Below are positions 1-64,000 of a stretch of 64,000 nt of DNA, one piece after another. Where the stretch lies: assembly GCA_025174535.1 (NCBI GenBank), contig JALBUN010000009.1, positions 496,001 through 560,000 on the forward strand, read 5' to 3'. A program made the translations under genes and the position numbers. The DNA comes from Cantharellus purpuraceus (lineage: Eukaryota; Basidiomycota; Agaricomycetes; Cantharellales; Hydnaceae). Position 1 is the stretch's first letter, and each line of letters starts with the position of its first letter. The notes below the pieces were generated by a model. It did not search any database and had not been told where the DNA came from. It worked only from the letters and a program-made list of their open reading frames with translations.

Positions 1-3000
1 CTGGAGTGGTGTTCAGAGTTCTTGGATACCCCAATGCCAGGTTGGCTGTCACAATAAAGCATGACTGGAGGAAGGTGGTAACCAAGTTCAGTCAGTAACT
101 GTTTCAACCACATGGCTTCACATCCTGCAAAGTCAGCTGACATGTATTCAGCATCAGATGAGGATGTTGCCACTGTGGGTTGCTGTTTGCTGCTCCAGCT
201 CACTGCTGCTCCACCAATGAAGAAGGCATATCCAGTCATTGACCGTCTCCTGTCCTCATCCCCTGCATAGTTGGCATCACAGTAGGCCTGGAGCATTGCC
301 TGGGAGCCAGAGTCTGGAGGTCCATATGTCATCCCCAGTTCAGCAGTCCCTTTGAGATATTTGAGCACATGCTGAACCGCCTTCCAATGACCTAAACCAG
401 GATTTGAGTTGAATTGGCAAAGTTCACCAAACACATATGAAATGTCTGGTCTGGTTCCAATCGCAAGGTAATTCAGGCTCCCAACAGCAGCAAGGTATGG
501 AACACCTCTCATAGCCTCAATGTCCTCCTTTGACTGTGGACAGAGATCCTTGGAGAGATGGCAGCCTGGATCAAGAGGAGTTGACACTGGCTTGCAATTC
601 TCCATGTTGAACTGCTTCAAAACATCCAGTGCATACTTGTGCTGATTAATGTGCAATGTCCTCTTTCTCCTGTCCCTGTGGATTTCCAGACCAACAATGT
701 ACCTGGCAGATCCCATGTCCTTTATTTTGAAGTGTTGCAACAGCTCAAGCTTTGCTCTGTCAAGATGGGTGCAACTGTTGCATGCTATAAGCTGATTGTC
801 AACATAGACAGGGATGTAGACTTTGATGGGTCCTTGGATGTAGAGGTAAAGGCAGCTGTCCACCTTGGATCTGGTGAATCCCATGTCATGAAAGGCTTGG
901 TCCAGCTTAGCGTGCCACCTGTTTTCCCCCTTGCCTGGTTCCATAGATGGCCTTGTTTAGTCTCCCAACCTTGTCTCCTTGCCTGTAACCATCTGGAAGC
1001 TCCATGTAGACCTCCTCTTCAATATCACTGTTCAAATAGGCAGATTTGAAATCAACTTGGTCCAATTCCAGATCCTCAAGGGCAGCAAGAGTCAGGAGCA
1101 CTCTGAGCATGTTGAATCTCACAACAATGTTTCCATGAAGTCAATCAATCCCTGCCTTCTGTGTGTATCCTTTTGCAACCACTCTAGATCTGAAATGCTC
1201 AATGGATCCATCAGGGTTCTTCTTAAGTTTGAATACCCATTTGGAGCCCACAGCCCTCTTGCCTGCAGGGAGATCCACCACTGTCCAAACATTGTTGTCC
1301 ATAAGCAACTGATATTCTTCATCACAGGACTCTCTCCACCATAGTGCATCAACTCTAGACATGGCCTCCTGATAAGTGGATGGTTCAGGGAGGTCAGGAG
1401 CATTGCTGAGGTTGACAAATTCCTCAAGTGGATGTTGGACGGATGGTATGGCACATTCAGCCTGTTCCACCCCCTCATTCTGGATGTCATCCACCCCCTC
1501 AGTTGGATCATCTCTCTCCTGTGACTCAGGTGGAGGATTCCTGTACTGGAAAGCCACCATGGTTGGGGAGGGATGCATATGTGTGCTGAATGCCTTGGAG
1601 GAGGGTCAGGTGGTAGAGGTGGAGATGGGGATGGTGGAGGGGATGGTGTTGCAGCATCTGGCAATGGTGGTAAAGAGGGAGTAGCTGGAGGAATAGCTGG
1701 AGGGAAAGTAGTGGTCTGGTGAATGGGCACATCATCAGGAAGTTGTACAAGTTGTTGTGGTGGATTGTGCATGGTGGATGTGTGTGAGTGCAGATTCATC
1801 AAAAATGACATCCCTGCTGATCAATACCCTCCTTTTAGCTGGATCCCACAGTCGCCATGCCTTAGTCCCATTTTCATATCCAATCATGATGCACTTGGTA
1901 GAGTGTGGTTCAAGGTGACACCTTTTGGATTTGGGGACATGAACAAATGCAGTGGAACCAAATACCCTGAAATGTGCAACAGACAGCTTGTGGCCATGCC
2001 AGGCTTCATATGGAGTCCCATGGGATAGTGCAGAGGTGGGAGAGCAGTTGTGGAGAAGAGTGAATGCCATTGCTGCTTCTCCCCAGAGAGAAGGACCTAG
2101 TTGGGCATCGTGCAACATGGAGATAATGCCTTCTTCCAGAGTCCTGTTGTAGCACTCTGCAACTCCATTCTGCTGTGGTGTTCCTGGTGCAGTCTTTTGC
2201 CTGAAGATCCCAGAGGATGTGGTCAGGAAAGAAAATTGGTACAATGAGTACTCTCCTCCTTTATCATCTCTCAGGGTTTTGATCTGTTTGCCAGTCTGAT
2301 TCTCCACCAGTGCTTTGAACTGCTTGATTGAGTCTAATGCCTGGTCCTTGGTTTTGATCAAGTACAGGCTCACAAAACGAGATTTGTTGTCAATGAATGT
2401 GATCCAGTACCTAAATCCTTGTCCAGTGGGCACCTTCAATGGACCATGAACATCAGAATGGATGAGTTGGAGGATTTCCATGGCCCTGAAAGAGGCTTTC
2501 TTGGGGAGTGAATCACGGTGTTGTTTACCATGAATGCATGCTTCACAGATTTTGGGGAATGGATTGTCTGATGTGATGTCCATCCCCTCCACCATATTCT
2601 GTATGATCAGCTGTTTGACAGCATCAATCCCCAGATGCCCAAAGCAACGATCCCATAGTTGTAGATCCAGTGACTTGGACGCAGCAATGTGTGCAGTGTG
2701 TGAGAGCGTGTTGCCATCCAGGTATGCCAGTCTCCCCTTGACTGTCGCAGTACATATCAGTTTACCCAACTTGTAGAATTTGACAACCGCTCCTATGATT
2801 TCCACACGAATCTGACGGTGCATGGTCAAGAAGAGGAGTGAGAGGAGGTTGTTTGCAAGTTTGGGAACATAGAGTACATTGCTGAACAGTATAGGTTTCA
2901 AGTTTGGATCATTTGGGCAAAACATCACCGTGCCAATCCCTTCAGAGTACACAACACTATTGTCCGCCAATTCAATGGGAGCCCTATGAGGTTTGAGCTC

Positions 3001-3237
3001 CTTCAACCAATGGCGATTTGGAGTCATATGTAATGAGGCTCCTGAATCAGTGCACCAAAGGGAATTGGTATCAGAGACAAGTGCGTGATGAGGGAGAGGG
3101 GAAATGCTTGCAGTGGTGAATGCCGATTGCGACTTCAACAACAGAGGAGGTAGATTCATCTGCCTGTTTTGCCTTCTGCTTCTGCTTCTTCTCCTGCTTA
3201 GCTGTCTGCCTGTGCTCCAGATTTGCCTTCTTGGCAT
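1..3237 (-). pseudogene. Ty1/copia pol (protease, integrase, RT, RNase H), decayed; runs off the window edge
   Basis: Read right to left, this is a copia polyprotein. The protease motif CTDSGAS lies near 3050. Next come the GAG-pre-integrase region and the integrase core ending in GTPQQNGVAE (about 2200), then the RT start WVFKLKKNPDGS (about 1230), RT and RNase H. The RNase H tail includes SWSSKQQPTVATSSSDAEYM near 150-210, and the 3' end lies outside the window. The RT active site reads YVDN instead of YVDD near 800; a single CpG-to-CpA change explains the Asp-to-Asn substitution and predicts a dead RT. The frame is broken near 1120 and 1735. Family assignment is firm; activity is unlikely. 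Confidence 0.93.
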
Positions 3238-3240
3238 TGG

Positions 3241-3952
3241 CTAGAGCAAAGCAAACATTGGTGTTGTGAGTGGATGCTTGGCAGAAGTTGCACCATTTAG
3301 AGGATGTTGAAGCAGGTGGTTGTTGGACAGCATGGCTGATTGAACAGAAAGATGCTGACAGTTGTTCTCCTCTGTGATAAAGGCTTCAATGACCTTGGCC
3401 TTGTTAATGTCCTTTTGAAGCAGTAACACAGACATGAAGCTGTCAAACTCTTCAGGAAGGGCTCTAATCAGTGTCATGATCACCAGTTCTTTGCCCTGTC
3501 TGGCCAGGGTATATGAGCCATCAGATGGACAAAGATTCTGGCAGAGTTGCATGGCAGAGCTGACATGACCAATCAGTGACTGGAGTGTCTCACCATGAGC
3601 CTTCCGTATATTGAAGAGTGCATCATAGGCATTGAAACAAGTGCCTGCCTGCTTCTGAACATGGACCTTGTGCAGAGCCTCCCACATTTTCACCGGATTG
3701 TCCTCTAATCCCTGAACATGAACTCGCTGCCCTTGTTCCAAGGTTGAGTCCAGCTGCTACCTCCTGATCCATTTCCCATTTCTCCATGGCTGCAGGTTCA
3801 GTGGGGCGCTTTTTCTTGCCATTGACAAGCATCCACAAGCCCTTTGAACATAACCTTGCAGTCATGTTGAATGCCCAGTCATGATAATTTGAATCTGAGA
3901 GCATGGGGAACTTAGGAGAGGGAGTGTCATCGGTGGAGGTGGTTTTAGACAT
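3241..3952 (-). pseudogene. copia gag (capsid/nucleocapsid) of the same element
   Basis: Gag of the minus-strand copia element, beginning at 3952 with MSKTTSTDDTPSPKF, followed by a UBN2-like capsid region (NYHDWAFNMTARLCSKGLWM). The reading frame shifts near 3730, where the second open segment starts. A knuckle-like Cys pattern (WCNFCQ...VC) sits at the gag/pol boundary about 3245-3300. The ATG is the first after a leader following the 5' LTR. It would package the element RNA; the frameshift makes it non-functional as it stands. Confidence 0.85.
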
Positions 3953-4700
3953 GGTTTATAGATATGTGCAGCGAGGGATAGGTATGACTAGATGAATTGG
4001 GTGAGATACAAGTATATTTTGGATAAGTGTATACAAGTTCAAATGCAGTTTTTGATGATTGCAGGTGAACAGTTGATAGGATAGGTTTGCGATGTTGTGA
4101 GATGGTTAAAGATGGTGCGAACACTATGTAGACAAGATATGGGAGGGGATACACACACAGGAAGTGCAGGAGGGTAAAATTAAGTGCAGAGCACCAAATC
4201 CAAGATGTAATAGTCCTAGGGGGGTCCAAAACAGTCCTGAGATGTCCAGGGGGGTCCTAGGGATAGAGACAATGGTCCAAATGGCACCAATCACCTCTCA
4301 GCAACTTCAGAGACAGCAGGACTCAGAATGAGATGGCACAACCTTGCTGCAAATCAGGTGAACTGTTATGAGTCTGCAGACCACAGACTCCAGCATCCAA
4401 GGTTAACAAGAGGCCTCAGTCGACCGGCGAACTAAGGCCAGGGGTGTGGCTTTGTAACACTAGGCAATGAGGAGGGATCCTTTCTCACCACTGGAACCTG
4501 AAACCCTTTGGAAGCTGAAGAGATGACTGCTGGGAGAAACTGAGGGGAAAGGGGAGAATGTAGTGGGTCCAAAAGTGAAATGTGGTTGAGGTTGAAGTTG
4601 TTGTTTAATGAGGGATGAGAGGGTTCGGAAAAGGTGGATGGGAATGAGAGGATTTTGATGATATAAGTGTGTTTGGGCAAGTGTTTAGAGCTGGAGGCCA

Positions 4701-4712
4701 GGGCCCATAACC
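4701..4712 (-). other. primer-binding site, initiator tRNA-Met anticodon-arm type
   Basis: GGTTATGGGCCC directly abuts the LTR end. It is complementary to the initiator tRNA-Met anticodon stem-loop (contains CAU), as known for Drosophila copia, which uses a tRNA half molecule as primer. The same motif follows the LTRs ending at 10113 and 11927. Confidence 0.75.
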
Positions 4713-4865
4713 TGTAGAGCTCAAAAGGGAAGATGTGTGTTATTAGATAAGCCAATTACAAACTCAGCAAAAAAGCGAAATTGTAACACATAAAACACTC
4801 ATATCTCCTCATAGAATAATCCAATCCATACCAATCTTTTTAGGGACCTTCAGTGCATTCCAACA
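4713..4865 (-). repeat. copia 5' LTR (family A, ~154 bp)
   Basis: In minus orientation it starts TGTTGGAATGCACTGAAGG at 4865 and ends GAGCTCTACA at 4713. Full-length copies lie at 9960-10113 and 10905-11058 (154 bp each). Immediately downstream (4712-4701) is GGTTATGGGCCC, the copia-type primer-binding site matching the anticodon arm of initiator tRNA-Met. The untranslated leader 3953-4700 holds no gene that I can support. Confidence 0.85.
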
Positions 4866-4892
4866 AAATGCGGGGAGAGTCATTGTGTTCAG

Positions 4893-6141
4893 TTAGGAGT
4901 TGAGAAGAAGTTTTATGCATGGCTGTTTTGGTTTCAGTCTGATCACGGGGGGATATGAGTGCAGCATATTGCTTGTTAGCCCTATTGTACATGATTCAAG
5001 AACTGAAAACCGATTTGTCAAGCAGGGCATGCTCTTCACTGCTGACTGGCCTGAAAACCCTGCTTTTCTCTTGTGCTGGGGTGGATGCCTTCTGTGCTGT
5101 TTCTTTGGCATCCATTGCAGCTGCAACTGATTCAGAGACTATACTGTCAATGGCTGCTTTTGTCAGATACGTTCTCTGCATGGTTCAGTGCACGCTGGGG
5201 AGATATGGCCACACTTGCCACAATTATAGCACATTCAAGTTTCAATATGATGATGGCTGCAGCACCACTAAATGGTGCAGGAGTGGTCGGTGCAGAGATG
5301 GCAGGAGTGTTGGGAGCTCAAGATGGAGTAGAGTGAGAGGAGGTGTGGGGAGCCTGTGCCTGTTTCACTTCTACGAGGCAATGGTAGTTGCGGTCAATTT
5401 GACAGGCTGCTTCCTTCCAGGCCTTGAGACCTCCTAATGGGAGTACTGGCTGTGCATAGATCTTTTCAAGAATCATTGCAGGGAGCCCTCATGTGTAGGC
5501 ATCTTCAAGTGCCACATTGTTAAACCCTGTTCTTCCTGCCAGTGTGTCTCAAACCATGTTGTGTATTCATCTGCTGACATGCCAGCTGTCATCTTGAGAT
5601 CATGTAACCTTGTTTGTGCTGTTCAAGAGCGATCAGGGTCTCCAAAGGCATTCTCCACTTGTCTAATGAACTCTTCAAGAGTGGAGAGCAATGAAGTCCC
5701 ATCAATGACTGCTTGGGTCTTATTGTAGGCCCATACTTCAGCGGAACCTGCTGTCATGGAAGAGAGGGCATACAGGATCTTGGTCCACTCATCTGGGAAA
5801 GATGCAGGCTGGATTGTGATGGCAAGCCTGATGGCACGAATGAACCCATCTGTCTCTGTATGGTCTCCACTAAATTTCTCCAGTTCAGCTGCCTTTATGG
5901 GATGAGCAGACAATGATGCAGGAGGAGATGTTGGAGGGGAGATGGTTTGTGCTGCAGCGACAGCAGCAGCTGTGGCAGCCTCAGCTAGGTTGTTCTGGAC
6001 ATTGGCAAACTGGCCCTGGAGGTGCTGGTTCTGGAGTTGCAGCTGTTGGAGCTGCTGCACTTGGCTGTTGAGCAAGGCTCGCAAGAAGGCACCAGTTTCT
6101 CCCAGAGTGTCCCAATAGGCCTCAGAAAGTTGATCAATCAT
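4893..6141 (-). pseudogene. Ty3/gypsy gag, degenerate
   Basis: The intact first segment is 172 aa (6141-5623), starting MIDQLSEAYWDTLGETG. A Gln-rich coiled segment is followed by a Retrotrans_gag-type capsid domain (FSGDHTETDGFIRAIRLAI ... ILYALSSMTAGSAEVWAYN). Downstream to about 4893 the frame is repeatedly broken but still gag-like (for example LPLGGLKAWKEAACQIDRNY). No protease or RT follows, so the copy is 3'-truncated where it meets the copia LTR at 4865. Confidence 0.7.
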
Positions 6142-6553
6142 GATTGGTGTAGAGGGTAATAAGGAAAAGTGTTTATAAAGTGTGGGGTTGTCTTATGAGC
6201 TTGATCTTCTGTGAGGGCTATGCTGAATGACAAGGCCACAACAACAAGATACTCAATAAGTGAGAGCCAAAAAGAGATATGCCAGCTGGTACAGTGGATA
6301 TCCTCAGTCTATACACTTGTCACTGATAAATACATGGGACTCACCTGGTACAGCGGATTTCCTCAGAGATCAAGCTGAGGAAACTGTGCTGCACCAGGCA
6401 AGGTCTTTATACTAGATGACACAAGGAATAGGGGAACCAAGATAGGGGAACAATAGGGGAGAGATAGGAGAGGGTGCACCCTAACAGGCTGTGCTGATAG
6501 GGGTGATAAGAAAGGTACTAAAAAATAGAAACTGAGTCATATGAACCCTGACA
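6142..6553 (-). repeat. gypsy 5' LTR plus leader
   Basis: In minus orientation an LTR-like start TGTCAGGGTTC lies at 6553, and the sequence runs into the gag ATG at 6141. Two related blocks (tggtacagyggat...cctcag, near 6270-6310 and 6335-6370) suggest internal duplication. The 3' LTR boundary and primer site are not resolved. Confidence 0.5.
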
Positions 6554-8589
6554 CCCCAGTAGCATCACTATTGCATGCTATGGCAGGCGTATCATTGCCT
6601 GCCATTATGCCTCCACAACCTGTGGCTTCATCATCATGGGAAATGATTGATCTCACCAAAGAGGTCAATCTCCTGAGAAAATTGCCTCGGGTTGACCCTT
6701 GAGGGTTTGAGGGTCAAGATTGGGATGACACCGACCCAATCTGGGAGGGATATGACCACAATCGTGGTCTGCTCCTGGCTAGCATCCCCAAGGGTGCTAA
6801 GTAATCAGGCAAACTCAAAGAGTTTTCCCTATCTGAAATCAAAGCTGAGATTGACCAGCTTCAAAAGGAATATATGGCTGGTGACACCAGCCGTACCTTA
6901 AAAGACCCAGCATTGAAGATGCTGGAAGAAGCCCAGCGCACAAATCATTGCAAACACTGGGACGATTTCAGGCATGCTTGAGAGCATGCCAATATGGGGA
7001 AATCATTCCCCAAATGGGCACCATGGTTCATGACTGCAGCTGACCCTCCCAGAGCAGTCACTGGCCACCTGCCATGACCTCTGGGCAAGTCTGCCCCTAT
7101 CAGGGCAGACTGGTTCAACATCTGCAATACAGACACTCTGGAGTTCATATCACTTCATAAAAAGGCATTGGCCATGCTGTTTGCAGAATGGACTGTACCA
7201 ATGCACAGAGTCATCAAGAGAATGACTCTGCTGGCTTGCGCTGATAACACAAGTCTTATCATCACTCTACCAACCACACCAATAGACACACTTGCCCTCA
7301 TACAGGGGTGGCAAGTAAACCCCAATGGGGTCCCCCCCAGCCATCTGACAGGAGTTGGATGGTACTATGAACTTGTCTGATGTGGACATCTGGATATGGC
7401 TGCAAAAGGTCACTCCCAAGAAGGGTTCTTCTGCGTTCAAGAAGAACCTCTGGACTATGTTCCAGAATCCTGGCCACTGGGAATTATTGACCAGTGGCCA
7501 AAAGTTCTCACCAACTCTTGGTGACACCTTTCATGCTTCAGTCACTGGAGCATATGATTGGGGTTGCTCCCATAAAGAACATACTGAATTAGAGCTTGTG
7601 CTCTGGTTTGGGCAATTGGGAGGCATCACCCCCAATTGTGCTGCTATATTAGAGGAGTTTGCTAAATGCATTGCCTCTGGAGCAGCTTTTAACCAGCCTG
7701 CTAGGGTTGGTAAGCAAGAGCAGGAGACTCAGGGAGTCTCCCAAGCAGCTCATAAAGCTGCTAAACACTCTCTTGCTGAGCGTTTAGGTCATGATCAACT
7801 TAATCATGACCTTGATCAGGATGCTGCAGTAGCAATTGCATCCTCCTCATCCATTCAAGTGAATGAGGATACAGCAATGACTTTGGGGATGACCGAGAGC
7901 CATCTCTCTCCAGAACTGTATGATCAAGACAATCATATGGACACTGACTCATTGGAGCAGCTTCATAAGGAGCTGTATGACGCTTGTTTGGAATCATGTC
8001 AGTATACAATATTCTGATGTATATCTCATATACATCAGAATTTCAATGGTACATAAAGCCAGGGAGTTACAATTTGGATATCTTAAAAGATTTTGGATGT
8101 GTGAAATTTTCATAAATATAAACATATATTCTATATTTTAATAAACTTTAAAAGATAAGACATTTGGTTGAGATGAACATAACTGTTTATATGAATATAA
8201 CAGTAATGTATGTATTAATATAATTGGTATTATATAGGTTATTTAGATGTACAAATACCAGGTGGGTATTAGAGATAGTTCAAATTATGTTACAAGTATT
8301 GTATAAGAAAGAATCAATGATATTTGATGTTCCCTCAAGAGAGTTGACACCACTAAATGGGGAAAAAAGAATTATTTTTGAGAATTATGCCAAAATATCA
8401 AAATATGTTTTAATCTAGTATATTGTGTAAAATTTGAGAGTCATGTTGAAATATGAAAATAAGTTTTAATCTAAGTGTGTTGTGTAAAATTTGAGGAAAA
8501 TAGGTTGTATATACATATTTGTTGTATTTCTGAACAAGCATCTATGATTAAAAAGTACTGAATGAGATTGTGCCTCAAAAAGAGGAGGG
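6554..8589 (+). pseudogene. decayed plus-strand ORF of an LTR element with an unrecognised protein (LARD-like)
   Basis: A long plus-strand coding stretch can be followed through in-frame TGA/TAA codons and one frame change near 7360. It contains EMIDLTKEVNLLRKLPRVDP, EFSLSEIKAEIDQLQKEYM, NTDTLEFISLHKKALAMLF and a longest intact part at 7355-8017. I see no zinc knuckle, protease, RT or integrase. It ends in a purine tract (8577-8589) followed by TGTAAGAACCC, an LTR start, which marks it as the 3' internal part of an LTR element. Several stops fit Arg CGA to TGA. A MITE-like copy interrupts it at 7979-8542. Function unknown; possibly a non-autonomous element. Confidence 0.5.
7979..8542 (-). mobile_element. 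MITE-like / terminal-repeat element, solo copy 1
   Basis: 564-bp copy in minus orientation, starting GACGCTTGTTTGGAATCATG and ending with the inverted end AAGCATC. The flanking 3-bp duplication is TAT (7976-7978 and 8543-8545). A paralogous empty site is near 11368-11380. It has no coding capacity; the AT-rich short frames inside are not genes. Confidence 0.88.
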
Positions 8590-9447
8590 TGTAAGAACCC
8601 AAGGTACTTACTTACTATAGTATATAATTATAATTAATGTATGCAGCATTCCAGTAAGGAATGCTGTCTTCTTGGTAGATATATGCACCCATTGTTAAGG
8701 GCTGGGAAACTTGGGGTTCAATGGAATAACCAGAGTTCAGCTGCTAGTGAAGAAGGGGAGGGGACTTTACTGTTCCAGTTCAACTGGAGACAGAATGGGA
8801 CAATAACTATTGAATTGGATCAGGTGGACTTGGCTTCAACTTGTGTGTTGCGCCCCCTCAGATCATTGGTCCAATATTTCAGAGTTTGGAGTATGGAGTT
8901 GGATCAAGGATCCAGAGTTTGACTTGTCAAGAAAGTACTTGTCAAGAAGCTAGCAACCAAGAAGTTGGTTGATGGGGAAAATCTTAGTCGATATATGAAC
9001 TACTGTAATAGACAGAGAGTAGCCCATATCATTATGTGGAGAATTGAATGATGAGACTAAAAGTGATAAGACAATAAGGCGGATATGGGGTACAACATGG
9101 AAAGGAGTTCAGAGTTCAGACCCAAGTCTGAACTATACTAAGCAATATAAAAGAAGAAGGTTTGTTGTAATCCTTAGAAGGAACTACTTATAAGGAGAAC
9201 AATAATGGAGTTTGGGGTTGATGGAGGTGGAGTTGATGGAGAATGGAGATGAAGGAGATGGAGATGGAGATGGAGATCCAGAGGTGTTATGGGATGTAAC
9301 ACCCATAGGGTGCATATGTATAGTTATTATGTAAGCCAGTAGACCCAAGTACACGTGTGGGTCCACATATAGTAGACAGACCTTAGTAAACAACCACACT
9401 GTACAGCACATCGCACAACCAATATACTTGGTTGAGTTCTGTGTAAC
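8590..9447 (+). repeat. LTR family B (TGTAAG...), interrupted by a solo LTR
   Basis: It starts TGTAAGAACCC after a purine tract, matching the complete 245-bp copy at 11421-11665. A family C LTR (8693-9301) is nested in it. The remainder resumes at CCCATAGGGTGCATATG and is cut at 9447 by a gypsy LTR. Confidence 0.75.
8693..9301 (-). repeat. solo LTR, gypsy family C (reverse orientation), with TSD
   Basis: On the plus strand it reads TGTTAAGGGCTG...GGGATGTAACA, 609 bp, flanked by the 5-bp duplication CCCAT (8688-8692 and 9302-9306). It is the reverse of the 3' LTR at 32428-33043, so this is a solo LTR of that chromovirus family. The reading frames inside are not supported as genes. Confidence 0.85.
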
Positions 9448-9959
9448 TGTTATGACTATATTCATTAATGTTCAGATCCCCGTCTGATCCACTCAGATCC
9501 CCGCGCATATGAAATCTATACTTCATTTGGAAACCACCATGTCTCCATCTACATGTCCGCTTGTCACTGCCGATTCCGCCCATCCGTCTCCGGTTCCGAT
9601 TGATGCATCAGCATCACCATAGGAACCTGGACATCTGTCCCCATCAGACTCAGACATACTCATGTAAGACTGTTGGCCTCGGAGACCCATCACTGGAGTA
9701 ATCATTATTAGATTTCAAAATATGTATCTAAGTTGCCCGACTGGGGACTTCATTCCCAGTTCGAATATCGAATCACACCTAGTTCCTAAGTCCGATCCTA
9801 ACTCTCTAAGTCGTACTCCGTCTCCGAAATCTCGGACACCGGTATTAGTGAGGGCGCAGCACATAAGCTGAAGCCAAGTCCGTTCCAACCCCCACGACAT
9901 ACCCCAACTCCCTCTCCAACTCCGACCCAACCTCCGACCCAACCTCTGACCCAATCTCC
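9448..9959 (+). repeat. gypsy LTR family D, truncated at the right
   Basis: It starts TGTTATGACTATATTCATTA, as in the complete LTRs at 46112-46641 and 47779-48289. It lacks the terminal GTGCGTAACA because a copia family A LTR begins at 9960. Confidence 0.8.
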
Positions 9960-10113
9960 TGTTGGAATGCACTGAAGGTCCCTACAAAGTTTGGTATGGA
10001 TTGGGTTATTGTGTGAGGAGATATGAGTGTTTTATGTGCTACAATTTCGCTTTTTTGCTGAGTTTGTAGTTTAGCTTATCTAATAACATCCAACTTCACT
10101 TTTGAGCTCTACA
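9960..10113 (+). repeat. copia LTR family A
   Basis: 154 bp, TGTTGGAATGCACTGAAGG to GAGCTCTACA, followed by primer site GGTTATGGGCCC at 10114-10125. The element leader runs on to about 10904 and ends within the first codons of gag (ATGTCTACAACC, about 10886), where a second LTR begins. Confidence 0.85.
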
Positions 10114-10904
10114 GGTTATGGGCCCCAGCCTCCAGGCCTAAACAGTTGCTCTAACACTCATATATCATCAAAATCCTCTCAGTTCCATCCACCTTTTCCA
10201 ACCCTATCATTTCCCATTAAACAACAACTTCAACCACAACTACACTTCACTTTTTTTACCACACTACATCCTCCCCTTCCCCCTCAGCTTCTCCCAGCAG
10301 TCATCTCTTCAGCTCCCAAAGGGTTTCAGCTTCCAGTGGTGAGAAAGGATCCCTCCTCATTGCCTAGTGTTACAAAGCCACACCCCTGGCCTTAGTTCGC
10401 CGGTTGACTGAGGCCTCTTGTTAACCTTGGGTGCTGGAGTCTGTGGTCTGCAGACTCATAACAGTTCACCTGATTTACGGCGAGGTTGTGCCATCTCATT
10501 CTGAGTCCTGTTGTCCCTGAAGTTGCTGGAAGGTGATTGGTGCCATTTGGACCATTTTCCCCATTCCTAGGACGACTCAGGACCCCCCTGGACAACTCAG
10601 GATCCCTCTGGACTCCCTAGGACTTTTACCCCACTCGGATTTAGTGCTCTGCACTCATTTTTACTCTCCTGCACTCCCTGTGCCCATACCACCTCCCACA
10701 CTTTGTGTCCCCAGTCTTTCCGGTGTCTATCACCATCCCACAACTCTGCCAACCTCTCCTATCATCCCTTCACTTGCAGTTATCAATATCTGCATTTGGA
10801 CTCTTATACACTCAACCAATCTTCATTCATATCTCACCCAAATCATCTAGTCATACCTATCCCTTGCTGCACACACCTCTAGACCATGTCTACAACCACC
10901 TCTA
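10114..10904 (+). repeat. copia leader fragment, truncated at the gag start
   Basis: Colinear with the leader of the minus-strand copia at 4700-3953, including the tract at 10440-10470 and the CT-rich segment before the gag ATG. No coding sequence beyond a few gag codons. The open frames here are not genes. Confidence 0.7.
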
Positions 10905-11320
10905 TGTTGGAATGCACTGAAGGTCCCTGGAAAGTTTGGTATGATATGGATTATTCTGTGAGAAGATATGAGTGTTTTATGTGTTACAATTTCGCTTTTT
11001 TGCTGAGTTTGTATTTTGGCTTATCTAATAACATATAACTTCGCTTTTGAGCTCGACACATTGATGTGATGTATCACTGGTTAAGGGAAAAGGTAGAAAG
11101 GAGATCATTAAAACTTCAGTTTGTGCCCACAGATGAGATGGTAGCTGATGTGCTAACCAAGGCTCTGGTGCGTGCCAAACATGAGAAATTCAGAGATGGA
11201 TTGGGTATTTGCAGGATTGAAGGGACGCTTCATTGAGGGGGTGTGTTGGAATGGACTGAAGGTCCCTACAAAGTTTGGTATGGATTGGGTTATTGTGTGA
11301 GGAGATATGAGTGTTTTATG
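10905..11320 (+). pseudogene. copia LTR, RNase H C-terminus and a truncated second LTR
   Basis: A 154-bp family A LTR (10905-11058) is joined directly to the end of a copia pol. The pol tail reads IDVMYHWLREK then LQFVPTDEMVADVLTKALV, ending near 11236 with a purine tract and a partial LTR (11244-11320). LTR followed at once by a pol 3' end implies an internal deletion or recombination. It is broken at 11320, where sequence related to 7930-8589 begins. Confidence 0.7.
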
Positions 11321-11420
11321 TGCAGACAATCATATGGACATGAGCTTGTCTGAACAGCTCCATAAGGAGCTGTATGACTAATTGGTGAATGAGGTCATTC
11401 CTCATTCAAAAAGGGGAGGG

Positions 11421-11665
11421 TGTAAGTACCCTAGGTACTTACTTACTGTATTGGTATATTTGTATATACAGCATTCCTTTTGATAGTTATATGTGTCCAT
11501 GGGGTGCATATATAGTTATTATATAATCAGTCGACCCAAGTATATGCGTGGGTCCACATGTAGAAAAAGAACTTAGACTTAAAATCCACACTGTACAGCA
11601 TGTAGCACAACCAATAAAACTTGGTTGAGTTCTGTGTTTGTGTGAACTAAGTCATCAATCTTACA
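11421..11665 (+). repeat. LTR family B, complete copy
   Basis: TGTAAGTACCC to AATCTTACA, 245 bp, preceded by an AAAAGGGGAGGG purine tract. Upstream 11321-11420 matches the end of the internal region at 7930-8589. The sequence following it continues across the copia insertion into 17045. Confidence 0.75.
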
Positions 11666-11931
11666 CTTCATCCTTGATCCAGGACAGAAGTGTTGAGGCA
11701 ATGGCGCTAGTAAGCTAGAACGCATGTGACTCACACCAGCTATACAGGTGTGACTGACTCATGTAACACCTCAGTGTTCTTACCAGACACTGAGGTGAGC
11801 ATCCATTCTCAATTCATTTCGCATTCACTTACAGTAGCATAGTATCTCCATAGGTACTATCCAATATTATTCCACAGTGTTCTTACCAGACACTGAGTAT
11901 CTCCATAGCCATGTGATTACTTTTACAGGTT

Positions 11932-13293
11932 ATGGGCCCCACCAATAACAACAACAGAGCAAAAGGTTTTGTGGTTCCCAAGCTTGCCTGGGATGGGTCA
12001 AACTGGGTCACATGGAAAACCCAGATGCTAGCTACACTCAGGTCAAATAAAGGGGTGATGCGACACCTGAATGGCATGGTTAGAGTGCCAGACCCACTCC
12101 CAGCATATGATGATGACACCGTCATCACTGAATCAGATGAGGAAGCCTATGAAAAGGCTGAGAGACATTGGGACAACTATTATCAGTGCGAAGCACTGAT
12201 AAAGGCGCAGATTTATACAACAATTCCAGATGCACTCTTGATAGAGGTCAGGAAGTTGGCAACTGCGAAGGATCTCTGGAGTGCAGTATGCACCAAACAT
12301 GAGAACATGTCACTCACAGTCAAAGTGGACATATGCCGCTGCATGTACAAAATGAAGTGTGAAGATGACTCCAATGTACACACACACCTGGAAACATTAA
12401 TGTGTATGCAGGAACAGCTTGCGGGAATGGAAGCAGATCTTACGGATGATGAACTCATCACTCTAATCCTCAGATCACTCCCAAAATCATATCAGCACAA
12501 TATCACTATCAGCAAGACATGCTCAGATCAAAATGAAGCCCGAGGCCATTGTCAGAAGCTTGAGGAATTTGATAGGCTGAAAATAGAAGAGTGCCAACTG
12601 AAGGCTTCAGAGAGTGCTCTCGCTGCAGCCAAAGGTCGTGGGAAAGGTCATGGAAAAGGTCGTGGAAAAGGAGGCAACTCACAGTCCAAGAAGGCAGACA
12701 TAGAGTGCTGGAAATGCGGTAAGACGGGTCACATGAAAGCGGATTGCAAAGAAAAGGGGAAGAAAAAGCAGGATGATGACAAAAAGAAGGACTCAGCTAA
12801 TGTCGCTACTGAGGCTGACAAGTGGGCATTCACAACAATACTCACTGGTCACACAACACCCCAGGAAGCCAGTCTACAAACAGGCTCTGAAATTGATGTA
12901 TATGACTCCGGAGCAACATCTCACATGTCCCCTGATCGACACTGCTTCACCAAATTCAAGGAAATCCCACCTTACCCTATAGCTGCTGCTGACAAGACAA
13001 CATTCAATGCTACCGGTGTTGGAGACATGAGAATAGCAATCCCAAACGACAAGCATACTAACTACATAATGGTCAAGGACATACTATACTGTAAAGACCT
13101 GGCTTTCACACTGATATCACTCACCAAGTGTGACAGGGCTGGTTTCACAGTCCTACTCCACAACAAACATTGCATGATCCGCGATCAGAAGGGCACCACT
13201 GTAACAGGATCCCACTCATCAGAGGTCTATACAGAGTTGATCACAACAGACTCACTGAATCTGCAAACTCAGTGCATAAGGCCCTATCCATAG
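11932..13293 (+). CDS. copia Gag-protease segment (453 aa)
   Basis: The ATG at 11932 overlaps the primer-binding site region. Residues ~15-230 form a UBN2/copia capsid domain (LAWDGSNWVTWKTQMLATLR). A basic GKGRGKG stretch is followed by a zinc knuckle CWKCGKTGHMKADC (about 12707-12750) and the protease motif DVYDSGATSHMSPD (about 12895-12935). The frame ends at 13293, in the GAG-pre-integrase region, and coding resumes in another frame. This would give Gag and protease of a copia particle; the break makes the polyprotein incomplete. Confidence 0.88.
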   Translation: MGPTNNNNRAKGFVVPKLAWDGSNWVTWKTQMLATLRSNKGVMRHLNGMVRVPDPLPAYDDDTVITESDEEAYEKAERHWDNYYQCEALIKAQIYTTIPDALLIEVRKLATAKDLWSAVCTKHENMSLTVKVDICRCMYKMKCEDDSNVHTHLETLMCMQEQLAGMEADLTDDELITLILRSLPKSYQHNITISKTCSDQNEARGHCQKLEEFDRLKIEECQLKASESALAAAKGRGKGHGKGRGKGGNSQSKKADIECWKCGKTGHMKADCKEKGKKKQDDDKKKDSANVATEADKWAFTTILTGHTTPQEASLQTGSEIDVYDSGATSHMSPDRHCFTKFKEIPPYPIAAADKTTFNATGVGDMRIAIPNDKHTNYIMVKDILYCKDLAFTLISLTKCDRAGFTVLLHNKHCMIRDQKGTTVTGSHSSEVYTELITTDSLNLQTQCIRPYP

Positions 13294-14515
13294 ACGCCTT
13301 ACACCGCTGGCTGGGTCCATCTCACCACGCTACATAAAGGAGCTGGTAGTGAAAGGTATCATTACCGGTATAGAGGTAGACAAGCAGAGCATACCCACCT
13401 TTTGCACCTCATGTGTGAAGGGAAAGGCAACCCGGAAGGCTGTCCCAAAGGTGCGGTCAGGACCACAATCCACCAAGTTTGGTGAGAAGACACACATGGA
13501 TGTCTGGGGACCTACCACCCCTAGAAGTTATGATGGACATGAGTATTTTATCATGTTCACAGATGACCACACACGCTAGAGCTGCGTGGATGCAATGAAA
13601 AAGAAAAGTGATACTCTTACCTGCTACCGGCACTACAAAGTGTGGGCAGAGACGCAGCACAATGCTAAGCTGTGCCGGCTTCAAAGTGATCAAGAGGGAG
13701 AATATCTATCTGAGGAATTCAATCAGCATCTGAAGCAAAAAGGCACAATCTGAAGCCTTACCGTGCATGACACACCTGAGCAAAATGGTGTAGCAGAGAG
13801 GCTGAACTGCATGCTAATAGAACATGCTTGTGCGATGCACTATGCAGTGGACCTCCCCAAGTTTCTCTGGATGGAATCCATTCAGCATGCAGTCTGGCTC
13901 AAGAATCTAACAACAACTTACCAGCTAAATGGCAAAACACTGTTCGAGATGATGTTCAACATGAAGCCCAATCTCACTGACTTACTGGAATGGGGCGCGA
14001 AGGTCTGGGTGCTGAAAGAGGACCATGGGAAGCTAGACATGAAGGCAGATGAGGGATGGTGGGTTGGATATAGCAGAGACAGTAAAGCTCACCAAGTTTA
14101 CTGGCCTGGAAAGCAATGTGTGATGAACAAGTGCAATACCTTGTTTGACGACATGGTAGCCATACCCCCAGGTAATGTGTCAGCCAAAAACAACTGCAGG
14201 ACCCCCAGGCATGACCAAGCCAATGCTCCTGACCCAAAGGAGGAAGAGGATAACTCACCTGAGGCCCAGGATCGCGAGGAGCAAAAACAACCCACCCTGC
14301 AGCCTCCCCAAACACCACATGTCAACCTGCTTGCAGGTTTTGAACCACCCAACCCTGCAAGTGAACCCCAGCTAAGAAAACCATCAGCATATGTGCATGA
14401 CATTGTGCGAGGGCAGGGAATGAGCACCGGCCACAATAACACACCTATATACCCAAGGGGCATGCAAATTCCCCCCAATACCCAGATCCCCTCGCCAGCA
14501 CCACTGCATCGGTAA
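13270..14515 (+). pseudogene. copia integrase segment with stops
   Basis: Continues copia pol: LHRWLG and CTSCVKGKATRKAVPKV (integrase zinc region), HMDVWGPTTPRSYDGHEYF, a stop near 13580, then LQSDQEGEYLSEEFNQHL and DTPEQNGVAERLNCMLIEHA, which carry the second Asp and the Glu of the DDE core. A Pro/Glu-rich linker occupies about 14180-14515. In-frame stops near 13580 and 13754 make it non-functional. Confidence 0.85.
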
Positions 14516-14523
14516 CTCACCAG

Positions 14524-15261
14524 GCACTTGCTCTTCTCACCCTCGCTGACCCAGAGGATGGAGATGTTGAGCTTGAAGGGGAGTCGCCATCGCAGTTGGA
14601 GTTTGCAATGGTAGGCGCCAGAACTGCAGGAGCCAACCCTGAAACAGTCGCAGAGGCTAGAAAACTCGATGATTGGCCCACCTGGGACGTGTCAATCTGA
14701 AAGGAGCTTGACCAGCATGAGAAAATGGGCACCTGGATCCTAGTGGAACCACCCCCAGATGCCAACATCATTGGTAGATACCTCATACTGCACTACAAGC
14801 GCAATGCAACCGGCGGGATAGCAAGCCGTCAGTCTCATTTCATGGTGCAGGGATTCTCACAGGCAGAAGGGATTGATTATAATGAGACCTTCGCACCAAC
14901 AGCGAAGCTATCAGCAATCCAGATTATTGCTGCACTTGCAGTCAGGAACAACTGGGAGCTTGAACAAATGGATGTAGATGGTGTTTACCTCAATGCACCC
15001 CTCAAGGAAACTATATATATGCAACAAGCCAAGGGCTACAAGAAACCTGGCAAAGAGAACTATGTGTGTCTGCTGAAGCATGCTATCTATGGTCTGAGAC
15101 AAGCTGGACGTGAATGGTACAAGCTTCTCTGTCAGATCATGAGTAGACTCAACTTCAAGCAATGCCACGTCAAACATGCAGTATTCTATAAACATGAAGG
15201 AGCTGACTCACTATTCATTGCTGCCAATGTAGATGACATGACTATAGCTGGAAATTTGTGA
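14524..15261 (+). pseudogene. copia reverse transcriptase segment
   Basis: The RVT_2 domain begins at DDWPTWDVSI*KELDQHEKMG and continues MVQGFSQAEGIDYNETFAPTA, LEQMDVDGVYLNAPLKE, HAIYGLRQAGREWYKLL and the active site NVDDMTIAGN (about 15226-15255). A stop at 14698 fits CGA to TGA. The reading frame is closed just before the MITE insertion at 15289. Confidence 0.87.
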
Positions 15262-15291
15262 GATGCAATCCACAGGTTCAGCAGGGACTAA

Positions 15292-15857
15292 GACGCTTAT
15301 TCAGAAATACAACAAATACGTATATACAACCTATTTTCCTCAAATTTTATACAATACACTTCAATTCAAACTTATTTTCATATTTCAACATGATTCTCAA
15401 ATTTTACACAATATACTAGATTAAAACATATTTTGATATTTTGGCATAATTCTCAAAAATAATTCTTTTTTTCCTGATTTAGTGGTGGCAACTCTCTTGA
15501 AGGAACATCCAAATATCATTGATTCTTTCTTATACAATACTTGTAACATAATTTGAACTATCTTTAATCCCCACCTGGTATTTGTATATCTAAATACCCT
15601 ATATAATACCAATTATATTCATATATACATTCCTATTATGTACATGTAAATGATTATGTTCATCTCAACCAAATGTCTTATCTTTAAAAGTTTATTAAAA
15701 TATAGAATATATGTTTATATTTATGAAAATTTCACACATCCGAAATCTTTTAAGATATCCAAATTGTAACTCCCTGGCTTTATGTATCATTGAAATCCTG
15801 ATGTATATCTCCTATACATCAGAATATTGTATACTGACATGATTCCGAACAAGCGTC
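15292..15857 (+). mobile_element. MITE-like / terminal-repeat element, solo copy 2
   Basis: 566 bp, GACGCTTATTCAGAAATAC to CCGAACAAGCGTC, with TSD TAA (15289-15291 and 15858-15860). It is inserted between the RT and the RNase H of the copia element, so it is younger than that element. Confidence 0.92.
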
Positions 15858-15860
15858 TAA

Positions 15861-16793
15861 GCTGTGAGGTCAAGATCAAGGACCTCAGTGATCTACACTG
15901 GATGCTAGGCATCGAGGTGAAGAGAGACAGAAAGGCACACACAATATCCTTCTCACAGCATGCTTACATCTCAAAGATCTTGGAGCAATTTGGTTTGCAG
16001 GATGCAAACCCACTGTCCACTCCACTAGACCCACACCACAAGCTTAGCCTTGCACAGTGCCCCGACAACCCTCACCAGTATGAAGCCATGAGAAACATAC
16101 CCTACCATGAAGCCATTGGATCTCTCATGTACACAGTGCTTGGCACAAGACCCAACATCATGTTCACAGTCACCTTCCTCTCACAGTTCATGCAGAATCT
16201 AGGATGTGCTCACTGGGAGGAAGTGAAGCATGTTTTCCACTACCTGAAGGGTACTGCAGACTGGAAGCTCATAATAGGAGCTGGAGGTCACTGGAACTGG
16301 GCTGTCAATGGAAAGCAGGATCGGATTGGCCTCAAAGGTTTCTCAGATGCAGACGGTGCCTCACAGTACCACCGCTACTCGATCTCAGGCTACATATTCA
16401 CTATTGATGGAGGGGCCATCTCATGGAGCTCAAAGAAACAATCCATCATTGCACTATCTATGACAGAGGCTGAGTACATAGCCGCCACACACACAGTAAA
16501 GGAGGCCCTCTGGATATGCATGATTCTCACTGAAATTGCCTGACCTCTCACACAGCCAATCCCATTCTACTGCGACAATCAGTCAGCCATATCTGTCTCA
16601 AAGAACAACTGCTTCCACACACGCATGAAGCATATAGATATATGCTACCATTTCATCTGGGACATAGCCGAATGCAATCTTATTGCCATCCATTACTGCC
16701 CTAGTTCAGACATGCCAGCTGACATGCGCATGAAGGCATTGCCAGCCCCGCAGCTGATGCACCTATGTCACTCTGTTGGGCTGCGTTCAGCTT
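15861..16793 (+). pseudogene. copia connection and RNase H segment
   Basis: Resumes pol after the MITE: CEVKIKDLSDLHWMLGIEVK, then PYHEAIGSLMYTVLGTRPNI, GFSDADGASQYHRYSISGY and RNase H motifs SWSSKKQSIIALSMTEAEY. A TGA near 16541 interrupts it, after which FYCDNQSAISVSKNN and the C-terminal tail can still be read to 16793, next to the purine tract. Confidence 0.85.
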
Positions 16794-17044
16794 AAGGGGG
16801 AGTGTTGAGGCAATGGTGCTAGTAAACTAGAATGCATGTGACTCACACCAGCTATACAGACGTGACTGACTCATGTAACACCTCAGTGTTCTTACCAGAC
16901 ACTGAGGTGAGCATCTGTTCTCAATTCATTTCGCATTCACTTACAGTAGCATAGTATCTCCATAGGTACTATCCAATATTATTCCACAGTGTTCTTACCA
17001 GACACTGAGTATCTCCATAGCCACATGATTACTTTTACAAGAAG

Positions 17045-17660
17045 GCCATTGTATAATTGGTGTCAGAGTGCTATGCTTTTCCATTGGACGTGAGCAGCTA
17101 GTCAATTAAACTCAACTAGGTACTCAGTGAACCTCTGGTTGTTGTGCATTTGGAGATTCTTGAGTTCAGCCTTGGCTTCAGCCTCTGGGTCATGAGGTCT
17201 GAAGTTGGTCTTCATGTCAGACACAAACTTGGAGTAGTCATCTAGCCATGAGGCTTTGGAATCAGAGGTCAGGGTGGGTTCAAACCAATCAAGTGCAGTT
17301 CCCTTTAAATAAGATAGAGCATAAGTAACTTTAGCACCAGAGAATGCATCAGGATGGTCACAGAAATTGAGGGTGCATTGTATAAGGAAGGGCTGGAATT
17401 TGTGAGAATCAGATCTATCAAAAGTATCTGGTTCTCAGACCTTGGTCTGAGTAGACAGGACCTCTTTGGAGATGATATAGAGTTAGCCAACATACTGAGG
17501 GCTTCTGCAAGGTTAGGGACAGGGATGGATGAGGGATTGGTGGGAGGAGTGCCTTCCTGAAGTTTGGCTTTATGCTCCTGATCAGAGGCTGGTGCTTCTA
17601 TAGGGACTTGATGGTGGTGGGTTGTACTCCTGCTCAGATAGAGGTTTGGGTGCTTTAGGG
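17045..17660 (-). pseudogene. Ty3/gypsy gag fragment
   Basis: Translated on the minus strand across frame changes it gives PIPVPNLAEALSMLANSISS, then a capsid-like stretch with FQPFLIQCTLNF, ALSYLKGTALDWFEPTL and YSKFVSDMKTNF. It aligns by eye with the gag at 48322-48960 (LSYLKGTTLDYFEP). Truncated at both ends. Confidence 0.75.
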
Positions 17661-17694
17661 GGCATGACAATCAAGGGTAGTAGTTTATATATAT

Positions 17695-18291
17695 TGTTAA
17701 GTGGCTGGAAATGGAGTTCAAGGAGGTAACTGGAGTTTGGATACTAGAGATATATGGGACTTTACTGTTCCAGTTCAACTGGAGACAGAGATGTGCAATA
17801 ACTATTGAGTCAGATTAAGTGGACTTGGCTTCAACTTGTGTTGCACCCCTCAGATCATTGGTCCAATATTTGAGAGTTCAGAGGTATGGAGTTGGATCAA
17901 GGATCCGGAGTTTGACTTGTCAAGAAAGTACTTGTCAAGAAGCTAGCAACCAAGAGGATGATGGGGTCAAACTTAGTTGATATACAAACTACTGTAACAT
18001 ACAGAAAATAGCCCATATAAGTATACAAAGAATTGAATGAGAAACTGAAATGGGAGGACAATAGGGCAGATATGGGATATAATATGGAAAGGAGTTTGGA
18101 GTTTGGTCTCAAGTCCAACCTATAACTCATCAATATGAAAAATGGAGGTTATTGTAACCCATAACCAGGAAACTACTTATCAAGAGGACAATAGATAGAG
18201 TTTGGTTGTTGGAGATGGAGTTGGTGGACATGGAGTAGGAGGAGGTGGAGATGGAGCCTGGAGATTGGACTCAGTGTTACAGGATGTGACA
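17695..18291 (-). repeat. gypsy LTR family C copy (reverse orientation)
   Basis: On the plus strand TGTTAAGTGGC...GGATGTGACA, colinear with 8693-9301. No matching target duplication is visible (TATAT left, TAAGA right), so it may be part of a truncated element. Confidence 0.7.
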
Positions 18292-18772
18292 TAAGAAAAA
18301 GGTGTAAAAGATTCAGAGATTCTGGTCATGGGATGGGGATAGATAGGATCATTTTCAAATTTATTTTGTGAGCCCTCTCTTCATTCTATGGGAGTGGCTT
18401 CTACTCAATATGAGAGATGCTATGACAATTGACATTTGTTATAAATCCCAAGTCAAACAGATAAAATATCCTTTTCTCTGTAAAATGTTTCTTCCTTATG
18501 ACATCATGTATTGCAATTCTTTGTATCATTTATTTTCTCATATGTTTTGTTCTTACTAACAATCTGTTTTTCATGTGATTGTTAAATTGTATATTATGGC
18601 TATAGCTAGGTATCAAAATGGTATTGTATGCCATTAGCAGAGGCTACCTTCTGGATTAGTCTGAAGAAGATTGGCCCAACCATAGGTATACCAGTGCACT
18701 GGTACTCAAACCAAAGCCAGGGCTCCACAAGGACAGGTTATCTGCATCAAGGGATAACTGAGTGAACTTATC

Positions 18773-19616
18773 TGTAAGTTGGTGTCTTAGTTTACACTGT
18801 TACACAGAACTCAACCAAGTGTATTGGTTGTGCGATGTGTTGTACAGTGTGGTAGTTTACTAAGTTCTGTCTACTATATGTGGACCCACACGTGTACTTG
18901 GGTCCACTGGCTTACATAATAACTATACATATGCACCCTATGGGCCCATATATCTATCAAGAAGGCAGCATTCCTTAATGGAATGCTGCATACATTAATT
19001 ATAACTATATAATTATATACTATGACACTTGTTCAGAAATACAACAAATATGTATATACAACCTATTTTCCTCAAATTTTACACAATACACTTCAATTCA
19101 AACTTATTTTCATATTTCAACATGATTCTCAAATTTTACACAATATACTAGATTAAAACATATTTTGATATTTTAGCATAATTCTCAAAAATAATTCTTT
19201 TTTCCCCATTGTGGTGGCAACTCTCTTGAGGGAACATCCAAATATCATTGATTCTTTCTTATATAATACTTGTAACATAATTTGAACTATCTTTAATCCC
19301 CACCTGGTATTTGTATATCTAAATACCCTATATAATACCAATTATATTAATACATACATTCCTATTATATCCATGTAAATGATTATGTTCATCTCAACCA
19401 AATATCTTATCTTTTAAAGTTTATTAAAATATAGAATATATGTTTATATTCATGAAAATTTCACACATCCAAAATCTTTTAAGATATTCAAATTGTAACT
19501 CCCTGGCTTTATATATCATTGAGATTCTGATGTATATCTCATATACATCAGAATATTGTATACTGACATGATTCTAAACAAGCGTCTATAGTAAGTAAGT
19601 ACCTTGGGTACTTACA
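18773..19616 (-). repeat. solo LTR family B with TSD TTATC, containing a nested MITE
   Basis: On the plus strand TGTAAGTTGG...GTACTTACA, flanked by TTATC at 18768-18772 and 19617-19621. After subtracting the MITE at 19024-19586 the LTR is about 280 bp, close to the 245-bp copy at 11421-11665. The flanking sequence (18292-18772 and 19622-20000) reads through as a minus-strand retroelement coding remnant. Confidence 0.85.
19024..19586 (+). mobile_element. MITE-like / terminal-repeat element, solo copy 3
   Basis: 563 bp, starting GACACTTGTTCAG (one base off the consensus GACGCTT) and ending AAGCGTC, with TSD TAT (19021-19023 and 19587-19589). The uninterrupted LTR sequence near 8620-8630 shows the empty site. 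Confidence 0.9.
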
Positions 19617-20010
19617 TTATCAGATATGTCAGATGAGCTTATTATACTTCTGGAGTTGTTATCCCTGGTCTCCTCCTTCTGCTTGCCTTTCCCCTTGTAG
19701 TCCACATCTGGTGTTTTCATCACCACCACCACTGCTGCCACTGCTTCCAGGTTTCCCAGGTGGGATGTGCCTGGTCCCTCTGATCTTCTGATTACCAGCA
19801 GATGCAGCAAACTCAACAATTTCTCCAGCTTATATGACTGCACCATAGGAGGTACAGTGTTAGTGCCCAGAGATATACCCAACACGTCATTACCCAGAAC
19901 TCCTGGAACAGAAGGGTTGATTATATTCATCCCTTCCAAGTTGCAAATAAAACAACTTGTGCTATCTTCTGTTGTTCCTAGAATAACTCCTAAATGACCT
20001 TAATGACCTC
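19617..20010 (-). pseudogene. retroelement coding remnant, minus strand
   Basis: A 117-aa open segment (19939-19586) includes Lys/Glu-rich DYKGKGKQKEETRDNNSRS. Its 3' continuation lies across the solo LTR in 18292-18772. It looks like a gag or linker region, but I recognise no domain. Confidence 0.35.
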
Positions 20011-20950
20011 CAATATTTTTGCATATCCCATTGGGATATTGCAACATCTATTGCTATCTCAAATTACAAAGGATTTGGACCATGAGATCCATTTCTACTG
20101 CACATACACTTGCATAAAGTGTCATTGTCCTCCATTGCTGCTTAGATATTCCATAGCAGGCACAATCCTTAACTGATTTCCTTGATATTCAGTCATAGTA
20201 TTCTACTCAAAACATCAGTTGACTGCACATACATCCCCTGCCACAGCCTAGTTCCATCTCTATTCAAAATCTACCTTGTCACACACCTCCTACACACACA
20301 TACATTTAACCTCCTTACTCTCACCTATCTCCCTCTACTTTTCTTAACAATTTACACTGTTATGGGGAATCAACTCCAATGGGCTTCACAAACACTTGAC
20401 ACAGAGTGCACCACATGGCACCCCATCCTTGCTCTCAATGTCATCTGTGGATTGCATAGCTTGTTTCACTCTATGGTTCACTCTCCATCATCCAGCTCAG
20501 CTCCACCCTCCATCTTGATGATAAGGGGCCAAAGGCATTTGCAAAGCAATAGCAGCTGATCATGGGTGATGGCAATACCCATCAGTTTTTTCAAGGTTAT
20601 ACAGAAGGCCCAAAGGATAGACTGCCAGGGCCCTACCTCTTGCCTGTTGTTTTATGAGCACTGGGGAACATCCTGCCAATTTGATTGATTACTAATGAGA
20701 ACATGAGGCCATAGGTTTCATATTGCAACTGAAGGTCATGTGATTTTGGGTCATGGCATGCCAGTCCTCTGGGACAAGCACCTGCTGTGGATTGCACATC
20801 TTGTTGCCTGCCCACCACACCTTTTTTGCTTCTTGTTGCCTCAGGACCAGTTTTACTTTAAGGAGGGTTTTTCTTATGTGTTGATGAGCAAAATTGTGTT
20901 TGGTATGTGTTATCTATTTTGTTTATGGTCACTCAGCATTGTTTTTACTG
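20011..20950 (+). other. unassigned repeat-like sequence
   Basis: Moderately AT-rich sequence with a CT-rich stretch about 20215-20345 resembling a retroelement leader, followed by ATGGGGAATCAACTCC at 20360 and a short open frame. No domain recognised and no RNA gene seen. Confidence 0.3.
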
Positions 20951-20957
20951 GTTATGA

Positions 20958-21060
20958 TGTTTTTTTACAATCAGTGGGCAATATGCCCTATAACATGAGT
21001 GAGGATACCCTCATTGACATTTTCAAAAATGTTGGTCAGGTGGTGGGGTTTAAGTTCAAT
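20958..21060 (+). pseudogene. captured RRM fragment resembling cleavage stimulation factor CSTF-64 / Rna15
   Basis: The plus strand reads VGNMPYNMSEDTLIDIFK followed by NVGQVVGFK, the RNP2-containing first half of an RRM. The pattern (VGN-PY, E--LI--F---G-VV-F) is that of CSTF2/Rna15 3'-end processing factors. The stretch TTTTTTACAATCAG just before TGGGCAAT looks like a retained 3' splice site. The match stops after about 30 codons and the neighbourhood is repetitive, so this is a gene fragment and not a gene. The family call is from recall of the motif. Confidence 0.5.
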
Positions 21061-21061
21061 T

Positions 21062-21246
21062 CTGGGCAAAGTTCTGCATGGAAAATCCCCCCAAAAAAAA
21101 TAGGGAAAGATAGAGAATATTTGAATAAGTCCACTCCAGGTAAAATCACTGTGTATATGCAGATATTCAGGAATGAAAAAGTGAAATAAAGCACATTGGT
21201 GCTGTATAAATAGAAATTGATAGAGAAAAGGTGGTTCCTATACAGC
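21062..21246. repeat. dispersed repeat, second copy at 25985-26165
   Basis: About 180 bp (GTTCTGCATGGAA ... AAAAGGTGGTTCC) is shared with 25985-26165 at high identity. In the first copy it follows the RRM fragment; in the second it precedes a long LTR. Nature unknown. Confidence 0.6.
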
Positions 21247-21890
21247 TGTGGCTTGTCAACTGATAGAGCTGTCTGAGCATGTGAAGGAAGTGACTGCAGC
21301 ACTCCAGGGCAATGAGGCTCATTTTGGTGAGCTGACAGGAGGTATATGCACTTCTAAGCTAATAAGGACTATTATTTAGTTCAAAGGTATTTCAAATGTC
21401 CTATTGAATGTACTTATATTTCACATTTTTATGTATTTGAGCCCACAAGTATACACAATGGGTTGGTTGCTGATTGATATGACATGTCACCTCAAAGAGC
21501 ACTTGTGTGTGAGTGAACAATGTGCATATTACACAAGCAGTGAAGAACTTCAGCCAAAAGGAGCCACAGAAGGTTCTGACACATTCCTGGACCTTTCACA
21601 AAGTTCTCTACAAGGTTTTCTGGCCTTCTCTTTCCTTCCAGAAGCTTCCCTAAGTGTCAGAAATGTTCCCTAATTAGTTATATAAGCTAGATACCCAGGT
21701 ACATAAAAAGGGCTGCAATAGCAGTGCAATAAATAAATTCTTTTTATCACACACATACAGCAGTGTTTACTCAAGCATGCATTGAGTAATCATCACATAA
21801 GCAGCATGCTTCTCTTAAGTTATACTAGCAGAGTACCCCTTCCTTTGAAAGGACCCAAGTAGGTGGACATCACATCTTATATGCATGCAT
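21247..21890. other. unassigned LTR-like sequence
   Basis: Contains CATAAAAAGGGC (about 21700) and AATAAATAAA (about 21730), an LTR-like promoter and poly(A) signal pair, after a short open stretch at 21404-21673. Boundaries and family not resolved. Confidence 0.3.
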
Positions 21891-21892
21891 TA

Positions 21893-22017
21893 GAAATGCT
21901 TTTATGCATGGTATAGAAAATGCTTTTACATGTGGGTTAGAAAATGCTTTTATGTGCAGGTTAGGAAATGCTTTTATGTGTGGGTTAGGAAATGCTTTTA
22001 CATGTGGATTAGAAATG
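21893..22017. repeat. short tandem repeat, ~27-bp period, about 4-5 copies
   Basis: Imperfect repeats of the form GAAATGCTTTTAYRTGYRGGTTA, visible as consecutive GAAAATGCTTTTA blocks spaced 26-28 bp apart. Confidence 0.75.
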
Positions 22018-22081
22018 CACATATGCACACATCATATATGGATGGGTTCAAGTGGTCACTGCATCTGGTGTGTTTGAGTGG

Positions 22082-23582
22082 TGATGAGCCAGGACACATT
22101 GAGGATGTATATCAAGCCACCTTGACAGTTGAACTCCACCAGTGTCTGTTGTATCAAACCTTTATTAGCACTGCAACTCCCTCTCAGCCTCATTCTCTAT
22201 TTCTAGCCATTGTCACTTGTGTTTCATTGCCATCATCATTGTCAGCCTTCTATTCATACCAATCCTTTCATCATCATTCACATGGCTTCCAATTTTATTC
22301 CTCTCTCCAACATCTCTTTTAATAATATGTCACACTGGTCTCTGGACATGGAGGACTATCAAAAATATGCCAAGCTCCATGGGCATGTAAAGCCTCCTCT
22401 ACATGCCAAAATACTTCCAAAACTCTTTCAACATCCAAGATCCCCATCATGTCTCTCTTATGCCATTGGTGATCCCATATTCTTCCATGATTCTGTCAAA
22501 CCATATACATTCCTTGGCATTTTGCCTCTATATTGTAACACAGATAAAAGAGTGGAATGTGAGGTAGGGTTTCAGTTACTATCCCCAACCTATCCTCCCA
22601 CTTCAATCCAACTCAGGTTACATCATGTCAGGCAAAGGGACTGAATACCCTTAAAATGGAATACCATATAGAGACAGATCACCAAGACAATAAGGAGTAT
22701 TTGTTGTGGTTGCTGACTGAAGTCCTCATGTGGCTCAGGGTCAACTTACCTTTGGAACCATAGGGAAGATGGTATTGTTGGATGTTTCTATTGTTCTTTT
22801 ATATGACTCACCCCTGTTTCATCTTTTAATTCATTCATACACACTTTACTCATCCTTGTTCTATTTTTGGTTCTTTTATTACTCATTGTCTCCTATTCTT
22901 ACAAAGATTATCCCTATCTATTGCTTCATTTCTCCAAGATTTCCCCATTAGTAGTTCAACTTCACATGCTTCATCAGCTGGCTTGATCAGCATTTCTTGC
23001 ATCGTATTGCATCATTTGCTCCTCATATTGTGTTGTTGTGCCCTGGGGATTTGGATATAAAAGGGTGCTAGTTTTCACCTTTGGAATCAATCAAGAAGTT
23101 TTCAGCCAATGCTCTAAAGTCAAAGTCCACACTCTAAGTCTACACTCTATGCTCTACATCCCAATCCATCAGCTCTACACTGAGGTAAAGCATCTTGGTT
23201 CAACGATCAGATTTCCCTCCCCCACCAAGAGGTCATTTCTCCTGAAACCAGCTTTCGCATACCTCCCAACTGTGTTCCACATCATCTTCCAGTCACAGAG
23301 TACAATCAACCATCTTGCCAGAAAGTCCCAGAGCATGATCTATCATCTTGACCATCCCTCTTGCTCACCCTCATCTTCCAGTCACAGAGCACTATAACTC
23401 ATCTCAACAGTGCCCTTTTAATCACCCTCACCAGACAGTGTACTATTACACTTACCGATTACCCAGTACTACCCCTTGGCCTGACAATTCTTTGGTGTGC
23501 TGAACAACTGCATTACACACCATGTGTTTGCTAGGACCGTTGCGTGCAGGCTTATAGGATCTATTCCATAAGCGAACCAACA
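22082..23582 (+). repeat. long LTR family E (~1.4-1.5 kb)
   Basis: It starts TGATGAGCCAGGACAC and ends AAGCGAACCAACA, colinear with 59422-60836. It carries a TATA-type box (GATATAAAAGGG) near 23054 and a 120-aa frame at 22282-22644. The right edge abuts a Zn2Cys6-family gene remnant read on the minus strand. The pairing of TG...CA ends, TATA box and repetition supports an LTR; polarity is taken from the TATA box. Confidence 0.6.
22282..22644 (+). CDS. 120-aa ORF conserved inside LTR family E
   Basis: It starts MASNFIPLSNISFNNMSHWS and ends LRLHHVRQRD. The same length and most residues recur at 59628-59990, and a frameshifted copy lies at 27889 downward. Shared blocks are SHWSLDxEDYQKYA, LHGHVKPPxHxKIL, YAIGDPIFFH and YPPTSIxLRLH. 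No domain or signal peptide is recognised. Position in the U3-like part of an LTR is unusual; it may be a small accessory protein or a conserved non-coding stretch that happens to stay open. Confidence 0.4.
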   Translation: MASNFIPLSNISFNNMSHWSLDMEDYQKYAKLHGHVKPPLHAKILPKLFQHPRSPSCLSYAIGDPIFFHDSVKPYTFLGILPLYCNTDKRVECEVGFQLLSPTYPPTSIQLRLHHVRQRD

Positions 23583-24060
23583 CTGAGATAATGGCAACTT
23601 CAGGAGTCTGCACCTGTATTGGTATGCTCAGACTCCCCAGTTGACTAGTCGCCCCCACCCCAGTCACCTCCTCCTCTACTTCCATGGTGGCCTCTAACTC
23701 GTGTGCCTGTTCCTCCACTTCCTTCAGCCTTGCAGCCTCCATTGCAGCCACAAGTTCCTTGACCTTGCATGCTCACTCTGCTTTTGCCTCTTCCTCCCTC
23801 TGCCTCCACTTCACTTCCTTCTCCTCCTTCCGTCTCCATTCTGCCTCCTCCTCCTCCTTCCGTCTCTATTCTGCCTCCTCCTCCTCCTTCCGTCTCTGTT
23901 CCTCTGCCTCCTCCTCCTTCCATCAGGCCAGGAGCAACTGCTCAAGCTTGGCCACACTCATATTTGCAAAGGGATTCAACATAGTTGAGGATAAGACCTC
24001 AACATGCCCCTTCTTTTATATGTCTCCAGATCCCCAGTATAACTCTGACTGCACCCAACC
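23583..24060 (-). pseudogene. Zn2Cys6-family retroelement gene, N-terminal remnant
   Basis: On the minus strand a Glu/Arg/Lys-rich coiled region (from 30-bp repeated GA-rich units, 23810-23925) leads into AAMEAARLKEVEEQAHELEA, MEVEEEVTGVGATSQ and TPEVAIIS. It aligns with the copy at 63580-63960 (LKEVEEQAHKLEAAMEVEEE). It is cut at 23583 by LTR family E and lacks the cysteine cluster. Confidence 0.55.
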
Positions 24061-24121
24061 ATCTCACCTATTCAATCCATGGACATGAGGCCTCAAGGGC
24101 TCAGCCTTAATGGAGAGATAC

Positions 24122-24646
24122 TGTTATGACTATATTCATTAATGCCCAGATCCCTGTCTGATCCACCTAGATCCCTGCATGCATGAAATCTATACTCCAT
24201 TTGGAAACCATCACATCTCCATTAGTCTGTCTGATCATCATTGTTGACCTCACTCATCCACCTCTAGTTCCAATTGATGCATCAGCATCACCATAGGAAC
24301 TCAGACATCTGTCCCCATTGGACTCAGACATATTCACATAAGGCTGCCGGCCTTGAAGACCCATCACTGGAGTAACTATCATTAGATTTCAAATATTTAA
24401 GTTGTATGACTGGGGACTTCATTCCCCAGTTTGAATATCAAATCACACCTAGCTCCTAAGTCTGATCTGAACCATCTAAGTTGTACTCTGTCTCCAAAAT
24501 CTTGGACACAGGTATTAGTGAGGGCACAGCACATAAGCTGAAGCCAAGTCCGTTCCAACCCCCACAACGCATCCTGATCCCCACTCCAACTCCAACCCCC
24601 AACTCCAATCCAGGCTCCAACCCCCAATCGGACCTAGTGTGTAACA
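24122..24646 (+). repeat. gypsy LTR family D
   Basis: TGTTATGACTATATTCATTA to TAGTGTGTAACA, 525 bp. Preceded by GGAGAGATAC, a purine tract like that before the 3' LTR at 32428, so it may be a 3' LTR. No matching target duplication seen. Confidence 0.75.
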
Positions 24647-24733
24647 ATAAGCCTGCGTGCAATGGCCCTATCAAATAGACAGTGTTTAATGCAGTCGTTC
24701 AGCATGCCAAAGAATTGTCAGGCCAAGTGTGTT

Positions 24734-25850
24734 TTGGAACCCGCAAAATTATGGTGTTAGGGCAAACTCTAAATCACCACAATTCCGTGAATGAACAGCT
24801 GAGAAGAATATCAAACCCTGCTGCAGCACAACTCCAGAAACGATTTAACGTTTGTACTTTGGTTACAATCCTTTGTATTGGTCAATGCAGACTATACGCA
24901 GAAAGGTAATACGTTTCTTAGCAGCAAGAAATGAATAAGACTTCCAGAGTCTAGAGTTCACGGACGCTTAGGGGTCCAGATATTCCAAAAAGAGGGGAAT
25001 GCACTTAGAGGCTAAAGGAAGTAGGTGAATGAATCCAACCGTCCAACCAGTGGCACTCAGAAGCGGGTAACAGCGATGTGTGAAGTAGTCTAGCAACTGC
25101 TTCACACGAGTTCAAGCTTCTAATGCTCTGCAAAGGCAGTACACACTAGTTACTTAAACAAGAGCACTAATGGCAGGACTATCGACAGACAATCTCACCC
25201 TGTAGATTCGTAGTCACGTGAGGCAGATACTACACTCACGCCCAAAGCAGGAATATCACTACTTCGAGTGCAATCAAGTACAGTTACACAACTGTAAAAG
25301 ATCCTTGAACTGGTAATCAACAGTTACTGAGATAGAGGATGACACTGTATGTCACTCTAGTCACACTGGTGTGCAGAAGATGGGTAGAATATGTTGATAT
25401 GTTCTTCTTTCAGAGGCAGAATGGCCTCCTTATATATTGTATTTACAGGGGCTGACTAATGCTTCTGGAATATTCTACCTATTAATAGATGGAAACTACT
25501 GGAAGGTTGTGGAAGGTAGAAGAAAGGGGTAGAATATTCCAAGCCAATCACAGGATCTGATCACAGTACTAACACTGATCAGGAGCTGAATAATGGTTCT
25601 GGAAAGTTCTATCTAATAATAGAGGGAAACAGCTAGAATGTTATGGAAAGGGGTAGAATATTCCAAGGCAATCACCTGATTTGATCACCCATCAGCTGAT
25701 CTGATCCCTGAGCTAGGCACTGATCAGGCAAAAAGAAGGGTGTCCACCCTGTTTTCTGCACTGGTTTGGACAGCCATGGATAGCCACATCTCAGGTGATG
25801 ATCTCCACAGAAAATAGTGCCCTGAGAGGCTGTGGTTGTTAAGTTACAGA
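24734..25850. repeat. dispersed repeat F, copy 1
   Basis: About 1.1 kb starting TTTTGGAACCCGC, shared almost throughout with 33908-34943. Contains no long open frame and no recognised domain. In the second copy the right side is cut by an LTR at CAGCCATGC. May be an LTR or non-coding part of an unseen element. Confidence 0.6.
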
Positions 25851-26170
25851 ATATTTATTGATCAGAGACATCTGAGCTTGAATTCAGGCCAAATGCCTGG
25901 TCCAAAAGGGGAGAGCCGGCTGTGCGAAGGTTTGTGGGCGCCTATGGGTCCACAACTGTAGCACAGCAGAAATAAATGATTCTGAGCTGAGTTCTGCATG
26001 GAATATTCCTGAAAAAATATAGAAAAATAGAGAATATTTGAATAAGTCCATTCCAGGTACAAGCATCAAATATATGCTGATATTTAGGAATGGAAAAGCA
26101 AAGAATAGCACATTGGTGCTGCATAAATGGAATTTGATAGGGAAAAGGTGGTTCCCATACAAAGTGGTAG

Positions 26171-28098
26171 TGTTGGTTAATCAGCAAGTGTAATAGTACA
26201 CTGTGTCTGGTGAGGATGATGGTGAGTGAAAAGGGCACTGTCAAGACAATTTATAGTGCTCTGTGACTGGAGGACAATGGTGAGTAAAAAGGGGACTGTC
26301 GAGATGGATTGTGCTCTGTGACTGGAGGACAATGGGGAACATGGATGGGAGGTGTGTGAAGAGTGGTTTCAAGAAACATGACCTCTTGGTGGGGGAGGGA
26401 AATCTGATCGTTGAACCAAGATGCTTTACCTCAGTGTAGAGCTGATGGATTGGGATGTAGAGCATAGAGTGTAGACTTAGACGCTTGTTCGGAATCATGT
26501 CAGTATACAATATTCTGATGTATATGAGATATACATCAGAATTTCAATGATACATAAAGCCAGGGAGTTACAATTTGGATATTTTAAAAGATTTCAGATG
26601 TGTGAAATTTTCATAAATATAAACATATATTCTATATTTTAATAAACTTTAAAAGATAAGATATTTGGTTGAGATGAACATAATCATTTACATGGATATA
26701 ATAGGAATGTATGTATTAATATAATTGGTATTATATAGGGTATTTAGATATACAAATACAAGGTGGGGATTAAAGATAGTTCAAATTATGTTACAAGTAT
26801 TGTATAAGAAAGAATCAATGATATTTGGATGTTCCCTCAAGAGAGTTGCCACCACTAAATGGGGAAAAAACAGTTATTTTTGAGAATTATGCCAAAATAT
26901 CACAATATGTTTTAATCTAGTATATTGTGTAAAATTTGAGAATCACATTGAAATATGAAAATAAGTTTTAATCTAAGTGTGTTGTGTAAAATTTGAGGAA
27001 AATAGGTTGTATATACGTATTTGTTGTATTTCTGAACAAGCATCTTAGAGTGTGACTTTAGAGCATTGGCTGAAAACTTCTTGATTGATTCCAAAGGTGA
27101 AAACTAGCACCCTTTTATATCCAAATCCCAGGGCACAATAACACAATATGAGGAGCAAATGATGCAATACAATGCAAGAAATGCTGATCAAGCCAGCTGA
27201 TGAAGTATGTGAAGTTGAACTACTAATGGGGAAATCTTGGAGAAATGAAGCAATAGATAGGGATAATCTTTGTAAGAATAGGAGACAATGAGTAATAAAA
27301 GAACCAAAAATAGAACAAGGATGAGTAAAGTGTGTATGAATGAATTAAAAGATGAAACAGGGGTGAGTCATATAAAAGAACAATAGAAACATCCAACAAT
27401 ACCATCTTCCCTATGGTTCCAAAGGTAAGTTGACCCTGAGCCACATGAGGACTTCAGTCAGCAACCACAACAAATACTCCTTATTGTCTTGGTGATCTGT
27501 CTCTATATGGTATTCTATTTTAAGGATATTCAGTCCCTTTGCCTGACATGATGTAACCTGAGTTGGATTGAAGTGGGAGGATAGGTTGGGGATGGCAACT
27601 GAAACTCTACATCACATTTGACTCTTTAAGCCATGTTATGATATAGATGAAATACTGAGGAATGTATATGGTTCAATGGAATTGTGAAAGAATATGGGAT
27701 CGCCAATGGCATAAGAGAGACATAGTGGGGATCTTGGATGTTGAAAGAGTTTTGGAAGTATTTAGCATGTGGAGGTGACTTAACATGCCCATGGAGCTCA
27801 GTGTATTTTTGATAGTCCTCCATGAGCAGAGACCAGTGTGATGTATTATTAGAAGAGATGTTGGTGAGAGGAATAGAATTGGAAGCCATGTGAATGATGA
27901 TGAAAGGATCGGTGTGAATAGAAGGTTGAAAATGATTGATGGCGATGAAACACAAGTGAGGATTGATGGCTAGAAATAGAGACTGAGGTGGAGAGGGAGT
28001 TGCAGCACTATCTAAAAGTTTGATACAAAAGACGCTGGCAGAGTTTGACTGTCAAAGTGGTTTGATATATGTCCTCAATGCGTCCTAGCTTGTCATCA
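26171..28098 (-). repeat. long LTR family E, reverse orientation, with nested MITE
   Basis: On the plus strand it begins TGTTGGTTAATC and ends CTAGCTTGTCATCA, the reverse of 22082-23582. The TATA-type segment (rc) is near 27115. A MITE-like copy (26480-27044) interrupts it. The 120-aa frame of the family is present from 27889 downward but frameshifted. Confidence 0.6.
26480..27044 (-). mobile_element. MITE-like / terminal-repeat element, solo copy 4
   Basis: 565 bp in minus orientation, GACGCTTGTTCGGAATCATG ... GAACAAGCATC, TSD TTA (26477-26479 and 27045-27047). The empty site is seen in the same LTR at about 55417 and, reversed, near 60480. Confidence 0.92.
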
Positions 28099-28139
28099 GT
28101 CACATGGACAGAGTTGACCCATCTGACACCTGCCCCACC

Positions 28140-28689
28140 TGTAGACTCGCCGGTGTGTTGGTGACCACAGCCATTGTTTGTGGTGGGTGCAGAAGATGAT
28201 GCAGCGGAGGTGGAGAAGGTGGAAGTGGAGGTGGACTCTGATGCAGACATGGAGCTCAACACGAATGTGGAACCCAAGGTGGGTGTGGATGTTGGGACGG
28301 ATACAGGGCCTGACCCAACCTTGAATTGTTATGAGGAGATGGCCTGGGTAGCCACAGTTGAAGCTTGCAAATGGGCAGAGCTATATGCCACTACCACCAA
28401 GAAGAACCTTGAGGGTGCAGTCTTCTCGTTGAAGGCGTACCCAAGCACTGATATGGAGAAGCAGGAGGTGGATTGGAGGATCATATGGCATAAGGCAGAG
28501 GATCACTTGTTAGTGGCTTGTAAAAAGGAGTTCATGTCACTAGGTCAGCAATTGAGCTTCATAAGCGCAAGATGGAGAAGGCTGCAGCAGAGCAGCAGGA
28601 CAAGGAGGAGGAGAGGGAAAACTTGGAGGCCACATCGAAAAGGAGTGGACCCCCCAAGGCTCTGGCTCTGACAGAGCTGTTTGGCAGAC
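28140..28689 (+). pseudogene. Zn2Cys6-family retroelement gene, central remnant
   Basis: The plus strand reads EEMAWVATVEACKWAELYAT, VFSLKAYPSTDMEKQEVDW, then after a frame change [17 protein letters not shown] and [12 protein letters not shown]. It is colinear with the minus-strand gene at 63720-63290 plus 59517-59400. It stops just before the cysteine cluster would begin and switches directly to gypsy RT at about 28690. Confidence 0.6.
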
Positions 28690-31262
28690 CCAGCATAATA
28701 TGCGCTCCAGTCCTTTTCATTCAAAAAAAAAACGGATCCCTCCGACTTTGTGTCAATTTCAGGGGTCTCAATAAAATCACCAAAAAAGATTGTTATCCAC
28801 TTCCTTGTATCTCTGATCTCCTTGACAGTCCTAGAAAGGCTTGATTCTTCACCAAAATCAATCTCCAGCATGCTTACCATCTGGTCCGGATTCACGAAGG
28901 TGACGAATGGAAGACTGCATTTCACACTCACTACGGCACATTCAAGTGGTGCATTATGCCCTTTGGACTTACCAATGCTCCAGCAGCATTCCAGCATCTT
29001 ATGAATGACATCTTCTCTGACCTCCTGGATATATGCATCCTCATGTACTTGGATGATATCCTGATATACTCTGACAACTCCAAAGAACACAGCAACCATG
29101 TCCATGAAGTCCTTCTCTGACTCCAGAAGCACAAGCTGTATGCTTGAGCCGACAAATGTTCTTTCCATGAGAGCATGGTCGAGTACCTCGGATTTGCCAA
29201 TTTCTATAGGCGTTTCATATTCAACTACTCCGATCTCACAGTTCCACTGACCCGTTTAACTCGTAAAGGAACTCCATGGGAGTTCTTGGACTCCTGTCGG
29301 ACATCCTTCAAAACATTAAAGAGAGCTTTCATCACAGCTCCGGTCTTATCACAATGGAATCCTGGATCCCCGATCATTGTAGAAACTGATGCCTCCAACT
29401 ATGCACTTGCAGTGGAACTCAACTATGATGTCCATGATAAAGAACTACTCGCAATCTTTGAAGCTTTCAAGTCCTGGTGACATTACCTCGAAGGATCTCC
29501 AACTCCAGTCAATGTCATTACAGACCACAAGAACCTCAAATACTTTTCAACTACCAAACTCCTTACATGGCAGCAAGCCTGCTGGTCTGAATACCTTTCC
29601 CAGTTCAATCTGGTAATCTATTTCCGTCCCGGCAAACTCAGTACAAAACCAGACTCATTAACTAGATGATAGGACGTCTACCCTAAAGAGGGAGGAAATA
29701 ATTATACAGCAGTAAATCCGCATAATTTTAGGCCCGTGTTCACTAATGAACAGTTAACTGCATCCCTCCAAGCCACGACATTCTACTCCCCAGTCCTCCA
29801 AGCAGCCATCACTATGGACGTTGACACACTCCACTCCAATATCCGATCCACACTCCGATCAGATCCAGCCATCTCCAATCATCTCAATAAACTGACCAAT
29901 CGCTGGTCCATTGACTTGGAAGGCTTACTCTGTCTCGACAACCACATCTACATTCCTGATGTGAACAATCTCCGACTCCATGTACTCCAGAACAAACATG
30001 ACCATCCAATCTCCGGTCATTTTGGACAAAACCGAACTATAGACCTAATCAGGCGAGACTATGTCTGGCCCAAACTCTGTGGTTCCATTAAGTCCTACAT
30101 CAAATCATGTACCACTTGTATGCGCTCAAAGTCACAGAGACATTGTCCTTATGGACTACTCAAGCAACTCCCCATTCCGGAGAGTCTGTGGAACTTCATG
30201 TCCATGGACTTCATCAAGAAGCTTCCAGCATCCTCCGGTTATGACACCATCCTAGTTATTGTGGATCGCCTCACCAAGCAGTCCATTTTCATCCCTACAG
30301 TTGACACCATCACAGCTCCTATACTTGCAAAACTATTCATGCTTCATGTCTTCTCCAAGCATGGAGTTCCATCACACATTACCTCCAACCATGGTACCGA
30401 GTTCATGTCCTCCTTTTTCTGAACCCTCAGAAAGGCCTTGGACATTAAACTCCACTTCACCTCCAGATACCATCTGGAAGCCGATGGACAAACCGAACAA
30501 ATGAATCAAACTCTGGAACAGTACCTCTGAGTTTATTGCAACTACCAACAGGACAACTGGTCCAACTTACTTCCACTTGCAGAATTTGCGTATAATAATG
30601 CTCTGAACGCCACTACTGGCGTATCCCCATTCTTTGCCAACAAGGGTTACCACCCAAACATCTCCGTACATCCCAAACGAGACCTCGCTCCCTCAAGAGC
30701 TCAAGACTTCACTGTGGACCTCCACAAACTCCATCAGCATCTCCAAAAGACCATCTCCAATGCCCAACTCTGTTACTCCACCTCTGCTGACCGTTGTCAA
30801 TCCCCGGCTCCAGACTTCAAGGTTGGAGACAAGGTTTTCGTCAAATTTGACAACATACATACCATGAGACCTTCCAAGAAACTATCAGAGAAATATCTTG
30901 GTCCTTTCAAGATCATCGCTCAAGCAGGCTCTAACTCCTTTACCCTCCGCTCCATACACCCCGTCTTCCACGTTTCCATGCTTGAACCATCAACTCTAGA
31001 TCCATTCTCTGGTTGAGAACCAACTCCAGTTCCTCCTGTCGTCATAGATGGAGAACTGGAGTACAAGATATCAGAGATCCTGGACTCCAAGATCAACAAG
31101 AGATGAAAATGTAAACTTCAATACCTTGTCAAGTGGGCAGGATATGAAGGTACAGACAAAGAAACCTCCTGGCTATCAGCCTTGGAACTAGGACATGCGA
31201 CAGAGATTATCTCTGATTTCCATCAGGCCTACCCTCACAAACCTGGCCCCATCTTGTTTTGA
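28690..31262 (+). pseudogene. Ty3/gypsy chromovirus pol (RT, RNase H, integrase, chromodomain), decayed
   Basis: [22 protein letters not shown], active site [10 protein letters not shown] (about 29045). RNase H: VETDASNYALAV. Integrase zinc region H...H-CTTCMRS (about 30105), core MDFIKKLP, then SNHGTEF where Asp-Arg is expected, and ADGQTEQMNQ. The C-terminal chromodomain EYKISEILDSKINKR*K ... YLVKWAGYEGTDKETSWL lies at about 31060-31175. At least six in-frame TGA codons sit where Arg CGA is normal (for example 28842, 29478, 30421, 30528). Both the stops and the integrase Asp-to-Asn change fit CpG decay. The 5' part is missing. Confidence 0.93.
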
Positions 31263-31292
31263 TTCACTCCAGTTTTTACTCCAAGAAATCAG

Positions 31293-32283
31293 TCATTCAT
31301 TTCCTCTAGATACATCACTTCTCCTCAACCTCCGATTCCTCTGCATCCAACCCCTCAGACCCTCCATCCACTGTTTCCCCTGACTCTGAAATCTCCTTCT
31401 CTGGAATCTCCAACTCCAGCTTCTGCTCCTCATCTGGTCTATCTCCTCCCATGGACGCCATTCCTCATTATCCAACCCATTGAAGTTATCCATGGTATTC
31501 CAGGACCCTGAGGAGTTTGAGTTTGAGTCATATACGGTGCCCAGGAGTTCTAACTTCAACTCCTCCAGCTCCCCTTGGAGCGGGCCCCATCTCATTTCCA
31601 TCGTATAATGTTGAAACATCCCCGTGAGCTCACCCACATGAGCCTCGATGCCCCAAAGAGCTGCATTCGTTCCTTCAACACGCTTGGTAACACCGATTAA
31701 ATGACGAGCCACTGCGGCCGTGTTGGTGCTGACATCCTGCATGGCTTCGACCAATGCCAGAGGCACAACCTCAGCAGCAGGACCCACACTTGCAGTCCTC
31801 GTCCATCGATGCTTAGGCAAAGGGTCCACCACACTGCTGCCCTCCTTGCGATCACATTTCCGGTGAGGAGGGGCATTACCTTTCACCTCGCACTTCAGCC
31901 AGTTCTGCTGGCAAGCAAGGCACGAGCAAGATTTACTGGTCTAGAAAACAAAAACAACAATCAGTATGGAATCTAATTCCAGACACCATTCCACTCACCG
32001 TTGCCCACTCGCATACATCTTCACGCTTAATGCATGTATCGCATATGAGGTCCAATTTGGACTCCACATCGAGGTCCTGGATGACCTCCTTGCCTTTGAC
32101 GGATACCTGCGACATGGCCCTCTTCTTTGCAGCTTCTGCCCTGACTCATGCAGCCTCAGCAACCCTCATGCGAGCCACCTCCTTCTTCTTCTCCTCCACC
32201 GCCTTTTTCTCCATGGCATCTGCCTCAGCGATTGACCTGTCCAATTTGGCGCATTGCCGGCGAAGTTCCTCAGCGGAAGGCAT
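31293..32283 (-). pseudogene. antisense intron-containing Zn2Cys6-type protein of the chromovirus
   Basis: Exon 1 (32283-31999) starts MPSAEELRRQCAKLDRS. A Lys/Glu-rich coiled region follows, then CDTCIKREDVCEWAT. The intron 31998-31941 has donor GTGAGT and acceptor TTTTCTAG. Exon 2 continues TSKSCSCLACQQNWLKCEVK and runs to 31293. The spliced cysteine pattern is C-x2-C-x6-C-x10-C-x2-C-x6-C, the Zn2Cys6 spacing. Typical basic residues between Cys 2 and 3 are partly acidic here, so DNA binding is uncertain. One in-frame TGA (about 32143) fits CGA decay. It lies between pol and the 3' LTR, convergent with pol. Confidence 0.65.
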
Positions 32284-32427
32284 TGTAGTTGGTGGTAAGA
32301 GATAAGGAGCGAGGTAACACACATTTTAATAATGGCCCAGCCTCATGTGCCAATCAAAACGCATATACCAACCATTTTCCCACAATGCTGACTAAGATCT
32401 CATGGGCTCGATCTAGAAGGGAGATAC

Positions 32428-33043
32428 TGTTACATCCTGTAACACCAAGTCTGATCTCCGGATCTCCATCTCCATCTCCATCTCCCGCTCCATCCCCTCT
32501 TACTCCACCTCCATCAACTCCACCTCCATTAACCCCAAACTCCATTATTGTTTCCCTTATAAGTCATTTCTACTTATGGGTTACAATAATTATATTGCTT
32601 AGTGTCAGTTCGGACTTGAGTCCAAACTCCAAACTCCTTTCCATGTTGTATTTCATATCCATCTTATTGTTCTATCGTTTTAGTCTTATCATTCAATTCT
32701 CTACATACTTATATGGGCTACTTCTTGTATGTTACAGTAGTTTGTATATCGACTAAGATTTGCCTCATCATCTTCTCAGTTGCTAGCTTCTTAACAAGTA
32801 CTTTCTTGACAAGTCAAACTCGGGATCCTTGATCCAATTCCATACCTCCAACTCCGAAATATTGGACTGACGATCCAAGGGGGTGCAACACACAAGTTGA
32901 AGCCAAGTCCACTCGATCCAACTCAATAGTGATTGCTCAATACTGTCTCTGGTTGAACTGGAACAGTAAAGTCTTTTCCCCTTACTCACTAGCATCCAAA
33001 CTCCGGCTACTCCATTGAACCTCCAGTATATCAGCCCTTAACA
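32428..33043 (+). repeat. chromovirus 3' LTR, family C
   Basis: TGTTACATCCTGTAACACC to CAGCCCTTAACA, 616 bp, preceded by purine tract GAAGGGAGATAC. The reverse-oriented copies at 8693-9301 and 17695-18291 belong to it. Confidence 0.8.
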
Positions 33044-33184
33044 TAACCCATATCAAGGAAACTACTTATCAAGAGAACAATAAGCAGAGTTTGAAGTTGG
33101 TGGACATGGAATTGGTAGACATGGAGTAGAAGGAGATGGAGTTGGAGGGACCAGAGATCAGACCTGGTGTTACAGAATGTAACA
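33044..33184 (-). repeat. inverted 5'-end fragment of an LTR family C copy
   Basis: On the plus strand the sequence ends GTGTTACAGAATGTAACA, followed by the reverse complement of the purine tract (GTATCTCCCTTCTAGA). A second element therefore lies tail-to-tail with the one ending at 33043. Confidence 0.65.
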
Positions 33185-33327
33185 GTATCTCCCTTCTAGA
33201 TTGAGCCCATAAGATCTTAGTTGGAATTGTGGGGAAAATGTCAGTATATGCAGTTGAATTGGTGCATGAGGCTGGGCTAAAATTAAAATGCACATTGTCT
33301 CCCCCTATACTTTACCATCTTCTTGCT

Positions 33328-33904
33328 ATGCCTTCCACTGAAGAACTTTGCCAGTAATGCAACCTGATAAATTGATTGCAGAGGCAGAGGCCATGGAGAG
33401 GAAGAAGACAGAGGAGGAGAAGAAAAGGAGGGAGACTGAGGTGGCCTGCAAGAGGGCCAATGAGGTCACCCATGTCAAGGCCAAGGCCATCAGTAAGAGA
33501 GGGCTTCAGTAAGAGCAGCCACTAAGGGCAAGGAGACCACAAGGGAATTTAACAAGGAGTTGGAACATGACCTTATATATGATACATGCATCAAGGGTGA
33601 TGATACATGTGAATGGACAACAGTGAATAGATTGATGTCTAGATTGGATGTCTCACTGATATATATATATATTAGACTGGAAAATATGACTCCTGCCTCC
33701 CTTGCCAGCACTTCAGGCTGAAGTGCAAGGTAAAAGGGAGTGCTCCCCCAAGGCATAAATATGATCATGAGGAGGGTACCAGCACCCTGGAGTCATCCCT
33801 GAAATGTCAGAGGATGAGGACTGCATCCAAAGGGCCTATTAGCAACCCTGCTCCTACAGAGTTGGTTGAGGCCATCCAGGATGTCAGCATCAATGTGGCT
33901 GCTG
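33328..33904 (+). pseudogene. second copy of the antisense Zn2Cys6-type gene, decayed
   Basis: Begins MPSTEELCQ at 33328. After frameshifts one reads ERKKTEEEKKRRETEVACKR, DTCIKGDDTCEWTTVN (first Cys replaced by Tyr), a probable degenerate intron, then SCLPCQHFRLKCKVKGSAP and LVEAIQDVSINVAAV. It is homologous over its length to 32283-31700 and cut by repeat F at 33905. Confidence 0.6.
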
Positions 33905-34943
33905 TTATTTTGGAACCCACATAATTATGGTGTTAGGGCAAACTCTAAATCACCATAATTCTGTGAAATGAACAGCTGAGAAGAATATCAAATCCTACTG
34001 CAGCACAACTCCAGAAACAATTTAACATTTGCACTTTGGTTACAATCCCTTGTATTGGTCAATGCAGACTATATGCAGGAAGGTAATATGTTTATTAGCA
34101 GCAGGGAATGAATGGGACTTCCAGAGTCTAGAGTTCATGGATGCTTGGGAGTCCAGATATTCCAAAAAGAGGTGAATGCACTTAGTGGCTAGAGGAAGTA
34201 GGTGGATGAATCTGACTGTCCAACCAGTGACACTCTGAAGCAGGTAACAATGGTGTGTGAAGTAGTCTAACAACTGCTTCATACAAGTTCAAGCTTCTAA
34301 TGCTCTGCAAAGGCAGTACACACTAGTTACTTAAACAAAAGCACTATGGCAGGACTATTGACAGACAATCTCACCCTGTAGATTTGTAGTCACGTGAGGC
34401 AGATACTACACTCACACCCAAAGCAGGAATATCACTACTTTGAGTGCAATTAAGTACAGTTACACAACTGTAAGTGACCCATGAACTGGACAATCAATAG
34501 TTACTGAGATATAGAGGATGACACTGTATGTCACTCTAGTCACACTGGTGTGCAGAAGATGGGGTAGAAGTGGTTTCATTTCATAGGCAAAATGGCCTCC
34601 TTATATTGTATTTACAGGGGCTGACTATGCTTCTGGAATATTCTACCTATTAATAGATGGAAACTGCTGGAAGGTTGTGGAAGGTGGAAGAAAGGGGTAG
34701 AAAGGGATAGAATATTTCAAGCCAATCATCTGCTCTGATCACTGAACTAACACTGATCAGGGCTGAATAATGCTTCTGGAATCTTCTAATAATAGAGGGA
34801 AACTACTGGAAGGTTATGAAAGGTGGAAGAAAGGGGCAGAAGATTCCAAGCCAGTCACCTGCTCTGATCACTGGACTAGGCACTGATCAGACAATAAAAG
34901 AGGGTATCTGCCCTGTTTTTTGCACTGGTTTGCACAGCCATGC
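33905..34943. repeat. dispersed repeat F, copy 2
   Basis: Colinear with 24734-25780, starting TTTTGGAACCCAC, and truncated on the right at CAGCCATGC by a gypsy LTR. No gene seen in it. Confidence 0.6.
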
Positions 34944-35575
34944 TGTTATGACTATATTCATTAACATCCAGATCCCCACACATATGAAATCTATACTCCA
35001 TTTGGAAACCATCACATCTCCATCAGTCCATCCAATCATCACCATCAATCTTGCTCATCCATCTCTGGTTTCAATTGATGCATCAGCATCACCATAGAAA
35101 CCCAGACATCCATCCCCATTGGACTTGGACATATTCACATAAGGCCATTGGCCTTGGAGATCCATCACCAGAGTAATTATTATTAGATTTCAAATATGTA
35201 TTTAAGTTGTACTACTGGGACTTCATTCCCCAGTTCAAATATTGAATCATGCCTAGCTCCTAAGCCCAATCCCAACTATCTAAGTCATACTCTGCCTCCA
35301 AAATCTCAGACACAGATATTAGTGAGGGCACAGCACATAAGCTGAAGCCAAGTCTGTCCCAACCCCCACAATGCACCCCAACACCCACTCCAACTCTGAC
35401 CCTAAACTCCAACCCCAAGCTCCAACCCCCCCCTCCCCCACCAGACTAGTGTAACAGTATATTTGAACTGCCATACTCACCTCTACCCCAATGCCACAAT
35501 CCACTGCCAATCTCCTTGATCTCCATCCCAGCACTTAACATCTACTTCCAATCCAACCTCCAATACATCTGATGA
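34944..35575 (+). repeat. gypsy LTR family D with leader and gag start, truncated
   Basis: LTR 34944-35456 (TGTTATGAC...GTGTAACA) is followed by the leader GTATATTTGAACTGCC and an ATGCCACAATCC gag start like 48322. The copy ends after about 120 bp. Confidence 0.7.
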
Positions 35576-36900
35576 CAATCCTTATGCAATAGCTTATCAG
35601 CTACTCTATGTCCTGTCACCTGTCAGTCCTCATCTGGAATATCAAATTCTGTTTTGGAACTCCATTTTTGGAAGTAGATCTATATCAGTATCCTTATCCC
35701 TCCTTATCATAAATCACCCTACATATCCCCATACTCTTGACCCTTCCTCAGAAGTTTATTTATAAGTACTTGTAATTTTGTACTCTAGTTCAGTTCAAAT
35801 AATCAACTTGGCTTGGCACATTCACTTTGCCTTATGCTTTTCTGAAGGTTCCATTTCTTCTGACACATTCCATCATTCAGAAGTTGAACTTGACCTTTTC
35901 TAAGTCTGTACTGTTGAACCAGGTATGGGACCTTGTGCAGCTGTGGTAATACCACATGGAAATCTTCCAACTGATCCTCTGTATCAGAATTGCATTGGAA
36001 GTGTCAAGGTACTTTATTCCTAACAGCCAGCTAACATACAATTTTATTTATTTAGGCATCAAACAGTAGCTCTGGGCAGCTGACCTAGCACACACATTAT
36101 CAACAGACATCTGGTAGAGACAGCACTGAATTTCAACAGACCTAAGGAACACCAAAGGTTCAAGAATAGAATTAAGTTCCTAATAGCACTCAATTTCAGT
36201 GTTCCCATGTTTGAAATTTTGGCTACTGATTTAGTAGTATAAATAATCACTGAAAATTCATGCTAGTGCTAATTACACTGAATTTTAGTGCAACCTTTTT
36301 CTAGTGACCACAGTAGGGCCCATTGCAAGTTTGACTCCAACGCTGACATCAGTACTTTATATAGGTCATGGAGAGTTATGATTGCTTGACCTGTCAGGTG
36401 GAACCCAATGGATGCATACATCTGCAAGCCCTCTGTCCTCTTTCAAGCTTTGATTCATGGCAGATCTTCCTTTCATCTATTTAGCCATTGTTCCTGTTCA
36501 CATGATTTAAGTTACTGCATTCTGTTTGTCACGGAAATTGATTATATTATTTCACATTTTGTTCAGCTGTCTCACGATCACTTGAACTGCACTCTGTTCA
36601 CCATGACGAAATGCTTCTTTGTTTTGGACTATATTCACATGCAATTTCCCATTCCTTTTCTTGTTTTCTCATCGCCCTCTCTGCCTCGACGAAACGACTC
36701 TGACAGGTATTCTTTTAGATATCTAAGAATGAAATGTAATATATTGCACCAGCTATGACACCCCGGGTATTACTCACTTCTAGCTCTCAAGTATTGATTG
36801 AGTTTACCGATGCCAATATGAATCGTGATGGCACCATCAATCATATGACAGGACTGCACCAGGATCAAGAGTCAGGCATACGAAAGATGGAACGTAATCC
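35576..36900. other. non-coding sequence at the left edge of the host island
   Basis: AT-rich, apparently low-copy sequence. It presumably includes the 3' UTR of the methyltransferase gene near 36900. Open frames at 36408-36758 and 36755-37042 have no recognisable domains, and the latter is antisense to the real gene. Confidence 0.4.
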
Positions 36901-38673
36901 TTACGATATTTTGTTTTTGGGAACGACTTTGATTGAAGCATGGTTCCTGACGCCCTCAATACGATGGTACGCATTCAAATTCTTATGTAGCGTTATCTGG
37001 AATACCGCAGAGCCACCTTGGCTGTTCAATGCATTAGAATAGCAGAGGAAAGATCTGAGGGAAAATATTACATACCGTGCTACAATGGTCGAATATGCTA
37101 AGAAGAATACCCAAATTCTGTACCACCGTTCTCCATACTTGGCGATAACCTTGTCCTTATTGTAGAGCCAATTCTTGTACCATCGGAAGATGGTGGCCGA
37201 ATAGTGGACACCCAAAACGTCAATGTTCTTAGCCTCAAAACCAGCAGCTTCAAGCTATGTTCCCCGCAGGTCTTGAGTATAATGTAAGGACGAGGAGAGA
37301 CGCACGGACCTGCGTAATGACCCAGCCGAGGGAGCAGCTGGCATCAGCACCAGGGAAAATATATTTATTCATGAACATGCCCCTGAGAAGATGAACGGCA
37401 TGTTTAAGTAGACGCAATGAGGAGAGACATGCCCGCGGCATACCAAACGAGGTCTTCATATTGCCACGCAGGTCGCAAGCCCGCAACTTGGAAGACAAAT
37501 GTTCCGTCATCGTCCAGCAAATCATACACCTGTCTCAAGAACGAGCCGTAACGCCTGATGCCGACATGCTATATTCGTTTCAATGCTTGCCAGACTCAAT
37601 CACATCCATGATACGCACCTCAGCCATCTCGAGCGAAACTATCTTTGTGTAGTGACCCTTTGAGACCGGGATATCTCTGTAATCACAGCAAATTATACGT
37701 GCACGCTCGGGGTCTCCGCCGTTGGCTACGATCCGGTCATTCCCAAACTTGGTTTGTTTTTTGGCAAGGGTGACCCCAGTAACGTCGCAGCCATAGTTCT
37801 TTGCAGCAAATGCGGCAAGAGTGCCCCATCCGCAGCCAATGTCAAGAAGCCGATCGGTGGGTTGTAGATTTAGTTTCTCGCACACAAGAGTGAGCTTGTT
37901 GTCCTGCAACTCTTCGAGAGTTTCCTCACGTTCGAGGTCAAGCACCACACCGGACGTGTACACCATGCGTGACCCCAGGAACCACTCATAGAAATCGTCA
38001 CCGCCTGTCAGAAACGAGGGGAAGAATATATAAATGATACACATGTAAGCAAGTGTGATGGATGAAAACATACGGTCGTAGTGGTCTCGAACTTGTTCTT
38101 CGTCCTGACGTTGAGAATGAAAGATGACATCAGGAATGAAACGAGTGAGGACATCTTTAAAAAGCTCTGGTGTAAAGTTGAATGTGGCCCAATCATGACG
38201 GAGTTCCATGATATCTAGAACATCACCTATACAATAGCGTCAGCAATCGCATCATGCACCAATGCGCGACACCGACCCTTAAACTCGACCTTCCCATCAA
38301 AGTAGGCATCGTGGAATACTTGCATGGGAATCTTTTTATTTGCTCCATATTGTTGGGCCAATTCAGGGTCCTTGATTTCGATATATTCCTCAAGGGGCTG
38401 TCCCGGCAACGCAACCTTTTCATTCTTCCTGGCTCCATACGTGCTCATTAATGTCCAATATCCAATAGCGACCGGGATGCCGCATAGCACGAAAAGGAAC
38501 CAATATGTGTAGAGCCCGCCACGGTTAACTAGAGGAAGCATGCGCTTCACAACCCAAGGTACGATGAAAAGGAGAGCAGCCAGGTTAACATTGGAGAAAC
38601 TGCCATTGCCCTCTGCAAGCCCTGCCTCTGGGGCATTTTTTATGGCTGGCGTTGACGTGATGCGTACTCCCAT
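36901..38673 (-). CDS. sphingolipid C9-methyltransferase, seven exons
   Basis: SAM-dependent enzyme that methylates C9 of the sphingoid base in fungal glucosylceramides, acting at ER membranes. Exons: 38673-38277, 38226-38074, 38004-37619, 37568-37444, 37382-37310, 37254-37076, 37021-36901; all introns are GT-AG, 50-69 nt. They join in frame to 477 aa, a normal length. The N-terminus has two hydrophobic spans (NVNLAALLFIVPWVV; TYWFLFVLCGIPVAIGYW). The CMAS-type domain shows DDFYEWFLGSRMVYTSG, SAM-binding LLDIGCGWGTLAAFA, VTLAKKQTKFG and LFMNKYIFPGADAS-like FMNKYIFPGADAS. Reading frame intact and CpG-rich, so it looks like a functional host gene. Confidence 0.93.
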
Positions 38674-39280
38674 CGTAGGATGAAAAGGCAGTTGCAGTTA
38701 AGTATACAATTCGAGGAGTATTGAATCTCCGCGTCACAAGGTACGTGCCCCACAGTGACTTCGCGTTTTGCGGTCAACTGAGGGGCCTCTGAAACCATTC
38801 TTGACGCTTCAAAGCTTAGCTTATGCTCTTCTTAGAGACGAGCACAATATGCGCGCAAAACCGTTGAATTGCCTTGGTATCATACAATCCTCCACAACGA
38901 CTAGCACTCTGCCACCAGCATTGCTTTCCAAGTTGCGCTTACAGCAGGGTGTCCGGATGGGAAGATGTCGAATTGCGAACGGGTGCAGCGAAATATGTCC
39001 ACCCACTTCGTGCTTAGACTTGGGGTTCCGTATGCCCAATATGTCACACTCGTCAGCTCATTTGCCACAGTATTCATCCAGGAGCCCACCATCCCCGTCG
39101 ATACCGTCTGGGCCAGTAGCCGCACCCGGCAGTATACATGACGACGAGTGGAACATACGTGCTGGTGAGTGGCCGACTTCTCTAAAACGACACTTCATAT
39201 CATATAAGCGGGATTTGAGCATGATATTTTAAAACATATACATACTGCGTACGGTGATCGCAGTATGTATTAGGCCCCTG
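38674..39280. promoter_or_regulatory. upstream region of the methyltransferase gene
   Basis: Low-copy, CpG-containing sequence between the methyltransferase start and the next coding-like region. No promoter motif can be named with confidence; open frames on both strands here lack domains. Confidence 0.3.
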
Positions 39281-39282
39281 CC

Positions 39283-40745
39283 TTGTCATCAGTCTCCTTG
39301 AGTGCCTTATCTTCTATTCCCTTTCTCGTTGAAGCGCTAAGTTCATTTCCCCATGGCACAGGCAGGGCTGTGTACACCCTCCGAAGCACATTGCCTAGCT
39401 TCTTCGAAACGGGCTTGGTCCCCTATGTCGATCATGATCCTGGCCTCCCAGTTTTACCTTCAGGAACAGTTGCAACAGAGACTGACATGCAGGATGAACG
39501 GTCCAGGTGCCGACAGGCATATGAATCAATATATGCACCTAATATCAAATTAAGCTACACATCTCCAACTGCTCTAAGCCTACCTTCTGCGTTCCCAAGG
39601 ATTCTTCAAGTTGAAGGTGAAATTCGCATAGTGGCATGAGTCGGCTATGAATTGATGCCTTAGTAGGTCTTCCATTGTATCATGCTTCGGCGACGTTTGT
39701 TAGACACACATTGAGTGCACTCAATACTGACTTGCATGTTGACTTGTGTAAACTGCATGTGCATTCGATGGGAACACGCCATCGTCAAATTATAATCTGT
39801 ACCATTGTTACAGGCAAGTCACGCCTCAGCGGGTCGCACACCGAATGGGAGGTGTACGTATGTCTCAGTTACAAATTCTTCATTCTCTTGTAATTGTTCG
39901 AACTGACTCCGTTCCCTGCTTATTTCATTTGATTAATGACAGACACTCGACGTACACCCTGTCTCCTCATTCCGCCCTCATTGACCTGCATGTCGTCGAG
40001 TCAATTCATCCGGCGCCCCATATCACGTTCTATGATGGTTTCCGGGCCGCATTGGCTAGGATGACCGGTATGGATGTTGACCGCCAAGCGAGCGGCGGGA
40101 TGCGAGGCTGCGTGTCTGATGGCAACGTGGCATCCATTCCCATTCGAGAGCAATGAGAATATGTTCGTCCAAAATGATTCTGTCTTGTAATCAGGCCACT
40201 GGCGATGTTCCCTCTACATGTGGACTCGAAAGTACTTGACAGGTTCTTTGTCGGTAATCAAACGGATTGATTTGTCAGTGCTTCCTACAAATAGTGGGGG
40301 AGCAAATTTGGAGGGATTTACGGCATTTGCCGGCTCCTCAAATTCTATCTCAATCCGCGGCGCTACGGTTCCTTCAATCACGTCACGGGCCGCCGCAATG
40401 TGGCAATGCATTTTTCTGTGAACAAGCTCCAGCCGTCATACTTTGCTCTGCTGTGCCTCCGCTAACGGAGATGTGTTGTGGCGCGATGATCACTTTTTCG
40501 ACACGTCGGTAGTTGCTCCTGCCGGGTGGCACAATACTTACTCAATCATGACTCCTGAGGGTCAGGATGTGCTTGGAATTTCTCGGTCGCACTATAAAGG
40601 CTGGTGGCCAGATCGATCTCGTGCGCCAAAGCGCATTTTTTGTTCCGGACTTTTGTTCGTTATACCATCTCTCCCTCATACCTTAGATTCTCTTATTCTT
40701 CCCTCTGATGTCGAAGGAGGTTTTCGATCCATATGCGGGGGATCC
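39283..40745 (+). CDS. possible multi-exon host gene of unknown function
   Basis: Several coding-like plus-strand stretches occur: 39283-39610 (IPFLVEALSSFPHGTGRAVY, LRSTLPSFFETGLVPYVDHD), about 39940-40156 (LIDLHVVESIHPAPHITFYD, GFRAALARMTGM) and 40443-40745 (DVLWRDDHFFDTS). I could not join them with consistent splice phases, and a minus-strand alternative (40411-40214, RIEIEFEEPANAVNPSKF) also looks protein-like. Sequence is CpG-rich and apparently single-copy. Treat the gene model and strand as unresolved. Confidence 0.25.
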
Positions 40746-41728
40746 TGACCGTCGCGGCACTCGCTCTCACGGAGATCGCAGATTGCCACCTCTACACGAA
40801 GTCCTAGGCGGCAAGACATGTTACACCAGTCTAAAAATAGACCATCCTCTAACACCTGCATTCCCCAGATGTCCTCCACCAGCCATCCACACCCCGTCCG
40901 TCGCATCGAGGGTTGTCTGGCGACCGAAGGACCGTAAGTGCAGTAATGATGCTATTTTGTCTATCCATATCTCATTCTACACCATGGCCAGCAGTCGACC
41001 CCCAGTGTTCATGAGCGAACTCAAGAATCAAATCCAGTGACACAATATTCAAGGCATTCCTCTCGCAGCAACACTTATCCTTCTTCAAGTAGCAGTAGTT
41101 CATATGCACATGCCACTACTTCTCAGTCCCACCCTCCTGCGCACTCGTACCATCTCTTTAACTATTCACCGAACCAAGGCCTTGTACATCAAAAATCTTC
41201 TGCACATGACGATCTGGATCCTTCAACACCAAAGCCGCGTTTGCCTCCCTCAGATCCAGCACGGAAATACATATGCGCTGAGTGTGGGAATCGGTTCTCG
41301 AAACAGAGTACATTGAGAGCAAGCACTTTCACATCTTCTTCTTCTGGGGCCGTGCTCATTATTAGCTTCAGAATCATTTACTAACACACTCGGGTGAACG
41401 TCGTAAGCATGGTTCCAACATCCTTGGCTTGTGCAACTTTCCTAACATTTTCACATCAGCATTCGCATGTACACATCCTGGCTGTGGCCGACGGTTTAGC
41501 ATGGCGTGTAATATGCAGCGCCATATGCGTACACACACATCTGCGAGCGCTTTTCAGGTGGATTCGGTTGACGATGGAGATCAAGATACTCCAACAGGTT
41601 GGGCATCACGATCGTCAAGTCGTGGCGCATCCAGTCGTGGCGGGTCTAGCCGCGAAGGATCTAGTAGAGGTGGTTCTCCTCGTGATGATTTGTGGTCGAG
41701 CAGTAGCCGACACTCAGGAATGTCGTAA
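40708..41728 (+). CDS. C2H2 zinc-finger protein, multi-exon
   Basis: Probable transcription factor with two adjacent C2H2 fingers at the C-terminal side. Finger 1 is YICAECGNRFSKQSTLR joined to NHLLTH; finger 2 is FACTHPGCGRRFSMACN then MQRHMRTH. An intron at 41319-41371 splits finger 1 and appears to be GC-AG. Intron 41403-41459 is GT-AG and restores the linker HSGERPFAC. Upstream is a Ser/His-rich segment (SSRSNTYPSSSSSSSYAHAT) and downstream an Arg/Ser/Gly-rich tail ending at 41728. The 5' exon beginning at 40708 (MSKEVFDPYAGDPDRRG) is likely but its junction is unresolved. Confidence 0.75.
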
Positions 41729-41729
41729 C

Positions 41730-43860
41730 CTCGTTGCTTTTGTTTTCATGTCGCTCTCGTTCACCTTAACTCCTAATGCTAATTGGTATTATACTCCCAT
41801 TATAATTCTTTTTTCACCTTGCGCTTCACTCTCCACTCGATAGACGTACATGTATCGTTTTAGCCCTTTTTTCGTTTTTGACTTCGAGGCCGATGGATGT
41901 GTACTCCATATATAGCTATATAGATACAAATGCGGCGAAACTCATTGACGATAAATTCATACATACCAAGTTTACGGGGCATCTGAATGGAAAGTCGGGC
42001 ACATTGATCGAGTATAACATTTACTGTGCCTAGACAGAAGATATGCAGTCCCTAAGGCCCAAACCCTCCGGTCTTGGACCTGGGTCCCATTGACGGCGCA
42101 GAGAGTATCAACCATCATGATCTGAACATGGACGGTTTCTTCGGCTTGTTGCAAGAAGAGCCACGTGCAATCGCACTCCTGGCTCTTGAAAAATTCATGG
42201 CACAAGGCAATGGTGGTTGATCTGATATAGATTTACGTGGGAAAATTTGCTCAAGGACAAATCAATTGAGGGTTGCGACCTTTTGACATGCACAAAGTAA
42301 TTGACCACACGCCTAACACATTGAGTACTTTGCCTCGATGTGACATGTAAAATGCAAAGGCCGTTATGATAATAGAAGTCAGCTTGGATGAAGTAACCGC
42401 GGAGAAACCTCACTGGCAGTGGAGTAGGGGCTTCCTGACACAGCATATTCCCAGGCAACAAGAACTGAATGTCCAAGAAACAGCCCCTGTCTTGCCATTC
42501 AGATTGCAGAGCCAGTACGATTGGGCCATTTTGATAGTTAACCACATGTACTGCCTCTGGCCATGGAACTGCTGGCACAATGAGAACCAGGGTGAGCCGC
42601 AAGGAACACCGAGGTGACAATGGATACAAAACGATGGGCCCCATGATCCATTAATGCCATAGATATGGCACAATGAAACTGCATGTTAGCCTGGCATTTG
42701 ATATCATTCTCAGTTGACAACCGCGAAAACCCCGGATGTGAAGATATTCTAAACAGACGCTAGGCGAGCAACGGGTATGTTGGCAAGGTTTGGAGTGGTT
42801 TCAGTCACAATCATTTTGTAGACATGGTTTTGTGCAGACTCACTTAAAACACCAAGATTATTCCTGTGGCCCATTCTAGACTTCAAACTTCAAAACAAGT
42901 TTGGGAAATGAATTCCAGCGTCGTCCAACTGGGTTGGTTCTCCTTATGACAGGATGCAGAACGATAACTCCACGAAATCATTGCGGTAATTGAATAGCGG
43001 TACCTCGTTCAAAGTCCGATCCGAGCGGATAAATGGTCTTCAAGTATATCAACATATCAACAGAACTTAAAAAAAAAAACTGTCTGGTGTATTCAGCCAC
43101 TTTGACAGGCGTATCCGAACTCGAATTCTACCACTCAGCTGAAACCGAGAAGTCAGCCCGGGACTTAGCTTTCATTGAGCCACTTGAAATTTGATGAGCC
43201 AATTGGTGCCGGTGAATGTTCAAGGGTTCCAAGAGTGTGCCAGCCGGCAAGATGCAACCGCGGAGGGAACCACGCTTCTTGACAGCCGATTTCAGGGTGT
43301 ACGCACCGTAGATCAAGTCCAATTCCTCAATCCCTAGTAAAACATCAAGCTTCAAGTCTAGCCAGAGTAGTCCTGTAGGCACCTTTTAGCGCCAATGTCG
43401 ATAACTTTTGATGCAGGGCGGCAGCTAATTAGGTAATATGCAGTAGATTTGGATCGCAGGCCAAGCTTCGTGCATTCATGTCTTGGCTAGAAACACTAGT
43501 GCCCAAAGAGTTCACGGCAAGTATTTAAGGAGCGTCCGCGCGGATCATCACGCATGCTGTGACTCATGTCATAAAAATAGAGAAACGACAGCCAGGAGTG
43601 ATTCCACTGTCAAACGACATCATCAAGGCATCAGATCTTCACAGTTGACGCTCGACCCTGGATACCTCCGCCTATAATCCTGCGAGACGTCGGAAACGTT
43701 TTTCCCGCCTGCCCGTTAGCGCTGGCGCGGTTGTAGGTCTTCAGGACATGGGATCCGGGACAGGAAACCAAGGTATCCTGCCATGGTACTTTTGTATTGG
43801 AGTGTGGGGTCATGATGGCATTGGCCAGCAGAGGTAAGGAACTGTAGGAAAAGCTGTTGA
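41730..43860. other. host-like intergenic sequence, no supported gene
   Basis: CpG-containing, apparently low-copy sequence. Open frames of 60-149 aa occur on both strands (for example 42644-42195, 43382-43128) but show no domain or splice-supported structure. No tRNA or rRNA was recognised by eye. Confidence 0.35.
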
Positions 43861-43879
43861 ACCCTGTACAGGTTTGACT

Positions 43880-44511
43880 AGAATAAAGTATAAGTGAATA
43901 TAAGAAAAGGAATTGACCTATAATATCTCACCTCAGCATGTGTGCTAAACATGACTGAGGGAGAAGAAAATTCACGATAATGTCTTGCCGGCTAGGCAAT
44001 TACCTAAAAAGAATAAATGTACCTGCAAATAGAATGAATAATATATGATAGATGACTCCACTTCACATGTTGTCATGTGGATCAAGTGAATGATGTCTCA
44101 TACTTCAACAAAAGCTGGCATTAGGATTCAGTGCTTTTCACAGTAGCATGTCATTTATGGTTATTTGCATTATATAAGGCCAGTGCTTATTTGAAGAGCA
44201 AGCAAAGCCTCAAACTTATGAATGCAATATCTCACTTATTTCCTAACTGAATGACACAAAATTAAGTAGACATAGTCTCTTCTGATGTATGATCATATTC
44301 ATTAATGTCCAGATTGTTACACTTGCTAAGATCTGATAGATATCAGTCTACACAACATAATGAGTAACTGATTATACACTTGGACAATAATGTATGCTTA
44401 CCTCAGTTGTGGTATAAAAACAACTGAGGAAAATATACTTGTGTCTTCAGTGCCTAGCTAGTCTGATAGATGCTGTAGATGTGTATGTACTTGTTAGAGC
44501 ATATTCCAGCA
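43880..44511 (-). repeat. 3' LTR region of a minus-strand copia element
   Basis: On the minus strand the purine tract AAGGGGGAG is followed at 44511 by TGCTGGAATATGCTC, an LTR start. The sequence downstream is AT-rich and non-coding; the LTR end within 43880-44030 could not be fixed. Confidence 0.55.
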
Positions 44512-46111
44512 CTCCCCCTTGATCTAACAAGTCCCACTTTCCGTCTGTGTAAGACCCATCATGTTGCAGAATTTTGGCCAGTAAGGGGTTTTGTAAGTGC
44601 ATCTGCAGGCATCAGGTGGGTGGGTAAATGTTTGAAAGTTATTTGATTCATCTCAACCTGCTCTCTGACAAAATGATGCACCATGTCTATGTGCTTTGAT
44701 TGTACATGGAAAGATGCATCCTTGGTCAGTGTGATAGTCCCAAGATTGTCACAAAATCATGGTAGCTTCCTTTTGAGGTAGGGAAAGACAGTCAAGTAAG
44801 CTCCTCAACCATAATGCTTCCTTCACACAATGATTTGTTGCCATATATTCAGCTTCACAGGATGAGGCAGCAACTGTCTGCTGCTTTTTGGAACTCCAAG
44901 ATATGACCCCCTTTCCTAGGCTGAAAAGGTAACCCAATAATATGTCTGTCAGGGTCATTTGCCCAGTTGGAGTCAGTATACTCAGTGAATTTTATGTCAA
45001 CTTTTCCTCCAGTACCAAACAAAAATTATGTGTGCCTTTAAGGTACCATATTACATGTTTTGCCACCTCCCAGTGCTCAAGTCCTGGATTGGATGTGTAT
45101 TGACTCAGTTGCTGAACAGCAAAGCTGATATCTGACTGTGTGGTTATCACTGCATATATCAGCAATCCTACAGCCATCTGGTATGGTTTCTTTGTTTCTC
45201 TTCTACATTTGATAGACACATTGTTGTTGACAGTCAAGTTCCAGTATCAAGTGGCACTGAAACAGGGTGAGCATCTTGCATTTTGAACTGTCCTATGATT
45301 GTGTCTATGTATGATCCCTGAGATAGTGAGACAGTTCTGGCTTTGCGGTCACATGTGATTGCTACTCCCAGGAGCCAGTGGACATTTCCCAGGTCCTTTA
45401 TCTCAAATAGGCATTCCAGGTCAGCTTTTAGCCTTTCCATTTCCTTCACTGAACTCACACAGGCTAGCATATCATCAACATAGATGGCAACTATGCTCAA
45501 GTTTCCATCAGCAGTGTGAGTGTAAATGCAGTGGTTGATGGAGATGCAATTGTAACCAAAACTGGTCATTGCAGTGTGTAGCTTTTTATTCCATTGCCAT
45601 CTGCCTTGTTTCAATCCATATAGGCCTTTTTGCAGCAGTGCTATATAGTCCTCTTTCCGTGGCTCCTCATACCCCTTTGGTTGTCACATGTAAACTTCTT
45701 CTTCTAAATCTCCATATAAAAGGGCCATTTTTACATCAAATTGACACATTTCCCAATCCCATTGTGCCCCAATGTGCAGCACTGCTCAGATGCCTTCCAT
45801 TCATGCCACTGGAGCAAATGTGTCAGTGTAATCCATTCCTGCTACCTGTGTAAACCCCTGAGCCACCAGATGAACTTTGTGTTCCATATCCTGCCCTTCC
45901 ACATTTTGTTTGATATGACACACTGGCCAGCATCCAATAATTTTTCTCCCTTTCAGCACAAGAGACAGTGGGACCAATTTCCACACCTTTCATGTGTTTA
46001 TAGACCCCATTTCTTTATTCATTCCTTTCTGCCACTTGGATTTGCCCTCTGACTGCATGATTGTGGGATTGCATAGATCCTATTTCATCACTGTCTCCTA
46101 GCAGCTGGTCT

Positions 46112-46641
46112 TGTTATGACTATATTCATTAATGCCCAGATCCCCATCCAATCCACTCAGATCCCCATGCACATGAAATCTATACTCCATTTGGAAACCA
46201 TCACATCTCCATTTAGTCTGTCCAATCATCACTGTTGACCTTGCTCATCCACCTCCAGTTCCGATTGATGCATCAGCATTACCATAGGAACCTGGACATC
46301 CATCCCCATCAGACTTGGACATTTTCACATAAGGCTGTTGGCCTTGGAGACCCATCACTGGAGTAACTATTATTAGATTTCAAATATATATTTAAGTTGT
46401 ACAACTGGGGACTTTATTCCCCAGTTCAAATATCAAATCACACCTAGCTCCTAAGTCCAATCCTAACTATCTAAATCATACTCCATCCCTGAAATCTCGG
46501 ACACTAGTATTAGTGAGGGTGCAGCACTTAAGCTGAAGCCAAGTCCATTCCAATCCCCATGATGCACCCTGTTCCCCACTCCCACTCCAACCCCTGACTC
46601 CAACCCAAGCTCTGACCCTCAACTGGACCTAGTGCGTAACA
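46112..46641 (+). repeat. solo gypsy LTR family D with TSD GGTCT
   Basis: TGTTATGACTATATTCATTA to GTGCGTAACA, 530 bp, flanked by GGTCT at 46107-46111 and 46642-46646, inside the copia element. Confidence 0.92.
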
Positions 46642-46657
46642 GGTCTTCATCAATATA

Positions 46658-47204
46658 GACGCTTATTCAGAAATACAACAAATACGTATGTACAACCTAT
46701 TTTCCTCAAATTTTATACAATACACTTCAATTCAAACTTATTTTCATATTTCAACATGATTCTCAAATTTTACACAATATACTAGATTAAAACATATTTT
46801 GATATTTTGGCATAATTCTCAAAAATAATTCTTTTTTTCCTGATTTAGTGGTGGCAACTCTCTTGAGGGAACATCCAAATATCATTGATTCTTTCTTATA
46901 CAATACTTGTAACATAATTTGAACTATCTTTAATCCCCACCTGGTATTTGTATATCTAAATACCCTATATAATACCAATTATATTCATATATACATTCCT
47001 ATTATGTACATGTAAATGATTATGTTCATCTCAACCAAATGTATTAAAATATAGAATATATGTTTATATTTATGAAAATTTCACACATCCGAAATCTTTT
47101 AAGATATCCAAATTGTAACTCCCTGGCTTTATGTATCATTGAAATTCTGATGTATATCTCATATACATCAGAATATTGTATACTGACATGATTCCGAACA
47201 AGCG
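46658..47204 (+). mobile_element. MITE-like / terminal-repeat element, solo copy 5
   Basis: 547 bp with the family ends GACGCTTATTCAG and CCGAACAAGCGTC, TSD ATA (46655-46657 and 47205-47207). It carries a private ~19-bp deletion (the CTTATCTTTAAAAGTTT stretch near 47042). It is inserted only 16 bp from the solo LTR. Confidence 0.9.
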
Positions 47205-47590
47205 TCATAGTCTTCAGCTTCTGAGTCATTTGGCATACCAAGTATGTGATTTCTCCAGCTTATCTCTTCTACTTGCAGGTTCATCTTCAATGGTTTTGGT
47301 AGGTTATCATGTGACTCAATGAAGGTAACATTATAGGATGTAATTACATGTTGAGTTCATTGGTTCCAGCACCTGTATGCTTTCAAGTCTGTAAAGTACC
47401 CTACAAGCACATGTTCTTCTGATTGTGGGTATATCTTTGGGTTTGCTTTGTTCTGAATGAGCACAAAGGCTCTGCACCTATGTTCATGCAGGTGAGAAAC
47501 TTGAGGTCTTTTTCCATAAAATGCCTCATGTGGTGTCATTCCCTGTAGTGAATGTGTAGGCATTTGTTGTGCCAAATAGAAAGCAGCCAC

Positions 47591-47778
47591 TTATCTTTCT
47601 GATGCCTATAGCTGAAATTGTCGAGCCATTTACACCCCTTATAGCTCAAGATTTTATTGGTACAAGTTCAAAAAAATTGGCACAGTATGGTGAACATGAA
47701 GATGTGGTAGCAGAGTCCATGTGGTATGAACATGTTCCCTTTTGGGGAGTTAGATCAGTGTGTTCTGCTGTATCACAC
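47591..47778 (+). pseudogene. short plus-strand coding remnant
   Basis: Open plus-strand stretch with IAEIVEPFTPLIAQDFIG and MWYEHVPFWGVRSVCSAV. I do not recognise the protein. It is bounded by the copia remnant on the left and a gypsy LTR on the right. Confidence 0.3.
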
Positions 47779-48289
47779 TGTTATGACTATATTCATTAAC
47801 GACCAGATCCCTGTCCGATCCACTCAGATCCCCACGCATATGAAATCTATACTCCATTTGGAAACCACCACATCTCCATCTACCTGTCCGATTGTCACTG
47901 CTGATTCCGCCCATCCATCTCTGGTTCCGATTGATGCATCACCATAGGAACCCAGACATCCGTCCCCATCGGACTCAGACATACTCATGTAAGGCCGTCG
48001 GCCTTGGAGACCCATCACCGGAGTAATTATTATTAGATTTCAAAATATGTATTTAAGTTGCCCGACTGGGGACTTCATTCCCCAGTTCGAATATTGAATC
48101 ACACCTAGTTCCTAAGTCTGATCCTAACTCTCTAAGTTGTACTCTGCCTCCGAAATCTCAGACACCGGTATTAGTGAGGGCGCAGCACATAAGCTGAAGC
48201 CAAGTCCGTTCTGACCCCCACGATGTGCTCCGACTCCGACCCAACCTCCGACCCAATCTCCAACCCCCAATCAAACCCAGTGCGTAACA
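47779..48289 (+). repeat. 5' LTR of gypsy element (family D)
   Basis: TGTTATGACTATATTCATTA to CAGTGCGTAACA, 511 bp, directly followed by the leader and gag of the split gypsy element. Confidence 0.88.
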
Positions 48290-48321
48290 GTATATTCGAA
48301 CTGCCATACTCACTCCTACCA

Positions 48322-49457
48322 ATGCCACAATCCACCGCCAATTCCGAACGCGCACGAACCGTCGAGGTGCCTGCTCCCAGCATCGACACCATCCCCGAGG
48401 TCATCGAAGAACCGATGGACCACATAGAGGCTGTCAATGAAGAAGACAACACCCCACCCTCTCCAAATCTGGCGCAAGCCATCTCCCTGCTCGCCAGCAG
48501 CATCCGTAACCCACAAGCTCTTAAGTCCCAGACCAAGGTCCAAGAACCTGACCCATTCAATGGCTCTGATCCGTGCAAGCTCCAGCCGTTCTTGGTGCAA
48601 TGCCGGTTGAATTTCCACGACCGCCACGACACGTTCACATCCAATCGGGTGAAGGTCACCTTCGCCATGTCCTATCTCAAGGGCACCACACTGGACTACT
48701 TTGAGCCAGCGCTCATGGACGACTCTGATGACCCGATATGGTCAGAGGACTACTCCAACTTCATCTCCAAACTTCGGACCAATTTTGGTCCTTACAACCC
48801 CGAGGCCAATGCCGAGAACAAACTCAATCGACTTCAGATGAAGGAAAATCACAAAATCGCAAAATACATTGTGAGTTTCCAGCAGCTAGCCCCAAAAGTC
48901 CAATGGGCGACACTGCACTCTGACGCCAATTTTACATTGGACTCCCATCCTGCATCAAGGACGAGATATCATGCGTTGGTAAGCCGGATACTTTGGTTAA
49001 CCTCCGCAAGCTCGCCCAATCCATCGATGCCCATTATTGGGAACGACAATCTGAGGTCTCCCGTGAAAATTCGGCCAACAACAAATCGGACAAATCATCG
49101 GACAAGACCCCAAAGTCCAACAAGGGGTCCGATAAGTGGGCCACCGCCAACTCAGGCCAGAAGTCAAACACTGGTAATGCTGCTGCTTCCGGTCAGAACA
49201 ACTCTGGCACCAGCAATAACTCTGGAGCTCACAAGAGTACTCCGGACCTCTCCACCAAGCTGGGGAAGGACGGAAAACTTACCCAGCAGGAACGCCAGCG
49301 CCGCATGGACAACAACCTCTGTCTGTTCTGCGGAAAGCCTGGCCACCAAGCCAAGGATTGCAACAAGGCAACCTTGTCCGCAGCAAAGGCAAAGGGCCGT
49401 GCCGCCAATGCCACGATGGACAAGTCCGACGCAAAAGCGATGGACCCAAAAAAATAG
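48322..49457 (+). pseudogene. Ty3/gypsy gag
   Basis: ATG at 48322 (MPQSTANSERARTVEVPAPS). The capsid domain includes FNGSDPCKLQPFLVQCRLNF, AMSYLKGTTLDYFEPALMDD and NKLNRLQMKENHKIAKYI. The frame changes near 48900-48990, then continues VNLRKLAQSIDAHYWERQSE. A Lys/Ser/Asn-rich linker follows, and the zinc knuckle CLFCGKPGHQAKDC is at about 49321-49362. A single frameshift separates capsid from nucleocapsid, so the copy is slightly decayed. Confidence 0.9.
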
Positions 49458-49529
49458 TAAGCAGTCCTATAGCCTCCGTATGGGCTGAGGGCTGCGTTGG
49501 TACTCCCGTACGACAAACGAGGTCTGCCT

Positions 49530-50153
49530 GAACGCATCCACTCTTTCCCACTCCAACTCCCTTACCCTCCTTGTCTACTCTGACTCCATTCCCAATACTG
49601 CTATCCAAGCATTAATTGACTCTGGTTGTACTCATTGTTTCCTTGATTCCTCTTTTTCCAATTTACATAAACTCCATACATACACCATAACTCTAATACC
49701 ACTCCGATTATTTGACGGTACTACTAATGCTGTTATTTCATGAGCTATAGATTTGTCTATCCGTTTTTCTGTCGGAGAAATCCAGAACCTTACATTCTAT
49801 GTTACTCCGCTTGACTCCAGCTGTTCTGTGGTTCTCAGACATAACTGGCTCACCCGCTACAATCCGTTGATTGACTGGGCATTGGGCCATATCACATTCT
49901 GTTCTCCAGTACAGGCTGTGTCATCCCCAACATCACCAGCAACTTTAGGTGTGAAACTATCTTCTGCCTCCGCTGACTCTGCTCCGATAGATACTCCGTC
50001 TGCCCCTCCGTTTATATCAATGGTGGATGCTATGGTCTTCGCCAGACTAAGCAAACTGGATGGTTCTCACACATTCCAGGTCCACCTCTCCGATCTGATA
50101 TTCCTCACTGCTTGTTCCACCCGATCAACTCCACCAGACCTATCTATAATTCC
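49530..50153 (+). pseudogene. gypsy protease and start of RT linker, interrupted
   Basis: The retropepsin-like domain has active site ALIDSGCTHCFLDSSF (about 49607). An in-frame TGA at 49741 (IS*AIDLSI, Arg CGA expected) is followed by VVLRHNWLTRYNPLIDW. The frame reaches PPDLSIIP at 50153 and is then cut by the 8.26-kb insertion. Reading resumes exactly in frame at 58419 (EYHEFTNVFSKS). Confidence 0.87.
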
Positions 50154-50156
50154 TAA

Positions 50157-50722
50157 GACGCTTATTCAGAAATACAACAAATACGTATGTACAACCTATT
50201 TTCCTCAAATTTTATACAATACACTTCAATTCAAACTTATTTTCATATTTCAACATGATTCTCAAATTTTACACAATATACTAGATTAAAACATATTTTG
50301 ATATTTTGGCATAATTCTCAAAAATAATTCTTTTTTTCCTGATTTAGTGGTGGCAACTCTCTTGAAGGAACATCCAAATATCATTGATTCTTTCTTATAC
50401 AATACTTATAACATAATTTGAACTATCTTTAATCCCCACCTGGTATTTGTATATCTAAATACCCTATATAATACCAATTATATTAATACATACATTCCTA
50501 TTATGTACATGTAAATGATTATGTTCATCTCAACCGAATGTCTTATCTTTTAAAGTTTATTAAAATATAGAATATATGTTTATATTTATGAAAATTTCAC
50601 ACATCCGAAATCTTTTAAGATATCCAAATTGTAACTCCCTGGCTTTATGTATCATTGAAATCCTGATGTATATCTCCTATACATCAGAATATTGTATACT
50701 GACATGATTCCGAACAAGCGTC
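50157..50722 (+). repeat. left terminal repeat (MITE-like family)
   Basis: 566 bp. It shares with the right repeat the private variants ACTTATAAC (others ACTTGTAAC) and CAACCGAATG (others CAACCAAATG). Inner flank TAG (50723-50725) versus outer flank TAA. It contains the subterminal hairpin CTGATGTATA-N5-TATACATCAG near 50662-50686. Confidence 0.92.
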
Positions 50723-50801
50723 TAGGGAGGTCATTTTAAAAACAAAAATCATCACCTTATATCATCAACAAGCTTCTTTCTCCATAGATTTAGACATGCC
50801 A

Positions 50802-51299
50802 TTATGAATTCTTATCTTCATTGGTATGTCTGGACACTGTCCAACACAGCAAAGCCAATAGTATACCAATACTAGTTATGTAGATCATGTGCACTGTACG
50901 GCCAAGATATAGTTTCTGCCTATTTATATCTGGGCCTGGCTGTCTAACAAACGCCTGATTCACATGTGTGGTTATAATGTGTGCATATCCAGAGGTTGGA
51001 TCAGAACCACTTACAAATCTGTTGGTTTTATTCAGAAAACCTGCAAATTCTGCTACAAAAATAGGATCACTTTCATTATAGCCTATTTTATCAGGTTGTA
51101 GACCAAGAAATACATATTTGATATGAGGATACTTTGAAAGCTGGAACACTTCACCTTCAGCATATGAACGGTCCAGATACTGCCCAAAGGGGTACCAGTC
51201 ACACGTTGTACAATTAGCTAGCCGGTGTGGATTGCTGTGAAAAGGCTTTTGGTAAAACTGTTGATTGAGACGCTGTTTCAGTAATGGATCAGTCTCCAT
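50802..51299 (-). CDS. 165-aa probable tail-anchored membrane protein, unknown function
   Basis: Starts METDPLLKQRLNQQFYQ. The soluble part has a CTTC motif at residues 30-33 and no recognised fold. One hydrophobic span (about 136-155, MIYITSIGILLALLCWTV) lies ten residues from the C-terminus (SRHTNEDKNS), the layout of a tail-anchored protein. There is no signal peptide. It is the last gene before the left repeat, downstream of the transposase on the same strand. Reading frame intact; no similarity recognised. Confidence 0.6.
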   Translation of the reverse strand: METDPLLKQRLNQQFYQKPFHSNPHRLANCTTCDWYPFGQYLDRSYAEGEVFQLSKYPHIKYVFLGLQPDKIGYNESDPIFVAEFAGFLNKTNRFVSGSDPTSGYAHIITTHVNQAFVRQPGPDINRQKLYLGRTVHMIYITSIGILLALLCWTVSRHTNEDKNS

Positions 51300-51481
51300 A
51301 GATACCTATAAGTATAAAACATACAAATATTCAATTTTATTCTGGGAAAAAAATTTACAGTTGAATGTAGCATAGGTATACAATAATACTATTACTATTG
51401 TCTTTCCAATACTCTTTAATACATTCTGTAGATTTAAAGCTTGATGTTGCTTCCCAAGTTTTCTCTGCATAACATTTCCAT

Positions 51482-52606
51482 TTAACTAAATATTCTACGT
51501 ACTTTCCTTTTTCTTTGCCTTATTATTTGTTCTACTTCATTTTCAGTCTCATAATGCATCTCCACATCATACTCACATCTTTCTAATAGTCGTTGTTGAG
51601 ATAGAGTCATCTTGTCAACATCTTCTGCTCTTTCCAGTAATGATCTGGGTGGCTCAATATCTGGGTCCTCTTCCTCAGGGTAATCAAAATATTGTTCACA
51701 CCATTTTTCATGATAAGGGGATGGTTTGATCTTACGTAGTTCTACAAATTTCTTAATATTCCATAATAGACATGCTACCTTTAATTCCAGATTAAAGACA
51801 GCAGGATTTGTAGTTCTAATAGATCTCTTATTATCAAATTTTTCAAACAATATTGCAAACCCTCCAAAGAATGCTTCTACTGTTGAACGAAAGGCACCAA
51901 ACTTCTTATTAAAAATCTTTTCTTCAGGTTTAAGTTCAACATTTTTTGGCTTACGAAAAGGATAAAAGAAGTTCTTAGGCTTTAATATACTTGCCTTTAC
52001 TACTTCTGGAATAGCAGATGGATAAGCTCCATCAAAGCCTATCTGATCATTCTTATCTATTTTATTCCATACAGCCATCTCTACAAACATTTTTGCATCA
52101 GGATTTAGTTTACATGCCAATGAAGGTGAGGTGAATAGAACCATTTGATTAATGTCAATGCATACTTGAGTACGAAATCCTGCCTTTTTAAATTTATGTG
52201 AGTACCCCTCTTCAGATGTCGATCCAATCAAAATTCCTCTTGTATCATGACCATCAAGAAGTAATGTCACTGATTCCATTTTTGGAGGATTCTTTATAAG
52301 AGCTGATAATATCCTTATTATTATATTTGAGAACATTGTACGCAGTGAATCAGTAACTTGTTTATCTAGATCAAAGTTAAGATGATGCAGACGACCATAA
52401 AATTCCTTATGAACATCATAAAAGCTACTTGATGGCATGAAATTTCCTATTTCTTCATAAGTAGGACCTTTGAGTAGATGATATAGTACTAACAAGCCTT
52501 TTTCTATCTCTCTATAAGGTGTAGAATGTTCTTCAACTGAAAACAATACCACAAGAAAGAAAAATACTGGTATTGGTCCAAGCTTGTTATATACTACTTT
52601 TTTACA
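51482..52606 (-). CDS. DDE transposase, PIF/Harbinger (DDE_Tnp_4)-like
   Basis: Catalytic triad visible at D100 (VTLLLDGHDTRG), D174 (IGFDGAYPSAIP) and E226 (FRSTVEAFFGGFAILFEKF), numbered from position 52552. The order, the spacing of about 51 residues between the second Asp and the Glu, and the R-x3-E-x2-F end motif resemble HARBI1/DDE_Tnp_4 nucleases. An N-terminal helical segment (LLKGPTYEEIGNFMPSSSFY) fits the helix-turn-helix that precedes this domain. The frame stays open upstream to 52606 without ATG, so the start is unresolved and an intron to the 52829-52629 segment is possible. 3-bp A/T target duplications of the terminal repeat family agree with this superfamily. The triad is intact. 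Confidence 0.7.
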   Translation of the reverse strand, partial: CKKVVYNKLGPIPVFFFLVVLFSVEEHSTPYREIEKGLLVLYHLLKGPTYEEIGNFMPSSSFYDVHKEFYGRLHHLNFDLDKQVTDSLRTMFSNIIIRILSALIKNPPKMESVTLLLDGHDTRGILIGSTSEEGYSHKFKKAGFRTQVCIDINQMVLFTSPSLACKLNPDAKMFVEMAVWNKIDKNDQIGFDGAYPSAIPEVVKASILKPKNFFYPFRKPKNVELKPEEKIFNKKFGAFRSTVEAFFGGFAILFEKFDNKRSIRTTNPAVFNLELKVACLLWNIKKFVELRKIKPSPYHEKWCEQYFDYPEEEDPDIEPPRSLLERAEDVDKMTLSQQRLLERCEYDVEMHYETENEVEQIIRQRKRKVRRIFS

Positions 52607-52628
52607 TCATCCATGTCATTCATATCTT

Positions 52629-52829
52629 TTAGTTTTGTTCTATGATATTTTTGTGTTCTAAGACAGGCCACTTTGTGTATAGAAAATTCCAATGATTGTC
52701 CATCAACTTATTATATGCTCTGTCCCTTTGATCATTCCACATTTTAAGTTGCTGAAGCTCTTTTTCTTCTTTCTCTTTTTGCTCTTTCTCTTTTTGCTCC
52801 TTTGTGCGTTTTTGCTGGTCTGAGGGCAT
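52629..52829 (-). CDS. 66-aa Lys/Glu-rich segment, small gene or first exon of the transposase
   Basis: Starts MPSDQQKRTKEQKEKEQ, a charged helix with near-heptad KEQKEKE repeats, ending WPVLEHKNIIEQN. It lies immediately upstream of the transposase on the same strand and shares the divergent promoter region (52830-52925) with the plus-strand gene. No clean splice junction to the transposase frame was found. Confidence 0.4.
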   Translation of the reverse strand: MPSDQQKRTKEQKEKEQKEKEEKELQQLKMWNDQRDRAYNKLMDNHWNFLYTKWPVLEHKNIIEQN

Positions 52830-52925
52830 TTTGACTAAGATACTCTTATATTACAGTAAAACAAAAATATGTTCATTTTTTTGATAATTGAATTTTAAAT
52901 TAAATAATATTTATTCTATGAAGCT

Positions 52926-53576
52926 ATGTTGTCTGTCTCTAAGCAAGTTGTTAGTAAAATATCTACTGTCTTTGTTAAAAAAGAACCAGAGGATGATGAA
53001 AATCCTTTGTATATAGACTCTGACACCATCTACATAAAATTCAGATTAAGAAATCCCCCAAAGGACTTCTTTCCAGCTGGATCGGTTTCTCAGGAAAGAG
53101 ATAAAACACCAGAAGCACTGTACAATAAGATGATTGAAAAGGGCAATGAAATAAGTAATTCAACCTGGATTCAACAAAATCATTGTATGTCAAGTCTGCA
53201 AACCATGCAACAGGATAATCTGCCTAGTTGTAATATTTCTATTGCTAGAGAAACTGGCAAGAAGTGTGATATTTCTATTGCTGGGGAAACTTGTAAGAAC
53301 TGTGATGTGTATAACAATTTGGTTACATCAATGGTTGTTGCATTGAAACAACAGCAGAGAGTTTTCAAGAAAAGTAAAATCACAATCTATGGTATGATCA
53401 TAACTAAGGATGGTAGGTTAAAATTATATGAAACCACCAATAACAATCAGGGTGTTTCAATTGTTGTATATCCTTCCTCTGGATACAGCATAGAAGCTCA
53501 GTTTGAAGAGTGTTCTAATGCTATTGACATTATATTCCAAAGTATAAGAAATCAGATGTTCAAAGAATCCTCATAA
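52926..53576 (+). CDS. 216-aa cargo protein, unknown function
   Basis: Starts MLSVSKQVVSKISTVFVKKE. It has an acidic patch EPEDDENPLYIDSD, a Cys-containing duplicated stretch (CNISIARETGKKCDISIAGE, then CKNCD) and a C-terminal alpha/beta-looking part (KITIYGMIITKDGRLKLYET; GVSIVVYPSSGYSIEAQFEE). No domain recognised. It is divergent from the transposase with a ~95-bp AT-rich spacer. A role as accessory or DNA-binding partner, as PIF/Harbinger elements often carry, is only speculation. Confidence 0.55.
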   Translation: MLSVSKQVVSKISTVFVKKEPEDDENPLYIDSDTIYIKFRLRNPPKDFFPAGSVSQERDKTPEALYNKMIEKGNEISNSTWIQQNHCMSSLQTMQQDNLPSCNISIARETGKKCDISIAGETCKNCDVYNNLVTSMVVALKQQQRVFKKSKITIYGMIITKDGRLKLYETTNNNQGVSIVVYPSSGYSIEAQFEECSNAIDIIFQSIRNQMFKESS

Positions 53577-53594
53577 GGAGTTGATTTAAAAGTC

Positions 53595-53819
53595 CTAGTT
53601 TCTACACTCACAACATTTTTCATTTATTTTCACTTGGATAATTTCAAGATTTGAACTTTTGTTCACACAACAATAAGTACCATTAGTATCATGATGAGTA
53701 TTTTTTGAATGTTCAGAGCTCTTAGGACATTTAATATCCTTACAATCTGTAACTACAGATGTAGTAGTTATATGATTGCACTTCCAAGTAATTTGAATTT
53801 TTTCACTATCACCACACAT
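53595..53819 (-). CDS. 74-aa Cys-rich small protein
   Basis: MCGDSEKIQITWKCNHITTT start, eight Cys including TYCCVN and KCCECRN at the C-terminus. Pairs of cysteines suggest metal binding or disulfides. No signal peptide, no recognised family. Convergent with the 216-aa gene, 19 bp apart. Confidence 0.4.
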   Translation of the reverse strand: MCGDSEKIQITWKCNHITTTSVVTDCKDIKCPKSSEHSKNTHHDTNGTYCCVNKSSNLEIIQVKINEKCCECRN

Positions 53820-53870
53820 GCCTTCATTTGAGTGAATAAAAATATTGCATATTCACTTATCTGATTTATC

Positions 53871-54050
53871 TTATACTTGTTGTAGTGCACGTAGTGGTAG
53901 CTGAATCTCATTGTCATCATAAGTAACAGTTATTAGCAAAGTGTCATCTGACAAAGTGCCAGTTACTAATGTAACAATACCTGTCACTGTCATTTGTGTT
54001 CTTGCATTGATAAATGATACCTTATCACCAATCTCGGGTATATTCAACAT
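53871..54050 (-). CDS. 59-aa beta-rich small protein
   Basis: ATG at 54050, stop at 53871. MLNIPEIGDKVSFINARTQM opens an alternating hydrophobic pattern (VTGIVTLVTGTLSDDTLLIT; YDDNEIQLPLRALQQV) that suggests a small beta-barrel, SH3- or KOW-like in appearance only. Same strand as its neighbours and 38 bp downstream of the 81-aa gene, as in a compact cluster. Confidence 0.4.
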   Translation of the reverse strand: MLNIPEIGDKVSFINARTQMTVTGIVTLVTGTLSDDTLLITVTYDDNEIQLPLRALQQV

Positions 54051-54088
54051 GGTGTCTCTGGTTATTATATATTAATTTTCAAAACTCA

Positions 54089-54334
54089 TTATTTCTCATC
54101 TAATTTCCTATCAAGTATATCTACAAACTTCTTAAATGCTTCAAAACACTGTAGAACATTCTTTCTACTATTAATATGTTTCATACCTGTTACTGTTACA
54201 GGGAAACAACACCTTACATTTGTTATCACTTCTGAAAACAACCCTTCTGTGATAGCATGATCAAGCTCTCTTGTAACAGTTACTAGGTAAAACTGGGGGA
54301 CTTTTCTTGATGTTTGAATGCAAGGTATTGTCAT
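54089..54334 (-). CDS. 81-aa cargo protein, unknown
   Basis: MTIPCIQTSRKVPQFYLVTV start; contains VTVTRELDHAITEGLFSEVI and a basic C-terminal helix (FEAFKKFVDILDRKLDEK). No domain recognised. Lies 22 bp from the next upstream gene on the same strand. Confidence 0.4.
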   Translation of the reverse strand: MTIPCIQTSRKVPQFYLVTVTRELDHAITEGLFSEVITNVRCCFPVTVTGMKHINSRKNVLQCFEAFKKFVDILDRKLDEK

Positions 54335-54356
54335 TTCCTCTAAAGCACTTTTTCCC

Positions 54357-54581
54357 TTATTCTTCCTTATCTAAGTATGTAAAAAATTTTCTTGAAGACT
54401 CCTTTAAACATTTCACATCATCTTTTTTGTAATCAAAACTGAGGATCTCATCATCAGTATCTAAAGTAATATCTCTAAAATCTGTCTCAAAAAACTGTTT
54501 AGTCCATTGTGTGTCAACCATTATACCATAATCCCAAAGATCATGAGAACTCCAATCATTGCACTTCTTATCTTTACCCAT
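54357..54581 (-). CDS. 74-aa acidic cargo protein, unknown
   Basis: MGKDKKCNDWSSHDLWDYGI start, acidic centre DFRDITLDTDDEILSFDYKK, C-terminus SRKFFTYLDKEE. No domain recognised. Part of the tight minus-strand cluster 54581-53595. Confidence 0.4.
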   Translation of the reverse strand: MGKDKKCNDWSSHDLWDYGIMVDTQWTKQFFETDFRDITLDTDDEILSFDYKKDDVKCLKESSRKFFTYLDKEE

Positions 54582-54662
54582 GATGTCAATAAAGAAGGAT
54601 ATATAAAATTTATTTACTAGATATGTGCATAGTTCTGAAGAGCAGAATGTCCATATTTTTAT

Positions 54663-54845
54663 CTAATATTTATAAATTGAATTATATATATTTTCTAAAG
54701 TTGTCAATAGCCAGATGCATGCACTCGTTCTGAATACTACAACAAAGTCCCATACAGAATTCCCTGTCCTTTCATCTATCATTCTTCTACCAGTTCCTTG
54801 TTTCCTATCTTGCCAGTCTTTCATTCCAAATTCTTTGCTGCATAG
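54663..54845 (-). CDS. possible terminal exon in the cargo
   Basis: Open minus-strand stretch following an acceptor-like CACCTATTTAG: SKEFGMKDWQDRKQGTGRRM, then ERTGNSVWDFVVVFRTSACI, ending at the stop at 54663. No ATG at its start, so it would have to be spliced from sequence near 54860-55070. No family recognised. Confidence 0.25.
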   Translation of the reverse strand, partial: LCSKEFGMKDWQDRKQGTGRRMIDERTGNSVWDFVVVFRTSACIWLLTTLENIYNSIYKY

Positions 54846-55073
54846 CTAAATAGGTGTACCAGCCGATTGGATATTATCATATCATGGTAATGACGTCGGA
54901 TGGAAGGTCACCTTGTCAGGAGCAGTTTGATCACATTATCAAAGGACAGCCTTTTGGCTGTGAGGGTTGATAATGATGCACTTACTGAGCAGACAGTAGG
55001 TGAGACTTTGCAGCGGCATGGTGTACCAGATAATTGAATCGTTGTCCTTGAGCAGCCCAATGATGTCACTCGG

Positions 55074-55618
55074 TGTCGGTTCGCTTATGGAATAGATCCT
55101 ATAAGCCTGCGTGCAATGGTCCTAGCAAGCAGACGGTGTGTAACGCAGTTGTTCAGCACTCCAAAGATCAATCAGGGCGAGGGGTACGTAACAGGGAAGT
55201 GGGATAGTGCTCTGTGGTTGGATGAGGATGGGAGCAAAAGGTCGGTCCCGATGGCTGATCGTGCTCTGTGACTGGATGACAATGCGGAGCCCGGTTGGGA
55301 GGTACGCGAAAGCTGGTTTCAGGAGAAGCAACCTCTCGGTGGCGGAGGGAAATCTGATCGTTGAACCAAGGTGTTTTACCTCAGTGTAGAGATGATGGAT
55401 TGTGATGTAGAGTGTAGACTTAGAGCGTTGGCTGAAAACTTGTTTTTTGATTCCAAAGGCAAAAACTAGTGCCCTTTTATATACAAATTCCCAGGGCACA
55501 ACGACACAATATGAGGAGCAAATGATGCAAGAAATGCTGATCAAGCCAGCTGACGAAGCGTGTGAAGTTGAGCTACTAAAGGGGAAATCATGGAGAAATG
55601 AAACGACAGATAGGGACA
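55074..55618 (-). repeat. fragment of LTR family E nested in the cargo
   Basis: Starts TGTCGGTTCGCTTATGGAAT and matches the last ~550 bp of the long LTR (reverse of about 60290-60836). It retains many CpGs and looks young. Near-inverted repeats (GACGTCGGATGGAAGG at 54892 and its reverse counterpart ending at 55674) flank it. Confidence 0.7.
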
Positions 55619-55685
55619 TCATTAGACTGCTCATGGACAGCCATTCACTCCAAGGTGACCTTGTATCCTACGTCTTCGGCTTACA

Positions 55686-57318
55686 TTACTGGGTTCTCCC
55701 TCTACATCTTTTTCTTGAACTAGGAATTTGAGATTGATCAGAGTCTGAATCAGATTGATCAGAGTCTGAATCAGATTGATCAGAGTCTGAATCAGATTGA
55801 TCAGAGTCTGAATCAGATTGATCAGAGTCTGAATCAGATTGATCAGAGTCTGAATCAGATTGATCAGAGTCTGAATCAGATTGATCAGAGTCTGAATCAG
55901 ATTGATCAGAGTCTGAATCAGATTGATCAGAGTCTGAATCAGATTGATCAGAGTCTGAATCAGATTGATCAGAGTCTGAATCAGATTGATCAGAGTCTGA
56001 ATCAGATTGATCAGAGTCTGAATCAGATTGATCAGAGTCTGAATCAGATTGATCAGAGTCTGAATCAGATTGATCAGAGTCTGAATCAGATTGATCAGAG
56101 TCTGAATCAGATTGATCAGAGTCTGAATCAGATTGATCAGAGTCTGAATCAGATTGATCAGAGTCTGAATCAGATTGATCAGAGTCTGAATCAGATTGAT
56201 CAGAGTCTGAATCAGATTGATCAGAGTCTGAATCAGATTGATCAGAGTCTGAATCAGATTGATCAGAGTCTGAATCAGATTGATCAGAGTCTGAATCAGA
56301 TTGATCAGAGTCTGAATCAGATCGTTCCTTAGACCTTTTTTCTTGATGCCTTGAACTAGGAGTTTGAGATCGTTCGTTAGACCTTTTTTCTTGATGCCTT
56401 GAACCTTGAGTCATTCCTTGCTTCCATGTTTGAAAATTAATCCTATTACCATCTACGTCATATGATGACATTTCATTCTTTCTAGTATATATTGTAGATA
56501 GTTTTCTAGGCTCACCATTTATGAATAATTCCATTCTATTTAGTCTACAAGACTGATCTGAGTCTATAAGTATATAGTCTACACCTCTTTTCACTATCTT
56601 AAATGTCACCTTTCTGGTACCATTTTCCTGTAACCTTGTTACCTCCTGTTCTTGTTTTCCAGCCCAGTGATTCATATCAAATTTCCAGTCAACAATCTCA
56701 GATATTATTGCTTTATATTTATCACCCTGTTTCTGAAGTTTATTAATGTCTGTTCCAAGTTCCACTACAGTATCATCTGTTTCTACAATCCACTCATGCA
56801 CTTCAGATTTCCATTCCACAATGTCTGATATTGTTGCAATACATCTATTAACCTGTTTCTGAAGTTTATGAATATCTGTTCTATAGTCCAATATAAGATT
56901 CTCTGCATTATGTGTATTGACCTGTTGATGAATATCTGTTCCATGGTCTGATATTGTGGCAACACACCTGTCTCTGAAGTTTATGAATATCTGTTCCAAA
57001 TCCTGATACAATATCATTCATTTCACTCATCCATTCATCTAAATTCTCTTTCCTGTCTGTCAAAGTAGTTATAATTGTATTTTTTTCCTCAACCTGTTTC
57101 TTAAGCACCTGAATTTCCTGACTCTGGGAATTAACCTGTTGTTCAAGCATAGTGATCTGCCTATCCTTTTCACTCATCCAAGACTTGACATTTATAAGAT
57201 CAGATATTAATTCATCTTTTACTTCCATTTGACTTGCCATAGCTTTTATCAGTGCATCATTGTCACTTATCCAGCCTTTGATTGCTTTTATATCTTCAAA
57301 GATTTGTGGCATTTTCAA
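55686..57318 (-). pseudogene. coiled-coil protein with ~28 acidic heptads (DSDSDQS), frameshifted
   Basis: Starts at 57318 (MKMPQIFEDIKAIKGWISDN). A long coiled coil has repeated modules (KGWISDND, KSWMSEKD, DEWMSEMN; GTDIHKLQ at three places). It continues into EQEVTRLQENGTRKVTFKIV, a compact domain (YILIDSDQSCRLNRMELFIN), an RHQEKRS duplication and about 28 copies of DSDSDQS (about 55735-56321), ending RKRCRGRTQ. The frame shifts near 56970: relative to the sister module the DNA lacks 8 bp after CAGGT. Whole protein unrecognised; a structural or fibre-like role is only a guess. Confidence 0.6.
55735..56321. repeat. perfect or near-perfect 21-bp tandem array, ~28 units
   Basis: The unit begins TGATCAGAGTCTG and repeats every 21 bp with no variation visible by eye. 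It encodes the acidic heptads on the minus strand. Uniformity indicates recent expansion or homogenisation. Confidence 0.92.
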
Positions 57319-57458
57319 ATCCCTCTCTGCTTATAAAACAGAAATGAAAAAACATAATAATCATTTTTTCTGAACATTTGATATTTTGTATAGGCAGTAG
57401 ATATATACATCTTGCTTTCTTAATAAAATGATTATTATGTTTTTATGTTATAAGCATT

Positions 57459-57785
57459 ATGAAGATGCTCTCTTTTATGCTTCAATGCAAGATAGAGTTT
57501 GATAGAAGAGTTAATGATTGGTATATATCTCGGATAGGATCCCTCCATGATTTGTTTCTGAGGTAAGTTCCTTTATAAATATCAAGGTTCCAATCACTGA
57601 CTTTATACAGATGTACTGATGGCACACTTCTGGAACAGAAATTAACAGAGTTATATACTAGTATGGAGCAGGATCATTATTTTCCACCACTTTGGATGGA
57701 AAATCTGATGGTATTGCACCCTAAAGTACGAGGGATAGTCATACAGTCTTATGTTAGAACAAGATTATCTACCACTATGCCCTAA
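57459..57785 (+). CDS. spliced 92-aa cargo protein, unknown function
   Basis: Exon 1 57459-57562 (MKMLSFMLQCKIEFDRRVND), intron 57563-57610 (48 nt; donor AG/GTAAGT, acceptor TTATACAG), exon 2 57611-57785. The join is in frame (FLR-CTDGTLLEQKLTELY) and the protein ends VRTRLSTTMP. A textbook short intron shows that the cargo is expressed by a spliceosome. Nearest gene to the right repeat, divergent from the coiled-coil gene. No family recognised. Confidence 0.5.
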
Positions 57786-57851
57786 CTAAGTTACTTTGTT
57801 TTAAAAGTAGCTTCACTGCATTAAAGGTGTTTGTTTCCAAGACTTTCCTAA

Positions 57852-58415
57852 GACGCTTATTCAGAAATACAACAAATACGTATGTACAACCTATTTTCCT
57901 CAAATTTTATACAATACACTTCAATTCAAACTTATTTTCATATTTCAACATGATTCTCAAATTTTACACAATATACTAGATTAAAACATATTTTGATATT
58001 TTGGCATAATTCTCAAAAATAATTCTTTTTTTCCTGATTTAGTGGTGGCAACTCTCTTGAAGGAACATCCAAATATCATTGATTCTTTCTTATACAATAC
58101 TTATAACATAATTTGAACTATCTTTAATCCCCACCTGGTATTTGTATATCTAAATACCCTATATAATACCAATTATATTAATACATACATTCCTATTATG
58201 TACATGTAAATGATTATGTTCATCTCAACCGAATGTCTTATCTTTTAAAGTTTATTAAAATATAGAATATATGTTTATATTTATGAAAATTTCACATCCG
58301 AAATCTTTTAAGATATCCAAATTGTAACTCCCTGGCTTTATGTATCATTGAAATCCTGATGTATATCTCCTATACATCAGAATATTGTATACTGACATGA
58401 TTCCGAACAAGCGTC
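57852..58415 (+). repeat. right terminal repeat (MITE-like family)
   Basis: 564 bp, identical by eye to the left repeat except that TTCACACATCC reads TTCACATCC. Inner flank TAA (57849-57851), outer flank TAA (58416-58418). Confidence 0.92.
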
Positions 58416-58418
58416 TAA

Positions 58419-58917
58419 GGAGTATCATGAGTTCACCAACGTGTTCAGCAAGTCTAAAGCCAACTCCCTAGCACAACACTGACCATATGATCTCAAGATC
58501 GAACTGGATGACAACTCCACCCCTCTGCTTGGCCCTGTCTACTCACTATCCCAAAAAGAGCTACTGGCTCTCTGAACATTCATAGACGAGAACTTGGCCA
58601 TGGGCTTCATCTGCCCATCTCTATCTCCCCATGGAGCTCCAGTCCTATTTGTCCACAAAAAGGACAGATCACTCCGTCTATGCGTCGACTTCCGTGGACT
58701 CAACAAGATCACCAAGAAAGACTGATACCCAATACCCCGCACCGCGGACCTACTCGAAAGTCCTCGGAAGGCTAAGATCTATTCCAAAATAGATCTCCGA
58801 CATGCCTACCATCTAGTCCACATCCGAGAAGGCGACAAATGGAAAACGACCTTCTGCACACGATATGGATCTTTCGAGTGGTGCATCATGCCCTTCGGAC
58901 TAACCAATGCTCCGGCC
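58419..58917 (+). pseudogene. gypsy RT, 5' part, truncated
   Basis: Continues the gypsy frame from 50153: [60 protein letters not shown] and [10 protein letters not shown]. Three in-frame TGA codons (about 58480, 58573, 58724) replace expected Arg. It ends abruptly at 58917 before the YxDD motif, joined to a minus-strand Zn2Cys6-family remnant. Confidence 0.9.
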
Positions 58918-59421
58918 ATGAACTTCTGCAACCGACATAACTCGGCTGTCTGCTGACCCTCCAGAACCGTTTCATCGTCTTCACCAAGTCCACTAGTAAC
59001 CCCTCTGTCTGCCGGAGGTGCTCCGACTGCAGGTTAACCAGCCGGATAAGCTGGCCCACGGTACTATTGGGCGCAGAGACATGCCCCGTACCTGCACTGG
59101 TCGTTGCCCCTTCTGATCCGACACCGCTACCCCCAGCTGCCACAGCACCTGTCTCCATCCACCGCTTTTTGGTCGGACGACCTTCTGATTCTTTCTCTGC
59201 CCCCCTCCTTGTACCACTAGTCAGGGCTTGAACTTTCCATCGACCCTACACCCTCCTTTCCGACCCCAACAATGATCGCAGGACCGAAGGCAGCGAGTTG
59301 GGCTGGTAGGCCACACGCACTCCACACCCGCATCACGACACAAGTCACAAGTTACGCCGGGTCCGCCAAATGGCTCCATTGGAGCCAGAGCCTTGGGTGG
59401 TCCGCCCCCTTCTCGCTGCGG
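58918..59421 (-). pseudogene. Zn2Cys6-type retroelement gene, C-terminal part
   Basis: On the minus strand GPPKALAPMEPFGGPG precedes CDLCRDAGVECVW, a 12-residue linker, then CDHCWGRKGGCRVDGKF: C-x2-C-x6-C-x12-C-x2-C-x6-C, the Zn2Cys6 spacing. The N-terminal part of the same gene lies at 63281-64000, separated by the LTR array. Downstream residues (58993-59217) show no domain. Confidence 0.65.
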
Positions 59422-59627
59422 TGACGAGCCAGGACGCATCGAGGACGTATATTGAACCACTCTGACAGTCCAACTCTGCCAGCGTCTTTTCATATCAACC
59501 TTTAAATAGCGCCGCAACTCCCTCTCTACCTCAGTCTCTAATTCTAGCCATCGATCGTCACTCGTGTTTCATCGCCATTGATCATTATCAGTCTTCTATT
59601 CACACTGATCCTTTCATCATCATTCAC

Positions 59628-59990
59628 ATGGCTTCCCATTCTATTCCCCTCTCCAACATCACTTCTAATAATACGTCACACTGGTCTCTGGACACAGAGG
59701 ACTATCAAAAATATGCCGAGCTCCATGGGCATGTTAAGCCACCTCCACATGTCAAAATACTTTCAAAACTCTTTCAACGTCCAAGATCCCCACCATGTCT
59801 CTCTTATGCCATTGGCGATCCCATATTCTTTCACAATTCCATTGAACCATATACATTCCTCGACATTTCACCTCTATATCGTAACACGGATAGAAGAGTC
59901 AAACGTGAGGTAGAATTTCAGTCGCCATCGCTGACCTATCCTCCCACTTCAATCCGACTCAGGTTACATCGTGTCAGGCAAAGGGACTGA
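59628..59990 (+). CDS. 120-aa ORF conserved inside LTR family E
   Basis: MASHSIPLSNITSNNTSHWS to RLRLHRVRQRD, same length as 22282-22644. Conservation across diverged LTR copies is the only evidence for coding. No domain recognised; partial copies at 60891 and 62329 lack the start. Confidence 0.4.
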   Translation: MASHSIPLSNITSNNTSHWSLDTEDYQKYAELHGHVKPPPHVKILSKLFQRPRSPPCLSYAIGDPIFFHNSIEPYTFLDISPLYRNTDRRVKREVEFQSPSLTYPPTSIRLRLHRVRQRD

Positions 59991-60289
59991 ATACTCTTGG
60001 AATGGGATACCATATGGAGACGTATCACTAAGACAATAAGGAGTATTTGTTGTGGATGCTGACTGAAGTCCTCATGTGACTCAGGGTCAATTAACCTTCG
60101 GAGCCGTAGGGAAGATGGTATTGGTGGACGTTTCTATTGTTCTTTTATATGACTCACCCCTGTTTCATCTTTTAATTCATTCATACACAACTTACTCATC
60201 CTTGTTCTATTTTTGGTTCTTTTATTACTCATCACCCCCTATTCTTACAAAGATTACCCCTATCTGTCGTTTCATTTCTCCATGATTTC

Positions 60290-63165
60290 CCCCTTTAGTA
60301 GTTCAACTTCACACGCTTCGTTAGCTGGCTTGATCAGTATTTCTTGTATCATATCGTATCATTTGCTCCTTATATTGTGTCGTTGTGCCCTGGGGATTTG
60401 TATATAAAAGGGTGCTAGTTTTCGCCTTTGGAATAAATCAACAAGTTTTCAGCCAATGCTCTAAAGTCAAAGTCCACGCTCTAAGTCTACGCTCTACGCT
60501 CTACATCACAATCCATCATCTCTACACTAAGGTAAAGCACCTTGGTTCAACAATCAGATTTCCCTCTGCCACCGAGAGGTTGCTTCTCCTGAAACCAGCT
60601 TTTGCATACCTCCCAACCGGGCTCCCCATTGTCATCCAGTCACAGAGCACGATCAGCCATCGGGACCGACCTTTAGCTCCCATCCCTATCCAACCACAGA
60701 GCACTATCCCACTTCCCTGTTACTTACCCCTCGCCCTGATTGATCTTTGGAGTGCTGAACAACTGCGTTACACACCGTCTGTTTGCTAGGACCGTTGCGC
60801 GCAGGCTTATAGGATCTATTCCTTAAGCGAACCGACAGCGATCCCATATTCTTTCACGATTCCGTTGAACCATATACATTCCTCGGCATTTTGCCTCTAT
60901 ATCGTAACACGGATAGACGAGTCGAACGTGAGGTAGAATTTCAGTCGCCATCACAGACCTATCCTCCCACTTCAATCCGACTCAGGTTACATCGTGTCAG
61001 GCAAAGGGACCGAATACCCTTGGAATGGGATACCATATGGAGACGTATCACTAAGACAATAAGGAGTATTTGACTCAGGGTCAATTTACCTTCAGAGCCA
61101 TATGGAAGATGGTATTGGTGGACATTTCTATTGTTCTTTTATATGACTCACCCCTGTTTCATCTTTTAATTCATTCATACACAACTTACTCATCCTTGTT
61201 CTATTTTTGGTTCTTTTATTACTCATCACCCCTATTCTTACAAAGATTACCCCTATCTGTCACTTCATTTCTCCAAGATTTCCCCATTAGTAGTTCAACT
61301 TCACATGCTTCATCAGCTGGCTTGATCAGCATTTCTTGCATCATATCGCATCATTTGCTCTTCATATTGTGTCGTTGTGCCCTGGGGATTTGTATATAAA
61401 AGGGCGCTAGTTTTCACCTTTGGAATGAATCAACAAGTTTTCAGCCCACACTCTAAAGTCAAAGTCCATGCTCTAAGTCTACGCTCTACGCTCTACATCA
61501 CAATCCATCAGCTCTACACTGAGGTAAAGCACCTTGGTTCAATGATCAGATTTCCCTCTGCCACCGAGAGGTCGCTTCTCCTGAAACCAGCTTTTGCATA
61601 CCTCCCAACCGGGCTCTCCATCCTCATCCAGTCACAGAGCACGATTAGCCATCAGGACCGACCTTTTGCTCCCATCCTCATCCAACCACAGAGCACTATT
61701 CCACTTTCCTGTTACTCAGTGCTACCTCCCCTTTAGTAGTTCAACTTCACACGCTTCGTTAGCTGGCTTGATCAGTATTTCTTGTATCATATCGTATCAT
61801 TTGCTCCTTATATTGTGTCGTTGTGCCCTGGGGATTTGTATATAAAAGGGTGCTAGTTTTCGCCTTTGGAATAAATCAACAAGTTTTCAGCCAATGCTCT
61901 AAAGTCAAAGTCCACGCTCTAAGTCTACGCTCTACGCTCTACATCACAATCCATCATCTCTACACTAAGGTAAAGCACCTTGGTTCAACAATCAGATTTC
62001 CCTCTGCCACCGAGAGGTTGCTTCTCCTGAAACCAGCTTTTGCATACCTCCCAACCGGGCTCCCCATTGTCATCCAGTCACAGAGCACGATCAGCCATCG
62101 GGACCGACCTTTAGCTCCCATCCCTATCCAACCACAGAGCACTATCCCACTTCCCTGTTACTTACCCCTCGCCCTGATTGATCTTTGGAGTGCTGAACAA
62201 CTGCGTTACACACCGTCTGTTTGCTAGGACCGTTGCGCGCAGGCTTATAGGATCTATTCCTTAAGCGAACCGACAGCGATCCCATATTCTTTCACGATTC
62301 CGTTGAACCATATACATTCCTCGGCATTTTGCCTCTATATCGTAACACGGATAGACGAGTCGAACGTGAGGTAGAATTTCAGTCGCCATCACAGACCTAT
62401 CCTCCCACTTCAATCCGACTCAGGTTACATCGTGTCAGGCAAAGGGACCGAATACCCTTGGAATGGGATACCATATGGAGACGTATCACTAAGACAATAA
62501 GGAGTATTTGACTCAGGGTCAATTTACCTTCAGAGCCATATGGAAGATGGTATTGGTGGACATTTCTATTGTTCTTTTATATGACTCACCCCTGTTTCAT
62601 CTTTTAATTCATTCATACACAACTTACTCATCCTTGTTCTATTTTTGGTTCTTTTATTACTCATCACCCCCTATTCTTACAAAGATTACCCCTATCTGTC
62701 ACTTCATTTCTCCAAGATTTCCCCATTAGTAGTTCAACTTCACATGCTTCATCAGCTGGCTTGATCAGCATTTCTTGCATCATATCGCATCATTTGCTCT
62801 TCATATTGTGTCGTTGTGCCCTGGGGATTTGTATATAAAAGGGCGCTAGTTTTCACCTTTGGAATGAATCAACAAGTTTTCAGCCCACACTCTAAAGTCA
62901 AAGTCCATGCTCTAAGTCTACGCTCTACGCTCTACATCACAATCCATCAGCTCTACACTGAGGTAAAGCACCTTGGTTCAATGATCAGATTTCCCTCTGC
63001 CACCGAGAGGTCGCTTCTCCTGAAACCAGCTTTTGCATACCTCCCAACCGGGCTCTCCATCCTCATCCAGTCACAGAGCACGATTAGCCATCAGGACCGA
63101 CCTTTTGCTCCCATCCTCATCCAACCACAGAGCACTATTCCACTTTCCTGTTACTCAGTGCTACC
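60290..63165 (+). repeat. 1,438-bp tandem duplication (two units)
   Basis: Unit 1 is 60290-61727, unit 2 is 61728-63165, differing by one base by eye (run of four versus five C near 61229/62668). The junction GTGCTACCTC/CCCTTTAG shows only 1-3 bp of shared C bases. Confidence 0.88.
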
Positions 63166-63280
63166 TCTACCCCTCAACCTGATTGATCTTTGGAGTGCTG
63201 AACAACTGCGTTACACACCATCTGTTTGCTAGGACCATTGCGCGCAGGCTTATAGGATCTATTCCATAAGCGAACCGACA

Positions 63281-64000
63281 GCAGCCTCCAAGCGTTCCCT
63301 CTCCTCCTCCTTGTCCTGCTGTTCTGCCACCACCTTCTCCATCTCGCGCTTGCAAAGCTGGATCACCGACCTCGCGACACACAGCTCCTTCTTACGGGTC
63401 ACCAACACGTGACTCTCCACCTTGCACCATATGACCCTCTGATCCGCCTCCCACTTCTCCATATCAGCACTCGGGTACACCTTCAATGAAAAGACCGCGA
63501 CGTCAAGATTCTTCTTGGTGGTAGCAGCATAGAGCTCCGCTCTTTTGCGAGCCTCAACCACGGCTACCCAAGCCATCTCCTCAGCCGCACCCAACCCAAA
63601 TAATGGCCATGCCCACGGACACAACGGCGAGTCCTCCGCAGTGAGTTTTCGGATGAGTTGTCTCCGTCCGTGTAATGGAGATGATGGCAACTTCTGGGGT
63701 CCCTGTCCGTATCGGCACACTTGGACTTCCTGGACTGGTCACCCCTGCCCCGGTCACCTCCTCCTCTACCTCCATGGCGGCTTCTAGCTTGTGCGCCTGC
63801 TCCTCCACTTCTTTCAGTCTCGTGGCCTCCATCGCAGCCGCAAGTTCCTTGACCCTGCAGGCTCTCTCGGCCTTCACTTCCTCCTCTTTCCTTCTCTGTT
63901 CTGTCTTCGCTGCCTCTTTCCGCCTCTGCTCTTCCTCCTCCTTCCGTCTCCGTTCCACCTCCTCCTCCTTCCGTCTCCATTCCGCCTCCTCCTCCTCCTT
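63281..64000 (-). pseudogene. Zn2Cys6-type retroelement gene, N-terminal part, cut by window edge
   Basis: On the minus strand an Arg/Glu/Lys-rich coiled region (MERRRKEEEEQRRKEAAKTE) is followed by LKEVEEQAHKLEAAMEVEEE and TPEVAIIS. After a frame change come EEMAWVAVVEARKRAELYAA, VFSLKVYPSADMEKWEADQR and [16 protein letters not shown]. It is then interrupted at 63280 and resumes at 59421 with GPPKALAPMEPF. Homologous to 28140-28689 and 23583-24060. Confidence 0.6.

Follow-up and report, generated by a model that had tools for sequence, protein, structure and literature searches.

A PIF/Harbinger-like DNA transposon with long terminal direct repeats in Cantharellus purpuraceus

Long direct repeats in known mobile elements

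LTR retrotransposons carry identical terminal repeats and leave solo repeats, IS26/IS6 elements have their transposase gene inside the repeat, and elements of the PIF/Harbinger group are known with inverted ends only, without long terminal direct repeats. To our knowledge, replicative cointegrates have not been established for PIF/Harbinger elements. The closest described layout is that of the KolobokP DNA transposons of the Kolobok superfamily, whose members in hosts of seven animal phyla consist of two long terminal direct repeats around an interior (LTDR-INT-LTDR); the part of the description drawn on here presents such repeats as unlike any other DNA transposon and calls the pathway unknown (Kojima and Bao 2022, PMC9587614). 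KolobokP was also the only other DNA transposon with long terminal direct repeats recognised in the open-access literature, which was searched by titles, abstract starts and term counts.

Here we describe a unit of this layout from a window, that is, the whole stretch of 64,000 nucleotides of C. purpuraceus DNA that was analysed. The original prediction had offered several readings, none of them a standard element type known to it in fungi. The unit is a DNA element with LTR-like termini, one of those readings, but its layout has already been described in animals in the KolobokP text used (PMC9587614).

Structure of the unit and of its family

The unit has the following parts, on window positions.

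50154–50156, no strand: outer target-site duplication, left copy, TAA, identical to 58416–58418
50157–50722, plus strand: left long terminal direct repeat, 566 bp, with imperfect inverted ends of ~16 bp
50723–57851, no strand: interior (INT), ~7.1 kb, starting with TAG followed by GGGAGGTC and ending with GACTTTCC followed by TAA
57852–58415, plus strand: right long terminal direct repeat, 564 bp, with 0 substitutions and one gap against the left repeat
58416–58418, no strand: outer target-site duplication, right copy, TAA

The two repeat cores lie in the same orientation and align with one 2-bp gap. Coordinates and repeat alignment bear out the layout originally proposed, with its long direct repeats, inverted ends, TAA flanks and inner junctions. 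The ends of a repeat (GACGCTTATTCAGAAA and TTCCGAACAAGCGTC) are imperfect inverted repeats, and the inner junctions read GCGTC followed by TAGGGAGG on the left and CTTTCCTAA followed by GACGC on the right. The outer ends of the unit, GACGCTT.. and ..AAGCGTC, are short terminal inverted repeats with G as the first base. The uninterrupted gypsy site that removal of the unit was expected to restore does occur elsewhere in the genome: a 29-base pattern across the insertion point gave 315 matches (up to 3 mismatches), and among the 100 matches listed 98 were continuous and two were filled, one by the studied unit and one by another unit on contig C7.

The studied unit is one copy of a young, abundant and near-identical family of over fifty copies. 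There are 57 interior left ends in the genome, on many contigs, together with 56 left and 61 right repeat-interior junctions and 530 matches to the left end of the repeat; roughly 400 solo repeats were derived from the repeat-end and junction counts. In so young and large a family the repeat pairs record each event. Several units at unrelated sites, with varied 3-bp duplications and constant inner junctions, had been expected of a real mobile unit with LTR-like repeats and were found. Repeat-free interiors, named beforehand as the contrary case, were not seen at the left end, where 56 of the 57 interiors adjoin a repeat (at most 1 mismatch). Of 45 units examined, 39 carry the same 3 bp on both outer sides; with shuffled flanks the number was 8.6 on average and 19 at most. 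The duplicated bases of 37 distinct insertions were T at the first position in 32, A or T in the middle in 34 and A at the third in 28, preceded by C in 23 and followed by G in 25; the target site is C-TWA-G. One dimer is flanked by TTA at either outer end, with 2 differences between its left and middle repeats, and on contig C44 the places of the junctions reveal a tandem array.

The inner flank TAG is also present in an old relative, L113. A repeat of ~515 bp that interrupts the repeat of L113 was considered as a further relative and set aside, since several of its copies in the window have TG..CA-like ends and it looks like a solo LTR. Positions 54870–55680 are not an insertion private to the studied copy, as alignments to five other loci (L033, L034, L036, L037 and L038) pass through them.

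Genes of the interior and affinity of the transposon

The interior had been described as dense coding sequence, which is fair except that the transposase frame is interrupted at A-runs. It holds the following features.

50802–51305, minus strand: 167-aa ORF with a putative C-terminal membrane helix (by eye)
about 51362–51510, minus strand: chromodomain-like transposase piece, split off by frame breaks at A-runs
51482–52606, minus strand: transposase ORF, 374 aa, DDE_Tnp_4 (PIF/Harbinger or PHIS type)
extending to about 52830, minus strand: N-terminal transposase piece, split off by frame breaks at A-runs, read by eye
52908–53573, plus strand: 222-aa ORF, also in L113 (dN 0.10 / dS 0.16)
53598–54662, minus strand: cluster of small ORFs (85, 66, 93 and 101 aa)
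55686–57330, minus strand: coiled-coil ORFs; a 21-bp tandem array in them encodes SDSDSDQ repeats

The transposase ORF matched Pfam DDE_Tnp_4 at E 1.8e-4, below the curated cut-off. Its 58 homologues, compared as protein sequences, have identities of up to 53%; DDE_Tnp_4 is listed for 52 of them and Chromo for 36, and four were rescanned for domains. D118 and D192 are invariant in the alignment and E244 is nearly so, and the fold is of the DDE type; no PDB entry was matched by Foldseek at E <= 0.001. By these comparisons the protein is a DDE_Tnp_4 transposase (PIF/Harbinger-type, PHIS superfamily) related to chromodomain transposases. Its named relatives are from early-diverging fungi, and a scan of the alignment against viral and prokaryotic contigs gave none. 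Longer open frames occur in other copies than in the studied one, and a homopolymer artefact of assembly is a possible cause of the breaks. The 167-aa ORF is 88% identical over 161 aa to that of L113 (dN 0.04 / dS 0.12) and found a single further homologue when compared with the protein database, at 52% over 67% of its length. No Pfam match was found for the 222-aa ORF at E 0.1, and no homologue for a 140-aa coiled-coil ORF at E 0.01. The 21-bp array has 28 exact copies in the studied unit and 1 to 16 in nine other loci.

The unit combines a DDE_Tnp_4/IS5-like DDE transposase, 3-bp TWA (or C-TNA-G) duplications and short inverted ends with G as the first base (G or A in PHIS elements), all of them features of the PHIS superfamily, and is almost certainly a PHIS (PIF/Harbinger-like) DNA transposon with the LTDR-INT-LTDR (repeat-interior-repeat) layout. 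It does not have inverted ends only. In the portion of PMC4482050 used here, PIF/Harbinger elements, NuwaII and their relatives share with it the DDE transposase type, the 3-bp TWA duplications and the short inverted ends starting with G, and NuwaII also the C-TNA-G target, whereas the known groups are described with inverted ends, in place of the long direct repeats seen here and their apparent origin from one template. A Myb/SANT-like second ORF gave no Pfam match in the ORFs scanned from the fungal unit, whose genes may be split or unrecognised, and this may be a further difference from those groups.

Besides the layout, KolobokP elements resemble the unit in carrying their transposase within the interior, in occurring as solo repeats and as multimers with shared repeats, in having outer duplications, and in the short inverted ends that each repeat has of its own, the repeats being about 450 or 660 bp long there and 566 here. 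The differences, so far as that part of the description goes, are a Kolobok transposase and TTAA-type duplications there against DDE_Tnp_4 relatives and 3-bp TWA here; a His-Me homing endonuclease, of which Pfam found no His-Me finger match in the interior ORFs scanned; and single-repeat loss and interior-interior junctions (PMC9587614). An exact-pattern search of the fungal genome for such junctions, with a spacer of 0–12 bases, gave 0, and hence no sign of the kind of repeat excision described for KolobokP. The unit appears to have arisen independently, in a different superfamily and kingdom, and as a second case it would make the long-direct-repeat layout a recurrent design.

Repeat pairs and the mode of spread

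The repeats were compared in 30 units that have both, in a single genome. Left and right repeats of a unit differ at a median of 1 position (mean 3.0), against a median of 12 between units, a likeness reached by 0 of 10,000 permutations. The own partner is the closest repeat, or tied, in 23 of the 30, and 7 units have a closer match elsewhere. Substitutions between units are 11.4 (left-left), 11.5 (right-right) and 11.5 (left-right), against 2.6 within units, and as the three are alike there are no separate left or right lineages. In 25 duplication-flanked units, 17 private left-right differences in 28,300 give a rate of 6.0e-4 per site and lineage; in 20 units, 34 interior singletons in 57,600 give 5.9e-4. 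From these similar rates the two repeats seem to have been the same when inserted and to have mutated afterwards. Unit by unit, the private changes between left and right do not track those in the interior (rho 0.26, p 0.29). These comparisons suggest that both repeats in most units examined are copies from a single template, at a point where Kojima and Bao call the pathway unknown.

Repeats and interiors have different histories. Divergence between 20 units is 1.78% in the repeats and 0.32% in the interiors (5.5 times more in repeats), and the repeats are mosaic, combining sequence from the solo-repeat pool: the four-gamete test fails for 170 of their 528 site pairs. Repeats that are alike within units, yet mosaic and more divergent than the interiors, are predicted by a one-repeat intermediate and not by simple whole-unit cut-and-paste. 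The claim that the unit moved as one piece is therefore doubtful, and it is probable, judging from this one genome, that some one-repeat stage exists, whatever the landing mode.

Recombination between the two repeats would yield a circle with a single repeat and a single interior, or a concatemer from the circle. The transposase would recognise the inverted ends of a repeat and join them to a C-TWA-G site. Since the repeat would be copied during joining, the interior would come to have the same repeat sequence on either side, and the freshly made 3-bp duplication would lie outside, the earlier 3-bp flanks (TAG, TAA) inside. The geometry would be that of a bacterial replicative cointegrate of the IS26 type. 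Repeat-repeat recombination would remove interiors and leave solos, repeats transposing alone would add others, and recombination of the one-repeat stage with solos would shuffle the repeats. The IS26/IS6 pseudo-compound transposons and translocatable units, in the part of PMC7986276 drawn on, likewise have direct repeats, arrays, proposed one-repeat circles, and a new target duplication outside with old flanks inside; they are bacterial, and the fungal unit differs in having its transposase in the interior. Paired direct repeats, a new duplication outside and old flanks inside are all found in the fungal family, with many pairs near-identical, not identical, and the one-base difference between the inner flanks TAG and TAA counts against the mechanism. 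The chances of the whole mechanism, a one-repeat stage plus a transposase-driven, repeat-copying landing of IS26 cointegrate geometry, seem evenly balanced. More tentatively, the transposon may spread by transposase-driven replicative cointegration of a one-repeat circle, its repeat doubling at every landing as with IS26, and may take up a new repeat from the genome-wide solo pool between landings, core and ends evolving separately. The repeat pairs make it possible to ask in concrete terms whether cointegrates like those of IS26 are formed by transposases of eukaryotes.

It is somewhat unlikely that the one-repeat circle instead lands by homology in a resident solo, repair making both repeats of the resident type and the outer duplication being that of the old solo. 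Unit repeats do look as if drawn at random from among the solos (the two kinds belong to a single pool, at 2.0, 2.2 and 2.2%), roughly four hundred solos are potential targets, and the repeats of some units show block differences. Repeat and interior distances, weakly correlated over all 20 units (rho 0.41, p 0.018), are not so in the 16 younger ones (rho -0.03, p 0.53), and landing in random solos fits this at least as well as a cointegrate. However, had a circle entered a resident repeat by one simple crossover, as was put forward originally, ~11 to 12 left-right differences would remain; these are absent from most units, and in 14 of the 25 duplication-flanked units left and right agree at every pool site, so that repair must often have covered the whole 566 bp. 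Right repeat ends are decayed at CpG in 39 of 349 cases genome-wide, and an altered inverted end common to both repeats occurs in 0 of 30 units, where random use would give 3 to 4 for the right end alone, a comparison of modest power. Nor is there a solo in the 98 other gypsy-site copies listed, though this site was hit twice. The other 11 duplication-flanked units have at least one left-right difference that is a pool allele (up to 9), and together with the closer foreign match in 7 of 30 units they indicate that conversion or homologous landing also acts.

The same 11 units, and the mosaic state of repeats and interiors alike (in the interiors, 78 of 231 site pairs are incompatible by the four-gamete test), would fit ordinary whole-unit cut-and-paste with ectopic gene conversion by solos and local homogenisation within each unit. 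We consider this improbable, because ongoing homogenisation should remove private left-right differences, which instead occur at the interior singleton rate, and units without matching duplications are less homogenised (a mean of 7.4 differences in 5 units, as opposed to 2.1 in the 25 with duplications; one-sided p=0.014). Identical repeat pairs and solo repeats would also be expected of a non-autonomous LTR retrotransposon with a captured transposase gene, its LTRs made by reverse transcription in trans. That origin is very improbable: the ends are GACGC...GCGTC and not TG...CA, the duplications are 3 bp at C-TWA-G, where LTR retrotransposons make longer ones, the inner ends have no primer-binding or polypurine tract by eye, and the interior has no reverse transcriptase domain in the ORFs scanned and no YxDD-like motif in its six frames, though a partner element might supply the enzyme in trans. 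An accidental composite, of two independent repeat insertions around a gene block, or an assembly artefact is refuted by the number of interior left ends, which are spread over many contigs and have unvarying junctions, and by that of matching outer duplications.

For the PHIS transposon with a one-repeat stage that we favour, the interior ends also bear on how the layout arose. Joined without the repeat they read TTTCC-TAR-GGGAGG, which resembles the element's own target, and the layout may thus have begun with a MITE-like repeat landing where the two ends of a Harbinger element met in its circular form.

Structure and copy number of the unit

As originally described, the unit at 50154-58418 carries direct repeats around its interior and a TAA outside each end. 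Its inner junctions read GCGTC followed by TAGGGAGG on the left and CTTTCCTAA followed by GACGC on the right. The two repeat cores were identical in pairwise comparison save for one 2-bp gap.

50157-50722, left repeat core, same orientation as the right core
57852-58415, right repeat core, same orientation as the left core

Pattern counts over the whole of this single genome (40.15 Mb, 50 contigs) gave 57 interior left ends, 56 left and 61 right repeat-interior junctions, and 530 repeat left ends (≤2 mismatches). Subtraction of counts leaves roughly 400 solo repeats, that is, repeats with no interior. The check for interiors lacking repeats, counted on left ends only, showed that 56 of 57 adjoin a repeat, and no exact interior-interior junction was counted in the whole genome. 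The 40 interior copies scored were 98-100% identical. The window unit is one member of a family.

Contig C45 holds a dimer whose units share a repeat, with TTA on both outer sides. Junction positions on the 19-kb contig C44 reveal a tandem array, also with a repeat shared between units. At C9:1491743-1505938 (loci L043, L014, L074) two units lie head-to-head with a gap of about 434 bp, perhaps reflecting local hopping. Unit pairs C8/C29 and C15_76/C26_133 have both outer flanks in common, and C1_3855/C37 and C36/C38_12 have one; regions with units therefore seem to have been duplicated.

Target-site duplications and the gypsy target

Several units with different 3-bp duplications had been named as what would support transposition of the unit. 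Many units were found, and the same three bases stand on each side in 39 of the 45 with both outer flanks readable (25/30 in the repeat-pair set and 14/15 further units, three read by eye), against 8.6 matches on average, and never more than 19, in 10,000 trials of flank shuffling. After two segmental duplicates were removed, 37 distinct insertions gave the target C (23/37), T (32), A/T (34), A (28), G (25). Matching flanks were also present in 13 of 15 solo repeats examined, one solo being entered twice (L005 is window 15292). Three units (L014, L043 (C9:1499354), L069 (C45:167205), L042 (C5 end)) have an identical 14-base outer flank on one side only, GGACTTTGACTTTA or its complement, and their opposite flanks differ; this flank is perhaps the end of another repeat.

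A 29-base pattern of the gypsy target had 315 matches; among 100 listed, 98 were continuous and two were filled, by the window unit and by one on contig C7. The units at window 50154-58418 and C7:293315-301171 occupy exactly the same gypsy site. Their gypsy flanks are slightly different and their repeats are 14 substitutions apart, and they are probably independent hits on one target.

Repeat pairs and the route of insertion

Both repeats were compared in 30 of at least 57 units. Left and right repeats differed by a median of 1 (mean 3.0) within units and a median of 12 between units; the partner was closest or tied in 23/30, and a closer match lay elsewhere in 7/30. None of 10,000 permutations reached the observed within-unit mean. 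Between-unit substitutions (left-left 11.4, right-right 11.5, left-right 11.5; 2.6 within units) revealed no distinct left and right lineages. By this comparison, the two repeats of one unit look like copies of a single repeat. Unit-private differences (6.0e-4 per site and lineage) are close to interior singletons (5.9e-4), which is what two repeats without differences at the time of insertion should show. From one unit to the next, private repeat and interior changes were not correlated (rho 0.26, p 0.29). The one-repeat-copy rule is imperfect: in 11 of the 25 units flanked by duplications, left and right differ at one or more pool-polymorphic sites as well, up to 9, which counts against it. 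Units without matching duplications had a mean left-right difference of 7.4 (n = 5) versus 2.1 (n = 25; one-sided p = 0.014), and are perhaps recombinants.

The identity of repeat pairs is explained if the element passes, before landing, through a form with a single repeat and a single interior. Transposase-driven, IS26-type replicative landing from a circle of this form would give repeat-interior-repeat with a fresh duplication outside, and we give this reading middling confidence. According to PMC7986276, IS26-type replicative transposition from a circle gives two direct repeats and a new duplication outside, with the donor's old flanks split inside. The inner flanks of the family are TAG and TAA, TAG recurring in the old relative L113; brought together with the repeat removed, these ends give TTTCC-TAR-GGGAGG, which would make a good C-TWA-G target. 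The one-repeat stage might instead land by homology in resident solos, with repair spanning the whole repeat. This is rather unlikely, yet it accounts well for the uncoupling of repeats from interiors. Across 20 units repeats diverge by 1.78% and interiors by 0.32%; incompatible site pairs numbered 170/528 in repeats (30 units) and 78/231 in interiors (20 units), and the repeats are mosaics. Divergence within and between classes (unit-unit 2.0%, solo-solo 2.2%, solo-unit 2.2%) places unit and solo repeats in a single pool. Over the full set of 20 units, repeat and interior distances were weakly correlated (rho 0.41, p 0.018); once the four most divergent were removed they were uncorrelated (rho -0.03, p 0.53). 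The histories of repeats and interiors differ. Against homology, an altered inverted end common to both repeats was seen in 0/30 units; right ends are decayed at CpG in 39/349 genome-wide, a rate at which the chance of none in 30 is about 3 per cent. Plain cut-and-paste would preserve a left and a right lineage of repeats; cut-and-paste with gene conversion on top is still less probable than homology.

Known kinds, interior and old relatives

The element is a PHIS-type transposon by its transposase, duplication and ends; the target C-TNA-G of NuwaII (PMC4482050) counts toward this assignment, and by layout it departs from the standard PIF/Harbinger form. The same repeat-interior-repeat layout is described for KolobokP, animal elements that combine a Kolobok transposase with a homing endonuclease; the authors of that work call the layout unlike any other DNA transposon and the pathway unknown, and mention IS26 circles (PMC9587614). 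Beyond KolobokP we recognised no such element among the open-access papers that the literature searches listed.

Locus L113 (C23:1086000-1094500) is about 85% identical to the unit over 3.2 kb. Its repeat is 76% identical with the same left junction, and its right end is lost; repeat and interior have therefore long travelled together, and the unit type is a lineage, not a single accident. One copy of a ~515-bp repeat interrupts the L113 repeat. Other copies (window 47779-48292, 9444-9952, 46111-46641, 24122-24650), several with TG..CA-like ends, are probably solo LTRs.

An older copy on C24 (L037:1-1242 and 9274-10000) hosts a nested unit. In the transposase stretch (51567-52781) this older copy shares 79% identity with the window, against 98.5% just beyond. 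Second-type transposase proteins, 62-66% identical, occur at L037 (C24) and L113:5028-6026 (C23), and the transposase appears to be an interchangeable cassette. Frame breaks in the window transposase (51362-52830) were located by eye at A-runs and could stem from homopolymer errors of long reads instead of mutation. A ~350-bp interior stretch (window 55074-55424) is also present outside units, adjoining some (L036:784-1136; L042:8077-8428; L043:7960-8310), so the interior contains another repeat; similar translations lie near window 60334-60789. A 21-bp tandem array at 55731-56322 encodes SDSDSDQ, with a longest exact run of 28 copies in the window versus 1-16 in nine other loci, and is a possible strain marker.
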